From NCBI RefSeq assembly GCF_014204325.1, contig NZ_JACHKT010000024.1, positions 1 through 64,000 of the forward strand: DNA of 64,000 nucleotides. The letters are read 5' to 3'. Below, piece by piece: positions 1-64,000 of the stretch. The position numbers and the translations under genes were made by a program. The stretch is from Arcicella rosea. GTDB taxonomy: Bacteria; Bacteroidota; Bacteroidia; Cytophagales; Spirosomataceae. The notes under the pieces are model-generated. The model searched no databases. It worked only from the letters and a program-made list of their open reading frames with translations, and had not been told where the DNA came from. Every line of letters starts with the position of its first letter. Position 1 is the stretch's first letter.

Positions 1-25
1 AAGTAAATCACCTCAAATAAAATGA

Positions 26-54
26 AAAATCCACCCAGAATATGAGTGGATTTT
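26..54. terminator. Intrinsic terminator hairpin
   Basis: Perfect 9-bp stem AAAATCCAC/GTGGATTTT (26-34 and 46-54) with T-rich sequence on either side, so it could end transcription in both directions. It probably closes a gene lying left of the window. The rest of 55-242 is AT-rich and shows no convincing gene. Confidence 0.7.
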
Positions 55-242
55 ATTATGAATGAATATTGAAAAACAATTTTCAAGGAAAGCCAAAAAA
101 GATAACAAAAGATATTTTATGAGTGTTTCACAAATTTTAAGTAAACACTTATTTTTAAATCTGACAATTACTTAATATATTTATAATCAGCAACTTCCAC
201 AATAAATGATTATTAGCACTGAAAAATACCTATGAAATATCA

Positions 243-893
243 TTGAGTGAACCATTAGATTTCACAACATCAGTAAAATGGTTCTTCAAAGGAATCATCG
301 CATTGATTTTCTTTGCGTTGATTGGTATTTTAATGTGTAATATCTGGATTGTCTATTCTACTGATGACCGTAATTATTACAGTCTCGATAAATTACCTTC
401 AAATGACGTTGGCTTAGTATTGGGTACAAGTAAAGCTGTACAAGGCGGAAAAACGAATTTATTTTACAAATACAGAATGGAAGCGGCAGCTCGTTTGTAC
501 AAAGAAGGTAAAGTAAAGTTTTTGATTCTTAGTGGCAATCACGACTCTGTTTTTTACAACGAACCCAACGACATGAAAAAATCTTTGATGCGTTTGGGGG
601 TTCCTGAAAACGTGTTAATCCTTGATTATGCTGGTTACCGTACCTATGATTCTATCATTCGTTGCAAAGAAGTATTTAATCAGCAAAAATTTACGATTAT
701 TTCTCAACCTACACATAATGCCAGAGCCTTGTTTCTTGCCAATAATTTAGGACTGGATGCTGTAGCTTTTGCGGCTCAAGACGTACAATCGGGTTATAAA
801 ACTTACTTTAGAGAATATCTTGCTCGCCCAAAAGCGATTCTTGATGTCTATGTATTTGACAGAGCCAAGTATCAGGAAGCGGAAGAAGAATAA
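243..893 (+). CDS. SanA/YdcF-like DUF218 membrane-anchored protein
   Basis: A 216-residue protein with one N-terminal membrane segment (about residues 14-36) followed by a DUF218 domain. The domain begins with the DVGLVLGTSK strand and has the family's AARLYKEGKVKFLILSG segment, matching the SanA (vancomycin/SDS resistance) subgroup thought to act in envelope integrity. The start is a TTG at 243: an in-frame stop lies at 207-209 and no in-frame ATG occurs before the membrane segment. The gene is convergent with the ABC ATPase and their 3' ends overlap by 22 bases. Family assignment is firm; the biochemical activity of SanA-type DUF218 proteins is not established. Confidence 0.85.
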   Translation: MSEPLDFTTSVKWFFKGIIALIFFALIGILMCNIWIVYSTDDRNYYSLDKLPSNDVGLVLGTSKAVQGGKTNLFYKYRMEAAARLYKEGKVKFLILSGNHDSVFYNEPNDMKKSLMRLGVPENVLILDYAGYRTYDSIIRCKEVFNQQKFTIISQPTHNARALFLANNLGLDAVAFAAQDVQSGYKTYFREYLARPKAILDVYVFDRAKYQEAEEE

Positions 894-1636
894 TATCTTT
901 CTTCAAACATTTTAATAGGCTCAATAGCACTTTTTACAAAATGTTTGATGTACTCATCTTCTTTTTCTTGAAAAATCTTTTCAGGCGTATCAATCTTTAA
1001 TATTTTTCCTTGACGCATAATCGCAATTTTATCTGCCACTAAAAAGGCATCTAGTAAATCATGCGTTACCAATACGCAAGCAATACTTTCTTTTTTAATA
1101 ATCTCGACAATTTTCGAACGTAAATGACTTCTATTGATAGAATCTAAATTACTAAAAGGTTCGTCTAACAATAAAGCTTTGGGTTCTTCAGCAATGGCAC
1201 GAGCGATGGCAGTTCTTTGCTTTTCTCCACCAGATACTTCTCTTGGCTTTTTATCTTTAATCGCAGTAATTCCACAAAGTTCTAATAATTCGCTTACTCG
1301 CTTTTTTCGATATTCATGCGTATATTCAGTAAGAGCAAGGTCAATATTTTCCCAAATTTTATGTTCAGGTTTTAGTCGATAGTCTTGAGGGACGAGCTTA
1401 ATATTAGGAAAATCTCTAATCAATCGGTTAAAAAATAAATCTATAGCTTCTTCATCCAGCCAAAGCTTACCAGCATCAGGCATGATATTGCCTGAAATAA
1501 TGTTTAAAAAAGTCGTTTTTCCAGAACCACTCTCTCCTACTATTGCCAATATTTCACCCGCCAATACTTCTATGGAAAGATCATCAACAACAATTCTATT
1601 TTCGTACTTTTTGGTAATATTTTCTAATTTAAGCAT
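872..1636 (-). CDS. ABC transporter ATP-binding protein (PotA/CysA-like)
   Basis: A 254-residue nucleotide-binding subunit. It has Walker A GESGSGKTT (about residue 35), a Q-loop (VPQDY), the signature VSGGEKQR, Walker B ALLLDEPF followed by a D-loop SNLD, and the H-loop histidine in VTHD. The order and tail resemble spermidine/iron-type importer ATPases, but no cognate permease or binding protein is adjacent, so the substrate is unknown. It lies downstream of the ABC exporter permease on the same strand, separated by a strong terminator at 1655-1687, so it is probably transcribed separately or only by read-through. Confidence 0.85.
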   Translation of the reverse strand: MLKLENITKKYENRIVVDDLSIEVLAGEILAIVGESGSGKTTFLNIISGNIMPDAGKLWLDEEAIDLFFNRLIRDFPNIKLVPQDYRLKPEHKIWENIDLALTEYTHEYRKKRVSELLELCGITAIKDKKPREVSGGEKQRTAIARAIAEEPKALLLDEPFSNLDSINRSHLRSKIVEIIKKESIACVLVTHDLLDAFLVADKIAIMRQGKILKIDTPEKIFQEKEDEYIKHFVKSAIEPIKMFEERYYSSSAS

Positions 1637-1654
1637 CTATTACGTTAAATAAAA

Positions 1655-1687
1655 TTCGGCTTAAGATTATTACAATCCTAAGCCGAA
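1655..1687 (-). terminator. Terminator of the ABC exporter genes
   Basis: A 14-bp stem with one mismatch (TTCGGCTTAAGATT paired with AATCCTAAGCCGAA). On the minus strand it is followed by TTTTATTT, so it ends transcription coming from the permease gene at 1722-3365. Confidence 0.8.
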
Positions 1688-1721
1688 AATGATATTTTCA
1701 ATATTTGATAAAGCGTTAGAA

Positions 1722-3365
1722 TCACTCTTTAATCCTATCCCAGCCTATTTTTCGGTATTCTTTCAGCAAAAGTAAGGCAATTATTAGTAAGATGGGCGTT
1801 AAAGTAATTAAACCGTAGGTGGTTTTTCCAATAAAGTAATGAACAAAACCTAATATCGGAGCTACCAAAAACAAGAATAGAAACTTCAACCATTGATTCC
1901 CTTTTACTTTAGCATTAGCCATTTCCATTGAAAAAGGCAATGAAAATTCCCCCGTTAAGACATTTAAACTGATAAATAAAAGTGTACTTGACATCGCAAA
2001 AAGAATATCGTCAATCATTCCAAAACCAGCTTTTCCAATCAAAATAGCTCCAATAATAATAAAAATAGGAAGACCAACTTTAACTAATATTGATTTCAAA
2101 GAACCCAATAATACTTCTCCAGGATTTGTCAGTGGAGCAACACGATAAGCCCAAGAGGCTTTCCAGTCGTCGGAAATGTAGATTTGTTGAGAAAAAATCC
2201 AAATGAGGAACATGGTATAATATAAAATCATCAAGACATTTACATCTTCTTTTTGGCTTTGCGTAAAATAATTGTAGATAAAATAAATCAGCATTCCGAA
2301 GATTGGATAAGCTCTTACTTTAAATTTTCGGTCACGAGCGGTGATAATCCAAACCAATTCAAATGCTGATTTCTCCAAAGTTGTTTTTGTAAAAATTCCA
2401 GAAAGTACATTCAAAAAAGTACTTTTTTTCGCTGTTTTCACAGCTCTTTTTTCTGTAATTTCTGGCGTTCCTAAACCTGATAAACTTTTGGCAAAAAGTG
2501 GCGATAAGTAATTATTGATGATGTACAAAGAAGCAAAAGGCACTATTAATACCAAAAGAGTAAAAATCATGTAAGGCAATTCAAAGTGTTTTGCCACAAA
2601 AGCCTCCATCACACCAGCAAACCAAGCTGGAGGCACTAGATAATGCCACCATTTTATGACAATTTCTTGTGTTTCTGTGCCAATCAATTTATCTGTTCTT
2701 GCTATAAACTGATAGCCAACCGCTATAAAAACTGAAAAAGCAATTTGTGCATAACCAATAATATCTTTTAGTTTTTCTTCAGAAACTACTTTTGTCAATA
2801 ATAAATATAAAATACTTGTCAGAAAAATGGTAATCAAGCAAAGTAAAATCACACAAATGAAGAAGAGTAAACCTGCTTGCCAACCAAATTTGAAAGTTGT
2901 AAAAACGATTGAACCTAAAGAATTAGCCAAGGTCAAAGCACCTAAAAATACAATAATATGAATCAAGCGAGCCATCCAAATTACTTTTCCCTCTACGGGG
3001 CGAGGAAGTAAAATAACATTATCACTTGTATCAAAAAGTACTTCAGCAAAATCTGAAATCATGTTGAAAGCTACCATAAACATGATAAAAGCGAAGCTCA
3101 ACATCATCACTAAATAAACTGGTTGCTTGATGAAAAGTATCATCAGCCCATAAATAAAACTAAAAATTGCTTGAAAGAGTAATGATTTCAAAAATGTATT
3201 ACTTTGCTCTTTTTTCTGTACTTGATTTCTTTGTAAACCATGAACTCGGCGGTTTTCCATCATCAATTTTACTTCAACGATGGCTCTTAATGAATGATAA
3301 TCTACCGCCAGCCATTTGAAAAGCCATTGAAGTTTATCAAGAATATAAAGAATAAATTTTGTCAT
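1722..3365 (-). CDS. ABC-2-type exporter permease
   Basis: A 547-residue polytopic membrane protein with about 12 hydrophobic segments, in pairs near residues 60-105, 135-200, 255-290, 350-390 and 425-540. It lacks obvious enzymatic motifs. It follows the ATPase at 3368-4156 with a 2-base gap, so the two almost certainly form one exporter, ATPase translated first. The size and the half-transporter layout fit the large 'ABC exporter' permeases of Bacteroidota and Firmicutes. The cargo cannot be read from the sequence. Confidence 0.75.
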   Translation of the reverse strand: MTKFILYILDKLQWLFKWLAVDYHSLRAIVEVKLMMENRRVHGLQRNQVQKKEQSNTFLKSLLFQAIFSFIYGLMILFIKQPVYLVMMLSFAFIMFMVAFNMISDFAEVLFDTSDNVILLPRPVEGKVIWMARLIHIIVFLGALTLANSLGSIVFTTFKFGWQAGLLFFICVILLCLITIFLTSILYLLLTKVVSEEKLKDIIGYAQIAFSVFIAVGYQFIARTDKLIGTETQEIVIKWWHYLVPPAWFAGVMEAFVAKHFELPYMIFTLLVLIVPFASLYIINNYLSPLFAKSLSGLGTPEITEKRAVKTAKKSTFLNVLSGIFTKTTLEKSAFELVWIITARDRKFKVRAYPIFGMLIYFIYNYFTQSQKEDVNVLMILYYTMFLIWIFSQQIYISDDWKASWAYRVAPLTNPGEVLLGSLKSILVKVGLPIFIIIGAILIGKAGFGMIDDILFAMSSTLLFISLNVLTGEFSLPFSMEMANAKVKGNQWLKFLFLFLVAPILGFVHYFIGKTTYGLITLTPILLIIALLLLKEYRKIGWDRIKE

Positions 3366-3367
3366 AA

Positions 3368-4156
3368 TTATTGAGAAGATAAAGCTTGAATAAAATCGTC
3401 GGCACGGGTTTGATTTTCTTGATTTCCACCTGTCAAACTTCCAAAAACACTTTCAAGCGAAGCCACGGAACCTTGTGTTTTTAGTTCTTCAAAAGTACCA
3501 TTAGCGACAATTTCACCATTATTGATGATTACGATACGGTCAGATAATTTTTCAACAACATCCATAATGTGCGAAGAATACAAAATTGTTTTACCAGCTT
3601 CTTTCAATTTTGCTAGAATCTCTTTTACCAAAATCACTGCATTAGCATCCAAACCAGAAAGTGGTTCATCCAAGAAAACAATTTCAGGATTATGAATCAA
3701 ACCCGAAATCAATAATACTTTTTGTCGCATTCCTTTTGAAAATGTACTCATTCTGGTATCAATTACTTCACTCAATCCAAACAAAGAAAGTAGTTCTGTC
3801 GCTCTTTTTTCAATCTGAACATCTTCTAAATGATACAAGCGACCGATAAATAAAAGATATTCCATTGGCGTAAGTACTTCATAAAGCATGGCGTTTTCAG
3901 GTACATAACCAATGTGTTTCTTGACTTCCATTGCATCTTTGGTAACATCATAGCCCAAAATTGAAACTTCGCCAGAAAAATCGCCTAAAGTGCCAATTAA
4001 GATTTTTAAAGTAGTACTTTTACCTGCACCATTTGGACCAATGTAGCCAATAATTTCGCCTCTGTAAATATCAAGATTGATGCCTTTCAAGACTTCTTTT
4101 TCGCCATAGCTTTTTCGTAGATTTCGGATCGAAATAACGGGTTTAAGTTCTTCCAT
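3368..4156 (-). CDS. ABC-2-type exporter ATPase
   Basis: A 262-residue nucleotide-binding subunit with Walker A GPNGAGKST, signature FSKGMRQK (a degenerate LSGGQ common in ABC-2 exporters), Walker B IVFLDEPLSGLD and H-loop SSHIMD. The C-terminal stretch after residue 225 (GSVASLESVFGSLTG) is the usual tail of the CcmA/NatA-like group. It is the first gene of a two-gene exporter unit with the permease 2 bases downstream, and is divergent from xylB across a 141-base intergenic region. Confidence 0.9.
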   Translation of the reverse strand: MEELKPVISIRNLRKSYGEKEVLKGINLDIYRGEIIGYIGPNGAGKSTTLKILIGTLGDFSGEVSILGYDVTKDAMEVKKHIGYVPENAMLYEVLTPMEYLLFIGRLYHLEDVQIEKRATELLSLFGLSEVIDTRMSTFSKGMRQKVLLISGLIHNPEIVFLDEPLSGLDANAVILVKEILAKLKEAGKTILYSSHIMDVVEKLSDRIVIINNGEIVANGTFEELKTQGSVASLESVFGSLTGGNQENQTRADDFIQALSSQ

Positions 4157-4297
4157 TTTTTTGTTTTGGTTTAATTTATGATTTAAAATAAAATATAACT
4201 AGAACACTATAGAACATTAGCGGTTTTTTCTATATTTTTGCAACAAGGTAGTCAATAAAAATTACCAAATAATCTCAATTACTTACAAACTCTGATT

Positions 4298-5791
4298 ATG
4301 TTACTTTTAGGCTTAGATTTAGGTACTTCTTCCATCAAGGCATCTGTTGTAGATGGCTCAACAGGCAAGCTAGTTGCCTCCGCACAATATCCAGACACTG
4401 AAAACACCATTTCATCTCCTTTTGATGGCTGGGCAGAACAAGATCCAGAAATGTGGTGGACTTGCGTGCAAGAAGCGATTCAAAGATGTAATTCGTCAGG
4501 GAAATACAATCCTAAAGATATTCAAGCGGTCGGAATTGCGTATCAAATGCACGGATTAGTAATTGTAGATAGAAATCTAAGTGTTTTACGTCCTTCAATT
4601 ATTTGGTGCGATAGCCGTGCTGTTGAAATAGGCAAAAAAGCTTTTGATAAAATTGGGCATGAAAAATGTCTTTCTAATTTACTGAATTCTCCTGGAAATT
4701 TCACGGCTTCTAAGTTAGCTTGGGTAAAAGAAAACGAACCTAAAATTTATGGCTCTATTTATAAAATCATGCTTCCAGGCGATTTTATTGCCATGAAACT
4801 CACAGGAGAGATTACTACTTCAAATTCAGCACTTTCGGAAGGTATCTTCTGGGATTTTCAAACCAATGGCGTTTCTGAAGATGTGATGAAATGTTACGGT
4901 TTTCCTGCTACAATTTTACCAGAAATTCGTCCATTGTTTTCAAATCATGGAGAAGTAAAAAGTTCAATTGCAGATGCTTTAGGTTTAAAAGCTGGAATTC
5001 CAGTTACTTATAAATCAGGTGACCAACCCAATAATGCACTTTCATTAAACGTCCTTGACCCAGGTGAAGTAGCTGCTACAGCAGGAACTTCAGGTGTGAT
5101 TTACTCAGTTTCAGACAAAGTAAGTTATGATCCAAAATCAAGAGTAAATACTTTTGCCCATGTGAATCATGAATTAAATGGGCTTAATCGCTTAGGAACG
5201 CTATTATGTATCAATGGAACAGGAATTTTAAATCGTTGGGTTCGTGATAATGTAGCAAGTGGATTAAGCTATCAAGAAATGAATGCCCTTGCTTCAAAAG
5301 TAAATGAAGGTGCTGATGGTTTAAGAATTTTACCATTTGGCAATGGAGCTGAAAGAGTACTTGAAAATAAAGTAATTGGTGCTACTTTCCAACGTTTAAA
5401 TTTGAATGCTCATGCAAATGCTCATATTATTCGTGCAGCACAAGAAGGAATCGCTTATTCTTTAAAATACGGCATGGACATCATGGCAGAGAATGGTACT
5501 TCTCCATCAGTCATCAGAGCAGGAAAAGCCAATATGTTTTTAAGTGATATTTTCTCGCAAACATTGGTAAATGTAACTGGCGTTGCTGTAGAATTATATG
5601 ATACTGATGGTGCAAAAGGAGCCGCTTTAGGTTCAGGTATTGGGGTGAGATACTTTTCAAATCCAAAAGATGCTTTTGTGAATATGGAAAAAATAGGTGT
5701 TGTTGAGCCAGAAACTCAAAAAGCTTCAACCTATCAAGATATTTATCAAGATTGGAAAAATATTCTTGATAATCAATTGGCTAATGATTAA
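4298..5791 (+). CDS. xylB: Xylulokinase (FGGY family)
   Basis: A 497-residue FGGY carbohydrate kinase, the usual length for xylulokinase, which phosphorylates D-xylulose to enter the pentose phosphate pathway. It starts with LLGLDLGTSSIKASVVDG (the phosphate-1 loop of the ASKHA fold). It has the sugar-binding YQMHG motif near residue 90, IIWCDSRA, the catalytic aspartate region KSGDQPNNAL near residue 243, and TAGTSGVIY. No xylose isomerase or transporter gene is adjacent, so the pathway genes must lie elsewhere. A strong terminator follows. Other FGGY sugar specificities cannot be excluded, but the MHG and CDSRA motifs favour xylulose. Confidence 0.88.
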   Translation: MLLLGLDLGTSSIKASVVDGSTGKLVASAQYPDTENTISSPFDGWAEQDPEMWWTCVQEAIQRCNSSGKYNPKDIQAVGIAYQMHGLVIVDRNLSVLRPSIIWCDSRAVEIGKKAFDKIGHEKCLSNLLNSPGNFTASKLAWVKENEPKIYGSIYKIMLPGDFIAMKLTGEITTSNSALSEGIFWDFQTNGVSEDVMKCYGFPATILPEIRPLFSNHGEVKSSIADALGLKAGIPVTYKSGDQPNNALSLNVLDPGEVAATAGTSGVIYSVSDKVSYDPKSRVNTFAHVNHELNGLNRLGTLLCINGTGILNRWVRDNVASGLSYQEMNALASKVNEGADGLRILPFGNGAERVLENKVIGATFQRLNLNAHANAHIIRAAQEGIAYSLKYGMDIMAENGTSPSVIRAGKANMFLSDIFSQTLVNVTGVAVELYDTDGAKGAALGSGIGVRYFSNPKDAFVNMEKIGVVEPETQKASTYQDIYQDWKNILDNQLAND

Positions 5792-5815
5792 TTGCTAGTT
5801 TGATAATTTCCCAGG

Positions 5816-5856
5816 ACGCTTCACTATTTTTCAAAAAATAGTGAAGCGTTTTTTTA
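5816..5856 (+). terminator. Terminator of xylB
   Basis: A very strong hairpin: 16-bp perfect stem (ACGCTTCACTATTTTT at 5816-5831 with its complement at 5834-5849) followed by a run of T. It lies 25 bases after the xylB stop. Confidence 0.9.
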
Positions 5857-5902
5857 TGACTTAAATCAAATGAGTGTACTCGTTTTTTAATCATACTATT
5901 GA

Positions 5903-6073
5903 AAGCAAAAGCTTGTATCCATCTTAGATTTTTTAGGAAATAAAGTATTTGAGCAACCTTTTTCAAATCAAGATTTAATTTCTTTGGATTTATCAGGCTT
6001 GAAAAAAGGGCTTTATCTTGTGATAATCAACAATAATCAAGAGATTTACAGTCAGAAATTTATTTTAGAATAA
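5903..6073 (+). pseudogene. Remnant of a T9SS type A C-terminal sorting domain
   Basis: Between xylB and uppP, an open stretch of about 56 codons without a start codon ends at TAA 6071-6073. Read in that frame it contains LDFLGNKVFEQ, then LISLDLSGLKKGLYLVII, then a terminal YSQKFILE. This is the pattern of the type A sorting domain that targets proteins to the T9SS (D..G+.V....; LDLS.L..G.Y.V.I; final K.I/L). The frame is closed by TGA at 5900-5902, so the N-terminal cargo part is missing. It is therefore the tail of a lost secreted protein. No matching N-terminal part is visible in the window. The T9SS plug gene at 25 kb supports the organism having this system. Confidence 0.8.
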
Positions 6074-6089
6074 AATATCCCTTAAACCA

Positions 6090-6878
6090 ATGTCAACAAT
6101 TCAAGCAATTATACTTGCAATTATCGAAGGCTTAACTGAATTCCTTCCAATTTCTTCTACAGGACACATGGTATTGATGAGTTCTTATCTAGGCATTGAG
6201 AATGACAAATTCACCAAACTTTTTGAAGTTTGTATTCAACTTGGAGCTATTTTGGCTGTAGTAGTGTTGTACTGGAAAAAGTTTTTTGACTTTTCTAAAT
6301 GGCAGTTTTATGTAAAACTTGCTTTAGCCGTTGTTCCTGCTTTAATTTTCGGAAAATTATTTGACGATCTTATTGATGAACATTTGGGTAGTCCTGTTTT
6401 TATTGCTACAGTATTGTTAGTTGGTGGTATCATTTTATTATTTGTAGATAATTGGTTCAAAAATCCAGTAATTACAGAAGAACCAGATATTAATAATGTA
6501 ACAGCGATTAAAATCGGAGCGTATCAATGTTTAGCCATAATGTTTCCTGGTTTAAGTAGAAGTGCTGCTACAATTATTGGAGGAATGCAACAAAAATTAA
6601 GCAGAAGTTTAGCAGCAGAATTCTCTTTCTTCTTGGCAGTTCCAACAATGACAGCGGCAACTGGGTATAAGTTATTAAAATTCATCTCTGATGAGGGAAG
6701 TATTACAGGAGATCAAATTAAACTTTTAGCCATCGGAAATGTTGTTGCATTTATCGTTGCTGTTTTAGCCATCAAATTTTTCATTACTATTTTGAACAAA
6801 TATGGTTTTAAATATTTTGGCATTTATCGTATCATCGTCGGAATCGTCATTTTAGCTTTGACGGTAGGCTCACATTAA
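6090..6878 (+). CDS. uppP: Undecaprenyl-diphosphatase
   Basis: A 262-residue integral membrane enzyme of the BacA/UppP family. It removes a phosphate from undecaprenyl diphosphate so that the lipid carrier can be reused for peptidoglycan and O-antigen synthesis, and can give bacitracin resistance. Both signature regions are present: EGLTEFLPISSTGHM at residues 14-28 and the FPGLSRSAATIIGG motif near residue 153. Seven to eight hydrophobic helices follow the family pattern. The gene is followed after 2 bases by truB. In most Bacteroidota ftsX and a DUF3098 gene precede uppP; here they are about 31 kb away. Confidence 0.95.
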   Translation: MSTIQAIILAIIEGLTEFLPISSTGHMVLMSSYLGIENDKFTKLFEVCIQLGAILAVVVLYWKKFFDFSKWQFYVKLALAVVPALIFGKLFDDLIDEHLGSPVFIATVLLVGGIILLFVDNWFKNPVITEEPDINNVTAIKIGAYQCLAIMFPGLSRSAATIIGGMQQKLSRSLAAEFSFFLAVPTMTAATGYKLLKFISDEGSITGDQIKLLAIGNVVAFIVAVLAIKFFITILNKYGFKYFGIYRIIVGIVILALTVGSH

Positions 6879-6880
6879 TA

Positions 6881-7594
6881 ATGAATCAAGAAGAAATTAT
6901 ACAAAAGAATATCAATCAGACCTCTCCAGACCCTGGGGAGGTTTTATTGATTGATAAACCCCTTACTTGGACATCTTTTGATGTCGTTAAGAAATTAAAA
7001 TTTGCTGGTAAATTCAAAAAAATCGGTCATGCTGGTACACTAGACCCACTAGCAACTGGTTTATTAATCCTTTGCACAGGAAAAATGACCAAGCAAATTG
7101 ATTCTTTCCAAGCACAAGAAAAAGAATATTCAGGCACTTTTGTTTTAGGAAAAACAACGCCCTCGATAGACTTAGAAACAGCATTTGAAGAAGAGTTACC
7201 AATTGAACATATCAACGAAAATCTACTTCAAGATGCTTTAAGTAAATTTCAAGGGAAAATTTTACAGATTCCTCCGATTTACTCTGCCATTCAAGTAAAT
7301 GGCAAAAGGCTTTACGAATTAGCCAGAAAAGGAAAAACAGATGCTGATATTGAAATCAAATCAAGAGAAGTAGAAATTTTTAAATTTGACATTGATAGCA
7401 GTAATTTTCCAGAAATTAGCTTCACAATCGTTTGCTCAAAAGGTACGTACATCAGAAGTTTGGTGCGTGATTTTGGCTTGGCTTGCCAATCAGGCGCTTA
7501 TTTAAGTTCATTACGTAGAGAAAAAATTGGTAAATTTGATGTTAAAAATGCACTAACGATTCAGGAATTTATTGAGCAAAGAAAGGTAGATTAA
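6881..7594 (+). CDS. truB: tRNA pseudouridine-55 synthase
   Basis: A 237-residue TruB, which makes pseudouridine 55 in the T-loop of tRNAs. The catalytic aspartate is D55 in GHAGTLDPLATGLL. Further family motifs are KEYSGTFVLGKTT, IPPIYSAIQVNGKRLYELAR and the SKGTYIRSLVRDFG block. It ends soon after the TruB_N core (short C-terminal part, no PUA domain), as is normal in Bacteroidota. It starts 2 bases after uppP and precedes ribF, forming one transcription unit. Confidence 0.95.
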   Translation: MNQEEIIQKNINQTSPDPGEVLLIDKPLTWTSFDVVKKLKFAGKFKKIGHAGTLDPLATGLLILCTGKMTKQIDSFQAQEKEYSGTFVLGKTTPSIDLETAFEEELPIEHINENLLQDALSKFQGKILQIPPIYSAIQVNGKRLYELARKGKTDADIEIKSREVEIFKFDIDSSNFPEISFTIVCSKGTYIRSLVRDFGLACQSGAYLSSLRREKIGKFDVKNALTIQEFIEQRKVD

Positions 7595-7689
7595 TAATTT
7601 AAAAATTATTGTAATAAGTAATAATGTAAAGAATAAAACGCTGTTTTCGTCCAACTCACAAAAAGACTTTGAACAGAGCAAATATAAAA

Positions 7690-8628
7690 ATGCAAGTTTA
7701 TCACGGAATACAGGAATTCAAAAAATTAGACCATGCGGTAGTCACTAGCGGAACATTTGATGGTGTACATCTTGGACATCAAAAAATATTAAATCGCTTG
7801 AATGAAGTAGCTTTACAGACCCAAGGAGAAAGTGTTGTCATTACTTTTTATCCACATCCACGAAGCGTTATTTCGTCTGATAATCAAACCATTAAGTTAC
7901 TTTCTATACTTGATGAAAAAATTGAACTCTTAGAACAAAATGGTGTACAACATCTTTTGATAATTCCGTTCACCAGAGAATTTTCAGAGCTTTCATCCGA
8001 AGAATTTATCCAAAAAATTCTTATTGAAACCATTGGTACTAAAACGCTAGTGATTGGCTACGACCATCGTTTTGGAAAAAATCGTGAGGGAGGATTCGAT
8101 TACTTAAAAACCAATGCTTCAAGATATGGCTTTTCAATAGAAGAAATTGCCCGTCGAGATATTGATAACGTTGGCATAAGTTCTTCAAAAATCAGGAAAG
8201 CATTATTAGAAGGAAATGTTCAATCTGCCGATCATCTTTTGGGTAGAAATTACTCTATTTCTGGGCTCATTGTAAAAGGCAAACAATTAGGTAGAACAAT
8301 TGGCTTTCCAACTGCTAATATTCAAGTAAGGGAAGTTGCTAAATTAATTCCTACAGATGGTGTTTATGCCGTGAAAGTACATTACAACGATGAAACTTTT
8401 GGAGGGATGTTAAATATTGGTAATCGCCCGACGGTAGATGGTACTTATCAGACAATCGAAGTGAATATTTTCGATTTCAATCGAGAAATTTATGGAGAAA
8501 ACCTTAGTGTAGAATTTATTACGAAAGTCCGAAACGAGCAAAAATTCAGTGGTTTAGATGCCCTAAAAGCACAAATAGCCAAAGACCAAGAGGTAATTAA
8601 AGATATATTACAAAGTACTAGAATTTAA
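7690..8628 (+). CDS. ribF: Bifunctional riboflavin kinase / FAD synthetase
   Basis: A 312-residue enzyme that converts riboflavin to FMN and FMN to FAD. The N-terminal nucleotidyltransferase domain has GTFDGVHLGHQKIL and, further on, GISSSKIRKALLEGNV. The C-terminal flavokinase domain begins with GRTIGFPTANI near residue 204 and includes GVYAVKV and MLNIGNRPTV. I chose the ATG at 7690 (MQVYHGIQEF) over a TTG at 7669, because RibF proteins start with a short beta strand just before the GTFDGVH motif. It is the last gene of uppP-truB-ribF and is followed by a bidirectional terminator. Confidence 0.93.
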   Translation: MQVYHGIQEFKKLDHAVVTSGTFDGVHLGHQKILNRLNEVALQTQGESVVITFYPHPRSVISSDNQTIKLLSILDEKIELLEQNGVQHLLIIPFTREFSELSSEEFIQKILIETIGTKTLVIGYDHRFGKNREGGFDYLKTNASRYGFSIEEIARRDIDNVGISSSKIRKALLEGNVQSADHLLGRNYSISGLIVKGKQLGRTIGFPTANIQVREVAKLIPTDGVYAVKVHYNDETFGGMLNIGNRPTVDGTYQTIEVNIFDFNREIYGENLSVEFITKVRNEQKFSGLDALKAQIAKDQEVIKDILQSTRI

Positions 8629-8661
8629 ACGACAAACAAAATATTATTTTTGCATACCAAC

Positions 8662-8699
8662 AAAAAAGGTCGATTCAAATAAATGAACCGACCTTTTTC
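8662..8699. terminator. Bidirectional terminator between ribF and clpC
   Basis: A 15-bp stem with one mismatch (AAAAAGGTCGATTCA with TGAACCGACCTTTTT), A-rich before and T-rich after, between two convergent genes. Confidence 0.85.
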
Positions 8700-8715
8700 T
8701 ATTTAAGATTACTCT

Positions 8716-11259
8716 TTATTCCTCTGTTGCAGTAGTTGCAAGAATTCTTGAAAGTGTTAATGTATCGCCTTCACCAGAGTAATCTGCTAAGATTACATCG
8801 CCATTGGCTAAATCACCTTTTAAAATTTCTTCAGCTACTGGATCCTCCAAATAACGTTGAATAGCACGATTTAGCGGTCTTGCACCATATTGAGAATCAT
8901 AACCTTTTTCAGCAATAAAGTCTTTTGCTTTTTCGGTCAATTCAACCGTATATCCAAGATTTGTAATACGAACAAACAACTTATTCAACATCAAGTCGAT
9001 GATTTGGTGAATATGTTCACGTTCTAATGAATTAAACACAATTACATCATCCAAACGGTTCAAGAACTCTGGAGAGAAAGCCTTTTTCAAAGCATTCTGA
9101 ATAGTTCCTTTCATCGCTTCATCTACTCCATCAACTTTAGTTTTTGTAGAAAAACCAATGCCAGTTCCGAAGTCTTTCAAATCTCTTGCACCGATATTTG
9201 AAGTCATGATAATGATTGTATTTCGGAAATCTACTCTTCTTCCCAAACCATCAGTCAAAATACCATCATCTAATACTTGCAACAAGATATTAAATACATC
9301 TGGGTGAGCTTTCTCGATTTCATCTAATAATACAACCGCATAAGGTTTACGACGAATCTTTTCTGTCAATTGTCCACCTTCTTCATAACCAACGTATCCC
9401 GGAGGAGCTCCAACTAAACGAGATACACTGAATTTCTCCATGTACTCACTCATGTCAATTCTCACTAAGGCATCATCTTTATCAAATAAATATGTTGCTA
9501 AAACCTTCGCTAATTCTGTTTTACCTACACCTGTTGGTCCCAAGAAAATAAATGAACCGATTGGTTTTTTAGGATCTTTTAAGCCAACTCTAGTACGTTG
9601 AATCGCTTTTACAAGTTTAGCAATCGCAGGATTTTGTCCGATTACTTTTCCTTGTAATTCTTCATTCATGTTCAAAAGTTTTTGTCCTTCCGTAGCTGCT
9701 ACACGATTTACTGGAATACCAGTCATTTGTGCAATTACTTCGGCAACACTTTCTTCTGACACTGTATAACGACGACGTTTGGTATCTTCTTCCCAATCAC
9801 GTTTTGCACGGTCTAATTGGTCTAACAAACGTTTTTCACGGTCACGTAATTGAGCAGCTTCTTCGTATTTCTGCGATTTCACTACTGCATTTTTCTCTTT
9901 CTTGATATTTTCGATGGCTTCTTCCAAACGAACAATATCTTCAGGAACAGTAATATTTGAAATATGAACTCTCGCTCCTACTTCATCCATTACATCAATC
10001 GCTTTATCTGGCAAGAATCTATCAGAAATATAACGTTCAGATAATTTTACTGCTTGTTCAATTGCCTCATCTGTATAAGATACGTGGTGATGATCTTCGT
10101 ACTTATCTTTGATGTTATTCAAAATTTCAATGGTTTCTTCAATAGAAGTTGCATCTACCATTACTGTTTGGAAACGACGAGCCAAAGCACCATCTTTCTC
10201 AATGTATTGACGATACTCATCTAAAGTAGTAGCTCCGATAACTTGAATATCACCACGAGCCAAAGCTGGTTTGAACATATTTGAAGCATCCAAAGAACCC
10301 GAAGCTCCACCAGCACCGACAATCGTATGCAATTCATCAATGAACAAAATCACATCTGGTGATTTTTCCAATTCATTCATTACTGCTTTCATTCTTTCTT
10401 CAAACTGACCACGGTATTTTGTACCAGCCACTAACGAAGCCAAATCTAGCGTAACAACTCTTTTTCCAAATAAAACACGAGATACTTTTTTCTGAACAAT
10501 TCTTAATGCTAGACCTTCAGCAATAGCAGTTTTACCAACACCAGGCTCACCAATCAAGATTGGGTTGTTTTTCTTTCTACGAGAAAGAATTTGAGCTACT
10601 CTTTCTATTTCTTTTTCACGCCCAACAATTGGGTCTAATTTACCAGCTTCAGCAACTTTTGTTAAATCTCTACCAAAATTATCTAAAACAGGAGTTTTAG
10701 ACTTTTCTGTTCCTTTATTAGTAGTAGAACTTCCTCCAGCTGCATTCCCACTCGCAAACATTCTTGCATCATCATCGTTGTCATCTGTATCAGATGGCCC
10801 AGATTTGATATTAGGGTTTGATTGATATTCCACCATATCCTTAATTAATTCATAATGTATCTGGAACTTCTCAAGAATTTGCTTAGCCAAATTATCCTCA
10901 TCTCTGAGAATCGCCATTAATAAATGTTCCGTTCCAACAAGGTTAGTTTTAAAAATTCTTGCTTCCAAGTAGGTGACTCTCAACACTTTTTCGCATTGGC
11001 GAGAAAGCGGAATATCTTGCTTGTTTTTGATAGTGTACGTAGATCGAACCGTACTCTTTGTAGCTTGTTCTATAGTAACACGTAAATCATCAAGGCTTGT
11101 TCCACATTTTTTAATCAAATCAAGAGCAATGCCTTCGCCTTCTCTGATCATTCCTAAAATAAGATGTTCCGTCCCGATGTAATCATGCCCAAGCCTGATT
11201 GCCTCCTCACGTGCGAGTGAGATAACCTCTTTTACTCTGTTTGAAAATTTTGCCTCCAT
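8716..11259 (-). CDS. clpC: ATP-dependent Clp protease ATP-binding subunit ClpC
   Basis: An 847-residue Hsp100 unfoldase that feeds substrates to ClpP. Two Clp_N repeats occupy residues 1-140. The first AAA+ module has Walker A GEPGVGKT at 237-244 and Walker [10 protein letters not shown] middle region contains a UVR-like helix ([18 protein letters not shown]), diagnostic of ClpC rather than ClpA or ClpB. The second AAA+ module has Walker [13 protein letters not shown], Walker [15 protein letters not shown] and the sensor SNIGARDL. There is a Gly/Ser/Asp-rich linker at about 150-185. It is single-gene, with no clpP or mcsB adjacent. Confidence 0.95.
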
Positions 11260-11417
11260 GCTTAGAGTTTTTGAGTTATAGCGTTATAAAACCTCAGAGT
11301 TCAGTTGGTAAGAGTGATGGGAAATTCCAATTATTCTTTACACTGAGGCTGAAGGTAATCTCTGTCTTTACTTAATAATTACTTTCAGTAAATATCTTCC
11401 AAATTAAATCTTTAACA

Positions 11418-12044
11418 CTAATTGATTATTGTTTGTTCATTTACGATTGAGCTTTGAAGTATCTTTAAAGATTGGCTTCCCTGACAAAATAGTAAATCGA
11501 GAATGGATAAATTGGGTACAAATTCACTGCCAAAGTTCTGCCGATAAGCGATTGGTTGGTAAATCCCATTCTCCAAAAAATTGGTTTTGGGATGAATTTT
11601 ACTCCTAAAATCCCCTTCTACATTCTTTTCGTATTTTTCTGTAAATATAATCTTTTTTTCGAGACGTAAAAGTTTAAGACAAATTGACAGTAATTCCAAA
11701 TTCAAATCGAACAAAAAGTCAGGCTTTTTTTCGATAATATTTTTAAAATATTCTGAATAATATTCAAAAAAAGGGGATTTCCCGTAGGCTGAATGAATTG
11801 CTCCCCAATGGCGGCGAATCCAATCTTGATGATATTCTATCTTTAAATCCCGAATTAATACTTTCGAATTTCCATTTTTTACTGGGATAGACAGCGTATC
11901 AATCTTATTAGTTGTCTGAATTATACAACGATTTCGGTAACTTTGTTTTTCGTAATACTCGTGTGCTTCAATAACAATATTGTCGTGTTGAAGTAAACTC
12001 ACAAAATATTCGAGGCTGGGTAAATATTGTAAATCAATTATCAT
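11418..12044 (-). CDS. WbqC family protein
   Basis: A 208-residue protein matching the WbqC-like family (PF08889): DLQYLPSLEYF at the start, YRNRCIIQTTNKIDTLSIPV, and the WIRRHWGAIHSAYGKSPFFEYY block, followed by a stretch ending NLSILDLLFCQG. WbqC proteins occur in O-antigen loci and beside unrelated genes in Bacteroidota; their biochemical function is not established, though an acyl- or aminotransfer role in polysaccharide synthesis has been suggested. It is transcribed divergently from the acyltransferase at 12138 across 93 bases. Confidence 0.85.
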   Translation of the reverse strand: MIIDLQYLPSLEYFVSLLQHDNIVIEAHEYYEKQSYRNRCIIQTTNKIDTLSIPVKNGNSKVLIRDLKIEYHQDWIRRHWGAIHSAYGKSPFFEYYSEYFKNIIEKKPDFLFDLNLELLSICLKLLRLEKKIIFTEKYEKNVEGDFRSKIHPKTNFLENGIYQPIAYRQNFGSEFVPNLSILDLLFCQGSQSLKILQSSIVNEQTIIN

Positions 12045-12137
12045 TTCTCTAAAATACAGTAGAATGATTTAATTTCAAATTTTTATAACAAAATCATTCT
12101 ATTTTCCAAGAAAAAATACAAATTCACAAAGGTTAAT

Positions 12138-12998
12138 ATGCTTTTCTTCAAGATTCTTTCTGTTTTACCATTTTGGGTGCTTTATGGCATTTCGGACTTT
12201 GCTTATTTTTTATTATTTAAAGTAATTAAGTACCGTAAAAAAATAGTAATCGAAAACCTTAGAAACTCTTTTCCTGAAAAAACAGCAGATGAAATCAATG
12301 AAATTGCTAAAGGCTTTTATCATCACTTAGCTGATGTTTTTATTGAATTCTTCAAAGGTATAAGTATTTCAGCAGAAGAAGTAACAGAGCGAGTGCAAGT
12401 AAATAATATTGAAGTTGTAAAAAAGTACTTGGATAATAACATTCCTATCATTTTTGTTGGCGGACACCAAGGAAATTGGGAATGGGCTATTCATTCTGTT
12501 AGCTTACAGGGCGTTAATTTAGATGTAGTTTATCAAAAACTTAGCAGCCCTTTTTTTGATAAACTTACTTATCAAATCAGAAGTCGTTTTGGAGCTTTTT
12601 TAGTAGAAAGAAAAGATACTATAAAAATAACGATTGAAAGGAAAGACAAAATCAGAGCTATTTGTTTAGCTGCCGACCAAATTCCTAGTCATTTGAAATC
12701 GGCATATTGGACAAACTTTCTAAATCAAGATTCTGCCTTTTTTACTGGACCAGAACGTATTGCTAGGAAGTTTGAATATCCAGTAATTTTTATGGAGTTT
12801 GTCAGGAAAAAGCGAGGATATTATGATATGAATCTTTCGGAAATTGCAAGTCCTCCCTACGAAAATCTTACTCCAAATGAAATTCTTGAGCGTTTTGTTC
12901 AAACACTAGATGCTTCGATTAAACAAAATCCGTCTTCTTACTTATGGTCGCATCGAAGATGGAAGCATAAAAGAAATCAAAACGATATAAACGCTTGA
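12138..12998 (+). CDS. Lipid A biosynthesis-type lysophospholipid acyltransferase
   Basis: A 286-residue member of the LpxL/HtrB family (LPLAT superfamily), which transfers secondary acyl chains to lipid A precursors at the inner membrane. It has an N-terminal membrane anchor (residues 1-30), KIVIENLRNSFPEK, the catalytic HX4E motif as HQGNWE near residue 114, and later DQIPS and FFTGPERIARKF, where the acyl-acceptor pocket is formed. The ending SYLWSHRRWKH is typical. Which acyl position or substrate it uses cannot be read. It is convergent with the YciO-like gene, only 22 bases apart. Confidence 0.9.
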   Translation: MLFFKILSVLPFWVLYGISDFAYFLLFKVIKYRKKIVIENLRNSFPEKTADEINEIAKGFYHHLADVFIEFFKGISISAEEVTERVQVNNIEVVKKYLDNNIPIIFVGGHQGNWEWAIHSVSLQGVNLDVVYQKLSSPFFDKLTYQIRSRFGAFLVERKDTIKITIERKDKIRAICLAADQIPSHLKSAYWTNFLNQDSAFFTGPERIARKFEYPVIFMEFVRKKRGYYDMNLSEIASPPYENLTPNEILERFVQTLDASIKQNPSSYLWSHRRWKHKRNQNDINA

Positions 12999-13020
12999 TT
13001 CATCAAAAGCTTTTTCATTT

Positions 13021-13644
13021 TTACAAGAATAGCGATAAATCACCAAGTCCTTGACGAATAATTTCAAAATCATCAGAAGTAGCATCCACAATTGTTGAAG
13101 GCATATTATTGCCATAACCGCCATCAATCACAATATCAACCTGATTTTGAAATTTCTCAAAAATCAATTCTGGATCAGTAGAGTATTCTACGATATTGTC
13201 ATCATCATAAATTGATGATGTAATAATAGGATTACCAAGTTCTTGAACAATTAACCTCGGAATTTCATTGTCGGGAATTCTAACTCCAACTGTTTTTTTA
13301 CTTTGTGATAATACTTTCGGTACTTTATTATTTCCTTCTAAAACAAAAGTAAATGGACCCGGCAACGCCTTTTTCATTAATTTAAAGCAAGTATTAGATA
13401 CTTTAGCATAATCTGCAATGTGGCTCAAATCATTACAAATAAATGAAAAATTATTCTTGCTTGGTTTTATTCCCTTGATTTGGCAAATTCTCTCAACAGC
13501 ACGAGTATTGTGAATATCGCAACCCATTCCATAAACAGTATCGGTAGGATAAATAATTACGCCACCATTTTTTAGGCAGTCAACAATATGATTTATTCTT
13601 TTCATATCGGTGCCTTTTTCGTATAATTTTATAAATTCAGCCAT
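13021..13644 (-). CDS. YciO/YrdC/Sua5-family protein (L-threonylcarbamoyladenylate synthase-like)
   Basis: A 207-residue YrdC-fold protein. The N-terminal [16 protein letters not shown] and the [14 protein letters not shown] block are the nucleotide/threonine-binding region. [16 protein letters not shown] and VGVRIPDN follow, and the end ([20 protein letters not shown]) closes the domain. YrdC and Sua5 make threonylcarbamoyl-AMP for the t6A37 modification of tRNA. The KPSKNNF sequence, instead of KxRP, suggests the YciO branch, whose role is less certain. It is divergent from the GT4 gene at 13689. Confidence 0.85.
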
Positions 13645-13688
13645 AGTTTTTATCAGATTGTTTAATTTCTTGTACCTAAAATAACAAA

Positions 13689-14816
13689 ATGTTCGCCTCT
13701 AAAACATCAAATAAAATAATAAAAGTACTTCATATTGCAACGGGAAACTATTCTCCCAGAGTCATTAAAGAAGTAAGCACCTTATCTGAAGACTATGAAG
13801 TATATGTAATTCAAGCTGTTAGGCTTGATGACGATGAACCAAAAGCCCATTTTTACCACATCAATTATTATCCGCAACTTTGGAAAAGAATCTGTTTTAA
13901 TTTCCCTAAAATCCTGTTTTGGTATTTTAAAGTTCGTCCCAAAATCGTTCACATTCATGTGATTGAGTTAATTCCGATTGCTTATCTATTTTCTTTACTC
14001 AAGACAAAAATCATTTTTGACATCTATGAAGATTTTCATAAAAAGCTTCCAACAAAGCTGAAAAGCAAGATTCTTATATCATTGTTTTCATATTTTGACA
14101 AACTTGCTTCCAAACATTTCAACCTAATTTTTGCTGAAAACACTTATCTGACAAGTTATCTCAACATCAGAAAAAATCATGAAGTCATTTTAAATTATCC
14201 TAGAAAAGATGATTTTGAATTTATCCATTTCCAATTTAATATTTTAGAACCAGAGATTTTTTACATCGGACAAATCTCCGTTAATCGATGTATTGAACAA
14301 CTCTTGGAGTCAATCTATCTATTAAAAAAGCTTTACCCAAACATCAAATTGAATTTGTTTGGATATTTTTCAAGCAATGATTTCCCTAAAAAACTGGAAG
14401 TTTTAATAAAAGAGTATGATTTAGAAGGAAATATTTTAGTGTATGGAATGACGTCCTTTAAAGAAGCAGCCGAAATTGCTAAAAATGCTTTTGTTGGAAT
14501 CGCTTTACTCAAAGATATTGGTGATTACAGTATTTCCTATCCTACCAAAATGTTTGAATACATGGCTTCGGGTTTGCCTGTAATTACTTCAAATTTTGAA
14601 CATTGTTTATCGGTAATTAATTCCACAAAATCAGGATTCAGTGTAAATCCTGAAAGTACTCAAGAGATTTTTGAAGCCATTCATTGGTTTATTCAAAACC
14701 CAAAAGAAGCGAAAGAAATGGGGAATTTAGGTAAAGAAGCGATCCGAAAACAATATAATTGGGAAAGCGAAGCTAAAAAGCTAGTAGAGTTCTATCATAA
14801 AGTATTAATTGATTAA
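13689..14816 (+). CDS. Glycosyltransferase family 4
   Basis: A 375-residue GT-B fold glycosyltransferase. The C-terminal half carries the family 4 features: [20 protein letters not shown] near residue 195, NLFGYF, and the [17 protein letters not shown] block with the donor-binding acidic residue of the EX7E motif. The N-terminal half has [14 protein letters not shown] and [13 protein letters not shown]. Donor and acceptor are unknown. It stands alone with no other sugar gene on its strand, and its stop codon overlaps that of the convergent GT2 gene. Confidence 0.85.
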
Positions 14817-15760
14817 GCTCTGAATTGGTTGTATTTCAAATATATAAAATTCAATGGAATCCTTTTTTGAATTATTACAGAAAGCAATTTACTCTTAAAA
14901 GTATGTCCTTTTAATTCAATCAACATTTTTATTACTTCTTCTCCTGCCTCAAAATCCTCTGTAAAAACACATTGTTTTAACACTAAATGAAGTCTTTTGA
15001 TAAGTACTTTATTTTCAGTTTCATTGCGATTTAAGCTTAATATTTTAGCACAAACTTTTACGGTTGAAACAACCAAAGGATTCTCTTTTTGAACAAATCT
15101 GGAAGAAAGTGAAGTAGATACTTTTCGTTGAAAAGTTAAGATTTCTGGCAAATAAGCATACTCCCAATTTCTTGATGACCGAATCCAAAAATCGAAATCT
15201 TCGTAGGATAATGTTTCATCATAGCCATTCAAACTATCTAATACCTCGTTTTTTATCATCATCGTAGAAGGTAAAATAAAAGATTGTTCAATCAATTTTG
15301 AATAAATATTTCCTTCTGGAATACTTTGGTTTTTATCATATAAAGTGCTCAAAGTTTTTCCTTGCTCATCTATAAAAATGGCATTTGAAAACACTACACC
15401 ATACGAATTACTCAATGATTCAAAATACCTTACTTGCTTTTCTATTCTGGTCTTTTCTAAGACATCATCAGTCGATAAATCAATGATATACTTCCCTTTA
15501 GCCAATAAAAGTGCTTGATTGAATGATTTACAATTGCCAATATTTTTTTCATTAAAAATCCATTGAACAGATGGATAATCTTGCATAAAAGCAAGTAGTT
15601 TTTGCTGACTATCATCTTCGCTCGCATCATCAACTACAATTAATTGAATAGCTTGATAAGTTTGATGAACTACTGAAGTAAGCGATTCTAGAAGAAATGC
15701 GGAATGATTATAACAGATGGCAATGACAGTAACAATAGGTTGTTTTTCAGGATTTTCCAT
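14813..15760 (-). CDS. Glycosyltransferase family 2
   Basis: A 315-residue GT-A fold enzyme. It begins with PIVTVIAICYNHSAFLLESL, followed by QLIVVDDASEDDS, and has a DLSTDD acidic motif near residue 95 in place of DXD. The middle has SYEDFDFWIRSSR. The C-terminal 80 residues are helical and without a recognised domain. It follows yihY with a 21-base gap and probably ends an operon of mltG, thioesterase, yihY and this gene. Its stop codon overlaps that of the GT4 gene opposite. Specificity is unknown. Confidence 0.85.
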   Translation of the reverse strand: MENPEKQPIVTVIAICYNHSAFLLESLTSVVHQTYQAIQLIVVDDASEDDSQQKLLAFMQDYPSVQWIFNEKNIGNCKSFNQALLLAKGKYIIDLSTDDVLEKTRIEKQVRYFESLSNSYGVVFSNAIFIDEQGKTLSTLYDKNQSIPEGNIYSKLIEQSFILPSTMMIKNEVLDSLNGYDETLSYEDFDFWIRSSRNWEYAYLPEILTFQRKVSTSLSSRFVQKENPLVVSTVKVCAKILSLNRNETENKVLIKRLHLVLKQCVFTEDFEAGEEVIKMLIELKGHTFKSKLLSVIIQKRIPLNFIYLKYNQFRA

Positions 15761-15781
15761 CGTGTAGAAGTAACTGTTTAA

Positions 15782-16723
15782 TTATGTTTCTGTTTCAATG
15801 ACTTTTTTAGATTCGGTTGAACCGTATAAAGTTTCTGCAATACTTGCATTGATTTCAAAACCTAAAATCAAAACTAAAGCAACCAAATACAGCCAAACCA
15901 TTAAGGCGATAAAAGTACCAATTGCACCATAAAGTTTATTGTACGTTGCAAAGTTTGAAAGGTAATAAGAAAACAAATTTGAAATAAGTATCGTAAGAAT
16001 TGAAGCCGTGATAGAACCTGCATTGATAAATTTCCATTTTTTATGTATGGCAGGTGCCCAATAATAAATGATGGAAATCGTGATAAAGAACACTAAAAAT
16101 ATTACCAGATATGTAAGTAATTGTAAGGCGTAAAAAGTAAAATCTCGATTCATAATTCCTTCATCAAACAAGAAATCTACCATCAATCGACCCACAATCA
16201 AGAATCCTATCGCTACAATTAATACAAAAGTGAGTAGGAAATTCAACATCACTGCTATCAGCCTTGCTTGAATAAAACCACGTTGTTCTGAGGTTTTATA
16301 CGTCAAATTAAAAGCCCGCATCAAAGCCATCATTCCACTTGTAGAAGCGTATAATGCAAAAATAAATCCCAGCGAAAGTACTCCTCCACGTGGTTTACTT
16401 ACTATCTCAATAATGGTTTCTTGTGCTTCGTGGAAAATTCCTTTGGGCAATACTTCTGAAAGTAAAGCAATAATTTTTAAATCAAGATGATTGACAGGAA
16501 TATAGGGAATTAGTGAGAAAAGGAAAATTATCGTCGGGAAAATCGCTAAAGTAAAATTATAAGCCACAGCCGCAGCACGAACATCAATATCAAACTGAAG
16601 AATTTTATTAATTAGTACTTCTAATACTTGATACAAAGTTTTTGCTGCATTTTCTAAATGATAAATCTTTAAGAAAAGGCGAAAACGGTAATAGAGTTCT
16701 GTATGTTTTATTTTTTCTAGCAT
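15782..16723 (-). CDS. YihY/BrkB-family inner membrane protein
   Basis: A 313-residue membrane protein with about six helices. It has the family landmarks DIDVRAAAVAYNFTLAIFPTIIFLFSLI near residue 50, the YASTSGMMALMRAFNLTYKT segment, and KLYGAIGTFIALMVWLYL in the last helices. The family was once called ribonuclease BN, but that is a misassignment, since RNase BN is a different gene. The real function is unknown. It lies 19 bases downstream of the thioesterase and 21 bases upstream of the GT2 gene. Confidence 0.88.
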   Translation of the reverse strand: MLEKIKHTELYYRFRLFLKIYHLENAAKTLYQVLEVLINKILQFDIDVRAAAVAYNFTLAIFPTIIFLFSLIPYIPVNHLDLKIIALLSEVLPKGIFHEAQETIIEIVSKPRGGVLSLGFIFALYASTSGMMALMRAFNLTYKTSEQRGFIQARLIAVMLNFLLTFVLIVAIGFLIVGRLMVDFLFDEGIMNRDFTFYALQLLTYLVIFLVFFITISIIYYWAPAIHKKWKFINAGSITASILTILISNLFSYYLSNFATYNKLYGAIGTFIALMVWLYLVALVLILGFEINASIAETLYGSTESKKVIETET

Positions 16724-16742
16724 TTATAATTTTTATAACCAA

Positions 16743-17150
16743 CTAAGCAAAAAATGGGCTTAATCGGTCTAACAATTCTTTCGGGGCTGTTGTTAATCTA
16801 TTATTTTCCATCTTTACAAAGACCAAAGTAGTTTCACCTTTGTGTACCAAAGTACCTTTGCTATTGAGAATTTCATAAAAGAAAACTACTCTAGCTGCTG
16901 GAATGTTTTTAATAGTAGTGCGTATAGTCAACAAATCATCGTACAAAGCAGGAGCAATAAACTTAGAAGTATTTTCATAAACGGGCATCATCACGCCAGA
17001 ATCCTCCATTTCTTTATAGCTAAAGCCCAAACTTCTTAATGCCTCTACCCTACCTATTTCATAAAGTCTTGCATAGTTTCCATAATATACATAACCCATT
17101 TGGTCGGTATCTGCGTAGCGTACTCTGTATTGATAATCGTGTTGGTACAT
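16743..17150 (-). CDS. YbgC-type acyl-CoA thioesterase
   Basis: A 135-residue hotdog-fold 4HBT protein. RVRYADTDQMGYVYYGNYARLYEIGRVEALR contains the catalytic aspartate and the alpha-helix typical of YbgC and 4-hydroxybenzoyl-CoA thioesterases. It hydrolyses acyl-CoA; YbgC acts on short or long acyl-CoA and associates with phospholipid synthesis enzymes. The sequence is complete at the usual length. It lies between mltG and yihY on the same strand. A large palindromic repeat occupies the 172 bases upstream. Confidence 0.9.
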   Translation of the reverse strand: MYQHDYQYRVRYADTDQMGYVYYGNYARLYEIGRVEALRSLGFSYKEMEDSGVMMPVYENTSKFIAPALYDDLLTIRTTIKNIPAARVVFFYEILNSKGTLVHKGETTLVFVKMENNRLTTAPKELLDRLSPFFA

Positions 17151-17180
17151 TGTTTGATTTTTTATTAGCTGTGAGGAATT

Positions 17181-17317
17181 AGCTTTGAGCTTTGAGTTGT
17201 GAGCAATGAGCTTTGGGCTAATTAGCTAGCTTTCTGCATTGCCCAAAAGCTATAATTGTTTAGTCTTCAACTATCTTTTGCTCAAAGCTCATAGCTCACA
17301 ACTCAAAGCTGACAGCT
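17181..17317. repeat. Long imperfect palindrome (REP-like) between mltG and thioesterase genes
   Basis: Arms of 35 bases, 17181-17215 and 17283-17317, are inverted complements with about four mismatches. They are built from repeats of AGCTTTGAG, GTTGTGAG and CAATGAG. A second nested pair (TTGGGC near 17214 and GCCCAA near 17241) sits inside, and the outer flank (TTAGCTGTGAG near 17165 and its counterpart near 17313-17325) extends the fold. The element abuts the mltG stop codon at 17323. Confidence 0.85.
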
Positions 17318-17322
17318 CTCAG

Positions 17323-18363
17323 CTATTTCCTAATATTCAATTTATTCAAAGCTTCCTGATAAATGCGAGCATTGTTCAAATGGTCTTTGAATGTTTCGGC
17401 AAAATTATGGTAGCCAGAAAAATCTTCTTTAGCACAGAAGTACATATACTTATGATGCTCATAATTCAAGACGGCATCAATAGATGCTAAGTCTGGCAAG
17501 TTGATTGGACCGGGAGGCAAACCAACAACACGGTAAGTATTGTAAGGTGAATTTATTTGCAATAATGTCTTAGTTACTCTTTTAATAGAAAAATCTTGAT
17601 GGGCAAAAATAACGGTAGGGTCTGCCCCTAATGGCATATTGGTATTCAAACGATTCATGTAAACCCCTGCTACTCTTGGCTTTTCATCTGCTTTTTTTGT
17701 TTCAGCCTCTACAATCGAAGCCATGATTTGTGCTCTGATTGGGTCTAAACCAATGGCTGTTGCTTTTCTCTTGCGTTCTTCCGTCCAAAATTTATCATAC
17801 CAAGTTTTCATGGTATTCATTAACTCATCGGGACTTGTATTCCAATATACTTCATACGTATTTGGCAAGAACATACACATAATTGTTTCTTTGGTAAATC
17901 CGTACTTTCTCGCAACGGCAGTATCTTCTAACATTGTTGCCAAAGCGGTAGAATCAAATTCAAAACGATTACCAATTTTATGCACTAAATCTTTTTTCAA
18001 ACGAATGTTATTAAAAGTAAGTTTAATGGCATCTTGGTTTCCAGAACGAAGTTTTTTGATTACTTCATAATTGCCCATGTCGGCTTTAATGACGTAACGT
18101 CCTTCACGAACATTATCTTTATACTTCAATAATTTTGCTAAAAACTTGAATGACAATTCGTCTTTAACAATCTTATGTTTACTCAAAGAATCCCAAACGG
18201 TTTCAAAAGTTGCTCCTTTCGGAATCAAAAGGGCAAAGCCTTTTTTCTCATCTACTTCGTAATTAGGCGTTTTTGTAATTTGCCAAATGTAATATGAAAA
18301 CATTGTCGCAAATAAGGCGAATGCGAGAAAGAAGTAGCGTAATAATTTATTGTTTTGTTGCAT
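17323..18363 (-). CDS. mltG: Endolytic murein transglycosylase MltG
   Basis: A 346-residue YceG-like protein with an N-terminal membrane anchor (residues 9-27) and a periplasmic domain. MltG cuts nascent glycan strands and helps set their length. The catalytic glutamate lies in IMASIVEAETKKADEKP, followed by VAGVYMNRLNTNMPLGADPTV and VVGLPPGPINLPDLASIDA, all highly conserved. The N-terminal LysM-like segment (FALLIPKGATFETVWDSLSK) is also present. It is the first gene of the likely operon mltG-thioesterase-yihY-GT2, with a repeat between it and the next gene. Confidence 0.93.
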   Translation of the reverse strand: MQQNNKLLRYFFLAFALFATMFSYYIWQITKTPNYEVDEKKGFALLIPKGATFETVWDSLSKHKIVKDELSFKFLAKLLKYKDNVREGRYVIKADMGNYEVIKKLRSGNQDAIKLTFNNIRLKKDLVHKIGNRFEFDSTALATMLEDTAVARKYGFTKETIMCMFLPNTYEVYWNTSPDELMNTMKTWYDKFWTEERKRKATAIGLDPIRAQIMASIVEAETKKADEKPRVAGVYMNRLNTNMPLGADPTVIFAHQDFSIKRVTKTLLQINSPYNTYRVVGLPPGPINLPDLASIDAVLNYEHHKYMYFCAKEDFSGYHNFAETFKDHLNNARIYQEALNKLNIRK

Positions 18364-18503
18364 TGTAATGATAATGAAGTAAACGAAAGCGTTTTTTTAA
18401 ATGATTGTTTTATTTTAATGATATGTTTTTTTAGAATTGCGGTAACTTAATCTATCCAATTCTCATAGACTAGTCTTTCAATCCTCATCATCTAATAAAT
18501 ACT

Positions 18504-18752
18504 TTATTCTGCCCATGAAGTATCAATGTCTTTATTTGTTCTTGATTCTTCAATTATTTTTATCAATTCATCGCTTGTCTCTGGTAAATCAAGGCTTCCT
18601 GCTAAAGCATAAAAAGCCTTTTCATCCGAAACTTTATCAGTTGTATCTATTTCACTAGCACTAATTCTAAATTTAGCTTTCAACCTTTTAGCCAAATCTA
18701 TAAAAAGCTGATAATCTGCCTGAGAACTTGGTTCAATGATGATTGTATTCAT
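18504..18752 (-). CDS. Small protein of unknown function (antitoxin-like)
   Basis: An 82-residue acidic protein starting with NTIIIEPSSQADYQLFIDLAKRLK and ending with an acidic tail (TNKDIDTSWAE). This resembles the short antitoxin-like proteins common in Bacteroidota and cyanobacteria, which usually precede a RelE or PIN toxin. No toxin gene is adjacent: the neighbours are mltG downstream and the dehydrogenase upstream. The assignment to an antitoxin role is only a resemblance. The remaining bases on either side (18364-18503 and 18753-18854) hold no other gene. Confidence 0.6.
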   Translation of the reverse strand: MNTIIIEPSSQADYQLFIDLAKRLKAKFRISASEIDTTDKVSDEKAFYALAGSLDLPETSDELIKIIEESRTNKDIDTSWAE

Positions 18753-18854
18753 ATTTTTAAAATAATGTTGTTTTTCAATAAAGTTACAATACTGTAATTA
18801 TTGCAAAAGAAACCCTAAAACCACCATTAAAGATAAAACATTTTACCGCTATCC

Positions 18855-19925
18855 TTAAAACGCTATTCCAAATCTATCTGCTAAAGCTTGCAAATCTTTC
18901 ACTACTGGTTCTAAAAGATTAATTCCATTGGCTTTGCGTTCAGCTTCTATTTCTCTTTCTGGGTCACCCGGTACTAATACTTTTTTACCTTCTACTGCTT
19001 CAGCTGCATGGAAACGGTCAATCCATTTATCCATATCTGCTTTAAATTCTTCTGCGGGACGGAAAGCATCAATTCTCATTGCTCCTAAGAAATGCCCTGT
19101 ACCTTTTCCTACTTGTTCACCTGCGGTCATAAAGCCTGCGGTTGCAAATGGTGGAACCCAAGGGCCAAAGTTTGCTCCTGATAATACGCCTGAGAAAATA
19201 TCTACAATCGCTCCTAAACCATAACCTTTATGCGAACCATGCTCACGGTCGCCTCCAAGTGGTAATAATGCACCACCATTTTTTACTGCATTTGAATCGT
19301 CAGTAGGATTTCCTTCTTTATCTTGAACCCAACCAATTGGTGCAGGTGAACCTTTTCTTTGTAAAATCTCCATTTTCCCATAAGCTACTGCGGTACTGGC
19401 AAAGTCTGCAACGAAAGCAGGGTTGTTCTTTGCTGGAACTGCTACTGCAATGGGATTAGTTCCTAAAAGTTTTTCTTTTGAAAAAGTTGGAGTTACCAAC
19501 GGTGCGGCGTTTGTCATTGCCCAGCCAATCATATCATTGTCTGAAGCCATCATTGCATGATAACCTGCAATACCAAAGTGATTTGAGTTTTGTACCGAAA
19601 TCCAGCCTGAACCTACATTAGTCGCTTTTTCCATTGCAATTTTCATTGCATAAGGTGCTACCACCAAACCTAAACCTTTGTCTCCATCAATTACTGCTGT
19701 TGAAGGGGTTTCATGAACAATTTTGATCTTTGGCGTTGGATTCAATCTTCCATTATCATACAAACGAACGTAGCCACTTAGTCTTGCTGTTCCGTGTGAA
19801 TCTACGCCTCGTAAGTCAGCAGAAATTAATACTTTCGAGGCCAAATCGGCATCTGTTTCAGAACAACCTATCGAAAGAAATACATTTTTAATAAAGTTTT
19901 GCAGGTAGCTATATTCGTAAATCAT
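18855..19925 (-). CDS. Ldh-family NAD(P)-dependent dehydrogenase (malate/L-lactate dehydrogenase family)
   Basis: A 356-residue member of the Ldh_2 family (malate, L-sulfolactate, ureidoglycolate dehydrogenases), structurally distinct from ordinary malate and lactate dehydrogenases. Conserved parts are LISADLRGVDSHGTARLSGY, the substrate-binding NSNHFGIAGYHA block with its histidine, GTNPIAVAVPA, and HGSHKGYGLGAIVDI. The C-terminal part has VPGDPE and a final alpha-helical tail. The exact substrate is not deducible from the sequence. It is monocistronic, divergent from the DUF502 gene. Confidence 0.85.
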   Translation of the reverse strand: MIYEYSYLQNFIKNVFLSIGCSETDADLASKVLISADLRGVDSHGTARLSGYVRLYDNGRLNPTPKIKIVHETPSTAVIDGDKGLGLVVAPYAMKIAMEKATNVGSGWISVQNSNHFGIAGYHAMMASDNDMIGWAMTNAAPLVTPTFSKEKLLGTNPIAVAVPAKNNPAFVADFASTAVAYGKMEILQRKGSPAPIGWVQDKEGNPTDDSNAVKNGGALLPLGGDREHGSHKGYGLGAIVDIFSGVLSGANFGPWVPPFATAGFMTAGEQVGKGTGHFLGAMRIDAFRPAEEFKADMDKWIDRFHAAEAVEGKKVLVPGDPEREIEAERKANGINLLEPVVKDLQALADRFGIAF

Positions 19926-20277
19926 AAATGAAATTGAGATTATTTTCTAAAAATTGAATGAATTTATGCTAATTCAAGGTCGGCAAAATTACGAATAATT
20001 GTTCGATGAAAGTCTTTTTTCGAGTAAAAAGCAGAAATATCACTAGGATTATCCAGTAAATCTGTCCAAACTTGCTTCGTTCAGGATGATTAATAAATGA
20101 AGATTTTGTATATTCTGTGTGAAATAAATACTTTCCTTTAGTAGAATCTCAATCAATACTTACTTTTGTGAGAAATTGAATAATAATAATAATATATCTG
20201 TTTCTTTTTAATCAAAGAACCCAGCTATCTGGTAAAACGTTAATCAAGTATCCATTGAGCATATAAATTTTAATAAA
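19926..20277. other. Intergenic region without a gene
   Basis: 352 bases between the divergent dehydrogenase and DUF502 genes. AT-rich, with stops in all frames. A TACTTTTG box at 20161-20168 could be a -7 element for the DUF502 gene, and CAAAATTA at 19984-19991 one for the dehydrogenase, but neither has a matching -33 element at the right spacing. Nothing else stands out. Confidence 0.5.
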
Positions 20278-20853
20278 ATGTCTTTCAGATTCAAAAGTAT
20301 TACTGCCAGACTTTTTGGCTACTTCGTAAAAGGTTTATTTTTACTCGCTCCTGTTTACATAACAGGGTATATCATTTTCAACCTACTGAATTCATTAGAC
20401 CAAGAATTTTACTTTTATTTCCGTGGAACTGGCTTAGTAATTATGGTAGCCATTATCATGATTGTGGGCTTTTTAGGTTCTACGTTCATTTCATTGCCTT
20501 TGATTCAAATTTTGGAAGAAGGTGTTTCCAAACTTCCTCTGGTTGGTTTAATTTACTTCTCTTTAAAAGACCTCATCGGTGCTTTTGTGGGCGATAAAAA
20601 GAAGTTTAATCAACCTGTAAAGTTTATCTTGAACAAAGAAAATGGTATTTTAAAGTTAGGTTTTATTACCCAAACCGACTTGTCTTTTTTAGATATTCAA
20701 GATGCAGTATTGGTTTACTGCCCACATTCTTATGCTTTCTCAGGTGAAATCTTTGTTGTGCCTGTTGCCAATGTTACTTTATTGAATATTCCTGCTTCTG
20801 ATGCCATGAAAATGATAGTTTCTGGTGGAGTATCTCTATCTAGTGCCTCTTAA
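20278..20853 (+). CDS. DUF502 family membrane protein
   Basis: A 191-residue membrane protein of the DUF502 family. There are two N-terminal membrane helices (residues 13-35 and 55-80), then the conserved LPLVGLIYFSLKDLIGAFVGDKKKF block and a soluble C-terminal part with the FVVPVANVTLLNIPASDAMKMIVSGGV segment typical of the family. Function is unknown; some plant homologues (COV1) affect development, but a bacterial role is not established. It is monocistronic, 149 bases before the glutamate synthase-like gene. Confidence 0.85.
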   Translation: MSFRFKSITARLFGYFVKGLFLLAPVYITGYIIFNLLNSLDQEFYFYFRGTGLVIMVAIIMIVGFLGSTFISLPLIQILEEGVSKLPLVGLIYFSLKDLIGAFVGDKKKFNQPVKFILNKENGILKLGFITQTDLSFLDIQDAVLVYCPHSYAFSGEIFVVPVANVTLLNIPASDAMKMIVSGGVSLSSAS

Positions 20854-21002
20854 TTTTTGGGCATTTCTATACAACATAAAGCTGCTTATTCAGTTAAATA
20901 ATTTCAATGCATAATTGACTTTTAGTAATACTATGTTTTCTAATTTATCGTTTTCTAACATTCAAATAAAGTTTTTATCATTTTAAATTACTCTTATCAT
21001 TT

Positions 21003-22562
21003 ATGGTTCTCATAAGTATTTTTTCAAGTTTTTCTTGGTGGTTTATTATCCCAATTGCCTTACTCATTTTGGCACTTCGTGACATTCTTCAAAATCGTCA
21101 TACCATCCAGCATAATTACCCTGTGGTCGGTCATATTCGATATATGCTCGAAAAAATTGGACCTGAACTCCGACAATATATTGTTGCTAACAACCGAGAA
21201 GAACTCCCTTTTAACAGAGGTGAAAGAGCTTGGGTGTATGCTTCTTCCAAAAAAGAAAATAATTTACAAGGCTTTGGTTCTGACCAAGACTTTAGTGCTG
21301 TAGGTTATATTTTTATTAAACATGCAATGCTCGGACACAAACTCTCGGCTAATCACCCCAATGAAAAAGACCCAAGTGCAGTGCCTTGCTCAAAAACTAT
21401 TGGTGAATATCATAAACGTAAGCGTCCCTACAAGCCTTATTCTGTGGTAAATATTTCTGGAATGAGTTACGGTTCTTTGTCTGCTAAAGCCATTGAATCT
21501 TTAAACAAAGGAGCTTTAAAATTTGGTTGTTATCATAATACTGGAGAAGGTTCGCTTTCTCCATATCATAAATATGGTGCTGATGTAGTAGTAAATATTG
21601 GTACTGCATACTTTGGTGTAAGAGATGATGATGGTAATTTTTCGATGGAGAAATTGATAAAAATGACTTCGGAGAATCAATTCATCAGAGCATTGGAATT
21701 AAAGCTTTCGCAAGGAGCAAAACCAGGAAAAGGTGGAATGTTACCTGCTGCTAAAATCACGAAGGAAATCTCTGAAATCAGACATATCCCAATGGGTAAA
21801 GATGCCCTCTCTCCTGCATTTCACTCAGAGTTTTCAACGATTCCTGAAATGGTTAATTTCATTGAATCAATGGCCAATAAAACGGGATTACCTGTAGGAA
21901 TTAAGTCGGCAGTAGGGAAATTAGAAATGTGGGAAGAACTTGCACAGTATATGGTAAAAACTGGAAAAGGACCAGACTTTATTACTATTGATGGTGGCGA
22001 AGGTGGAACGGGTGCTGCACCTCATGCTTTTGCTGATCACGTTTCTTTACCCTTTAATTATGGTTTTACAAGGGTTTATAAGATTTTTCAGAAGTATGAA
22101 TTGACAGATAAGATTGTATTTATTGGTTCTGGTAAATTAGGTTTTCCTGAAAAGGCAATGATGGCATTTGCCATGGGTTGCGACTTAATCAACGTTGCTC
22201 GTGAAGCCATGATGTCTATTGGTTGTATTCAAGCACAGGTTTGTCATACCAATCGTTGTCCAGCAGGTGTTGCTACTTCAAGCCCTTGGCTACAAGGTGG
22301 AATCGACCCTGCCCTAAAAAGCGAGCGTTTTTATAATTATGTAAAGACATTAAACAAAGAAATTCTGGAGATTACTCATGCCTGTGGTTATGAACACCCT
22401 AGCCAGATGACGATGCAAGACGTTGATATGGTTATGGGCGATAATAATAAAACACAATCATTAGCAACAACTTTTGGATATAATAAAACTAAAGTACCCT
22501 TTGAAAGTGTAGAGCAACTATTACAAAGCCCTCATTTGGGGGGAGGGAAAGCGAGAGCTTAA
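21003..22562 (+). CDS. FMN-binding glutamate synthase family protein
   Basis: A 519-residue protein with an N-terminal membrane helix (residues 8-25) and the FMN-binding glutamate synthase domain. This domain has SGMSYGSLSAKAIESLNKGA, the FITIDGGEGGTGAAP FMN/substrate loop and the cysteine cluster CHTNRCPAG used for an iron-sulfur centre. It lacks the glutaminase and GXGXG domains of true GltB, so it is a stand-alone glutamate synthase-like oxidoreductase whose substrate is uncertain. No gltD is adjacent. It is monocistronic and followed by a terminator. Confidence 0.88.
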   Translation: MVLISIFSSFSWWFIIPIALLILALRDILQNRHTIQHNYPVVGHIRYMLEKIGPELRQYIVANNREELPFNRGERAWVYASSKKENNLQGFGSDQDFSAVGYIFIKHAMLGHKLSANHPNEKDPSAVPCSKTIGEYHKRKRPYKPYSVVNISGMSYGSLSAKAIESLNKGALKFGCYHNTGEGSLSPYHKYGADVVVNIGTAYFGVRDDDGNFSMEKLIKMTSENQFIRALELKLSQGAKPGKGGMLPAAKITKEISEIRHIPMGKDALSPAFHSEFSTIPEMVNFIESMANKTGLPVGIKSAVGKLEMWEELAQYMVKTGKGPDFITIDGGEGGTGAAPHAFADHVSLPFNYGFTRVYKIFQKYELTDKIVFIGSGKLGFPEKAMMAFAMGCDLINVAREAMMSIGCIQAQVCHTNRCPAGVATSSPWLQGGIDPALKSERFYNYVKTLNKEILEITHACGYEHPSQMTMQDVDMVMGDNNKTQSLATTFGYNKTKVPFESVEQLLQSPHLGGGKARA

Positions 22563-22573
22563 TTAATAATTGT

Positions 22574-22604
22574 AAAAGGGATGGTCTAACACCATCCTTT
22601 TTTA
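22574..22604 (+). terminator. Terminator of the glutamate synthase-like gene
   Basis: Short GC-containing stem GGATGGT/ACCATCC followed by TTTTTT, 17 bases after the stop codon. Confidence 0.8.
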
Positions 22605-22628
22605 TTGTTGAAGTACAAATTAGTATTG

Positions 22629-22817
22629 GCAACCTGACTGTTTGAATTATGAACTACAATCTGTAAATTAACAACCCAACTTCTTGAATTGACTGCACGA
22701 CTGTTTGAATTAACAGCTTGACTGTTTGAATTAACAGCTTGACTGCTTGAATTAACGACTCAACTGTTAGAATTAATAACACGACTCTTTGAATTGACGA
22801 CTGCACGACCATAATTA
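22629..22817. repeat. Nine tandem 21-bp repeats
   Basis: Nine consecutive units of exactly 21 bases, 22629-22649 to 22797-22817, with no length changes. The core of each is GACTGTTTGAATTA preceded by a variable ACAGCTT. Units 5 and 6 differ by one base. All forward frames carry stops. On the minus strand one frame reads Asn-Ser-X-Ser-X-X-Val repeats, interrupted by a TGA in one unit. Confidence 0.9.
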
Positions 22818-22933
22818 ATAAAATCTATCACAAAATATTAAAAACGACGATGTGTTTTTTTGAGTTAATCCAATAAATATCGTTCATTCATCTTTCCATA
22901 ACCTCAATTGACGGCTCTTTCGGCAATTTTCAT

Positions 22934-22941
22934 TATCTTTG
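22934..22941 (+). promoter_or_regulatory. Possible -7 box for the ABC-F gene
   Basis: TATCTTTG matches the Bacteroidota -7 consensus TAnnTTTG and ends 4 bases before the ATG at 22946. A TTG at 22908-22910 is 23 bases upstream, longer than the usual 19, so the -33 is uncertain. If real, transcription would start at or inside the start codon (leaderless). Confidence 0.45.
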
Positions 22942-22945
22942 TAGT

Positions 22946-24883
22946 ATGTTATCTATCAATAATCTTTCGTTTTATTTCGGTTCTCGCCCAATGTATGATG
23001 GGGCGAACTTACATATTAAGCCTAAAGACAAAATCGGTCTTATCGGGGCAAATGGTACTGGTAAATCTACCTTACTTCGTATAATAGATGGTGAATACTT
23101 ACCCGATGGTGGCAGTATTTCTAAGTCAGGCGACTGTACCATTGGTTTTTTAAATCAAGACTTACTTTCATATCAGAGTGATGATTCTATTCTTTCAGTA
23201 GCCATGCAGGCTTTTGAAAGACAGAACTTTTTACAAGCTGAAATTGATAAGGTTTTACATAAGATGGAAACCAATTTTGAAGATGATGATGTCAATAAAC
23301 TGGCTCGTTTTCAAGATGAATTTGATGCTTTAGGTGGATATACCATTCAATCAGAAGCAGAAGCCATTCTGGAAGGTTTAGGATTCAGCACTGATGACTT
23401 ATCACAGCCATTACAGAAGTTTTCTGGAGGTTGGAGAATGCGTGTAATGTTAGCCAAATTGCTTTTACAACGCCCCTCGCTATTGATGCTTGATGAGCCT
23501 ACCAACCACTTGGACTTACCGTCTATTGAATGGGTAGAAAACTATATTAATACCTATGAAGGAGCAATCATTGTCGTTTCTCATGATAGATTCTTCTTGG
23601 ATAACACCGTCACAACAATTGTTGAAGTAGCAGGTGCAAAGCTGATTCCATATTCAGGCAATTACTCTTTCTATATGGAAGAAAAAGCTTTGAGAAATGA
23701 AGTGCAGAAAGGTGCTTATGAAAACCAACAACAAGCAATAAAGCAAACTGAAAAGTTTATTACTCGCTTCAAAGCAAAAGCGACTAAAGCACGTCAGGTA
23801 CAATCAAGAGTAAAAGCTTTAGAGAGATTAGAATTGATTGATGACGTTTTAGACGAAAATGCGAAAGTAAACTTTAAGTTCAATTTCGGTACTCAGCCCG
23901 GTCGTTTTATCATGCACTTGGAAGATATTACAAAGGCTTATGGACCAAAAAGAATTCTTACCAGTACAAACGCAGTTATTGAAAGAGGTGATAAAATCGC
24001 TTTGATTGGTGCCAACGGTAAAGGTAAATCTACTGTATTAAGAATCATAGATGGTTCAGAGCAATTTGAAGGTGAACGCAAATTGGGGCATAATGTTATC
24101 GACTCATTTTATGCACAGCATCAGTTAGAAAGCTTAGACGTAAATAATACCCTGTTGGATGAATTGAAAATGACAGGAACAGGGAAGTTAGAAACAGAAT
24201 TAAGAAGTATCTTAGGTTGTTTCTTGTTCTCAGGCGATGATGCTTTCAAGAAAATCAAAGTACTTTCAGGGGGCGAGAAATCAAGAGTAGCCTTGGCTAA
24301 AGTATTAATCTCTGAAGCTAACTTTTTGCTACTTGATGAGCCAACTAACCACTTGGACATGATGTCTGTAAACATCTTGATTCAAGCTTTACAACAGTAC
24401 GAAGGTACTTATGTAGTGGTTTCTCACGATAGATTCTTCGTTTCTGAAATTGCTAATAAGATTTGGTATATTGAAGACGAAGAGATAAAAGTATATCCAG
24501 GCACTTATGATGAATATGAAACTTGGATGGAACAACGTAGAATAGATGGCACACTTCCAAAAGAAGGTTCTCCTAAAAAGACTGTTGAGAAAGTTGTAGA
24601 GAAAAAGCCAGTTTTAGATGATTTTGCCAAAAAGGAAGCACAAAAGAACCTGAAGAAGTTAAACCTTAAGTTGACTGATGCAGAAAGCTTAATCGCAAAA
24701 TTAGAAGCAGAGAAAGTCGAGAAAGAGAAAACCCTTGCCGACCCAATTACGTTTAACAATGCTGATACTTTGAAAAAAGAGAATATTGCTTACCAAAAGA
24801 TTCTTAATTCACTAGAAGAAGCAAATGATACTTGGGAAGCTGTAATGTTGGAGATTGAGGAAACAGAAAGTGTGCTTCAGTAA
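22946..24883 (+). CDS. ABC-F family ATPase (Uup/YdiF-like)
   Basis: A 645-residue soluble protein with two ABC domains and no membrane segment, hence an ABC-F ATPase acting on the ribosome. Domain 1 has Walker A GANGTGKST, signature FSGGWRMR and Walker B LLMLDEPTNHLD. Domain 2 has GANGKGKST, LSGGEKSR and LLLDEPTNHLD. The linker near residue 235-310 is the typical P-site-tRNA-interaction motif region, rich in Lys/Arg/Gln. The last 90 residues form a charged coiled coil as in Uup. The function is probably ribosome rescue or translation of difficult sequences rather than drug resistance, but this is inferred from the family. Confidence 0.9.
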   Translation: MLSINNLSFYFGSRPMYDGANLHIKPKDKIGLIGANGTGKSTLLRIIDGEYLPDGGSISKSGDCTIGFLNQDLLSYQSDDSILSVAMQAFERQNFLQAEIDKVLHKMETNFEDDDVNKLARFQDEFDALGGYTIQSEAEAILEGLGFSTDDLSQPLQKFSGGWRMRVMLAKLLLQRPSLLMLDEPTNHLDLPSIEWVENYINTYEGAIIVVSHDRFFLDNTVTTIVEVAGAKLIPYSGNYSFYMEEKALRNEVQKGAYENQQQAIKQTEKFITRFKAKATKARQVQSRVKALERLELIDDVLDENAKVNFKFNFGTQPGRFIMHLEDITKAYGPKRILTSTNAVIERGDKIALIGANGKGKSTVLRIIDGSEQFEGERKLGHNVIDSFYAQHQLESLDVNNTLLDELKMTGTGKLETELRSILGCFLFSGDDAFKKIKVLSGGEKSRVALAKVLISEANFLLLDEPTNHLDMMSVNILIQALQQYEGTYVVVSHDRFFVSEIANKIWYIEDEEIKVYPGTYDEYETWMEQRRIDGTLPKEGSPKKTVEKVVEKKPVLDDFAKKEAQKNLKKLNLKLTDAESLIAKLEAEKVEKEKTLADPITFNNADTLKKENIAYQKILNSLEEANDTWEAVMLEIEETESVLQ

Positions 24884-24923
24884 AATTCAATTATTAGCGA
24901 CAAGCTTTGAATAATAATTTTCT

Positions 24924-24966
24924 AAAAACGCAAATAAACGGTACTCCCTGTTTTATTTGCGTTTTT
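24924..24966. terminator. Terminator after the ABC-F gene
   Basis: AAAAACGCAAATAAA pairs with TTTATTTGCGTTTTT (14-bp stem), 41 bases after the ABC-F stop codon; flanked by A-run before and T-run after. Confidence 0.85.
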
Positions 24967-25072
24967 GATTTTAAACCTTTGTTCCTTTACTTTCAGAATA
25001 ATTTTAGTAGCCTTTCGTTATAACAAACATCTTTCTTTATCACTTAAACGCTCAATCCATTAGCTATTCTTT

Positions 25073-26371
25073 ATGAAAATTTTAACTTCAATTTTCTTAT
25101 TATTGATGTCATTTACCTTTTTTGCACAAAGAAAGAAAGCTGTACAATACGAGTCCAAAAAGATTATTTATGACAACCATACTTACGAACCTTACATTCG
25201 TACTGTTCAATTATATCCTTCTTTAAGTGCGACAAAAACACCTCAAGAAACATTAAACCCGCCTGTAATCAATTTACAGGAAAATCAAATTTTGAAACTA
25301 GAGTTTGATTGTTTAGCTCCTGAATTTCAGAGTTTCAGAGTAAAGGTATTTCATTGTAATGCAGATTGGACGCCTTCAGTATTAAATGACATTGAATATT
25401 TAACAGAATTCAACGATTTCCCAATTAACGATTATAGAAATTCATTTGCTACCAAAATTCCATATACCCATTTTGCTGTAGAAATCCCTAAGACCAAATT
25501 AGCAGGCAACTATTTGGTAATGGTTTACAAAAACCGTAGTGAAGATGACATTGTGCTTACTCGTAGATTTATGGTTTTTCAAAATCGTGTAGGCGTTGCT
25601 GGCAATGTTACTTTCCCGAACAATGTTCAGAAAAGGCGTACTCATCAACAAGTAAACTTTAGTATAAATTATAGTGGCTACGAAATTATTGACCCCAAGC
25701 AAGATTTGAAAATTATAATTCGTCAGAATTTTAGAGACAATAAGACACTTACTAATCTTAAACCTTTCATGATTGATTCCTACAATCGTAAAATGGATTA
25801 CCAGTTTTTTGAAGGAGAAAACCAATTAGAAGGCAGCAATGAATTTAGGATGTTTGATGGAAGAAGTACTCAACAAAAATTAGTGAATATTGCTAGAATT
25901 GTTCAAGCAGAAAAAGAAAGTATCATAGAGGTTCGTCCCGAAAAACCACAAAATGGTTTGGCTTATGTAGCGACGAATGATTTCAATGGAATGTATGTGA
26001 TAGATAATTATGAAACCAATCATGGTGATACTGAATCTGATTATGTAAGAGTAAGTTTTTTATTGAAAACGGATTCATTAGAAAACAAAAAAGTATTCAT
26101 TAACGGTGCTTTCAACGACTGGAATCTTAACGAAGTAAACCAAATGCACTATGTACCTGAAAGTGGCGCTTATGAAGCTTTCATTCAGTTAAAACAGGGA
26201 GTTTACAATTATTTGTACATAACAAAAGACAATGAAGGAAATATCAGCGAAGCAGAACTAGAAGGCACACATTCACAAACTGAAAATGTGTATGAAATTT
26301 TGATATACCATCGCTCAATAGGAACAAGAGCAGATGCTTTAGTAGGTTATACTTTGATAAAAAACCAATAA
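25073..26371 (+). CDS. Type IX secretion system plug protein (DUF5103)
   Basis: A 432-residue protein with an N-terminal signal peptide (residues 1-18, FFAQ). It matches the DUF5103 family, now described as the T9SS plug, which seals the periplasmic side of the SprA outer-membrane translocon. Conserved stretches include YEPYIRTVQLYP, LEFDCLAPEFQSFRVKVFHCNADWTPS, and EYLTEFNDFPINDYRNSFATKIPYTHF. The C-terminal GAFNDWNLNE and YNYLYITKD region resembles a carbohydrate-binding/immunoglobulin-like module often present in these proteins. It is a single gene between two terminators. No other T9SS gene is in the window. Confidence 0.85.
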   Translation: MKILTSIFLLLMSFTFFAQRKKAVQYESKKIIYDNHTYEPYIRTVQLYPSLSATKTPQETLNPPVINLQENQILKLEFDCLAPEFQSFRVKVFHCNADWTPSVLNDIEYLTEFNDFPINDYRNSFATKIPYTHFAVEIPKTKLAGNYLVMVYKNRSEDDIVLTRRFMVFQNRVGVAGNVTFPNNVQKRRTHQQVNFSINYSGYEIIDPKQDLKIIIRQNFRDNKTLTNLKPFMIDSYNRKMDYQFFEGENQLEGSNEFRMFDGRSTQQKLVNIARIVQAEKESIIEVRPEKPQNGLAYVATNDFNGMYVIDNYETNHGDTESDYVRVSFLLKTDSLENKKVFINGAFNDWNLNEVNQMHYVPESGAYEAFIQLKQGVYNYLYITKDNEGNISEAELEGTHSQTENVYEILIYHRSIGTRADALVGYTLIKNQ

Positions 26372-26405
26372 AAAAAGCCTTCCAATCAATGTTGGAAGGC
26401 TTTTT
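26372..26405. terminator. Bidirectional terminator between T9SS plug gene and ychF
   Basis: A perfect 14-bp stem AAAAAGCCTTCCAA/TTGGAAGGCTTTTT between convergent genes, adjacent to the stop codon of the plug gene. Confidence 0.9.
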
Positions 26406-26425
26406 CCTATCACTATATATTGTTA

Positions 26426-27532
26426 TTACACGTTAAAACGGAAGTGCATAATGTCCCCATCAATTACAACGTATTCTTTACCTTCAACCGATAGTTTACC
26501 TGCCTCTTTACAAGCATTTTCAGATTTGTATTGTCGGTAATCAGCAAATTTAATTACTTCTGCACGGATAAAACCACGTTCAAAATCTGAGTGAATAACA
26601 CCCGCAGCAGCAGGAGCTTTCCAACCTTTTTGGATAGTCCAAGCACGCACTTCTTTCACACCAGCCGTAAAATAAGTAATCAAATTTAACAAGTAATATG
26701 AACTACGAATTAATTTATCTAAACCTGATTCTGTTAAATTATACTCTTCCAAAAACATTTGACGGTCATCTTCATCTTCCATTTCAGCAATTTGAGACTC
26801 CAATGCTGCACAGATTACTACAACCTCCGCTCCTTCTTCAGCTACCGCAGCTTTCAATTGCTCAACGTATTCATTCGTGCCTTTAGCGATTGAACCTTCG
26901 TCAACATTGGCTACATAAATAACAGGTTTATCAGTCAATAAACATAAATCACCGATTGCTTCAAATTTAGCATCTGGCTCTAAACCTTGAACAGTTCTAG
27001 CAGATTTACCAGCTTCTAAAGTAGCTTTGTATTGTTGAAGAATAGCTAATTGTGCTCTAGATTTCGCATCACCAGCTTTGGCAGCACGTTCTACTTTTTG
27101 GATTTTTTTATCGACAGATTCTAAATCTTTTAATTGTAATTCATAGTCGATAATTTCTTTATCCGAAACAGGATTTACTCTTCCCTCTACGTGAACGATG
27201 TTATCATCTGAAAAACAACGAACTACGTGCAAGATAGCATCTACTTCACGAATGTTTGCCAAGAATTTGTTTCCTAAACCTGCACCTTGCGATGCTCCTT
27301 TTACCAAACCTGCAATATCCATAAACTCAATAACGGTTGGTAAAACTCTTTGAGGGTTTACCAATTGTTCTAGAATATTAAGACGTTCGTCAGGTACTGT
27401 AACGATACCAACATTAGGTTCAATTGTACAGAAAGGATAATTGGCGGCTTCCGCCTTATTTGAAGAAATTGCACTAAATAAAGTAGATTTTCCAACATTT
27501 GGTAAACCTACAATTCCACATTGAAGACCCAT
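26426..27532 (-). CDS. ychF: Redox-regulated ATPase YchF
   Basis: A 368-residue OBG-family protein, YchF/OLA1, which binds ATP and associates with ribosomes. The G1 motif is GLPNVGKST at residues 8-16. [20 protein letters not shown] is G3. The position of the normal guanine-specificity NKxD is replaced by YVANVDE, as in YchF. A TGS domain ends the protein ([30 protein letters not shown]). It starts 5 bases downstream of the Shedu-like gene and is therefore probably co-transcribed with it. Confidence 0.95.
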
Positions 27533-27537
27533 TTATA

Positions 27538-28170
27538 TTATTTAATAAATTGCAAATATTTGATAAGTTGTTTTAAATCCTCTAAAAGTTCATCATAAGT
27601 GATACAATGAATCTTTTTTGAATTAATGATAGTGTTGCTTCTACGCCAATCAAGCCTTTCTCTATCAATTATATTGTCTAACGATGTTGCTCTGCCAACT
27701 ATTAAAATTCCATTGTAACTTCTAATACGAGTACCGAATTTTCCTTCGAGAGAGCTTGTCTGTCTTAAATCTTCTAACTTCCAAAACCAATCTATTATTT
27801 GACTATAACCATGTTCAAATCTAACAGACCATTCTTTTTGATACTTTCCTTTCTTTTTCTTAAAAATACTATCTGACTTTCCATCTTCAAACTCCACAAA
27901 TATAAATGAAGCTTTTTTGGCATCACCAATAACTAAATCGGCTTTGAAGTCACCGAAAAAATCAAATTCATAAGAAATTCTATTGATTTCAGCTAAGTCA
28001 GGAAAGTAACATTTACCAATTAATGCAGATAAGTTAGGTGATTGTTTGAAAAATGGCAAAAGCTGAGAGGATTCCTCCAATTCTTGATAAGTAGTTAATA
28101 GGTTTTCTAAAGTAAGTAATTCTTTTTCTACTGCTTTCCAGTCGATATTAATTTCTCTAAAGTCTTTCAT
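27538..28170 (-). CDS. Shedu-type nuclease (DUF4263 / SduA-like)
   Basis: A 210-residue protein resembling the DUF4263 nuclease domain of the Shedu anti-phage defence system. Visible parts: an N-terminal FFKQSPNLSALIG segment, FKADLVIGDAKKASFIFVEFEDGKS (D78, E93, E95, K98) fitting a PD-(D/E)XK core, the SIFKKKKGKYQKEW region, and FEHGYSQIIDWFWKLED (Q124). It lacks the extra N-terminal sensing domain that longer Shedu proteins carry. The catalytic position reads EFE where the classic motif is E-X-K; K98 may take the lysine role. It lies 14 bases after a RelE-like gene and 5 bases before ychF. Assignment rests on remembered family patterns and could not be searched. Confidence 0.75.
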   Translation of the reverse strand: MKDFREINIDWKAVEKELLTLENLLTTYQELEESSQLLPFFKQSPNLSALIGKCYFPDLAEINRISYEFDFFGDFKADLVIGDAKKASFIFVEFEDGKSDSIFKKKKGKYQKEWSVRFEHGYSQIIDWFWKLEDLRQTSSLEGKFGTRIRSYNGILIVGRATSLDNIIDRERLDWRRSNTIINSKKIHCITYDELLEDLKQLIKYLQFIK

Positions 28171-28184
28171 TAACGCTCATTTTT

Positions 28185-28451
28185 CTATTTGCCAAAGCTT
28201 CCATTCAAAATAGCATGCACATGAAGCATATCAGGCTCTCTCTCAAAAATGACCTTATACTTACTTACATTCATTACATAGTATTTTTTTGAATCTCCTT
28301 CAATAGGTAACAATTCATAGCTTTGTTTTGGATTATTAGCCAAAACACTGTTTAATGAATGGTCTATTTCATTACGAGAGCTTTTTTTTAAGCTATCATA
28401 AGCAATTTCAGCAGCACGTTCCAGCTCAATATTTTTCAACAATCTTTCCAT
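28185..28451 (-). CDS. RelE/ParE-like small protein
   Basis: An 88-residue protein resembling the RelE/ParE toxin fold. The C-terminal half, LLPIEGDSKKYYVMNVSKYKVIFEREPDMLHVHAILN, matches the usual pattern of beta strands ending in V.H. The N-terminal half is a helical pair with ERAAEIAYDSLKKS. No antitoxin gene accompanies it on either side. It is the first gene of a likely operon with the Shedu-like nuclease and ychF. Whether it is toxic or acts as a partner of the nuclease is unknown. Confidence 0.65.
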   Translation of the reverse strand: MERLLKNIELERAAEIAYDSLKKSSRNEIDHSLNSVLANNPKQSYELLPIEGDSKKYYVMNVSKYKVIFEREPDMLHVHAILNGSFGK

Positions 28452-28473
28452 AACTGTCTAACATTAATTTAAA

Positions 28474-28501
28474 CAAAGTTACAAGTTTAATCCTACAACA
28501 A
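28474..28501 (-). promoter_or_regulatory. Likely promoter of the RelE-like/Shedu-like/ychF unit
   Basis: On the minus strand TAACTTTG (28474-28481) fits the -7 consensus TAnnTTTG. TTG triplets on the same strand lie 17 bases (28499-28501) and 20 bases (28502-28504) upstream, matching the -33 element. Transcription would start about 15-20 bases before the RelE-like start codon. Confidence 0.6.
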
Positions 28502-28506
28502 CAAAA

Positions 28507-28530
28507 AAGCCTCTGAAAATTCAGAGGCTT
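28507..28530 (-). terminator. Terminator of the DUF3276 gene
   Basis: An 11-bp perfect stem AAGCCTCTGAA/TTCAGAGGCTT with a minus-strand T-run (TTTTTTG) after it, 20 bases past the DUF3276 stop. Confidence 0.85.
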
Positions 28531-28549
28531 ATACAATTCTTCAATTAGT

Positions 28550-28876
28550 TTATTCCCATTTCAAATCACTACCAAAACCACCTACCGCATCTTCATCTTC
28601 ACGATTAAATTGTGTAAAATCTACATCTGGCAATAATTCATTTTTAACATGATTAACAGCTTCTTGTAGTCCTTCAACAAATTTATCAAAATCTTCTTTG
28701 TACAAGAACATTTTATGTTTTTCGTAAGCAAATCCATCATCTTTTTGATAACGGCGACTTTCAGTAATAGTAATGTAGTAGTCGTTTGAGCGGGTCGATT
28801 TCACATCAAAAAAATACGTTCGCTTTCCTGCTCTGATACGTTTCGAAAACAATTCTTCTCTTTCTCTTTCTTCCAC
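28550..28876 (-). CDS. DUF3276 (PUR-alpha-like nucleic acid-binding) protein
   Basis: A 108-residue protein of the DUF3276 family, a single PUR domain found across Bacteroidota and spirochaetes (Borrelia BpuR is a relative that binds RNA and DNA). Conserved elements are SKRIRAGKRTYFFDVKSTRSNDYYITITES, KHKMFLYKEDFDKFVEGL, and a C-terminal acidic segment (NREDEDAVGGFGSDLKWE). It probably acts as a small nucleic acid-binding regulator. Monocistronic with its own terminator. Confidence 0.88.
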   Translation of the reverse strand: MEEREREELFSKRIRAGKRTYFFDVKSTRSNDYYITITESRRYQKDDGFAYEKHKMFLYKEDFDKFVEGLQEAVNHVKNELLPDVDFTQFNREDEDAVGGFGSDLKWE

Positions 28877-29206
28877 TGTGCTATGACAATTTAGGGTTTA
28901 CGGATTGGTAAAAATATAAATTTTCTGAATGTTTCAAAAGTTAATCATAAAAAATAATTTCTATTTCTTCATTTATCGTTTATATATCAAGTTTTGATGG
29001 TTTCATGCTTATAAATGTAAAATGTCTTTTATTTAAATCTATTGAAAGTAAAATTTTATAATTTTCTATGTTTGATTGCTGTTTTTCAAATTTCCAAACG
29101 ATAAAATTAATATTTTTATTTCTCCCGAAAAAAGCTAGTTTTGTATTCCAGTTTTGGTAGAAAATGTGTAGAAAGCCACTCAATTTAATCCACTAAATCA
29201 CACAAA
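28877..29206. other. Intergenic region without a gene
   Basis: 330 AT-rich bases between the divergent DUF3276 and RlpA genes. The only open frame (28980-29183, minus) has no recognisable domain, and a base composition and residue content (many Asn, Lys, Phe, Ile) expected from AT-rich noncoding DNA. No structured RNA or repeat was recognised. Confidence 0.5.
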
Positions 29207-29836
29207 ATGTCAAAACCACTTCTAGGAATAATTATAACGCTCTGTATTTTCTGTTCTGTTGGTCATGGACAAAAATTAGGAGACGAATCTTACGGCATTT
29301 CCTCTTTTTACGCTCAGTATTTCTATCAAAAACCTACTTCAACGGGCGAAATACTTCAAAGAAATCAATACACTGCTGCCCACATGACTTTGCCCTTCGG
29401 AACGATGGTCGAAGTAACAAACCTTGCCAACAAACGTTTTGTGATTGTTAGAATCAATGACAGAGGACCATTTAAGCCTGGCAGGATTATTGATTTAACA
29501 GAAAATCCTGCAAAATGGTTAAAAATGACGAACAAAGGGCTCACAAAAGTTCGCCTGAAAGTAGTTGGTTTTGATGGAGACATCATGCTTGAACCTTACG
29601 ATTCTTTGAGACTGGTTGCTCCTCCGCATTTTGAGCCTAAATTCTATCAAAATACTAAATTAAAATATCATCGTTATTATCGCCTCAAAAAAAATTGGCA
29701 AAAACGTAAATACCCAAATCTCAAACATAGACGTTTAAAAGTAAATTCTTATTTAAGGAAACTTTCAAAACAAAAAATAAAGGCTAAAAAAGAAGCACAA
29801 AAAACAAAAGTGATTCCTCCTAAAAAGAGTAAATAA
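29207..29836 (+). CDS. RlpA-like septal ring lytic transglycosylase
   Basis: A 209-residue secreted protein. A signal peptide (residues 1-21, GHGQ) is followed by a double-psi beta-barrel domain (about residues 28-115) with GISSFYAQYFYQKPTSTGEI, YTAAHMTLPFGTMVEVTN and the catalytic-aspartate segment VIVRINDRGPFKPGRIIDLT. RlpA cuts denuded glycan strands at the division septum. The last 60 residues are strikingly basic (many Lys/Arg, few acidic residues); there is no SPOR domain. It lies 26 bases upstream of the DUF58 gene, same strand. Confidence 0.88.
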   Translation: MSKPLLGIIITLCIFCSVGHGQKLGDESYGISSFYAQYFYQKPTSTGEILQRNQYTAAHMTLPFGTMVEVTNLANKRFVIVRINDRGPFKPGRIIDLTENPAKWLKMTNKGLTKVRLKVVGFDGDIMLEPYDSLRLVAPPHFEPKFYQNTKLKYHRYYRLKKNWQKRKYPNLKHRRLKVNSYLRKLSKQKIKAKKEAQKTKVIPPKKSK

Positions 29837-29862
29837 TTAGTTCAATCAACAATTTAAAAATC

Positions 29863-30762
29863 ATGGATTTAGCACAAATACGCCAATATGGAAATATAGA
29901 ATTCTTGGCCAAGCAAATGGTAGAAGGCTTTATTACTGGTCTTCATAAATCGCCATTTCATGGTTTTTCTGTGGAATTTGCCGAACATCGTTTATACAAT
30001 AACGGCGAAAGTACTAGGCATATCGACTGGAAAGTATTTGCTAAAACAGATAGAATTTATACCAAACGCTATGAAGAAGAGACAAATTTACGTTGCCATT
30101 TAATTATTGACACTTCATCGTCGATGTATTATCCTGAAAAAACGAATGGAAAAATTGTATTTTCCACAATGGCTGCTGCGGCTTTGGCTTACATGCTTCA
30201 AAAACAAAAAGATGCAATTAGTTTAATTACTTTTTCTGATACAGTTGAAATCCAAACGCCAGTAAAATCAACACCATCGCACATTCATAAAATATTTCTG
30301 GATTTAGAAAACTTACTTCAAAAACCGAAGGAATATAAAAAAACGGAGGTTGCTTCGGTGATTCATCAAATTGCTGAAAATATTCATAAACGCTCGTTAG
30401 TCATTCTTTTCAGCGATATGTTTGATGATATTGACAATGCTGAAAAGGTTTTTTCTTCCTTACAACACCTCAAACATAATCTTCATGAAGTATTGATTTT
30501 TCATGTTACAGACAAAAAAACTGAATCAGATTTTGATTTTGAAGACCGTCCTTATGAATTCATTGATTTAGAAAGTAACGAAAGCATCAAGCTGAATCCT
30601 GCACAAGTAAAAGTGGATTATCAGAAAACTTTGCATCAATTTTACAAAGAACTAAAACTGCGTTGTGGACAATATAAAATAGATTTCATTGAAGCCGATA
30701 TTGCCGAAGGCTTTGAACAAATCCTTTCAGCTTATTTGGTAAAAAGAGGAAAGATGAAGTAA
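29863..30762 (+). CDS. DUF58 domain-containing protein
   Basis: A 299-residue DUF58 protein with a vWA-like fold. HRLYNNGESTRHIDWKVFAKTDRIYTKRYEEETNLRC is the DUF58 hallmark. HLIIDTSSSMYYP is a MIDAS-like DXSXS segment. In other bacteria DUF58 proteins are encoded beside MoxR AAA+ ATPases; none is seen here, so any partner lies elsewhere. It probably follows RlpA in one transcription unit, and is convergent with the sensor kinase. Confidence 0.87.
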   Translation: MDLAQIRQYGNIEFLAKQMVEGFITGLHKSPFHGFSVEFAEHRLYNNGESTRHIDWKVFAKTDRIYTKRYEEETNLRCHLIIDTSSSMYYPEKTNGKIVFSTMAAAALAYMLQKQKDAISLITFSDTVEIQTPVKSTPSHIHKIFLDLENLLQKPKEYKKTEVASVIHQIAENIHKRSLVILFSDMFDDIDNAEKVFSSLQHLKHNLHEVLIFHVTDKKTESDFDFEDRPYEFIDLESNESIKLNPAQVKVDYQKTLHQFYKELKLRCGQYKIDFIEADIAEGFEQILSAYLVKRGKMK

Positions 30763-30774
30763 TTACTCCATCTT

Positions 30775-33700
30775 TTAAATTGCTAAAGGCAGCGTAAAGA
30801 AAAACTTAGTACCTTCATTTTCAACTGTTTCAAACCAAATACTTCCTTTAGCATTATCAACAACCCATTTTGCCAAAGCCAAACCAACACCAGAACCCTG
30901 TACTTTCGTTGAATAATCTAACATAAATATTTTTCCTTGGTTTGCCTCAGGAATTCCAATACCATTATCTTCTATACTGAAAGTTACTGCTTCAAGACCA
31001 ACATTTACACCAATAATTACTGCTGCAATTCTATTTTCAGGAACAGATTGAATGGCATTCATGATTAAATTCTTAATGATGTTCCCTGTTAATTGGCGGT
31101 CTCCAACTACTTTTACTGGCTTTTCGGGAACTATCATCCGAATATGTTGTAGGGTATCGTCTTTGAAAAGATTAACTACTTTTTTGGTTTCATGGGCAAA
31201 ATCAAATATTTCACTTTTGGGAATTGGCAATCTTGCAAAGTCTGAAAAAGAAGTAGCAATGTATGACAGATTATCAATTTGTCCTGTCAAAGATTCAATT
31301 TGGTCTTTTACTTGCGACATATCTAATTCTGTACCTCTTGAAATTTTACGCAATAATAACTGTAAAGACAATTTCATTGGCGTTAATGGATTTTTAATTT
31401 CATGAGCTACCTGTTTTGCCATTTGTTGCCAAGCAGATTGTTTGTTAGCATCAGTCAAGGCTACTTTAGATTCTTCTAATTTCACTAACATTTCGTTATA
31501 AGCCTTTACCAAAACACCAATTTCATCATCAGAACGCCAAGAAAGTGGTTCGCTAGGTTTGCTTAAATCTATTTTTCGTAATTTATTGGTAATCATCTGT
31601 AATGGAACAACCAAAAGGTTAGAAGCCAAGTAAGAAAACCATAATAATACCAAGAAAATAGTGGTGAAAGTATTCAATAAAGAGCCAATTACAGCACTTA
31701 CTTCTTTAGTAAAATAAGTTTTTGAATCATAGAAAGGAATACAAACGATTCCTAATAACTTACCTTCATTTGATTTTAATTCTAAGTAAGAAGTTTTAAA
31801 AGATAAATCCCCGATGGCTTCATCTAAAATTACTTTCTTCTCTTTTTCTTCCATCAATTGTGTATATGCAATTGGATTAATATATGAAGCGATAAAACCT
31901 TGTTCAAAACTTAAAGGTTTGTTACTTGCTAATAATTGTCCTCTTGTATCAAAAACGCTGATGTACTTTTTAGTACTTACCGCAATACTGTTGATGGTAT
32001 CAGACAAAAATTGTTTACTCATTTTCCCCTGAACATACCTATCAACTGCAGGCATCAGATTGATGCCTATGCTTTCTGTTTGGTTCAAATAACTATTCTC
32101 CTGGCTTTCCGAGAATTTTGTTCCGATAATACTAAGCGTAATACTTACTACCAAAATCAGTGGAAGTAGAAAAGCAATATTAAGGTAGATTTGAATCTTA
32201 CTGGCAATATTGATATTCATCTTCGAGAACCCATATCTTAAAGCGTAAAAGAAAATAACGACGATAATCGTAAATACTAGTATTAAAAAAAGAAAAGAAA
32301 AATTGGCATAAATGGATGTAATACTTTGAGTTTCGGAAGAAACTACAATTGCTCTGCCATTTTTTCCAATAAAACCTACGTGTTTATAGCCATTTTCTTC
32401 AACACCCTCTTGAATAATTTCTTTTCCTAGTAAAGCCTCTTTAGACAATTTACTTTCATAATTGAATCCTTCTCCTCCTGTTTTTACAATTTTTCCATTT
32501 TCATAAATCGCAAAGCTATAATTATTAGCCTTCAATTTATCTCCTGAAATAATTGGCGATTCTCCATCAATTGAGCTTTCAGCAAATCCTTTCTTCTTTT
32601 TTAAATCTAAAATCACATAGCCAGTTGCTAAGTCTTCTTTATTTAAAAGTGGAATAAAATTAAAATATTGTTTCCCTGAATAAACCTCTAAATCATTTAC
32701 AAAATATACACTGGCATTTTTTGTTTGGTATTTAGGAAGTTTGAAAATCTTTTCAAAGGTTTCATAATTCTCTATTTCATCTGTATTATCAAGTGATTTC
32801 CCTGTGTAATCAAACACAAAAACGCTAACGTCGTAATAAGAAAAATAACTATCTAATAAATTATGTTTGATATAATTTTCAACTTGCTCTTTCGGCAAAA
32901 AGTCTGATTTCAACAAACTCATTACTGTTGAATCTCTACTTATTACAAGACTTGCTTTACTTAGAAGGAATTCTGCTTTTTCATCATTTTCATCAAAATA
33001 ACGTTTGGCAAATTGCTTTTTTTGAATAAAATCCTCTTCCACATTTTGTTGGCTAACTACATAATTTCCAATCCCAGCACATACTAATGCTGCACTAAAG
33101 AAATAAATGGAAGTTTGATAACGAAAAGTGTATAAATAATGCGGAAAGGAAGTAAAAAACAGGACAAACACATAAATACCGTGAATCCCAAAAACAATTA
33201 AATTGAAATCGGAGAAAATAATACAAATCAAACTAGCAAAGACAAAGGCCAATAATAAGGATGGATAAACCCATTTTGTGTTTTGTCTATTTAGCTTTAT
33301 GACTAAAATGATAAAAAAATGACAGGTCAAGAAGTATGTTAATGAAATTAAAACATAAATCAACAATGAATAGAAAACTAGCGGTTTTTCCCAAATATCA
33401 ATATTCAATGCCAAGCTCAATTCATTATTTGACTTTTGATAAATATCCAGCAGCACACCGTACATTAATTGGCTTAATCCAAAACTACCAATAAGAAGTA
33501 CCACAGAAATAATGCGCTTGATAGGCTTCTGTAAATTCATTAACCATAAATACACACTCATTTTATAGAAGTAATTTATCAAATAAAACAAGATAATTAC
33601 GATAACTATTAAATTGAGTATTAAGTCGCCCAAAGAAGGTGAGAAAATGGATACATTGAAGCATTCTGAATTAAAAAGTTCCGATTCGCTGAATATAGAC

Positions 33701-34521
33701 GGAATTGAAAAAAACAACATGGCTATTCTTAAGAATAAAAAGAAAGCCACTAAAATGAAAAAAGCTACACTGTATTGACGACTATTATTGAAGTACCAAA
33801 TCCAAGTAAATAAATATATTACCGTGAAGAGTAAACACAAAAGACCTGCGATAATAACTACTTCTGGAATGATAAAATGTTGGAAATTATCTGATTTATC
33901 AGATAATACTGAAAATAAAAATGTTTTAGAAGGCGTATAAATATTGAGTTGTACATTAGAAGCTGGAACGATACTAACCTCTTTCGGATCTACTTTAAAA
34001 ACACTTTCATTGAAAACAGTTTTTTGTCCTTTTCCTCTGTACTCTTTTGAATAAGAGAGATTAATCATCGAAAAAACCTCGAAAGTATTAGCACCTACCG
34101 TCACCAAACGTCGATTCAAAATAAACTTTCCTGTTTCTAATTCTAAAGTTTTGGAGCTGTAATTCCCTTTGATAAAAGTATAATCGGGTACAAATTGGTA
34201 ATCAGACCAAAAAATGATTTTACCATTTCTAAAAACAAAATATGGATATACAGTTGTGGTTTTAAAAGCACTAAATCTATTGCTTTTGGCATTGTTGAGT
34301 GTTGTGTAAACTTTATCTAAATCCGAATCTGATTGCTTGATTGCTTGATTTACTTTGTTTTGAACATCAAACAGATATTTTTCTTCAAATGTTTTACCAA
34401 TTCCGTTCCCAACTACAACATATAAAAATGCTGCTATTCCAAAACACATAAAAGCAAAACTTAAAAAGATATTTCTTTTAAGGAAAAATGAGATAAGAAA
34501 TTTAGTAAACGTATTATTCAT
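30775..34521 (-). CDS. Large membrane-bound sensor histidine kinase (NtrY-like)
   Basis: A 1248-residue protein. The N-terminal part has around twelve hydrophobic segments: one near residue 15-35, a cluster from about 225-480, another from 745-810 and one near 950-975. Large soluble segments lie between the clusters, probably extracytoplasmic sensing domains. A HAMP-like segment (LVVPLQMITNKL and WRSDDEIGVLVKAYNEM) leads to the kinase core: H-box AKQVAHEIKNPLTP (H near 1040), N-box NIIKNLIMNAIQS, G1 EDNGIGIP and G2 GSGVGLAL. No response regulator is encoded nearby, so it is an orphan kinase. The stimulus is unknown. Confidence 0.88.
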   Translation of the reverse strand: MNNTFTKFLISFFLKRNIFLSFAFMCFGIAAFLYVVVGNGIGKTFEEKYLFDVQNKVNQAIKQSDSDLDKVYTTLNNAKSNRFSAFKTTTVYPYFVFRNGKIIFWSDYQFVPDYTFIKGNYSSKTLELETGKFILNRRLVTVGANTFEVFSMINLSYSKEYRGKGQKTVFNESVFKVDPKEVSIVPASNVQLNIYTPSKTFLFSVLSDKSDNFQHFIIPEVVIIAGLLCLLFTVIYLFTWIWYFNNSRQYSVAFFILVAFFLFLRIAMLFFSIPSIFSESELFNSECFNVSIFSPSLGDLILNLIVIVIILFYLINYFYKMSVYLWLMNLQKPIKRIISVVLLIGSFGLSQLMYGVLLDIYQKSNNELSLALNIDIWEKPLVFYSLLIYVLISLTYFLTCHFFIILVIKLNRQNTKWVYPSLLLAFVFASLICIIFSDFNLIVFGIHGIYVFVLFFTSFPHYLYTFRYQTSIYFFSAALVCAGIGNYVVSQQNVEEDFIQKKQFAKRYFDENDEKAEFLLSKASLVISRDSTVMSLLKSDFLPKEQVENYIKHNLLDSYFSYYDVSVFVFDYTGKSLDNTDEIENYETFEKIFKLPKYQTKNASVYFVNDLEVYSGKQYFNFIPLLNKEDLATGYVILDLKKKKGFAESSIDGESPIISGDKLKANNYSFAIYENGKIVKTGGEGFNYESKLSKEALLGKEIIQEGVEENGYKHVGFIGKNGRAIVVSSETQSITSIYANFSFLFLILVFTIIVVIFFYALRYGFSKMNINIASKIQIYLNIAFLLPLILVVSITLSIIGTKFSESQENSYLNQTESIGINLMPAVDRYVQGKMSKQFLSDTINSIAVSTKKYISVFDTRGQLLASNKPLSFEQGFIASYINPIAYTQLMEEKEKKVILDEAIGDLSFKTSYLELKSNEGKLLGIVCIPFYDSKTYFTKEVSAVIGSLLNTFTTIFLVLLWFSYLASNLLVVPLQMITNKLRKIDLSKPSEPLSWRSDDEIGVLVKAYNEMLVKLEESKVALTDANKQSAWQQMAKQVAHEIKNPLTPMKLSLQLLLRKISRGTELDMSQVKDQIESLTGQIDNLSYIATSFSDFARLPIPKSEIFDFAHETKKVVNLFKDDTLQHIRMIVPEKPVKVVGDRQLTGNIIKNLIMNAIQSVPENRIAAVIIGVNVGLEAVTFSIEDNGIGIPEANQGKIFMLDYSTKVQGSGVGLALAKWVVDNAKGSIWFETVENEGTKFFFTLPLAI

Positions 34522-34682
34522 AACATTTTACTTGTGGGCAATCTATTATTTTATCTTAATCGTAATCTTATTCAGACAAAAAATAGCACAAACATGGATT
34601 TAAAAATTTTATTTGACAAAGAAGATTTACTCATTTTATCAAAAATACTTTATTTTTTTAAAATAAATGTTTTTGGTGAAAC

Positions 34683-34720
34683 AAAAAGAAGAGTCTATTT
34701 TTCAAAAGACTCTTCTTTTT
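34683..34720. terminator. Terminator of metF
   Basis: Perfect 14-bp stem AAAAAGAAGAGTCT/AGACTCTTCTTTTT with T-rich flanks on both strands, between the stop of metF and the start of the sensor kinase. The rest of the gap 34522-34750 shows no gene; an open frame on the plus strand overlaps the terminator and metF and is not considered real. Confidence 0.85.
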
Positions 34721-34750
34721 TAAAATTAAAATATTTTTGGATGAAATTAC

Positions 34751-35704
34751 TTAAAAAATCGCCTCAGCAATCTTCTTGGTACTTTCTGATTTGCTCATGG
34801 TATAAAAGTGTAAAATTGGGGCTTCAAAAGCCATCAATTCTTTACATTGTTGAATACACCATTCTATCCCAACTTGTTTAACGTCTTTATCAGTTTTACA
34901 ATTTGTTACGGCTGTCACCAAATCTTCTGGCATATCTAAATGGAAAATTCGTGGCAAAACTGTCAATTGCTTCTTGGTTGCCAAAGGCTTTAAACCCGGA
35001 ATAATTGGCACATTAATACCTTCTTCACGACATTTCTTCACAAAATCAAAGTACTTCTGATTGTCAAAAAACATTTGTGTTACGATATAATCAGCACCTA
35101 GTGCTACTTTTTTCTTTAAATAATTAAAATCGGTATTGAAGTTTGGTGCTTCAAAATGTTTTTCTGGATAACCTGCTACACCAATACAAAAGTTAGTTGG
35201 CGACGCTTGTGTTTCTTCATGCAAAAGTTCTCCATTATTCATGCTTACTACTTGTTGTAATAAATCGCTTGCAAAAGCATGACCGCCTTTTTCAGGTGTA
35301 AAAGCTGGATTTCCTTTCACTGGGTCACCACGAAGTACTAATACATTATCAATGCCCAAATAGTGTAAATCAAACAAAAAATCTTCCGTTTCTTCTTTTG
35401 TAAATCCTCCGCAAATTACATGAGGTACTGCATCAACATTGAAACGGTTCATCAAACTTGCACAAATACCTACCGTACCCGGACGTTTACGAATTGGAAT
35501 TCTATCAATCTGACCGTTCACTATTTTTTCTAAATATTCTTCACGGTGATAGGTTACCTCAATAAAAGGCGGTTTAAATTCCATTAAAGGCTCAATGTTA
35601 CTCATTAACGCTTGAATACTATCACCTTTTACTGGTGGAATAATCTCTATTGAAAACAAGGTTTTACCTTTTGCTTGCTCGATGTATTGGGTAATTTTGG
35701 TCAT
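34751..35704 (-). CDS. metF: Methylenetetrahydrofolate reductase
   Basis: A 317-residue enzyme that reduces 5,10-methylene-THF to 5-methyl-THF for methionine synthesis. A TIM barrel with KGKTLFSIEIIPPVKGD at the start (catalytic Glu in the EIIPP motif), FIEVTYHREEYLEK, VLVLRGDPVKG, IGVAGYPEKHFEAPN, ADYIVTQMFFDNQKYFDFV and IPIIPGLKPL. No methionine biosynthesis gene is adjacent. A plausible promoter precedes it. Confidence 0.93.
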   Translation of the reverse strand: MTKITQYIEQAKGKTLFSIEIIPPVKGDSIQALMSNIEPLMEFKPPFIEVTYHREEYLEKIVNGQIDRIPIRKRPGTVGICASLMNRFNVDAVPHVICGGFTKEETEDFLFDLHYLGIDNVLVLRGDPVKGNPAFTPEKGGHAFASDLLQQVVSMNNGELLHEETQASPTNFCIGVAGYPEKHFEAPNFNTDFNYLKKKVALGADYIVTQMFFDNQKYFDFVKKCREEGINVPIIPGLKPLATKKQLTVLPRIFHLDMPEDLVTAVTNCKTDKDVKQVGIEWCIQQCKELMAFEAPILHFYTMSKSESTKKIAEAIF

Positions 35705-35781
35705 AATTAAGATAATAAATCTCCGTACTTACAGTGAATTACTTCAACAAAGTATCGTAGATAGCATTAATTTATTTTTTA

Positions 35782-35809
35782 CAAAGGTAGGCAAAACTTA
35801 CAGAGTCAA
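35782..35809 (-). promoter_or_regulatory. Likely promoter of metF
   Basis: On the minus strand TACCTTTG (35782-35789) is a good -7 element, with TTG (35807-35809) 17 bases upstream. It overlaps the 3' end of the upstream hypothetical gene, and would give a leader of about 70 bases before metF. Confidence 0.6.
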
Positions 35810-36103
35810 AAACTGCTTGACTAACATTTCCCACTCATCTGCCAATGAACCTACAAAAACTGACGTTTTTGCACGGGTGTACCAATATTTGGCATTCCAA
35901 TTATCGCCTTCTTTCCTATGCAAGTAAGCGTGCAATTGGTCATAATGTTTTAATCCTTCATTGCTTTGGGCTACTTCATGTGCTTGCTCCCAATCGTCAT
36001 TAGCATCGTACCAAAGTGCGACGAGTAATTCATGAACAGAAGAAGGCGGAGCAGGTTGAGCGAGCGTTGCTTTAAATTCAGCGTAAGTCATCGAATCTAA
36101 CAT
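35798..36103 (-). CDS. Conserved hypothetical protein
   Basis: A 101-residue soluble protein with a distinctive WYDANDDWEQAHEVAQ segment and HAYLHRKEGDNWNAKYWYTRAKT block. I recall similar small proteins in many bacteria, but no function. It has no signal peptide or membrane segment. It lies upstream of metF on the same strand with about 93 bases between, and the likely metF promoter sits in its 3' end. Confidence 0.7.
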   Translation of the reverse strand: MLDSMTYAEFKATLAQPAPPSSVHELLVALWYDANDDWEQAHEVAQSNEGLKHYDQLHAYLHRKEGDNWNAKYWYTRAKTSVFVGSLADEWEMLVKQFLTL

Positions 36104-36328
36104 TTTAAATGAACCATAAAGTTACATACTAAGTAGGTTCAAATAAAAAGTCGTTCGTCTATTTCTTTACAAAATGGCTTATTACTCTTTCTTAAAAAGG
36201 AAAAAAGAGACATAATGGCTGAACGACATTTAAAAACAAGCCGTTTTGTCTGATAAAATCCACTGGTATAAGTTTTGAAAGAAGATAGACAATCCAAAAA
36301 GAAATCTATACAAACCTTTAATAAATAA

Positions 36329-36730
36329 ATGAAGATGAACAAGAAAATAGAAATTCCGAGAAATATATTAGCAGACATTGATTTCAACAATACTTTAAAT
36401 GGCGGTAGAACAGAACCAAATATTGAGGTAAATCAAACTGAAAATGCTTATGAAGTTTTTGTTAAAGTAGCAGGTTTAAGTGCAGACCATTTACAAATGG
36501 ATGTTCAAGATAACCGACTTTGGTTATATGCTTTACAACCTGTTTTGAAAAAAGCAGAAGATGATGAAGTACAGAATTTTGTACCACAAACCATCGGACA
36601 AATTATGTTGCCCAATTTTGTTGACCTAGAAAATATTTCAGCGAAGTATTATAACCATCAATGGAAAATTGTAATGCCAATTGATGAACACAGAAAAGGA
36701 TTCAAGAAGAGAATTGATGTAGAAATCTAA
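36329..36730 (+). CDS. Hsp20/alpha-crystallin-like protein
   Basis: A 133-residue protein with an alpha-crystallin-like domain: EPNIEVNQTENAYEVFVKVAGLSADHLQMDVQDNRLWLYA corresponds to the first strands (typical xxYEVxxxLPGxxKExxxVxxxxxxLxI), and IMLPNFVDLENISAKYYNHQWKIVMPI to the later ones. It is shorter and more divergent than classical Hsp20, with a short N-terminal arm and no I-X-I tail. A holdase chaperone role is inferred. It has its own terminator. No other heat-shock gene is adjacent. Confidence 0.7.
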   Translation: MKMNKKIEIPRNILADIDFNNTLNGGRTEPNIEVNQTENAYEVFVKVAGLSADHLQMDVQDNRLWLYALQPVLKKAEDDEVQNFVPQTIGQIMLPNFVDLENISAKYYNHQWKIVMPIDEHRKGFKKRIDVEI

Positions 36731-36750
36731 GCAAATAAAAAGCTATATAT

Positions 36751-36786
36751 AAGCCCTACGATTACGCTTCCGTAGGGCTTTTCTTT
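36751..36786. terminator. Terminator between Hsp20-like and outer-membrane protein genes
   Basis: Perfect 10-bp stem AAGCCCTACG/CGTAGGGCTT followed by TTCTTTTTC; it serves the plus-strand gene and, by its A-rich flank, possibly also the convergent one. Confidence 0.75.
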
Positions 36787-36797
36787 TTCTTTGAATC

Positions 36798-37274
36798 TTA
36801 GAAAGTATATCTTACAGATAAGGCAATTTCATCTGCCCAAAAACTACTGTAATTAATGATATTGATTGCTGGTTTCCAGTCTAAACTGACAGCCAAAGGA
36901 ATAGTTCTAGCATAAGCTTCTAAGCCTAAAATCCCGTCCAAACCTAATACAGTTGTTTGGTTTCTATCCAAAAAGCCTGGACGTTTGTCACCCCAAACAT
37001 ACACGTGACCACCACCACCAATGAACCAGTTGAAATCTCTGGAATTGAAAGCCCTACCATGTACTTCATAAAGTCCAGTTAAGCCAAAACCATCATAACG
37101 GAATGAACCAATTACTTCGACTGCATCTTTGTTGTTTACAAAAGTTTTGAATGTAATACCATTAGTATTACCCAAACGAATACCTAAAGCTGACTTGTAC
37201 TGCCCTTGAGCTTTTACCGAAGTACTTACACCCAATAAAACGAGTATAAAAGCACTGAATAAGAGTTTTTTCAT
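36798..37274 (-). CDS. Small secreted protein, probable outer-membrane beta-barrel
   Basis: A 158-residue protein with a clear signal peptide (residues 1-22, VKAQG). The mature part consists of alternating hydrophobic/polar strands rich in Gly and aromatic residues, and ends in SVRYTF, with a C-terminal Phe as in outer-membrane barrels. Eight short strands would fit an OmpA/OmpW-sized barrel. No specific family was recognised. It is convergent with the Hsp20-like gene, 67 bases from its stop. Confidence 0.7.
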   Translation of the reverse strand: MKKLLFSAFILVLLGVSTSVKAQGQYKSALGIRLGNTNGITFKTFVNNKDAVEVIGSFRYDGFGLTGLYEVHGRAFNSRDFNWFIGGGGHVYVWGDKRPGFLDRNQTTVLGLDGILGLEAYARTIPLAVSLDWKPAINIINYSSFWADEIALSVRYTF

Positions 37275-37495
37275 GTAAATGTTGTTAATAATTTAATCAA
37301 AAAGCATTTGTAAATAATTATACCAAAGAGAATAATACTTTTTTGTGGAAAATAATCCTCAATAAATCTACAAAGGCAAATTCAAAAACATTTTGTTGAA
37401 ATAGAGTAAAATCTATCCTTACAATACTCTACAAGTAAAGACTTGAAAATACTTATCTTTCAGCCATAATCGAATTCATCCTAAATCTCCTCATT

Positions 37496-38641
37496 ATGAA
37501 TATTAAAACTAAACTGCTATTAGTACTTTTTGTACTGTTCCAAAGCTTTGCTTTTGCTACTGTAGCGTACAATCAACCTCCCTCAAAAGAATTTTATTTA
37601 TTAGTAGGCACTTATACTTCTGGAAAAAGCGAAGGAATTTATGTCTATAAATTCAATAGTGAAACAGGTAATTTCCAAGCAATTAGTATTGCTAAAAATC
37701 TAAAAAATCCAGCGTTTTTGGCAATTTCTCCTAATCAAAAATATGTTTATTCAGTTGGAGAAGTCAATAATGGCGGTGCAGTTTATGCTTTTGAATTTGA
37801 TAAAACAAAAGGCGAATTAACCCAATTGAGTACACAATCTGCCAATGGTTCTGGGCCTTGCCATGTGGCGGTTGACAAAACAGGTAAATGGGTAATTGTG
37901 GGGAATTATGGGGCTGGAAGCCTAAGTATTTTGCCTGTAGAAAGCAATGGAGGCATATCTGCAGCAATTCAAACCATCCAACATGAAGGGAAAAGTATAG
38001 ACGTAAACCGACAAGACAAACCACATGTGCATTCAATTAATATTGCTCCCAACAATTTAGATGTTTTTGTACCTGATTTAGGAATTGATAAAATCGTTAC
38101 TTATCAATTGGATACAAAAACTGGAAAATTGAATGCGGGGAATCCAGCTTTCACCAAAGTAAAAGATGGCACAGGCCCTAGACATTTTACTTTTCATCCC
38201 AACAAAAAGTTTGCTTATGTTATTCAGGAATTAAGCGGAGATATCACAGGCTTTAATTATAAAAAAGGGTCGCTTGAGGCTTTCCAAACAATTAGTACTT
38301 TGCCAGCAGATTATAAAGATGGAAAGTCTTGTGCAGATATTCACATTTCGCCTGATGGTAAATTTTTGTATGGTTCAAATAGAATTCATGATAGCATTGC
38401 GATTTACGCCATCAACCAAAAAACTGGTGAGCTTACTTATATTACCAATCAATCGGTATTAGGGAAAAAACCAAGAAACTTCATGATTGACCCCACTGGA
38501 AAATTTGTTTTGATAGCCAATCAAGATAGCGATAATATTACAATTTTTGAAAGAGACCCTGTTAAAGGTACTTTGACAGCTACGGGTAAAGAAATCTCAG
38601 TTCCTAATCCCGTTTGTTTAAAAATGTTGGATGCGAAGTAA
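37496..38641 (+). CDS. Lactonase family beta-propeller protein (6-phosphogluconolactonase type)
   Basis: A 381-residue protein with a signal peptide (residues 1-21, FAFATV) and a seven-bladed beta-propeller of the lactonase family. Conserved parts are LLVGTYTSGKSEGIYVYKFN, ANGSGPCHVAVDKTGKWVIVGNYGAGSLSILP, HVHSINIAPNN, DGTGPRHFTFHPNKKFAYVIQELSG and SCADIHISPDGKFLYGSNR. The secreted location means it is probably not the cytoplasmic pentose phosphate enzyme; periplasmic lactone hydrolysis is inferred. Adjacent downstream is a repeat-rich region. Confidence 0.85.
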   Translation: MNIKTKLLLVLFVLFQSFAFATVAYNQPPSKEFYLLVGTYTSGKSEGIYVYKFNSETGNFQAISIAKNLKNPAFLAISPNQKYVYSVGEVNNGGAVYAFEFDKTKGELTQLSTQSANGSGPCHVAVDKTGKWVIVGNYGAGSLSILPVESNGGISAAIQTIQHEGKSIDVNRQDKPHVHSINIAPNNLDVFVPDLGIDKIVTYQLDTKTGKLNAGNPAFTKVKDGTGPRHFTFHPNKKFAYVIQELSGDITGFNYKKGSLEAFQTISTLPADYKDGKSCADIHISPDGKFLYGSNRIHDSIAIYAINQKTGELTYITNQSVLGKKPRNFMIDPTGKFVLIANQDSDNITIFERDPVKGTLTATGKEISVPNPVCLKMLDAK

Positions 38642-38660
38642 ACTGATAATTAAAACTTAA

Positions 38661-38898
38661 ACATGAGTCATCCCGAATTTTCTCACAAAAAAGTCAATTT
38701 TAAAAGATTTCAATGTTTTTTGGATTTATTCTCGTCCTTACTTTTTGCCTTGATGCAAAAAGTAACAAAAAAATCAAGAATTCCTAAACTCGCTTCGCTC
38801 AAACAGTAGGAATTCGTTGTCCATCAATCATAAAAAAGCGGTCTAAATTAGTTTTTCGACCGCTTTTTTATGATTTTAAAATTCGGGATGACTCATGT
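38661..38898. mobile_element. MITE-like element with terminal inverted repeats
   Basis: Terminal inverted repeats of 21 bases with no mismatch, starting ACATGAGTCATCCCGAATTT on the left (38661-38681) and its complement on the right (38878-38898), bound a 238-base unit with no coding capacity. Inside are two more hairpins: GAATTCCTA...TAGGAATTC near 38779-38815 and AAAAAAGCGGTC...GACCGCTTTTTT near 38831-38869. No target-site duplication is obvious at the ends. The internal AAGCGGTC hairpin with T-run could act as a terminator for the lactonase gene. Confidence 0.75.
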
Positions 38899-38912
38899 TT
38901 TTTGATACCAAA

Positions 38913-39118
38913 AGTATCAATCGACATACTCCGAGTATCTAAATCCATACTAAATACCGCAATTTCCCGCAAAAAAGTATCAAAATACATACTTCAAGTA
39001 TCTTCATCCATACTAAACACCGCAATTTACCGCAAAAAAGTATCAAAATACATACTCCAAGTATCTTCATCCATACTAAACACCGCAATTTACCGCAAAA
39101 AGTATCACAATACATACT
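38913..39118. repeat. Cluster of AGTAT-N8-ATACT palindromes in 63-base repeats
   Basis: A 206-base block holding seven copies of an 18-base palindrome AGTATNNNNNNNNATACT. They occur in pairs separated by 3 bases, each pair followed by a TAAANACCGCAATTTNCCGC spacer, giving three about 63-base repeats and a final half unit (one spacer base is missing before the last). Copies 2-3 are nearly identical. An open frame crosses the block but is explained by the repeat length divisible by three. Confidence 0.9.
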
Positions 39119-39130
39119 CTTATGAAAACA

Positions 39131-39169
39131 AAAAGCTCTCTTCAACACATTGGTTAAAGAGAGCTTTTT
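39131..39169. terminator. Terminator of DUF3098/ftsX
   Basis: Perfect 12-bp stem AAAAGCTCTCTT/AAGAGAGCTTTT with T- or A-runs on both sides, 19 bases from the DUF3098 stop codon. Confidence 0.85.
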
Positions 39170-39187
39170 ATTGAATATTTTCAGGAT

Positions 39188-39391
39188 TTATGATTTTTTC
39201 AGAATGGCAAAAAATTCAATCGTAAAACCTGCCAAAACAATGATTGGGCCTAATGTCAAACCTAAAAACCCAAATCCAAATTCTTCTTTGTCTAAACTCA
39301 TGATATAAAAGCCGATGAGAATAATGGCTATTCCTAGCAACATGATTAGATAATTTGTTTTTCCAAAAGGGAGTTTTTCTTTATTAGTCAT
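39188..39391 (-). CDS. DUF3098 small membrane protein
   Basis: A 67-residue protein with two membrane helices (residues 13-31 and 43-63) joined by a short loop with KEEFGF. It matches the DUF3098 family, which in Bacteroidota is nearly always directly downstream of ftsX, as here (46 bases). Function unknown; the conserved synteny suggests a role in division or envelope assembly. Usually uppP follows it; here a terminator and repeat island follow instead. Confidence 0.85.
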   Translation of the reverse strand: MTNKEKLPFGKTNYLIMLLGIAIILIGFYIMSLDKEEFGFGFLGLTLGPIIVLAGFTIEFFAILKKS

Positions 39392-39437
39392 TTTATATTT
39401 TTATTTTGAATTTCAAATGAAAGTTAATTGTGAATGT

Positions 39438-40319
39438 TTAATACAATTCATCAAGCGATAATCTTAAATATCTTTCTACCGACTGGAAAGTACTTAATAT
39501 CCCCATCAAAGTACCAATGATTAAAATGCCCAAAAGTAAATAAATCATTTTATCCATTTCTTGTAATAAAACTAATCCTTCTACTTTACGCACTGCTAAT
39601 TGTTGCAACAAAATCAAGCAAGAACTTGCCACTAAACCACTTGTTAGTCCTTGCAAAGCACCTTTTATAATAAATGGTTTACGGATAAAACCATTGGTCG
39701 CTCCTACTAATTGCATACTTCTGATTAAAAATCTTTGAGAATACAATGATAATTTGATGGTATTATTCACCAAAATAATGATAATCAAGAGTAACAACAT
39801 CACAAAAACCGAAAGTACTAAATAGATTTTTGAAATATTTTTATTGACTTCATCTACAAAATTCTCAACATAAGCTACTTCGTGAACACCCGGAATTAAT
39901 TCCAAAGCAACTTTAATTTCTTTTAATTTAGCATCGTTAAAATACTCTTGCTTAATCTTTACAGCATATAAATTATGAAGTGGATTATTATCGCCAAGTA
40001 ATCTTCTATAATCCTCTCCCGACTCTTCAATGAATTGCTTTGCAGCTACTTCTTTGGAAATAAAATTGATTTGCGGAGAGTTTTCTTTTAGTAATACAAA
40101 CTCTTTTTTGATTAATATTTTATAGATTGAATCTAGCTTACTAGTGGTCAAATCATCATCCAAATACACTTGTAACTCAACATTTTGTTTAACCAATTCT
40201 GCGAGTTTACGGGCATTAAGCGTCAACAAACCACACATTCCAATTAAGAAAAGTGCAATTGTTAAACTAATAACAACCATCACATTCGGAGTACTTCCTA
40301 GTTTCTTTATTTTAGCCAT
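39438..40319 (-). CDS. ftsX: Cell division protein FtsX
   Basis: A 293-residue FtsX-type permease with the usual topology: one N-terminal helix (about residues 15-38), a soluble extracytoplasmic domain (40-160), then three helices in the last 130 residues. FtsX with FtsE activates septal peptidoglycan hydrolases. I chose the ATG at 40319 (MAKIKKLGS) rather than a TTG 15 bases upstream; FtsX of this phylum begins just so. ftsE is not adjacent, as is common in this phylum. CAAATTTA at 40345-40352 could be a minus-strand -7 box. Confidence 0.92.
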   Translation of the reverse strand: MAKIKKLGSTPNVMVVISLTIALFLIGMCGLLTLNARKLAELVKQNVELQVYLDDDLTTSKLDSIYKILIKKEFVLLKENSPQINFISKEVAAKQFIEESGEDYRRLLGDNNPLHNLYAVKIKQEYFNDAKLKEIKVALELIPGVHEVAYVENFVDEVNKNISKIYLVLSVFVMLLLLIIIILVNNTIKLSLYSQRFLIRSMQLVGATNGFIRKPFIIKGALQGLTSGLVASSCLILLQQLAVRKVEGLVLLQEMDKMIYLLLGILIIGTLMGILSTFQSVERYLRLSLDELY

Positions 40320-40395
40320 AATATCTTGAGGCAAAGCTTACAAACAAATTTACGATTTTTATATCGTAATGAAAGGCAATTAACGCTTTTTAACA

Positions 40396-40426
40396 AAAAG
40401 CCATCTGAGGTTTTCAGATGGCTTTT
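40396..40426 (-). terminator. Terminator of the DUF151 nuclease gene
   Basis: Perfect 13-bp stem AAAAGCCATCTGA/TCAGATGGCTTTT, 14 bases past the stop codon; minus-strand T-run follows. Confidence 0.85.
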
Positions 40427-40439
40427 ACTGGATTAATGT

Positions 40440-41030
40440 TTAATTTCTTTTGTCTAATTCATCACGAATTTTGGCTGCCTTTTCATATTCTTCATTTGCC
40501 AAGGCTTCTTGCAACATTTTATTCAATTGTTCGATTGGATTTTCTTTTAAAATCTCTCCGAAAGTCTTTTTCGGTTTAATTTCAGGCTCAATATCATCAA
40601 TTAGAGGGTCTTTCGAACTTTCGTTGGTTGAAATACCTGCTTCTGATAATACATTTTCAAAAGTATAAATCGGAACATTGAAACGTAAGGCAATCGCAAT
40701 GGCATCGGATGGACGAGCATCAATATAAGTATCTTTGATGCCATCAGTACAATGGATTCTTGCAAAAAAGACACCTTCTTTTATATCGGTAATTGAAATT
40801 TCACTGACTGAATAATGAAAAGTACGAGCAAAAGATTTGAATAAATCATGCGTCATCGGACGATTAGGCTCAATCTTCTCAATTTCAATAGCAATCGCTT
40901 GTGCTTCAAACATACCAATGATGATGGGCAATCTTCGAGGTCCAAACTCTTCTCCTAATATCAATGCGAACGAACCCGTTTGAGATGAACTAGGCGACAA
41001 TCCTAATATTTCTAATTTTATTTTTTCCAC
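40440..41030 (-). CDS. DUF151 bifunctional nuclease family protein with UVR tail
   Basis: A 196-residue protein. Residues 1-130 match the DUF151 (bifunctional nuclease) domain with LEILGLSPSSSQTGSFALILGEE, the RRLPIIIGMFEAQAIAIEIE core and IDARPSDAIAIALRFNVPIY. A linker of about 35 residues leads to a C-terminal UVR motif (NKMLQEALANEEYEKAAKIRDELDKR). Family members are reported to have DNase/RNase activity; the UVR motif suggests interaction with a Uvr or Clp partner. Single gene with its own terminator. A TATCTTTG box lies at 41081-41088 on the minus strand. Confidence 0.9.
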   Translation of the reverse strand: MEKIKLEILGLSPSSSQTGSFALILGEEFGPRRLPIIIGMFEAQAIAIEIEKIEPNRPMTHDLFKSFARTFHYSVSEISITDIKEGVFFARIHCTDGIKDTYIDARPSDAIAIALRFNVPIYTFENVLSEAGISTNESSKDPLIDDIEPEIKPKKTFGEILKENPIEQLNKMLQEALANEEYEKAAKIRDELDKRN

Positions 41031-41080
41031 TTTACAAATATATGCTTTTAATAATTGAGGGTTTTGCCATTAGCAGGGAA

Positions 41081-41088
41081 CAAAGATA
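41081..41088 (-). promoter_or_regulatory. Possible -7 box of the DUF151 gene
   Basis: Minus-strand TATCTTTG, about 50 bases upstream of the start codon. No clear -33 element at the usual spacing. Confidence 0.4.
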
Positions 41089-41138
41089 TAAACCCCGATA
41101 AATTTAAAAAAGTTTTCTGGATATTCATTCAAAATAAA

Positions 41139-41170
41139 AGACCTGTGAAATTATAAAAATCACAGGTCTT
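41139..41170 (-). terminator. Terminator of etfB-etfA
   Basis: Perfect 11-bp stem AAGACCTGTGA/TCACAGGTCTT with a minus-strand T-rich tract after it, 22 bases past the etfA stop codon. Confidence 0.85.
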
Positions 41171-41192
41171 CATCCGAGAAATTGAAATATTT

Positions 41193-42158
41193 TTACTTCG
41201 CAGCCAAAACCGCTTTGGTTAATCTTGGTAAAATATCAAAAACATCTCCTACGATTCCGTAATCAGCTGCTTTGAAAAAAGGAGCTTCTGGGTCTTTATT
41301 AATTACTACAATTACTTTGGATGAATTTACGCCAGCCAAATGTTGAATTGCCCCAGAAATACCTGCAGCTATGTATAAATTTGGAGAAACCTTGATACCT
41401 GTTTGCCCAACGTGTTCGTGGTGAGGACGCCAATCTAAATCTGAAACAGGTTTAGAACAAGCAGTTGCTGCACCCAAAGCATTGGCTAAATCTTCAACAA
41501 TTCCCCAATTTTCTGGTCCTTTTAAGCCACGACCAGCCGACACCACTAAATCTGCTTCTGGTAATGAAATAGTACTTGAAGCTTTGTGCGTAGCAACGAG
41601 TTTTACACCAAAATCTGCATCAGATAAAGCTGGTGAGAAAACTTCAACTTTCGCCAATGCATCCGTTTCAACAGGACTCACAGCATTTTTTTTGATAGCA
41701 ATAATTTTTTTATCGCTTTTCATCAAAACGCTTGCAAAAGCTTTCCCAGTGTAAATACTTCTTGTCACGACAAAACCATTTGAAAGATTTGGCAAAGCTG
41801 TTACATTAGAAACGATTGAAGCCTTCAATTTTGCAGCAACTCTGGCAGCAACGGCATCCCCCAAAGATGATTTTGCCAAAATAACAGTATCAGCACCATC
41901 CGCATTAACTGCTTCAGTTAAAACAGAAGCATAAGCTTGAATATTTGAAACCGCCAAACGAGCATCATTAGCATGAAGTACTTTGGTAGCACCAAAATTT
42001 CCAGCTTTGGCAAGTTCAGCTTCAGAGGATTCGCCAATGGCTAAAACGGTAGCAGTCGTTCCTTGTAATTTAGCCAATTCGGCTCCATAAAAAACTGCTT
42101 CGAGCGATGATTTTTTAATCGCTCCATTATCTAATTCGGTGAATATTATAACTGACAT
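41193..42158 (-). CDS. etfA: Electron transfer flavoprotein alpha subunit
   Basis: A 321-residue ETF alpha subunit. The C-terminal FAD domain is clear: VVSAGRGLKGPENWGIVEDLANALGAATACSKPVSDLDW, then GQTGIKVSPNLYIAAGISGAIQHLAG and a final ADYGIVGD. With EtfB it passes electrons from acyl-CoA dehydrogenases to ETF-quinone oxidoreductase. The N-terminal domain is the less conserved nucleotide-binding-like fold. It follows etfB in the same direction with 100 bases between, which contain a stem-loop. Confidence 0.95.
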   Translation of the reverse strand: MSVIIFTELDNGAIKKSSLEAVFYGAELAKLQGTTATVLAIGESSEAELAKAGNFGATKVLHANDARLAVSNIQAYASVLTEAVNADGADTVILAKSSLGDAVAARVAAKLKASIVSNVTALPNLSNGFVVTRSIYTGKAFASVLMKSDKKIIAIKKNAVSPVETDALAKVEVFSPALSDADFGVKLVATHKASSTISLPEADLVVSAGRGLKGPENWGIVEDLANALGAATACSKPVSDLDWRPHHEHVGQTGIKVSPNLYIAAGISGAIQHLAGVNSSKVIVVINKDPEAPFFKAADYGIVGDVFDILPRLTKAVLAAK

Positions 42159-42196
42159 ATTTTTTCAGATTTTTGATGGAAGAAAGTATCAATTTT

Positions 42197-42253
42197 GAAT
42201 TGTGAATGATGAATGCCGGAGTTATTATTTTTGGCAATAACAATTCACAATTC
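42197..42253. repeat. Stem-loop repeat between etfB and etfA
   Basis: Inverted arms GAATTGTGAAT (42197-42207) and ATTCACAATTC (42243-42253) with an inner TTATT...AATAA pair. Similar AATTGTGAA words occur downstream of the TPR gene at about 43495-43508. Located inside the etfBA transcription unit, so it may modulate relative expression. Confidence 0.65.
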
Positions 42254-42258
42254 CTAAC

Positions 42259-42993
42259 TTACAAGACTTTTGCTTCAGTTTTTAAAAGAGTAATTAGTTC
42301 TTCTGCATTCTCAGCCAGAATCATTTTACAAGCACCTTTTGGAGCAGGAAGTTCATATTTATCAGTACTTGTCAAACCTTCTCCTACTGGCTCAATTACT
42401 TTCAAAGGTTTTGTTCTAGCCGTCATAATTCCTCTCATATTCGGAATTTTCCATTCTGCAATCGGTTCTTGACAACCCAGTACCAATGGCAAACTAGCTT
42501 CTAAATTTTCTTTACCACCTTCTATTTCACGAGTAATTTTTGCGGTACTTCCTTCAATATCCAATTTCATTACTGGCGATAATGATGGAATGCCAAGCAA
42601 TTCAGCGACCAATCCATGTACAACACCGCTGTTGAAATCGATTGATTCACGACCCATTAAAATTAAATCGTACTTTTCTTGAGCAGCAATGTTGGCAATT
42701 TGAGTTGCTACAAAATAAGAATCTGTCGCTTCGCAATTAACACGAATGGCATCATCAGCACCAATAGCCAAACATTTACGAATAACAGGCTCTGCATCGG
42801 CTTCGCCAACGTTTAGTACTGTTACTGTTCCGCCGTGCTGTTCTTTTAATTCTACTGCACGAGAAAGTGCATAATCATCATAAGGCCCTGTGATGTAGGT
42901 TACGCCTGCTTTATTAAATTTTGTATCTCCGTCCGTGAACGAAATTTTCGCTGTGGTATCGGGTACGCTGGTTACACAAACTAAAATTTTCAT
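42259..42993 (-). CDS. etfB: Electron transfer flavoprotein beta subunit
   Basis: A 244-residue ETF beta subunit with MKILVCVTSVPDTTAKISF at the start, GPYDDYALSRAVELKE, LGADDA-type segment (IGADDAIRV) and LILMGRESIDFNSGVVHGLVAELLGIP, the AMP-binding region. GGKENLEASLPLVLGCQEPIAEW near the centre is also typical. Heterodimer partner of the EtfA gene that follows. Likely first gene of the operon. The gap to the TPR gene (42994-43160) has no recognised element. Confidence 0.95.
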   Translation of the reverse strand: MKILVCVTSVPDTTAKISFTDGDTKFNKAGVTYITGPYDDYALSRAVELKEQHGGTVTVLNVGEADAEPVIRKCLAIGADDAIRVNCEATDSYFVATQIANIAAQEKYDLILMGRESIDFNSGVVHGLVAELLGIPSLSPVMKLDIEGSTAKITREIEGGKENLEASLPLVLGCQEPIAEWKIPNMRGIMTARTKPLKVIEPVGEGLTSTDKYELPAPKGACKMILAENAEELITLLKTEAKVL

Positions 42994-43160
42994 CGTATAT
43001 CGTTTATTTTTGTTAATCTTTTGAGTTTTGTTTCAAGGAAGATTACATAAATTTAACTTTTTAAGGTTTAATTTGTAGTATTCCTTATTTATTCACAATA
43101 ATAACGAAAAGTTTTAATAATAGTATGCAAGCATACTATTATTTCTAAATATTTTATAAA

Positions 43161-43487
43161 ATGTCATTTAACCGATTAGCTTTACTAAAACAGTTTTTGG
43201 AAGAAGAACCTGAAAACCCTTTCAATCATTACGCATTAGCCACTGAATTGTTAAAAAGCGATGCAGAAGAATCAGGTAAGATTTATAGGTATTTACTAAA
43301 AAACCATACCGACTACTTGCCTACTTATTATCATGCAGGTGCGTTATTTTCGGAATTTGGAGAAAATGAATTGGCAGAAAAAATCTATCAGGACGGCATT
43401 ACTCTAGCCCAAAAATTAGGAAATGAAAAAGCTTTGAAGGAATTGAAAGGTGCTTATCAATTATTCTTGGATGAATTGGATATGTGA
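43161..43487 (+). CDS. Small TPR-like protein
   Basis: A 108-residue, wholly helical, acidic protein. Two to three tetratricopeptide-type helix pairs are visible (PENPFNHYALATELLKSD; YLPTYYHAGALFSEFGENELAEKIYQDGITLA). The length and content match small TPR proteins widespread in Bacteroidota; probably a cytosolic adaptor, with no known partner. Short mononcistronic gene between divergent etfB and convergent punA. Confidence 0.75.
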   Translation: MSFNRLALLKQFLEEEPENPFNHYALATELLKSDAEESGKIYRYLLKNHTDYLPTYYHAGALFSEFGENELAEKIYQDGITLAQKLGNEKALKELKGAYQLFLDELDM

Positions 43488-43583
43488 ATGTAAGTTGTGA
43501 ATTGTGAGGGCGAACTTAAAACATTTAAAAAGAACATTTCCATTCACATAATAATTTCGTCTGTTTTCTTTTGTCATGTAAAA

Positions 43584-43622
43584 ATCAGCATAAGCAACTG
43601 ATTGTAAGCTACCTATGCTGAT
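43584..43622 (-). terminator. Terminator of the purine nucleoside phosphorylase gene
   Basis: Stem ATCAGCATA/TATGCTGAT with a large internal loop; a minus-strand TTTTTAC tract follows, 12 bases past the stop codon. Confidence 0.7.
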
Positions 43623-43634
43623 AAAATTTCAAAT

Positions 43635-44456
43635 TTAAGCTTCTTTTATCAAAGTACTGATAATTTTTGTCATCAAAGGTTCAGACTTGGCGGCTGCGGC
43701 AATAATTTTTTCTAAACTTGCTTTTTGTAAAGTTTCAGGAATTCCCATATCTGTAATGATTGACATTCCAAAACATTTTATACCCATTTGATGTGCCACG
43801 ATAATTTCAGGAACAGTTGACATCCCAACGGCATCAGCACCTAAAATTCTCAGTAATTTATATTCAGCACGAGTTTCTAGTTGTGGGCCTGATGCCATTA
43901 CATAAGTACCTTTTTGCACAGAAATATTCAAGGATTTTGCGATACTTTCGGCTTTTTCAATCAATGTTAAATCATAAGGGTCGCACATATCAGGAAAACG
44001 GTCGCCAAAACTAGGAATGTGTTTACCAGTCAATGGATTTTCTGGCATAAATAAGCTGATATGGTCTTGAATAATCATTAAATCGCCTACTTTAAACGCT
44101 GGATTCATCCCGCCAGAAGCATTTGAAACGATTAATTCCTTCACACCCAATTGTTGCATTACTCTAACAGGAAAAGTAACTTCTTTCATCGAATAGCCTT
44201 CATAAAAATGAAAGCGACCTTGCATACAAATCACATTCTTATCGCCGATTTTACCAAAAATCAATTTCCCTTGATGAAACTCAACCGTTGAGACAGGAAA
44301 ATTTGGAATATCTGCATAATTGATACTTTGAAAAATTTCAATTTCATTAACCAATGCTCCTAAACCTGTACCTAAAATAATACCAAAATCAGGTTTAAAA
44401 TCAGGTACTTGCTGCTTAATAAAGTCGGTGGTTTCAGTTATTTGTTGAGAATACAT
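43635..44456 (-). CDS. Purine nucleoside phosphorylase (PNP/UdP family)
   Basis: A 273-residue trimeric-type purine nucleoside phosphorylase that splits inosine/guanosine with phosphate. Motifs: FGIILGTGLGALVNEI, the RFHFYEGYSMKEVTFPVRV phosphate/nucleoside region, VSNASGGMNPAFKVGDLMIIQDHIS, and YVMASGPQLETRAEYKLLRILGADAVGMSTVPE near the C-terminus. Complete at the usual length. It follows yhiN on the same strand, 75 bases after it. Confidence 0.93.
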   Translation of the reverse strand: MYSQQITETTDFIKQQVPDFKPDFGIILGTGLGALVNEIEIFQSINYADIPNFPVSTVEFHQGKLIFGKIGDKNVICMQGRFHFYEGYSMKEVTFPVRVMQQLGVKELIVSNASGGMNPAFKVGDLMIIQDHISLFMPENPLTGKHIPSFGDRFPDMCDPYDLTLIEKAESIAKSLNISVQKGTYVMASGPQLETRAEYKLLRILGADAVGMSTVPEIIVAHQMGIKCFGMSIITDMGIPETLQKASLEKIIAAAAKSEPLMTKIISTLIKEA

Positions 44457-44458
44457 GA

Positions 44459-44505
44459 TAATTTGACAATTTGAAAATGTGGTAATTTGAAGATTTGAAA
44501 ATTAT
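44459..44505. repeat. Low-complexity AATTTGA repeats between yhiN-like and punA-like genes
   Basis: Four near-copies of AATTTGA or ATTTGAA (TAATTTGACAATTTGA, GGTAATTTGAAGATTTGA) in 47 bases. A close reverse-complement relative (ATTTTCAAATTCTCAAATCT) occurs between tRNA-Pro and tRNA-Arg near 59993-60014, suggesting a dispersed repeat family. Confidence 0.6.
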
Positions 44506-44531
44506 ATTTTTTGAAAATAAAGTAAAATAAA

Positions 44532-45752
44532 TTACATATTTTTCCCAGCAACGAAACCCGTTGTCCAAGCTGATTGAAAGTTAAAACCGCCTGTTACAGC
44601 GTCAATGTCTAAAATCTCACCTGCAAAAAATAGATTTTTGATAAATTTACTTTCCATTGTTAGTGGATTTACTTCCGTTAAATCAATACCTCCGCAAGTA
44701 ACAAATTCCTCTTTGAAAGTGGTTTTCCCTTTTACTTTTTGTGGACAATTCAGCAAGTTTTCAATCAATTTATTAGTTGATTTATTCGAAATATCAATCC
44801 ATCGTATTGTTTCATCAATTTCAGCCAGTTCACAAAATTTCTTCCAAAGTCTTGAAGGCAAAGTAAATTGAGGATTCGATTGAATAAGTTTTTTAGGACT
44901 TACTTTCTTTTGCAAAGTAAAATTTTCTCTGACTTGATTTTCAGAAAATTCAGGAATCCAATTAATTAGTGCTGTAAAATCATAATTTGCATCCGCTAAC
45001 TCTCTTGCTCCCCAAGCAGAAAGTTTCAAAATAGCTGGACCAGAAAAACCCCAATGTGTTATCAATAAAGCCCCTTCTTGCACAATTTTCTTTCCTGCAA
45101 TTCTAACTGAAGCGTGCTGAACACTAACGCCAGACAATTCTGTAAAAAGTGAATCTGGCACATTAAAAGTAAACAATGAAGGAACAGGTTCAATGATTTG
45201 GTGCCCTAAATCTGCCAACCATTGATAAGCCGATTTTTGTGGATTTCCTCCTGTCGTAATCAACAAAGCGTCACAATCTAACTTTTCTTCGCTCAAAAGC
45301 TGAACGCCAATTACTTTATTTTCATTTGTTAAAACAGATTTAACACCCGCAGAAGTAATGATTTTTACGCCTAAATCTTTCGCCTTTTTCTCTAAACAAA
45401 CAGCAATCGTTTCAGAACTATCCGTATCTGGAAACATTCTACCGTCAGCTTCAGTCTTTAAAGTAACTCCTTGTTTTTCAAACCATTCAACCGTATTTTT
45501 TGCATTAAATTGATTAAACAAGTTTCTCAGAAAGCTCCCTCCTCTTGGATAAAACTTAGATAGCTGTTTATTATCAAAGCAGGCATGAGTAACATTACAA
45601 CGCCCACCACCAGAGATACGAACTTTGTTTAAAACCGTTCTATTCTTTTCTAAAAGTATTATTTTCGCAGTAGGATTACTTTCAGCAGCAGATATTGCTC
45701 CGAAATATCCCGCAGCACCAGCACCGATTATAATTATATTTTTTTGAGACAT
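44532..45752 (-). CDS. NAD(P)/FAD-dependent oxidoreductase (YhiN/HI0933 family)
   Basis: A 406-residue HI0933-like flavoprotein. The N-terminal dinucleotide-binding motif GAGAAGYFGAISAAES is followed by ISGGGRCNVTH, a hallmark of the family. The central part includes LLITTGGNPQKSAY and ITHWGFSGPAILKLSAWGA. The C-terminal FAGEILDIDAVTGGFNFQSAWTTG binds FAD. Family enzymes may act on flavin or tRNA-linked substrates, but the reaction is not established. It is probably co-transcribed with the PNP gene. Confidence 0.92.
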   Translation of the reverse strand: MSQKNIIIIGAGAAGYFGAISAAESNPTAKIILLEKNRTVLNKVRISGGGRCNVTHACFDNKQLSKFYPRGGSFLRNLFNQFNAKNTVEWFEKQGVTLKTEADGRMFPDTDSSETIAVCLEKKAKDLGVKIITSAGVKSVLTNENKVIGVQLLSEEKLDCDALLITTGGNPQKSAYQWLADLGHQIIEPVPSLFTFNVPDSLFTELSGVSVQHASVRIAGKKIVQEGALLITHWGFSGPAILKLSAWGARELADANYDFTALINWIPEFSENQVRENFTLQKKVSPKKLIQSNPQFTLPSRLWKKFCELAEIDETIRWIDISNKSTNKLIENLLNCPQKVKGKTTFKEEFVTCGGIDLTEVNPLTMESKFIKNLFFAGEILDIDAVTGGFNFQSAWTTGFVAGKNM

Positions 45753-45887
45753 TGATTAGTTTATCGAAGCCGTATTTGTTTACTTGCTCGAAAAGTAAAA
45801 TTACGAAAAATGTTCTCTGAATTTTAATTTGAACATTTTCTAACACAATTATCATTAAAAGTGTGTGTGTTACACAACTTCGAAATC

Positions 45888-46865
45888 ATGGGCAAAATCA
45901 AATTTTTAGCTTTTCTACTATTACTTGGTATTATTTTATATTACTGGGGCAAACCTTCGCCGATGAAATCTTTGCAAAATGATTTAGCAAATATTGGTAG
46001 TCAGAAAAAAAGTAAAGAAAAAGAAGCCTTAAACCAAGAAGAAGAAACAACAATTGAAGAGGAAACTAGCAGCTTTACAGATGATGTTTCTAAGAAAATT
46101 AAAGAAAAAGTAGAAAGCTCTGTTTTAGAAACAATCCAAGAAAAGGTTTTCGGGAATTCGAATAAACATGAAGGAAATAGCGACGGAGGAACTTTGGATG
46201 ATTATATTCCATACTTCAAAAACAATACTGAAATCGTTAGGCATAAAGCTTTTATTTTAAATTATCGTGAAGAATATGAGCAAGCGTCATGGGTTTTACA
46301 TCGCTTAGAAAAAGAGGCCGTGGATGGTCGTGAGGCTCGTTCTAATGAATTCATTGAAGACCCTTTGGTTGAAACAGGTTCAGCCCATACTCGTGATTAT
46401 TCTCGTTCTGGTTATGACCGTGGGCATTTATGTCCAGCAGCAGACTTCAAACATGACAAGGAATTGCAAGACGAAACCTTCTATATGTCGAACATGTCCC
46501 CACAGAACCCTGATTTTAATAGAGGAATTTGGAGTAATTTAGAAGATAAAATCCGCCATTGGGTTATTAACAGAAAACAATTGATTATTGTGACTGGTCC
46601 AGTTTTGAAAAAAGGTTTGCAAACTATCGGAAAAAGTAATTTGATAGCAGTTCCAAAATCATTTTACAAAATTGTTTACGACCCAAGTACCGAAGAAGCT
46701 ATCGCATTTATAATTCCGAACGAAGGTTCAACGAAATCAATTAAATCTTTCGCAGTTAGTATTAATGCCATTGAAAAACTTACTTCAATTGATTTTTTCG
46801 CAAAATTACCCGATGATTTGGAGCAAAAAATAGAAACTAATGTTAAAATTGAGGATTGGTTTTGA
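45888..46865 (+). CDS. DNA/RNA non-specific endonuclease (NucA family)
   Basis: A 325-residue protein with an N-terminal membrane helix/signal anchor (residues 4-21), a charged, coiled-coil-like linker (about 30-95) and a NUC domain. The catalytic motif is YDRGHLCPAADF (His near residue 180), with NMSPQNPDFNRGIW carrying the Mg-binding Asn and WIV-type strand after it. The anchor and linker would place the nuclease outside the inner membrane, for nutrient DNA degradation or defence. I used ATG 45888 since the upstream GTG adds a stretch without function. Monocistronic. Confidence 0.88.
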   Translation: MGKIKFLAFLLLLGIILYYWGKPSPMKSLQNDLANIGSQKKSKEKEALNQEEETTIEEETSSFTDDVSKKIKEKVESSVLETIQEKVFGNSNKHEGNSDGGTLDDYIPYFKNNTEIVRHKAFILNYREEYEQASWVLHRLEKEAVDGREARSNEFIEDPLVETGSAHTRDYSRSGYDRGHLCPAADFKHDKELQDETFYMSNMSPQNPDFNRGIWSNLEDKIRHWVINRKQLIIVTGPVLKKGLQTIGKSNLIAVPKSFYKIVYDPSTEEAIAFIIPNEGSTKSIKSFAVSINAIEKLTSIDFFAKLPDDLEQKIETNVKIEDWF

Positions 46866-47086
46866 GCAACTTACTTGATAAAGAAGATATTTCATTTCTG
46901 TTCAGCGATAATGTCGTAACTTTATTTTCAAGTATATTATCTTTTATTCTAAACTGATAAGCATCATTTATGATAAAATAATGTATTAGACAAAGTTTGT
47001 TAATTAATAAAGCGTACCTATTTTCACATATTTATTTAAACCTATCAACTTCATCAGACAAATTTTGGCTTAATTTTTAAGAAATT

Positions 47087-48064
47087 ATGACTTTAGCATT
47101 TACCATTTGTTCCATAAATTACCTTGCACAAGCACAGACTTTAGGGCAGTCTCTCCAAAAAACTAATCCTGATATTGAATATGTAATTGGTTTAGTTGAC
47201 AGACTTGACCAAGTTACTTTAGATGCTGATAAAATTCCTCCTTTTCAACTTTTAGAAATTGACAAAATCGGTATTAATTGTTTCGATGAAATGTGTGAAA
47301 ACTATGACATTACAGAACTCAATACGGCTGTAAAACCCTTTTTTTTTGATTACTTTTTTAAAAACAGGAAAGACCTTCAAAACGTTATTTATTTTGATCC
47401 AGACATCATTGTTTATCAAAAACTGAGTAGATTAACTGAGAGCCTTGCTGAAAAAAGTATCGTAATTACTCCACATATTTCTTCTCCGATTCTCGACGAT
47501 TTTGACACAAAAGAAATCGCTCATTTGAATACAGGAATTTATAATCTAGGATTTATAGGAGTTGGAAGAAGCGAAGAAAGCTTACAAATGATTGATTGGT
47601 GGAAAGAACGCCTCAAAAATGATTGTAGAATAGATTTGTGCAATGGTTTATTTGTGGATCAACACTGGATAAATTTTGTGCCTATTTTCTATAAAAATTC
47701 AGTATTGATTGAAAAACACCCAGGCTATAATGTGGCATATTGGAATCTTCATGAAAGACAAATCACCAAACAAGGAGATACTTTTTACAGTAACCATGAA
47801 CCGATTTTGTTTTTTCATTACAGTGGCTATCAACTTAGTAAACCCGACAATGTTTCTAAATATCAAGATCGTTCAACCTTTGAAAACAGACCAGACATTA
47901 TTGAATTATTTAAAGATTATGCACAAAAATTAAAAGATAATTTTAATAATTATTATATTTTAATTCCTTGTTTTTATATTAAACCGCCCAAAGTAAAAAG
48001 GTATAAAAGAGTTCGAAAAGCTTTACAACTTCCATTTAGAAAAGTACTGACCTTGATTGATTAA
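47087..48064 (+). CDS. Glycosyltransferase (GT8-like, nucleotide-sugar transferase)
   Basis: A 325-residue GT-A-fold transferase. It begins TLAFTICSINYLAQAQTLGQSL, has the manganese/nucleotide region in VIYFDPDIIVYQKL near residue 105, and then LNTGIYNLGFIGVGRSEESL and DQHWINFVPIFY. This is the layout of GT8 or similar enzymes. Donor and acceptor are unknown. It starts the surface-polysaccharide locus and precedes the GT9 gene by 57 bases. Confidence 0.8.
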   Translation: MTLAFTICSINYLAQAQTLGQSLQKTNPDIEYVIGLVDRLDQVTLDADKIPPFQLLEIDKIGINCFDEMCENYDITELNTAVKPFFFDYFFKNRKDLQNVIYFDPDIIVYQKLSRLTESLAEKSIVITPHISSPILDDFDTKEIAHLNTGIYNLGFIGVGRSEESLQMIDWWKERLKNDCRIDLCNGLFVDQHWINFVPIFYKNSVLIEKHPGYNVAYWNLHERQITKQGDTFYSNHEPILFFHYSGYQLSKPDNVSKYQDRSTFENRPDIIELFKDYAQKLKDNFNNYYILIPCFYIKPPKVKRYKRVRKALQLPFRKVLTLID

Positions 48065-48121
48065 CTAATAGTAGTTTTTTGTATAACCTGTTTTTTTTAT
48101 ACAAGAAAGTGTTTAAAGATT

Positions 48122-49288
48122 ATGCTAAAAAGAGAATATTGCGGAAATAGACCAACAAAACTTCGACTAAGAGTATTAGATATCTTTGTTGATTTTATTG
48201 TTTTTATCTTCCGAAAACATAAAAATAAAGCGTTCATATTACCTGAAAGAATTTTACTTTTCAACTTTGGGCATCTTGGCGATATGCTGATGATGGGCTA
48301 CATGGTAGATGCTTTCAAGAAAAAGTATCCTAATGTTGAAATTCATATTGTAGCAGGAAGTTGGTGTAAAAATTTAATTGTAAACAATCCTTTATACGAC
48401 AGCGTTTTTTTTATCAACCACTACAGAACAAACAGAAGTAATCTATCGCTTTTTGCTAAAATAAAATTGTATGTTATTGATATTAAAGACTTTTTAACAA
48501 CACATAAATCATTACATTATACTCATTCTTTCGATTTTAGGTATTCAGGTTATAATGCTAATATGCTTTTACCATTTTTAAATGCTGACCAAAAAATAGG
48601 TTTTGGTACAAGAGGAATGGGCAGTTTGTTGGATATTGAGTATTATATGCTTCCAACGCCATTTCACGCTGTTGACCAGCAGATACAAAGTTTAAGAAGT
48701 TTAGGAATTGAACAGACTAGCAAAGACATCATTCCAATTCTTTCAATGGAGCTTGATGAAAATAAGAATTTCAATATTAGTGGAGAGTATTTTATCTTAT
48801 TTCCAGAAGCTGGAACGAAGAATAGAATGTTCTCTAATAATTTTTGGATTTTCTTGATTGGCTATCTTTTGAATAGAAAATCTGAAGCGAAAGTAATGAT
48901 TTGCGGGGTTACAGAATATTCAACTAAATTAAGAATGGAACTTGAAAAAAAACATCCTGAAAAAATTATTGATGCCGTTGGAAAAGTTTCAATCCCACAA
49001 ATGATTCCTATTTTACAAAAAGCAGCTGGAGCTTTGACACTTGATTCATTTCCTGCTCACATTTCCTCAACATTAACTTCTACACTTTGCCTTTTTAAAG
49101 AAGGTACTGGACTTGAGTACTTTCCAATTAATGCAAAACCCACTTACATTATTCATGATCATAAATATTCAAAAAGTATTACTTCGTTCAGAGAACAAAT
49201 GAAGATTCAATATATCCCTTCTTTAGATGAGCTAAGTTTACCAAAAGTAGCAACCTTGGCGATGAACGAGTTGTTTAACTTGAAGTAA
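48122..49288 (+). CDS. Glycosyltransferase family 9 (heptosyltransferase-like)
   Basis: A 388-residue GT-B enzyme of the heptosyltransferase family. The N-terminal FNFGHLGDMLMMGYMVDAFKKKYPN is the acceptor-loop GXXGD motif; VEIHIVAG and NNPLYDSVFFI follow. The C-terminal YFILFPEAGTKNRMFSNNFW and LTLDSFPAHI give the donor site (SKXWPXXXF-like and DSXXXH-like). Likely adds heptose or another sugar to a lipopolysaccharide-type core. Same direction as the GT8-like gene. Confidence 0.82.
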   Translation: MLKREYCGNRPTKLRLRVLDIFVDFIVFIFRKHKNKAFILPERILLFNFGHLGDMLMMGYMVDAFKKKYPNVEIHIVAGSWCKNLIVNNPLYDSVFFINHYRTNRSNLSLFAKIKLYVIDIKDFLTTHKSLHYTHSFDFRYSGYNANMLLPFLNADQKIGFGTRGMGSLLDIEYYMLPTPFHAVDQQIQSLRSLGIEQTSKDIIPILSMELDENKNFNISGEYFILFPEAGTKNRMFSNNFWIFLIGYLLNRKSEAKVMICGVTEYSTKLRMELEKKHPEKIIDAVGKVSIPQMIPILQKAAGALTLDSFPAHISSTLTSTLCLFKEGTGLEYFPINAKPTYIIHDHKYSKSITSFREQMKIQYIPSLDELSLPKVATLAMNELFNLK

Positions 49289-49495
49289 AATTATGTATTG
49301 AACATAAATTCTCTCCAATTTGTCTATAATTCTGTATTGAATAAAACTAATTTATCAAAACGACTAAATTCGGCATCCTTTTTGTAATCATTAATTCGAT
49401 AATAAATATAGGTTTTAAACGTATTATTTTCAGCGTTGAACATTACTAATAACATCTACTATAAATTGTTTTTATTTAGTTATAGCTTTTTTCGA

Positions 49496-50581
49496 ATGGA
49501 TACCAAAATCATGACAAATACTTCTGAATTAAATGAGTCTGATAAAACTTATCGAGCTTTGGAGAGTGCCATTTTGAAAATACAACGATTCACTAATAAG
49601 CTCGCCAAGAAATCAAATCCGAGCCATGAACTTCAAGCTTTCTGGGAACTGGGAGACCTTTCTTTGATGAATTGGATAAGTGATACTCATTGTTACATTA
49701 GTAGAAAAGGACAGAAATTACAGTTTTTGGCAAAGCCTTCAAAGTTAGAAATTATCAGTTTTCATCTTGAAGAAGGCGATAAACTTTTAATTTGTGGAGA
49801 TTCACTAAGGAAGAAAATATCAGATAACGAAATTGATGAAATTCTTCAAAATAGTACTGGGGTTAAAGATTCTTGCTTGAATTTATTAAAAATAGCGAAT
49901 ATTGATACTCCATATAATGTTTACAATGTACACAATGTTGTAGTTTTAGAAGTTATTGATCAACAAAAAATAATTACACCAATCATTTCCGACGAGAATA
50001 ATCCTTTTATCACCAAATCAAATGATAAATACTTATTTATTCCCATTATTATATTAGGCATTGGTTTATTAGCTTATTCTTACGGTAAAAAAAACACATT
50101 TGATATTTCTGGTATTTTCAATCGTCAGGCAAATCAAGTAGCTGTTGAAAATGATAGTATTGGTATCATCAAAAAAGATTCTCTTACTCCTTTTCAGTCT
50201 AATCAAGCTAGCGATAATTCGTTTGAAAATAATCCTGTAGAAGAAAATATTGAAAGCAATAGTTCTTTTGACGAGCCTAAAACAAAACCAATTACTAGTA
50301 AAGTAGAACCTTCAAATTCAGATTTCTCGAATACTGAACCTACAAAATCACCTCAAAAAACGGAGAAAAAAAACATTACTTTTAGCCCACAGAAAGAAGA
50401 ACAAAATTATCATGCTCTGATAGAGCAAAAAGATAAATGGATAAGTATTAGAAGAGACTTACAAGATAAACATAATAATGGAGATTCTTCGGTGAGTGAA
50501 CAATTAGACAATAGTAAGAAAGTCATTCAAAGAATTGAACAAAAACTGCAAGAAAGCTCAAGAAGAATGAACAAAAACTAA
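49496..50581 (+). CDS. Membrane protein with degenerate PP2C-like phosphatase domain
   Basis: A 361-residue protein (ATG 49496; a TTG at 49436 is possible). Residues 20-155 resemble the C-terminal two-thirds of a PP2C/SpoIIE phosphatase: ISDTHCYISRKGQKLQFL matches the GDSRxYL strand, EEGDKLLICGDSLRKKISDNEI matches GDxLLLCSDGLxxxLSDEEI, and NVHNVVVLEV matches DNITVVVVxV. The first metal-binding motif (DGXGG) is absent and DN has become HN, so the enzyme is probably inactive. A membrane helix follows (179-197), then a Ser/Asn/Glu-rich 100-residue region and a C-terminal coiled coil. It overlaps the wecA-like gene by 4 bases at the stop codons. Confidence 0.65.
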   Translation: MDTKIMTNTSELNESDKTYRALESAILKIQRFTNKLAKKSNPSHELQAFWELGDLSLMNWISDTHCYISRKGQKLQFLAKPSKLEIISFHLEEGDKLLICGDSLRKKISDNEIDEILQNSTGVKDSCLNLLKIANIDTPYNVYNVHNVVVLEVIDQQKIITPIISDENNPFITKSNDKYLFIPIIILGIGLLAYSYGKKNTFDISGIFNRQANQVAVENDSIGIIKKDSLTPFQSNQASDNSFENNPVEENIESNSSFDEPKTKPITSKVEPSNSDFSNTEPTKSPQKTEKKNITFSPQKEEQNYHALIEQKDKWISIRRDLQDKHNNGDSSVSEQLDNSKKVIQRIEQKLQESSRRMNKN

Positions 50582-51750
50582 GCTTTGATTGCTTCTTGAT
50601 TGATTGTTTGAACTTTCTTTTTGGGAGTTTTATTGGTCTTTACTTCTTTAGTTGATTTCTGTAACTGTTTTTCATTATTTTTTTTTAATAAATGTGCAAC
50701 AAACATATACAGTCCGAACAAAGCACACAATAAGTAAAGTGAAGTAGTATTTTCTGCTTTTCTGCTAATGAAAACAAATAATAAAGTAGCAATAACCGTA
50801 AAACTCCAAAGTACCAACGAAGCTTTAAAATGAGTGAGACCGCTATCAATCAACAAATGATGTAAGTGATTTCTGTCAGCTTCAAAAGGTGATTTTTTAT
50901 TTTTCAAACGGATAATAAATACTCTCAATGTATCAAAAATTGGTACAACCAACACAATAATGGCTAATATTGGTGCGGCAAAAGTACTGTTTGGGTCAAA
51001 TCTATATTGGATATTTAGCTGAATAAATCTAACTGCAAAAAGGGCTAACACAAATCCAACAATCAAAGAACCAGTATCTCCCATAAAGATTTTAGAGGTT
51101 TGGGAAAAGTTAAATCTTAGAAAACCAAGTAAAGATCCAGACATTGATGCTGCTAAACAAGCCAAAGCGTAATGTTCATTTAAGTAAAACCAAATACCGA
51201 ACAATCCTCCAGCTATCATTCCTATCCCGCCCATCAAACCGTCAATCCCATCAATCAGGTTAACAGCATTAATCAAAGCAAGAAAAACAAAAACTGTCAG
51301 CGGTAAACTAATGATATAAGGAACGGAGTAAATACCAAAAATGCCAAAAAGGTTTTCAATGCGTAAATCTCCAAGTACAACAACTAATAACGACGCAGCA
51401 ATTTGGATATACATTTTCTTTTTAGGTGCAAGGATTAGAATATCGTCTTTTACGCCTAAAAAAAACAAAATTACGATAGCTGAAATAGAGAGATGTACTA
51501 ATTGACCTTCATCAGGATTTTCCCATAAAAAGTAACTAATTAAAGTTGAAGCAAAAACTGCAACACCACCTAAAGTTGGCGTTGCAACTTCATGAGAGCT
51601 TCTTGCTACTGGGGTAGCTACCAAATTTTTAAGTCTAGAAATATTGATGATAACAGGAATTGCAGTAATTGATGTAGCACATGCTACCACTGCAGAAACA
51701 ATGATATGGAAAAGGTTATTGTTATAAAATGTCCAAAAGAAGTTAGTCAT
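50578..51750 (-). CDS. Undecaprenyl-phosphate N-acetylhexosamine-1-phosphate transferase (WecA/TagO family)
   Basis: A 390-residue polyprenyl-phosphate transferase with about eleven helices. VNLIDGIDGLMGG and FMGDTGSLIVGF carry the Mg-binding and catalytic aspartates of the MraY/WecA family. RNHLHHLLID is the HIHH-type sugar-selectivity motif. It links a sugar-1-phosphate (likely GlcNAc) to undecaprenyl phosphate and so starts a surface glycan. A charged C-terminal tail (about 345-390) is poly-Lys and extra. It is the last gene of the locus on the minus strand, separated by 115 bases from the others. Confidence 0.92.
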   Translation of the reverse strand: MTNFFWTFYNNNLFHIIVSAVVACATSITAIPVIINISRLKNLVATPVARSSHEVATPTLGGVAVFASTLISYFLWENPDEGQLVHLSISAIVILFFLGVKDDILILAPKKKMYIQIAASLLVVVLGDLRIENLFGIFGIYSVPYIISLPLTVFVFLALINAVNLIDGIDGLMGGIGMIAGGLFGIWFYLNEHYALACLAASMSGSLLGFLRFNFSQTSKIFMGDTGSLIVGFVLALFAVRFIQLNIQYRFDPNSTFAAPILAIIVLVVPIFDTLRVFIIRLKNKKSPFEADRNHLHHLLIDSGLTHFKASLVLWSFTVIATLLFVFISRKAENTTSLYLLCALFGLYMFVAHLLKKNNEKQLQKSTKEVKTNKTPKKKVQTINQEAIKA

Positions 51751-51865
51751 CGTTGTAAATTATAAATTTCAAAATTTAGCGAAATGTGTCAGGATATATC
51801 CTAATAGGGTTAAAGTAGTACTATGCAACACAAATTACAATTAAAATATAAAAGCACCAAACGCT

Positions 51866-52420
51866 TTAGTCTGTGATATTTCTTTGTCTAACTTCTCTCG
51901 CAGGATTTCCCTGATAAATTGTATATGCCTCCATTTGCTTTGTCATTACAGAATTAACAGCTAAAACCGAATGAGATTTTGCCAATACTCCCGGACAAAC
52001 AATGGATTTGGCTCCAATCCAAACGCCATCTTCTAAATGAATAGCAGCCACTCTTAAATCAAAAGTTGTTTTTGAATAATCGTGATTTCCTGTTAGTAAC
52101 ATTGCTCCTTGCGAAATACAAACATGATTTCCTAAACTCACCATCGTTAAATTATCAATCCAAACCATTTCTCCAATCCAAACGTAATCTCCAATTGATA
52201 AAAACCAAGGATATTTAATGGTTACTTGGGGCTTAATCATTACTCCTTTTCCTATTTTAGCTCCGAATAATTTCAACATAAAAACTTTAAACGACACTGG
52301 AAAAGGAATATTAGAATTGATTACAATAGCACTCACAATATGCCAAATTGTTCTTTTAATAAAACCCCCAGGTTGATACCAAGCATTATCGTACAGAGAC
52401 AAATCTGTTGTTTTTTTCAT
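51866..52420 (-). CDS. WcaF-like colanic acid/polysaccharide acetyltransferase
   Basis: A 184-residue left-handed beta-helix acetyltransferase. Hexapeptide repeats begin at LFGAKIGKGVMIKPQVTIKYP and include IGDYVWIGEMVWIDNLTMVSLGNHVCISQGAMLLTGNHD (the histidine is catalytic) and DGVWIGAKSIVCPGV. The N-terminal helix and repeats match WcaF/NodL-type enzymes that acetylate sugar residues with acetyl-CoA. Overlaps the GT2 gene by 4 bases (start in stop), so translationally coupled. Confidence 0.88.
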   Translation of the reverse strand: MKKTTDLSLYDNAWYQPGGFIKRTIWHIVSAIVINSNIPFPVSFKVFMLKLFGAKIGKGVMIKPQVTIKYPWFLSIGDYVWIGEMVWIDNLTMVSLGNHVCISQGAMLLTGNHDYSKTTFDLRVAAIHLEDGVWIGAKSIVCPGVLAKSHSVLAVNSVMTKQMEAYTIYQGNPAREVRQRNITD

Positions 52421-53322
52421 TTCGTTAAATCTTTATTAAATTCTTCTTTGAAAAAATTTTCAATCGCTTTTTTGTCTCTTCCCACACGATGATATACTTC
52501 ATACACTTTAGCATCTACTAAAAATCTATACCAGAAGCCTTGTAAAAAATGCCAAATGAATCCTTGTTTTCCATCTAAAAAACCTAATCTGAAAATGTAG
52601 CGATAAAGAAAATAGATAATCGGACGAATGAATAATGGAATTGAAGCATATTTCACTTTCAAAAATCTAGTTCTTTGTTCTTGTGATCCAAAGAAATTTG
52701 GCTCTACTGATTCAAAGTTTCTGAAATCGTACTTAATATTCAATAAGTCAATTACTTCATTTATTGCATAAATGTTATGTTTTTGAGTCCACCAAGTAAG
52801 ATTATTTAAATTATGATCTACAAAATCATTTTTAAACTGCATTGTCAATCCACTAAACAGCTTAATATGCTCATCCATCCAACGCTGCTCACAAGTAGCC
52901 ATACCATGTCGCCATATTCTTAAAAGCCAAATTGGATAATAAGCACCATGTTTAATCCATCTATTCATAAAAAACACTCTACGTTTTATATAAATACCAT
53001 TGATGGTATTAGGTATCTTTATTAATTCATTTTTAATCTCTTCAGCTAATTCAGGTAAAACATATTCGTCTGCATCTATCCTCATATACCACTCTGTTTT
53101 AAAAGGGGTATTTTGTATGGCGAAGTTAATTTGAACAGCATGGTTAACCCAAGGCTGAAAAGTGATTTTTGCTCCAAGAGATTCTGCAATTTGAATAGTT
53201 TTGTCTGTGGAACCCGAATCAACAATAAAAATTTTATCCGTAAAAAGCAACAACGATTCGATACATCTTTTGATGTGTTTTTCTTCGTTGAAAGTAAGGA
53301 TGATGACGGAAATATCTTGCAT
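52417..53322 (-). CDS. Glycosyltransferase family 2 (WaaE/KdtX-like)
   Basis: A 301-residue GT2 enzyme: ISVIILTFNEEKHIKRCIES, IFIVDSGSTDKTIQIAESLGAKI, and the DXD-type region MRIDADEYVLPEL. The middle FMNRWIKHGAYYPIWLLRIW is characteristic of the WaaE group that extends lipopolysaccharide cores. The C-terminal part has a hydrophobic membrane-binding segment (about 225-260). It is followed 4 bases overlapping by the acetyltransferase gene, and preceded by the GT4 gene with a 6-base gap. Confidence 0.88.
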   Translation of the reverse strand: MQDISVIILTFNEEKHIKRCIESLLLFTDKIFIVDSGSTDKTIQIAESLGAKITFQPWVNHAVQINFAIQNTPFKTEWYMRIDADEYVLPELAEEIKNELIKIPNTINGIYIKRRVFFMNRWIKHGAYYPIWLLRIWRHGMATCEQRWMDEHIKLFSGLTMQFKNDFVDHNLNNLTWWTQKHNIYAINEVIDLLNIKYDFRNFESVEPNFFGSQEQRTRFLKVKYASIPLFIRPIIYFLYRYIFRLGFLDGKQGFIWHFLQGFWYRFLVDAKVYEVYHRVGRDKKAIENFFKEEFNKDLTK

Positions 53323-53328
53323 TAATTT

Positions 53329-54471
53329 TTATTTAGCAATTTTCTTAAACTCTTCAAACAAATTTTTGGCAACTAATTCTATATCATATTTTTCTTTTAC
53401 CAAAGCTTTTCCATTGTTGGCTAAAAGTTCACAATATTTTTCATCATCAAGCATTTTGGTTAATCCATTTACAATACTTTCAGAATTCAATTCTACTAAA
53501 TGAGCAGCATTACTTTCTCGAATACTTTCTCCAAAACCTACCCTATCTGATAATAAAGACGGAATTCCAGTAACTAGGGCTTCAAGTGTTGCAATCGAAA
53601 AACCTTCTGAATGTGATGGCAACACAAAAATATCGGCATCAGCAAAAGCAGCTAATTTATCTTCACCAACCAACATCCCTACCAATTTGATACTTTTTTG
53701 TAATGATTCCGTTTCAATAAATCGCTCTGTTTCGCTTAAATAACCATCGTCTGGTCCAGCCAAAACTAAAATACAATCACTCCTTTTACCAATAATTGTT
53801 TTAAAAGCTGGCAACAATAAATCTAAGCCTTTTTTAATATTTATCCTGCTTAAAAATAATATCAGTTTTTTATCTTTTGGAATATTGTACTTTTCCTTAA
53901 ATGTGCCTTTTTCTGGAAGCTTTTCGAAATTTCTTATATTCATTCCATTCGGAATAATTTTAACATTTGGATGAGCGTGCCCTAAAAAGTTTTGTAAATC
54001 ATTTTGTTCATCAAGATTATTGATTTGAATCAATTCTGTTTTATCCAAAACACTTTTCTGAAAAAGTACTCCAAAAAGTTTCTTCTTCCAATAACCATTT
54101 GCCAAAGCCCAACGGTCTAACAAACCATGAATTGTAACACATTTTGGTGTTTTAACGCCTGCTAAATACGGTGCTAAACCTGCAAAATGCCAAAGTCCGT
54201 GAATATGAATTACATCATATTCTTTTCCATGTTTTTTTATCCAAAAAAATAACTCAGGCGAAAACTCTGCCCAAAACTTTGCTAACCAATGTCTTTTACA
54301 TACAACTATTTTAGCTCCTTCAGGTAAAGCATATAACTTTTGTCCTTCAGTAATTGGCGTTAGAATAGTTACTTCAGCACCAAGTTTTATTTGCTCAACA
54401 GCATGGTCATAAATAATTTTGGGCGGGCCGCCAATGTCCCAAGAATATCCACCAATATTGAGAATTTTCAC
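53329..54471 (-). CDS. Glycosyltransferase family 4 (first of two)
   Basis: A 380-residue GT4 enzyme. It begins MKILNIGGYSWDIGGPPKII, then IHIHGLWHFAGLAPYLAG. The donor-site motifs are LFLSRINIKKGLDLLLPAF near residue 205 and FVLPSHSEGFSIATLEALVTGIPSLLS with the EX7E pair. Donor unknown. It lies 2 bases downstream of the acyltransferase gene and 6 bases upstream of the GT2 gene, in one operon. Confidence 0.88.
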   Translation of the reverse strand: MKILNIGGYSWDIGGPPKIIYDHAVEQIKLGAEVTILTPITEGQKLYALPEGAKIVVCKRHWLAKFWAEFSPELFFWIKKHGKEYDVIHIHGLWHFAGLAPYLAGVKTPKCVTIHGLLDRWALANGYWKKKLFGVLFQKSVLDKTELIQINNLDEQNDLQNFLGHAHPNVKIIPNGMNIRNFEKLPEKGTFKEKYNIPKDKKLILFLSRINIKKGLDLLLPAFKTIIGKRSDCILVLAGPDDGYLSETERFIETESLQKSIKLVGMLVGEDKLAAFADADIFVLPSHSEGFSIATLEALVTGIPSLLSDRVGFGESIRESNAAHLVELNSESIVNGLTKMLDDEKYCELLANNGKALVKEKYDIELVAKNLFEEFKKIAK

Positions 54472-54473
54472 GT

Positions 54474-55526
54474 TTATTTAGATTTCAATTTATCAGATAA
54501 AAATAAAGAAATAGGTTTTTCTATGAACCTATGAATAGTTAAGCTCGAACAAAGTATTACCAGAACAATAAAATAGTTGTAAAAAATCACACCATCCATA
54601 CTTAATTTAAATCCTAACAATAGTGGAATTTTATTCAACAATAGTAACATAGGAAAATGAATTAAATATAAAACATAAGAAGCGTTCCCTACTAAAATTG
54701 AGAACTGAGGAACTTTTACTGTTCTATTTGATTCTAGATTTAGTAAGGATATTAAAATCAAGCCAGACGATAAACCAAAAACTAAAATCCTTTTTATATA
54801 GTCAAAATCGCTCACCTCATTGCCCCATATTAGGATTATTCCTAATGCCAGAATTAATATAATCAGTGATAAGATACTTGATAATTTTAATTTGTCATAA
54901 AACTTACAAATTAAAAATCCTAGCATAAATTCTATATTATAGCCGCTAAATATAAATTTGAAATATTTAGAACCAGATTGTTCTATTAATATTAAATTGA
55001 AAGCAGAAACCATCAAAATGCAAACTGGAACAAACCATAGTCTTTTTGAGATAATTAAAAAAGAAAAGATAAAATAGAAAAAAAGTTCATAACTAAGTGT
55101 CCAGCTAACGGCATTAATAGCGGGATGTAGAGGAAGTAATAAGTAAGTTTGAAAATATGAAACTAAGTTATGTGGATAATTTGCACCAAAAACCTCTCTA
55201 TGAGAAATTATCGAAGTTAGCCAACTAAAAAAAAACATAACAGTAAGTATTATCCAATAAATAGGAAACACTCGTACTATTCTTTTAATCAAGTACTCCT
55301 TTAGCTTCGATGGGTTTCCAAAATATTGTTTACTAGTAAAGTGGATAATAAAACCACTGATGACAAAGAACAAATCGACACCAGCAAAGCCAAAACCAAA
55401 AAAATCTCCTAAAAAATCGACTGGAAAATTCTTTTTGATGTAGCCACCGATATGATAAAAAACTACCACAAAAGCCGCAAAACCCCTTAAAAACTGAATT
55501 GAATTAATTACTTTTTTGGATGACAT
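54474..55526 (-). CDS. Acyltransferase family 3 (OafA/YrhL-like) membrane protein
   Basis: A 350-residue integral membrane O-acyltransferase with about ten helices. IQFLRGFAAFVVVFYHIGG holds the conserved RGxAxxxVxxxH with the catalytic histidine, and FGFAGVDLFFVISGFIIHF and the IYWIILTVMFF helix follow. Such proteins acetylate or acylate sugars of exported polysaccharides from the periplasmic side. Its start overlaps the upstream GT4 gene by 19 bases and it lies 2 bases before the next GT4 gene. Confidence 0.9.
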   Translation of the reverse strand: MSSKKVINSIQFLRGFAAFVVVFYHIGGYIKKNFPVDFLGDFFGFGFAGVDLFFVISGFIIHFTSKQYFGNPSKLKEYLIKRIVRVFPIYWIILTVMFFFSWLTSIISHREVFGANYPHNLVSYFQTYLLLPLHPAINAVSWTLSYELFFYFIFSFLIISKRLWFVPVCILMVSAFNLILIEQSGSKYFKFIFSGYNIEFMLGFLICKFYDKLKLSSILSLIILILALGIILIWGNEVSDFDYIKRILVFGLSSGLILISLLNLESNRTVKVPQFSILVGNASYVLYLIHFPMLLLLNKIPLLLGFKLSMDGVIFYNYFIVLVILCSSLTIHRFIEKPISLFLSDKLKSK

Positions 55527-56662
55527 AATTTTTGATAGCCCTGAAACATTTCTTTTGCCACATTAATGGGTGAATATTCTTGGATTATTTGTTTTGAAAC
55601 CTCTCCCATTTTCATCAAATCTAGCTTTTTATCCATAAATTTCACCAATGTCTCAGCTATTTCGTTAACATTTTCTGGATTGAATGTGAATCCATTTTCA
55701 GATTCTTTTACTAATTCGGCAGCACAACCACATTTGTTTGAAACTGCTACAGGTAAGCCACAAGCCATCGCTTCATTGACAACCAAACCCCAAGGTTCGG
55801 AAAAACTTGGTAAAACTAACACATCGCTCAGTGATAAATATTGAGGAACTTGTTGCCAATTTACACCTTCAAAAAAGAAAATATTTTGTATCCCTAAATC
55901 TTGAGCATATTGTTTTAAAGTAGTTTTCAAATCGCCATCTCCAAGCATTATTAATCCCCAATCTTCATTTTTTTGTGCTATTTTAAAGGCATCAATCAGT
56001 TTAAATAAATTCTTAAACTCAATTAATCGACCTACAAAAATAAAATTATGTTTGGGTAAATTCAGTAAATTTTGCTTGTTCACTCTCTGCTGATAATTTT
56101 CCTTATAAATCTCTTCAAGTAATTGATTATCAACACAATTTCTATTAACCAACATTTGAGAAGCCTTTGCTCCCAACGTTAGCATATACTCTTTTGAAAG
56201 TTGACCAAAGTTAAAAAAACCATCAAAAAAATTTATGATGAACAATGATTTAAACAACTCTTTTGAAAAATCACGAGTATGGTCACCGCTTGTAGATTCA
56301 TTAGAAAGTACGGTTTTTATACCTTTTAATTTGCAGTACCATAGCACAATCAATGAAGCCAAATCATAGTAGCCAGTCAGATTTACAACGTCTGGACGAT
56401 AACTTTGAATTGTTTTTAAAATCCCTACAACTCTTTGTTTCAAACTTAAATCTTCAAGCAAACCATCGTGCAAAAGTTGATAGTTGTATTGATGTTTAAA
56501 TAGACTTGTATCATCAAATTTTAACCTACTTTTTTCAATTCTGGCTAGCTGCAAAACCAAAAGCTTAAAATCTTTTTCTTGATTTGAAATCAACTGTAAT
56601 TCGTTAAAAATAATGGCTTTATAATGAGCCCAAAGTTGATTATGAACAATTAAAACCTTCAT
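55508..56662 (-). CDS. Glycosyltransferase family 4 (second of two)
   Basis: A 384-residue GT4 enzyme. NFIFVGRLIEFKNLFKLIDAFKIA, LIMLGDGDLKTTLKQYA and VLVLPSFSEPWGLVVNEAMACGLPVAVSNKCGCAAELV are the C-terminal donor-binding and EX7E motifs. The N-terminal half has PDVVNLTGYYDLASLIVLWYC. Specificity is not readable. It lies 2 bases downstream of the polymerase-like gene and overlaps the acyltransferase start by 19 bases. Confidence 0.9.
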   Translation of the reverse strand: MKVLIVHNQLWAHYKAIIFNELQLISNQEKDFKLLVLQLARIEKSRLKFDDTSLFKHQYNYQLLHDGLLEDLSLKQRVVGILKTIQSYRPDVVNLTGYYDLASLIVLWYCKLKGIKTVLSNESTSGDHTRDFSKELFKSLFIINFFDGFFNFGQLSKEYMLTLGAKASQMLVNRNCVDNQLLEEIYKENYQQRVNKQNLLNLPKHNFIFVGRLIEFKNLFKLIDAFKIAQKNEDWGLIMLGDGDLKTTLKQYAQDLGIQNIFFFEGVNWQQVPQYLSLSDVLVLPSFSEPWGLVVNEAMACGLPVAVSNKCGCAAELVKESENGFTFNPENVNEIAETLVKFMDKKLDLMKMGEVSKQIIQEYSPINVAKEMFQGYQKLCHPKK

Positions 56663-56664
56663 TG

Positions 56665-58017
56665 TTAAGAAGTAAGAACAGGTGGTTGAACAGGTGAAAG
56701 TTTATCTTCAGATGAATTATTTTCTGGACTTTTCTCTAAATATTTAATTCCCAAAAAACGAATAGCTACTCCAAAAATAAACCAGTAAGAAGTTCCGTAA
56801 GGTTCACCTCCAGTAAAAATTCCTACAAAGTAAGTCATATAAAAGTATGCTATAAAACAAGCAAAGGGATTGATTTTCCACTTTAATGTATAGATAGCCT
56901 CTTTAAAAATCATGTAATTGAATAACGAAAATGAAACAATTCCTGCAACACCTAAATCTACAAATGTTTCAATAATCGGAACATCTACATAAATAAATCT
57001 AAAACCTCCACCGAGGATAAAAGCATAAGGTATTTCAGAAAAAATAAATATAATATTATCAATATTGTTTACTCTTCCTAATGCCGAGTAATCTACTGTT
57101 TTTTCATCTTGTAATCCAAAAGCTGTTAACAAAGCTCTTGAAAAAGTATCGATAAACGTATTAAAATATAAATCAATAATATCAACAATTCTTTGTTGTG
57201 TACTTATAAAGTAAATTGTTCCAGCTATAAACAAGAAAATACCTATTAAATTGAGGGGCTTAAAAATGCCTTTTATCACTGCTGTCAAAGATTCTTTTGT
57301 AACATTGAAGTATAAAAACAAAGCTACTGAAAATAGGAATGCTAGTAAAAGAGACCTTGCCTGAGCAAGAATAATTACAATTACTGATAAAATTATGTTA
57401 GCAAATGAAAGTAATTTCCAAAAAACACTTTTAGATTTTAAGAAAAAATAAGACGCAAAAAAACCCGCAAAAGCATTCCTTGCATATACATGAGGGTTTC
57501 CACTTGCTGTAGTTGTTCCATCACCAAAAACTACAGTTGCTCTTTGTCCGATAATGAATAAAGGATTCGTTGCCATTGAATAAATCAAGCATATACTTCC
57601 TAAAAAAGTAAGTAAAATAGCGACAGGCAAAAAATAATCAGCAATCTCGTTAGAAACACCCAATATCAAAAAAAAGAATGAAAAAATAAAAATAAAGTTC
57701 CCTATATCCCTTGTAAAAGCAGTTCGGTCATTATCATATCCAAAAAATGGGTTATAAAACAAACAAGCCAATAACGAAAGAATCAAGAAAAAACTAGCAA
57801 CCCTAAAAATAGGAATATTAGGTTTGTAAAACTTTCTAAAAATATCTGTAGGAGAAATCAATAAAATTAAGCCTAAAAATAAACTCCCTATCGTAAAAGT
57901 TGAACTTCCTCCAAAGCCTAAAACTTCTTTGAAAAAGAAGATCAAAGGGTTTCCCATAAATAATATGAACAAACCAAGTGACTGTATCGAATATTTAAAA
58001 TTAAAGTACGCTCTCAT
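56665..58017 (-). CDS. O-antigen polymerase/ligase-like membrane protein (Wzy/WaaL type)
   Basis: A 450-residue membrane protein with about eleven hydrophobic helices and one larger periplasmic loop (about residues 270-330). It carries AQARSLLLAFLFSV-type arginine-containing segment near residue 215, as found in the catalytic loop of Wzy/WaaL proteins. No sharp motif distinguishes polymerase from ligase; in a locus with a WecA-type enzyme and glycosyltransferases a Wzy role is likelier. No flippase (Wzx) or Wzz-type chain-length protein is visible in the window. Charged C-terminal tail 425-450. Second gene of the minus-strand operon. Confidence 0.72.
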   Translation of the reverse strand: MRAYFNFKYSIQSLGLFILFMGNPLIFFFKEVLGFGGSSTFTIGSLFLGLILLISPTDIFRKFYKPNIPIFRVASFFLILSLLACLFYNPFFGYDNDRTAFTRDIGNFIFIFSFFFLILGVSNEIADYFLPVAILLTFLGSICLIYSMATNPLFIIGQRATVVFGDGTTTASGNPHVYARNAFAGFFASYFFLKSKSVFWKLLSFANIILSVIVIILAQARSLLLAFLFSVALFLYFNVTKESLTAVIKGIFKPLNLIGIFLFIAGTIYFISTQQRIVDIIDLYFNTFIDTFSRALLTAFGLQDEKTVDYSALGRVNNIDNIIFIFSEIPYAFILGGGFRFIYVDVPIIETFVDLGVAGIVSFSLFNYMIFKEAIYTLKWKINPFACFIAYFYMTYFVGIFTGGEPYGTSYWFIFGVAIRFLGIKYLEKSPENNSSEDKLSPVQPPVLTS

Positions 58018-58044
58018 AATTACAAAAATAACAAATTTAAGCTG

Positions 58045-59787
58045 TTACTCAGCTAGTACTTTACTAAAACCTTTCTGTTCATACACCCAATACTTTCCTC
58101 CTCCGTCTTTCTCAAAAGCTTTAATTGGCTTGTATTTATCTAATTGCTTTGCACTTATCAAATAATGATACTGATTTTCCTCAAATTTTTGATAAGCTTC
58201 GTCCCGAACCATACAATGGCTCATCATACTACTTGTATCAAAGAAATAATAAGTATTAAATCGCTTTGATGAATCAGTATGAACGTTTTTTAATAAAATT
58301 TGATATTCAACATCCATCAATTTTTCATCTTCACTAGCAAAAGCTTGTGCAATAATTGGCAAAGCATTTACTTGTTGAGTAGCATCTGATACTTGAATTT
58401 TCAATAGTTTGCTTAATTTATCTACTCTATAAGCCTCACTGATATTGGCGTGTTTTTCTCTTTCCAAACAGGCTAAATTCTTTGGAATAAATCCATCGAA
58501 ATCTAGCTCCAAAGCAATTGTCTCGTTATTATCTAAAGAATTAATCCATTTAATTGCTTCAGCTAAATTAATTTGCTCAGCAGTCATTCTTTTATTATTG
58601 CTATAGACTCCATAACCAGAATTTGCAATTAACAACAAGCAAAATACTGTTACCAAATATTTCTTTAAGTATTCCTTTTGCGTTTGAACAACTGCAACAA
58701 AGCCAAATCCAATTAAGATAATCGACATCATTGTTGCTGGAAAAAGATGTGAAGGATATAATTGAGCTGATTTCAACGAAGTAAATAAGAAAAACAACAA
58801 ATTACCTATGTACATAAGTATAATTGTTTTAGAAGGATAAACTTTCAATAAAAACCAAGCTCCAACAACCGTACAAACAGAAAAAAAGATATTCGTAGGA
58901 CTCGTTAAAAAGTCCAAAATAAAAGCATAATTAAAAAATGTTGGCATCGGGCTTTGGTGCATTTTGATAAAAATTACACCAAAAAAAGATTTCAATACCA
59001 CAAAAGTATCCGTAAGTGCAAATGGAATAAAAGTAAACAAGGCGAAGAGAATTACTAAGAAATAATTCAAATATGTTTTAAACGCAATTTTTTGAGCACG
59101 TAAATGAACAGCTAAGCTTCCAATGATAAATGGAGTAATAAATAAGAAAATCAATCGCTGAGAAACAGTTACAATAAAAAGTATAACTATCGTAGTAGCG
59201 ATTTGAGGAGTAATTTTCTCAGAAAATAAAATCCTGAGAATAATATAGATAAATAAACTTCCAGAGATCGCTTCTGGTCGGATAAGTGTAATAGTAACCC
59301 AAATAGATTCAACACTAATACATAATAACACCAATATTACTTTGGTATGATTTGTCAACAAAAAGTGAGTTGATTTCAGAATGAACCGAACAGTATTGAA
59401 AAGAATAATTCCAACAATGATAATTTGAGCTGCACGCTCCCAAAGAACAAATTCGTTACGATGATTTAAGTAATAATAAGCATTGTCATCAAAAACCTTC
59501 AAGAAATCAGTAATCTGGTGAAGTTCAGAGAAATGACTCACAATTTGTGACATACATTGAACAATAAATAGTGTATAAGCAATGAAGATACTTGGCAAGC
59601 CAGCCCATTCTAACGTTCGTGGAGTGCAACCATACCAAAGGAAAACGCCTGATTCACTAATAAAATGTTCGTCGGTAGTATAAGTAACTAATGGAGGAGG
59701 AGAAATAATTCCGTAATAAACACTCAGTATTGAAAATAACAACAGCGTTACAGTAGCGATAATCGGCAGATTTTTATAAAAGTTCAT
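58045..59787 (-). CDS. Polytopic membrane protein, possible GT-C glycosyltransferase
   Basis: A 580-residue membrane protein with an N-terminal helix (residues 9-30), some ten more hydrophobic segments (to about residue 400) and a soluble C-terminal part of about 180 residues. An acidic pair (TTDEHFISESGV) follows the first helix, as in GT-C transferases of the ArnT/PMT type. This position and the neighbouring genes suggest a lipid-linked sugar transferase, but no family was firmly recognised. First gene of the operon 59787-51866; a terminator precedes it from the tRNA side. Confidence 0.6.
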   Translation of the reverse strand: MNFYKNLPIIATVTLLLFSILSVYYGIISPPPLVTYTTDEHFISESGVFLWYGCTPRTLEWAGLPSIFIAYTLFIVQCMSQIVSHFSELHQITDFLKVFDDNAYYYLNHRNEFVLWERAAQIIIVGIILFNTVRFILKSTHFLLTNHTKVILVLLCISVESIWVTITLIRPEAISGSLFIYIILRILFSEKITPQIATTIVILFIVTVSQRLIFLFITPFIIGSLAVHLRAQKIAFKTYLNYFLVILFALFTFIPFALTDTFVVLKSFFGVIFIKMHQSPMPTFFNYAFILDFLTSPTNIFFSVCTVVGAWFLLKVYPSKTIILMYIGNLLFFLFTSLKSAQLYPSHLFPATMMSIILIGFGFVAVVQTQKEYLKKYLVTVFCLLLIANSGYGVYSNNKRMTAEQINLAEAIKWINSLDNNETIALELDFDGFIPKNLACLEREKHANISEAYRVDKLSKLLKIQVSDATQQVNALPIIAQAFASEDEKLMDVEYQILLKNVHTDSSKRFNTYYFFDTSSMMSHCMVRDEAYQKFEENQYHYLISAKQLDKYKPIKAFEKDGGGKYWVYEQKGFSKVLAE

Positions 59788-59825
59788 AGGATTAGTTTAC
59801 ATTATCGAAAGTATTTTCCTACAAA

Positions 59826-59858
59826 AAAACCGCTTAGAAAGCGAATCTAAGCGGTTTT
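59826..59858. terminator. Terminator of the tRNA operon
   Basis: Perfect 13-bp stem AAAACCGCTTAGA/TCTAAGCGGTTTT just beyond tRNA-Arg. On the minus strand it has a T-run (TTTTTTTGT), so it ends the tRNA transcript before the polysaccharide operon. Confidence 0.85.
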
Positions 59859-59868
59859 TAATAAAAAG

Positions 59869-59942
59869 TGATTCCATCAGGATTCGAACCTGAGACCTAC
59901 TGCTTAGAAGGCAGTTGCTCTATCCAGCTGAGCTATGGAACC
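59869..59942 (-). tRNA. tRNA-Arg (UCU anticodon)
   Basis: 74 bases; the minus strand begins GGTTCCA and the 3' end TGGAATC pairs with it in a seven-base acceptor stem (one G-U) with A as discriminator. D-arm, anticodon loop CTTCTAA (anticodon TCT) and the TTCGAAT T-loop are all clear. CCA is not encoded. Third of three tRNAs in one transcription unit. Confidence 0.95.
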
Positions 59943-60036
59943 TAAAAAAAATGTGTTAATCTGAGACTATGAAGATGAAAATCAAGGAAATGTAATTTTC
60001 AAATTCTCAAATCTTCAAACTAACACATTTAAAATG

Positions 60037-60110
60037 TCGGGGTGGCAGGATTCGAACCTACGACCTCTTGGTCCCAAACCAAGCGCGATACCGGGCTACG
60101 CTACACCCCG
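60037..60110 (-). tRNA. tRNA-Pro (UGG anticodon)
   Basis: 74 bases; acceptor CGGGGTG pairs with CACCCCG, discriminator A. The anticodon loop TTTGGGA gives anticodon TGG, and the T-loop TTCGAAT is clear. CCA not encoded. Second in the cluster. Confidence 0.95.
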
Positions 60111-60147
60111 AAATATTCCCTTGCTAGAAATAATTAATACTTCTAAG

Positions 60148-60235
60148 CGGAGAGTGAGGGATTCGAACCCTCGGTACCCTTGTGAGGTACGGCAGTTTAG
60201 CAAACGGCTCCTTTCGGCCTCTCAGGCAACTCTCC
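60148..60235 (-). tRNA. tRNA-Ser (GCU anticodon)
   Basis: 88 bases, with the long variable arm of serine tRNAs. Acceptor GGAGAGT pairs with ACTCTCC, discriminator G. Anticodon loop TTGCTAA gives anticodon GCT, T-loop TTCGAAT. First gene of the cluster after the promoter. Confidence 0.95.
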
Positions 60236-60284
60236 TTAACACATTTAGTATCGCTTGTGATACTGTCGTTGTGTTTAGGTGATG

Positions 60285-60314
60285 CAAAGGTACGGCGATT
60301 TTTCTATTTCGCAA
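60285..60314 (-). promoter_or_regulatory. Promoter of the tRNA operon
   Basis: On the minus strand TACCTTTG (60285-60292) is a perfect -7 element (TAnnTTTG) and TTG (60312-60314) is placed exactly 19 bases upstream, the spacing expected for Bacteroidota. Transcription should start near 60278, about 43 bases before tRNA-Ser. The remaining bases to 60548 hold no gene or structure I recognise. Confidence 0.8.
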
Positions 60315-60548
60315 GCCCTCTCTCAAAAAAAAATTGAAATAATTTTCACCTTATTTGGTAACATTTTGTTACAAAATTGATAATCAAAAGGTTATTATAC
60401 CACTTAGAAGCCAAAAAAATTTTAATATTTTTTCAATATTTTCATCTTGCTCATCTCATTTTTATAAAAATCAGCTTTTGTGTATAGGGGAAAACTATAT
60501 TTTGCATGTCAATGTTCTATCAATAATCTTTAAAAATTCTAAGAAAAA

Positions 60549-61304
60549 ATGATCCAGTACCTAAAAATATTATGCTACTCATGCTTATTTATATCTTGTT
60601 CTTCAATAAATATCATGAAAATGCGTCCAATTGAACAAGAAAGTATTGTTGATAATGGTAAAGAAATCGTTAAACAAGAAAATAATGAGGTAAAAATCGT
60701 GGTATCTTACGACGGACGTTATCAAAAATATATGGTTTTCGATGTTGAATTCTTCAATAATACTGATGAACCTCTTACAATTTCACCAAAAGATTTCAAA
60801 GCTATACCTCTTGATGTTAACAAAAATCAATTGGTTTCTGCAAACGGTCAATACACTTATAGTTATGAAGCTATAGAACCCGAAGAAGAGTTAGGTAAAG
60901 TACGCCAAGAAATGAATTATGAGGAAACCAAAATCAAAAGAGCAAAAACAGTCAATACTGTTTTATTCATAGGAGGCATTGTTGCAATGATTGCTAGTTC
61001 CTCGAATAGAAATCCAGAAAGAGCATGGCGAAATGCGAATATTGGTGAAACAATGGTACAAGTGGCACAAATCAAACGCATTGCCGACCATGAACATTAT
61101 TATTCAAAAATGGATAAACTGAATGGTGAACAACATACTTGGCTAAATGAAAACTTCAAAGCAACTACTTTAGCTCCGCATAGTTCTATCCGTGGTGGTA
61201 TTTTCTTAGAAGCAAATACTCAAGCAAGATACGTTCAACTAAACTATTCATCTGAAAAAAGTAATATCAATTTCTTATTTGAACAATGGTTTGAGAAACG
61301 GTAA
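60549..61304 (+). CDS. Putative lipoprotein of unknown function
   Basis: A 251-residue protein with a lipoprotein signal (hydrophobic CYSCLFISCSS, lipobox FISC with Cys near residue 17). An N-terminal beta domain (about 45-130: IVVSYDGRYQKYMVFDVEFFNNTDEPLTIS) resembles immunoglobulin-like periplasmic modules that appear in many lipoproteins; a second hydrophobic stretch (TVNTVLFIGGIVAMIAS) lies near 137-155. The rest is unassigned. The signal peptide implies exposure on the periplasmic face or the cell surface. It stands alone beside the tRNA operon, with a terminator after it. Confidence 0.7.
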   Translation: MIQYLKILCYSCLFISCSSINIMKMRPIEQESIVDNGKEIVKQENNEVKIVVSYDGRYQKYMVFDVEFFNNTDEPLTISPKDFKAIPLDVNKNQLVSANGQYTYSYEAIEPEEELGKVRQEMNYEETKIKRAKTVNTVLFIGGIVAMIASSSNRNPERAWRNANIGETMVQVAQIKRIADHEHYYSKMDKLNGEQHTWLNENFKATTLAPHSSIRGGIFLEANTQARYVQLNYSSEKSNINFLFEQWFEKR

Positions 61305-61329
61305 AATAATACAAATTTGAAATTTTTAT

Positions 61330-61371
61330 AAAGGTTTATTGAAGCAAGTTGGCTTTCAATAAACCTTTTTT
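61330..61371 (+). terminator. Terminator of the lipoprotein gene
   Basis: Perfect 13-bp stem AAAGGTTTATTGA/TCAATAAACCTTT followed by TTTTTTG, 25 bases after the stop codon. Confidence 0.85.
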
Positions 61372-61497
61372 GATTTTCAATTAAGTGTATTTGCTTATTT
61401 TTTCCCACCTTTGCAGACTTAAAATTGAAAATCAAACGATAGCTTATTTTCAACCTATTTGTTTGGCTTTCAAACAACAATGTAAAAATAATATTGC

Positions 61498-62712
61498 ATG
61501 GAAATCTTAAAAAGTAGTCGCCTTGATTCGCTACGCTACGATATTCGTGGGCCAGTTTACGAAAAAGCTCTTCAATTACAACGTGAAGGCTATAAAATTA
61601 CTTCGTTAAATATTGGCAATCCGGCGACATTTGGTTTTGAAACCCCTGAGGAAATCATTCATGATATTATCATGAACATTCGCAACGCACAAGGATATGC
61701 CGATTCCAGAGGACTTTTCGCCGCCAGAAAGGCAGTTATGCAATATTATCAGAGCCGAGGAGTAAAAAATATTGAAATTGAAGATATCTATATAGGTAAT
61801 GGAGTGAGTGAGTTAATTTCATTAACAATGACTGCTTTGTTGAATCCTCATGATGAAATATTGATTCCTTCGCCTGATTATCCACTTTGGACAACCTCTG
61901 TTGGGCTTGCTGGTGGAACTCCTGTACATTATGTATGTGATGAAGCGTCTGATTGGAATCCTGATTTAAAGGATATTGAATCAAAAATTACTAAAAAAAC
62001 TCGTGGAATTGTTTTGATTAATCCAAACAATCCGACGGGTGCTGTTTATGACAAAGAAATTGTAGAAGGTATTGTTAGACTTGCCGACAAACATAAATTG
62101 ATTGTTTTTGCTGATGAAATTTACGATAAAATCCTTTATGATGGAGCTATTCATCACAGTACAGCGGGAATGTCGGAAGATACTTTAATTGTAACAATGG
62201 GCGGTATGTCAAAAAATTACCGTGCTGCTGGTTTCCGTGGAGGATGGATGATTTTGACGGGTGCAAAGCATAAGGCTAAATCATATGTTGAAGGGCTTAC
62301 TTTTTTAGCTTCAATGCGTTTGTGTGCTAATGTTATTACGCAATATGGTATTCAAACGGCTTTAGGTGGTTATCAGTCAATTAATGATTTGGTTGCTCCA
62401 ACTGGACGTTTGTATAAGCAAATGCACTTAGCTTGTGAAAAACTTGTTTCCATTCCTGGTATAACTTGTGTACGACCAAAAGGTGCTATGTACTTATTTC
62501 CAAAGTTTGATTTAAAGCAGTTTGATTTCAAAAATGATGGAGATTTCGTACTAAGTTTATTAGAAGATCAACGCATTTTGGTTGTTGGTGGAAGAGGCTT
62601 TAACTTCAAAGAACCAGACCATTTCAGAATCGTTTTTCTTCCACATTTAGAGCAATTAGAATTAGCGATGAATAAAATAGCACTTCATTTTGATAATCAT
62701 CGTAAAAAGTAA
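61498..62712 (+). CDS. PLP-dependent aminotransferase (AlaA-like)
   Basis: A 404-residue fold-type I aminotransferase. It has SLNIGNPATFGFETPEEI, GYADSRGLFAARKAV, NPHDEILIPSPDYPLWTT, INPNNPTGAVYDKE, FADEIYDKILYDG and the PLP-lysine region GMSKNYRAAGFRGGWMI. RIVFLPHLEQL lies near the end. The pattern matches AlaA (glutamate-pyruvate aminotransferase) closely. It has a likely promoter just upstream in the -7-like CACCTTTG (61406-61413). No pathway gene is adjacent, so the substrate is inferred from family similarity only. Confidence 0.88.
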   Translation: MEILKSSRLDSLRYDIRGPVYEKALQLQREGYKITSLNIGNPATFGFETPEEIIHDIIMNIRNAQGYADSRGLFAARKAVMQYYQSRGVKNIEIEDIYIGNGVSELISLTMTALLNPHDEILIPSPDYPLWTTSVGLAGGTPVHYVCDEASDWNPDLKDIESKITKKTRGIVLINPNNPTGAVYDKEIVEGIVRLADKHKLIVFADEIYDKILYDGAIHHSTAGMSEDTLIVTMGGMSKNYRAAGFRGGWMILTGAKHKAKSYVEGLTFLASMRLCANVITQYGIQTALGGYQSINDLVAPTGRLYKQMHLACEKLVSIPGITCVRPKGAMYLFPKFDLKQFDFKNDGDFVLSLLEDQRILVVGGRGFNFKEPDHFRIVFLPHLEQLELAMNKIALHFDNHRKK

Positions 62713-62812
62713 ATTTAGATTTTGGTCAAGATAGATTTTGGTAAGTATCACTTTCAGCTGCTAAATAAGTAATCCAGACCAACAATTTTTAACATAATTT
62801 GTTATCTTCGTA

Positions 62813-62848
62813 AAGAGGTTAGATTTTCAAACATCTAGCCTCTTTTTG
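62813..62848 (+). terminator. Hairpin before the queuosine-precursor transporter gene
   Basis: Stem AAAGAGGTTAGAT/ATCTAGCCTCTTT (12 of 13 pairs) followed by TTTTTG. It is 101 bases after the aminotransferase stop and 50 before the next start. A TATCTTCG box (62802-62809) lies just before it, so it might instead be a leader attenuator. Position alone favours a terminator. Confidence 0.65.
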
Positions 62849-62894
62849 TATTTATCTGACTTTCTATTTTTATCAATATTCATTCTTAAAAATA

Positions 62895-63674
62895 ATGAAC
62901 TCGAAATTTTCTATTCTTAGCTCAAAAAGAAACAAATTATTCATCTTCCTATTTGGTATTTTTTTATCAAATGCTATAGTTGCTGAAATTATTGGTGTTA
63001 AAATCTTTTCTGTAGAATCTACTTTTGGTTTTAAACCACTTCATTTGCAAACCTTTTTAGGGACTTGGGATATTAACCAAACGGCTGGAGCATTAAACTG
63101 GCCATTTGTATTCATTACTTCTGATATTATTAATGAATATTTTGGTAAAAGAGGCGTTAAAAGAGTATCCTATTTAGCGGCTGGGTTTATAGCCTACTGC
63201 TTTATTGTCATTTATGGTGCTACACTCCTTACTCCTGCTCCTTTTTGGTTAGAAGTAAATAAAGGCACTGACAATTTTAATATTGATTATGCTTTTGGGA
63301 AAATTTTCAGACAAGGTTTGGGCATTATTATAGGCTCATTAACCGCATTTTTGATTAGTCAGTTATTAGATGCTTATATTTTTCATGCCATTAGAAAAGT
63401 AACAAATGGCAAAAAAATCTGGTTACGTGCCACTGGTTCTACTTTGGTTTCTCAGTTGATTGATAGTTTTGTGGTAATCGGAATTGCATTTGTACTTTTT
63501 GGTAACTGGACAATTGATCAATGGCTTTCTACTTCATTAAATAGTTATTTGTATAAATTCTTTACGGCGATTTTATTAACGCCAATTATTTACTTGGCTC
63601 ATAATTTGATTGATAAATATCTAGGAAATGAAGTAACAGATAAATTACAAGTTGAAGCAGCTTCTGAAGAGTAA
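62895..63674 (+). CDS. Queuosine precursor transporter (YhhQ family)
   Basis: A 259-residue membrane protein with about six helices. VAEIIGVKIFSVEST (residues 29-43), the WPFVFITSDIINEYFGKRGVKR block, FRQGLGIIIGSLTAFLISQLLDAYIFHAIR and the ATGSTLVSQLIDSFVVIGIAFVLFG segment are the family signatures. YhhQ imports preQ0/preQ1 for making queuosine in tRNA. In Bacteroidota this family is found with large loops such as that here after residue 45. Synthesis genes are not in the window. A terminator follows. Confidence 0.88.
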   Translation: MNSKFSILSSKRNKLFIFLFGIFLSNAIVAEIIGVKIFSVESTFGFKPLHLQTFLGTWDINQTAGALNWPFVFITSDIINEYFGKRGVKRVSYLAAGFIAYCFIVIYGATLLTPAPFWLEVNKGTDNFNIDYAFGKIFRQGLGIIIGSLTAFLISQLLDAYIFHAIRKVTNGKKIWLRATGSTLVSQLIDSFVVIGIAFVLFGNWTIDQWLSTSLNSYLYKFFTAILLTPIIYLAHNLIDKYLGNEVTDKLQVEAASEE

Positions 63675-63706
63675 GTTTTCGCTTTAATCATACAAGAAAA
63701 TACACA

Positions 63707-63756
63707 AAAAAGCCATTAACATTCAAACTTAAAGTTTACGATGTTAATGGCTTTTT
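63707..63756. terminator. Bidirectional terminator
   Basis: Perfect 16-bp stem AAAAAGCCATTAACAT/ATGTTAATGGCTTTTT with A- and T-runs on the flanks, between the transporter gene and the convergent esterase. Confidence 0.9.
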
Positions 63757-63776
63757 AAATGACAAAAATATTGGTC

Positions 63777-64000
63777 TTATAAATAAAGCTGAACCATTTT
63801 ACGCCAGTATCGAGCTTTGTGAGCTTCTTCGTCCCAAACGTATAATTTATTGACTATTCCTTTTCGCCAGAGAATATCACTAAAATACTTATTGTTTTCA
63901 AGAAAAGCATCGTCTTCACCGATTGCCAAAATAAACTCTACTCGTCTAAGCTCATTAAGTATTTTTTCATCATTAATGTTGGGGATAAATTGAGCAGGAT
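63777..64000 (-). CDS. C-terminal part of a putative esterase
   Basis: The open frame runs from the window edge to a TAA at 63777-63779, with no start inside the window. The 74 residues end in YWRKMVQLYL and contain ELRRVEFILAIGEDDAFLENN, FSDILWRKGI and VWDEEAHKA. This is the pattern of the final helix, aspartate and histidine region of alpha/beta-hydrolase 'esterase family' proteins (esterase D or enterochelin esterase-like), where DD and EAH are the catalytic acid and histidine. The gene continues past the right end. Confidence 0.7.
   Translation of the reverse strand, partial: PAQFIPNINDEKILNELRRVEFILAIGEDDAFLENNKYFSDILWRKGIVNKLYVWDEEAHKARYWRKMVQLYL

Follow-up and report, generated by a model that had tools for sequence, protein, structure and literature searches.

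Type I and type II Shedus have been termed single-protein systems (PMC12409362), and PADLOC likewise treats Shedu as a single-gene system (PMC8565338). The stretch of Arcicella rosea DNA analyzed here (64,000 nt, hereafter the window) holds a Shedu-like gene of 210 codons that directly follows a small RelE-like gene and is itself directly followed by ychF, which raises the question of whether this nuclease acts on its own or as part of a larger arrangement and, in the latter case, which of its two neighbors belongs to it. The features of the locus are as follows.

26426..27532, minus strand: ychF, a flanking core gene outside the system, separated from the Shedu stop by 5 bp.
27538..28170, minus strand: short Shedu nuclease (SduA/DUF4263, 210 aa), assigned from PF14082, PADLOC SduA, the AF2 model, Foldseek and invariant residues.
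28185..28451, minus strand: RelE-fold partner (88 aa), a divergent and C-terminally short member of its family, assigned from a leave-one-out HMM, PHROG 1213, AF2 and Foldseek.
28474..28504, minus strand: promoter-like TTG...TAACTTTG of the Bacteroidota -33/-7 type ahead of the pair, a pattern match to the consensus only.
28507..28530, minus strand: intrinsic terminator of the upstream DUF3276 gene, with a 10-bp stem and a T run, kept in congeners.
28550..28876, minus strand: DUF3276 gene (PF11680, E 1.3e-35), a flanking core gene outside the system.

Read along the minus strand, the order is DUF3276, terminator, 88-aa gene, a 14-bp gap, 210-aa gene, a 5-bp gap and ychF, and an ORF check bore out the spacing given for the last three genes in the original prediction. 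The promoter-like element that had been reported 5' of the RelE-like gene was recovered as TTG...TAACTTTG at 28504-28474, a match of the consensus only to the Bacteroidota type, just past the DUF3276 terminator. The inclusion of ychF in the arrangement, on the other hand, did not survive comparison with other genomes. A regulatory or other functional tie between the pair and ychF would be in line with the 5 bp spacing, the shared strand and the probable co-transcription, but synteny speaks against it and we give it almost no credence, as ychF is present without the pair in all 18 relatives (seven congeners and 11 further members of the family), and no ychF was found near any other Shedu locus in the collected set. 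DUF3276 adjoins ychF in 17 of the 18, and in the congeners the junction contains the DUF3276 terminator plus a short spacer. Because the relatives keep this junction without the pair, the pair is a species-level insertion between the DUF3276 terminator, which marks its upstream border, and ychF, found in A. rosea only among the relatives examined. The gene ychF is a bystander that is probably now read from the promoter of the pair.

The identity of the 210-residue protein as a DUF4263/Shedu nuclease had been staked beforehand on a PF14082 match and a PD-(D/E)XK fold, and both were found. The Pfam family PF14082 (SduA_C) covers residues 35-196 with 97.3 bits against a cut-off of 27 bits (E 1.4e-27), and the PADLOC model PDLC00379 SduA (211 positions) matches the protein end to end, over residues 1-207 (E 3.9e-73). 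Neither phmmer nor a profile search returned a match between the 210-aa protein and the solved Shedus, so that the comparison had to be made at the level of the fold. An AlphaFold (AF2) model built from 29 relatives (pLDDT 91.7) has the PD-(D/E)XK fold of the solved Shedus, and its best PDB matches in Foldseek were E. coli SduA (8ps4, E 3.8e-7) and B. cereus Shedu (8ti9, E 7.1e-7), each with prob 1.00. Sequence and model together identify the product as a Shedu nuclease, with predicted cleavage activity. With a total of 210 aa and a nuclease domain that begins at residue 35, it lacks the N-terminal regulatory domain that is a trait of type I Shedus. The short Shedus share the nuclease domain, the fold and the conserved active-site D, E and Q with the single-gene Shedus (DUF4263/PF14082; B. 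cereus SduA 8ti8/8ti9 and E. coli SduA 8ps4), but differ from these proteins of about 380-400 aa in the missing N-terminal domain, in having E-x-E (29/29) for E-x-K, and in an obligate-looking upstream gene for a RelE-fold protein.

The exchange of lysine for glutamate, first noticed in the window as EFE in place of E-X-K, is real and subfamily-wide. Of the residues originally named, the 29 short Shedus compared all have D78, E93, E95 and Q124, while K98 was rejected as an active-site residue since it is not conserved among the relatives. Set against the pattern D...E-x-K...Q, the short Shedus keep D, E and Q and have E at the usual lysine position in 29 of 29 sequences. B. cereus Shedu reads E-I-K at this site, and in other Bacteroidota Shedus the position is K in 20 of 23 and E in the remaining 3; the lysine is typical of Shedus, not universal. 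E-x-E is found in active enzymes, e.g. BamHI, and is compatible with catalysis. The three other E-x-E Shedus of the Bacteroidota (L153, L154 and L155) are also relatively short (frames of 226-281 aa) and have no RelE-like partner.

The 88-aa protein had no match in Pfam and matched PHROG 1213 ('RelE-like toxin') with E 2.6e-4. Its AF2 model (pLDDT 83.7; both structures were predicted as single chains) gave Foldseek matches to RelE, YoeB and YafQ with a TM of about 0.7, and nearly all of its 50 listed PDB matches were RelE, YoeB, YafQ, ParE or HigB proteins. In the PDB, a profile made from its relatives has weak matches to YoeB and RelE chains (E from 0.007 upward), and a family profile built without the window protein still recovers it (leave-one-out HMM, E 2e-10). 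Model and profiles concur in assigning the protein a RelE fold and membership in the RelE/ParE superfamily. As no antitoxin-like gene was found immediately upstream, the first description of the gene as RelE-like and orphan holds, while the label 'toxin' is doubtful, given that the RelE catalytic positions are partly kept and that the gene survives beside destroyed Shedu genes (see below). The family is highly divergent (mean column identity 26%), with L21 (100%), D80 (92%) and R66 (85%) as standout positions and position 61 occupied by K or R in about 60% of the sequences. Not all of the residues responsible for RNase catalysis in YoeB/RelE are retained, and variation is seen both at the general base of the YoeB type and at the C-terminal His/Tyr. 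R66 and K/R at 61 are basic positions able to bind RNA in RelE toxins, and as most partners retain them, the family may have some residual RNase activity. Taken together, the partner shares the fold and some basic sheet residues with the RelE/YoeB/YafQ mRNA interferases, but differs from them in the missing antitoxin gene, a catalytic set that is not conserved in full and the linkage to a DNA nuclease. The window copy itself carries K in place of R66 and A in place of D80 (92% conserved) and lacks the conserved C-terminal segment, and may be degenerate or decaying, or else specialized.

Whether the two genes belong together was addressed by their recurrence. Single-sequence searches came up empty, both with the 88-aa protein in 99 relatives, plasmids and phages and with either protein in viral contigs, and profiles were therefore needed to detect relatives; an alignment of nine sequences proved too diverse to scan genomes with, and a narrower one took its place. 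The resulting 48 short-Shedu loci, three of them near-duplicates, come from plasmids, a Vibrio phage, viral contigs, one Bacteroidota genome and a genome collection (37 loci). In 47 of the 48, the Shedu gene is immediately preceded on its own strand by a small homologue of the 88-aa gene, mostly at a distance of no more than about 35 bp and very often with a 4-bp ATGA overlap, so that a conserved partner gene, which a single-gene Shedu would lack, is present. The lone exception is L050, where an ATPase gene separates the partner from a truncated Shedu. The pair occurs in cyanobacteria, Proteobacteria, Campylobacterota, Desulfobacterota, Planctomycetes, Armatimonadota and other Bacteroidota, i.e. 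in at least seven bacterial phyla, as well as on plasmids and phages, and the possibility, raised with the original prediction, that it is unique to this genome falls with these counts. The partner profile had no significant match away from Shedu over 536 kb of these loci. A second sample, 149 genomes of one cyanobacterial order, showed the partner just upstream in 13 of 13 full-length short Shedus; partner matches above 50 bits in these genomes lay beside Shedu genes or their remnants, with two exceptions, a broken copy and a match at the end of a contig, and the weaker matches were general RelE/ParE relatives. Among Bacteroidota PF14082 loci fetched from 296 genomes, a high short-Shedu profile score and a partner were found in the window and in L149 only, and 0 of the 28 other Bacteroidota Shedu loci checked had a partner within about 1.5 kb.

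These distributions bear on the simplest alternative, namely independent genes, in which an orphan RelE/ParE-type gene would hitch-hike beside a self-sufficient short Shedu. RelE/ParE genes are abundant and mobile, and annotation tools handle Shedu as single-gene (PMC8565338), but chance association would have to account for an order, orientation and spacing that are fixed across many phyla, specificity for one Shedu subfamily, co-divergence of the two proteins and strong partner matches that are essentially Shedu-adjacent only, and we regard it as very improbable. That the short Shedu and the RelE-fold gene form a real two-gene system, by comparison, is a conclusion that we hold with near certainty.

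How the two products work together can be approached from their evolution. Distances among partners and among Shedus co-vary (r 0.65 over 19 non-redundant loci), and none of 5000 permutations gave a value as high. With dN/dS at 0.14-0.36 in the partner and 0.08-0.15 in Shedu, both genes are functional and under purifying selection, and the higher rate is that of the partner, as would be expected of a specificity subunit. Broken copies occur on both sides: an Enterobacter plasmid (L012) carries an intact Shedu behind a frameshifted partner, L015 and L074 carry an intact Shedu with frame or stop lesions in the partner that are less clear than that of L012, and L087, L088 and L089 carry an intact partner beside Shedu fragments. 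Such copies in MAGs and draft plasmids could stem from sequencing errors; taken as they stand, neither gene seems to need its mate for host survival. As each gene survives breakage of the other, both an addiction pair and a partner in the role of essential inhibitor are disfavored.

The addiction pair would be a toxin-antitoxin-like abortive module, with the RelE-fold protein as an RNase effector that depends on the ribosome, is restrained by Shedu and is freed on infection. Its fold, with YoeB, RelE and YafQ as nearest structures, the basic residues at 66 (R in 85%) and 61 (K/R in about 60%), a toxin-first gene order that recalls HigBA, and the finding that RelE-family toxins differ in sequence yet stay active (PMC11090510) are all consistent with such a module. 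We nevertheless judge it distinctly unlikely: an unopposed toxin should not be tolerated, yet intact partners stand beside fragmentary Shedu genes in L087, L088 and L089; an invariant nuclease active site is unexpected for an antitoxin; and the YoeB-type general base and C-terminal His/Tyr are unconserved. The locus also departs from type II toxin-antitoxin systems in that there is no conserved upstream antitoxin and the partner persists intact next to Shedu remnants. An inhibitor or immunity protein that spares host DNA from Shedu would profit from co-translation, which yields matched amounts, and some Shedus are toxic in foreign hosts (PMC12904381). Intact Shedu genes with a broken partner in L012, L015 and L074 run counter to this role, sequencing error being possible there, and we consider it rather unlikely. 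The breakage pattern agrees more readily with an activator than with an inhibitor or a toxin.

Known Shedus detect DNA ends by means of an N-terminal clamp, and their nuclease is under the control of N-terminal domains (PMC12904381, PMC12409362). Because this N-terminal domain is missing from the short Shedus, a RelE-fold gene stands in its place and the gene order is that of sensor then nuclease, the partner may, on the simplest reading, act as a sensor or activator of Shedu in trans, a role that we infer with an evenly balanced degree of confidence. The computations establish the homology and folds of the two products, a gene order and orientation that are conserved, translational coupling in many of the pairs, the co-divergence of partner and Shedu, purifying selection on each gene and the insertion in this genome; complex formation, sensing or activation, DNA cleavage and defence are inferred. 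A horizontally mobile pair would co-produce a minimal Shedu devoid of an N-terminal sensor domain and a RelE-fold protein; the latter would bind the nuclease in trans, take over the sensing and gating performed by the N-terminal domains of single-gene Shedus, and recognize some nucleic-acid feature of infection; recognition would release DNA cleavage by the D-ExE-Q active site, with defence against phage or plasmid as the outcome. As a whole, a mobile two-gene anti-phage or anti-plasmid system, in which the RelE-fold protein senses for and gates a minimal Shedu in trans, is the best explanation that we can offer, and one that we moderately favor. More tentatively, the pair could represent a widespread Shedu subtype with a separate RelE-fold sensor, in which a toxin fold is reused as an infection-sensing, nuclease-activating subunit that perhaps reads RNA or the ribosome and couples translation or RNA signals to DNA cleavage.

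Among described systems, the short-Shedu subfamily is spanned fully by PADLOC PDLC00379, yet filed there as single-gene Shedu, and the partner is modelled in PADLOC only by a weak CARF-RelE match. CoCoNuT systems (PMC11090510), with their RelE/BrnT-like genes or domains, resemble the pair in that a RelE-fold protein is either encoded just ahead of a nuclease defence system or incorporated in it, but their effector is an assembly of McrB-like GTPase, helicase and HEPN, not Shedu. In the literature searched, which lay outside the main Shedu classification (Gu et al. 2025), no report paired Shedu with a RelE-like partner, and the RelE-partnered Shedu is provisionally regarded as a new arrangement. 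Since defence-finding tools score short Shedus as complete single-gene systems (PMC8565338), tests of the nuclease on its own would miss activity if the partner is needed. If the proposed mechanism is true, a separate subunit can take the place of the fused sensor domain in Shedu, and a toxin fold has been recruited into DNA-targeting immunity; compact natural pairs on plasmids and phages make both points directly testable.

The genomic surroundings of the pair were equally surveyed. Matches among 67 flanking proteins were no more than scattered (PD-T4-6, methyltransferases, CRISPR-associated PD-DExK); the defence-island context is thin and was not used as evidence. In Vibrio phage 10N.286.54.E5_PE002 (L009), the pair adjoins a gene annotated as Gabija GajB-like on the opposite strand, and the depositors annotated the adjacent genes as 'RelE-like' and 'Shedu__SduA'. 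On the Rhizobium rhizogenes pRi plasmids (L006:2208-2504 and L013), the partner is unannotated in the PLSDB gene table despite a 4-bp overlap with an annotated Shedu. A different, 227-aa Shedu with E-x-K lies right behind a 128-aa gene of unknown family in L163 (865-1941, oriented), perhaps another two-gene Shedu. In six cyanobacterial loci (L030, L032, L034, L039, L025 and L051), the RelE-like domain forms the C-terminus of a roughly 400-aa protein directly upstream of Shedu; this protein has an AHJR-like nuclease domain at its N-terminus and also shows a weak HEPN-like match with an RNxxAH stretch, and these loci possibly constitute a three-nuclease variant.
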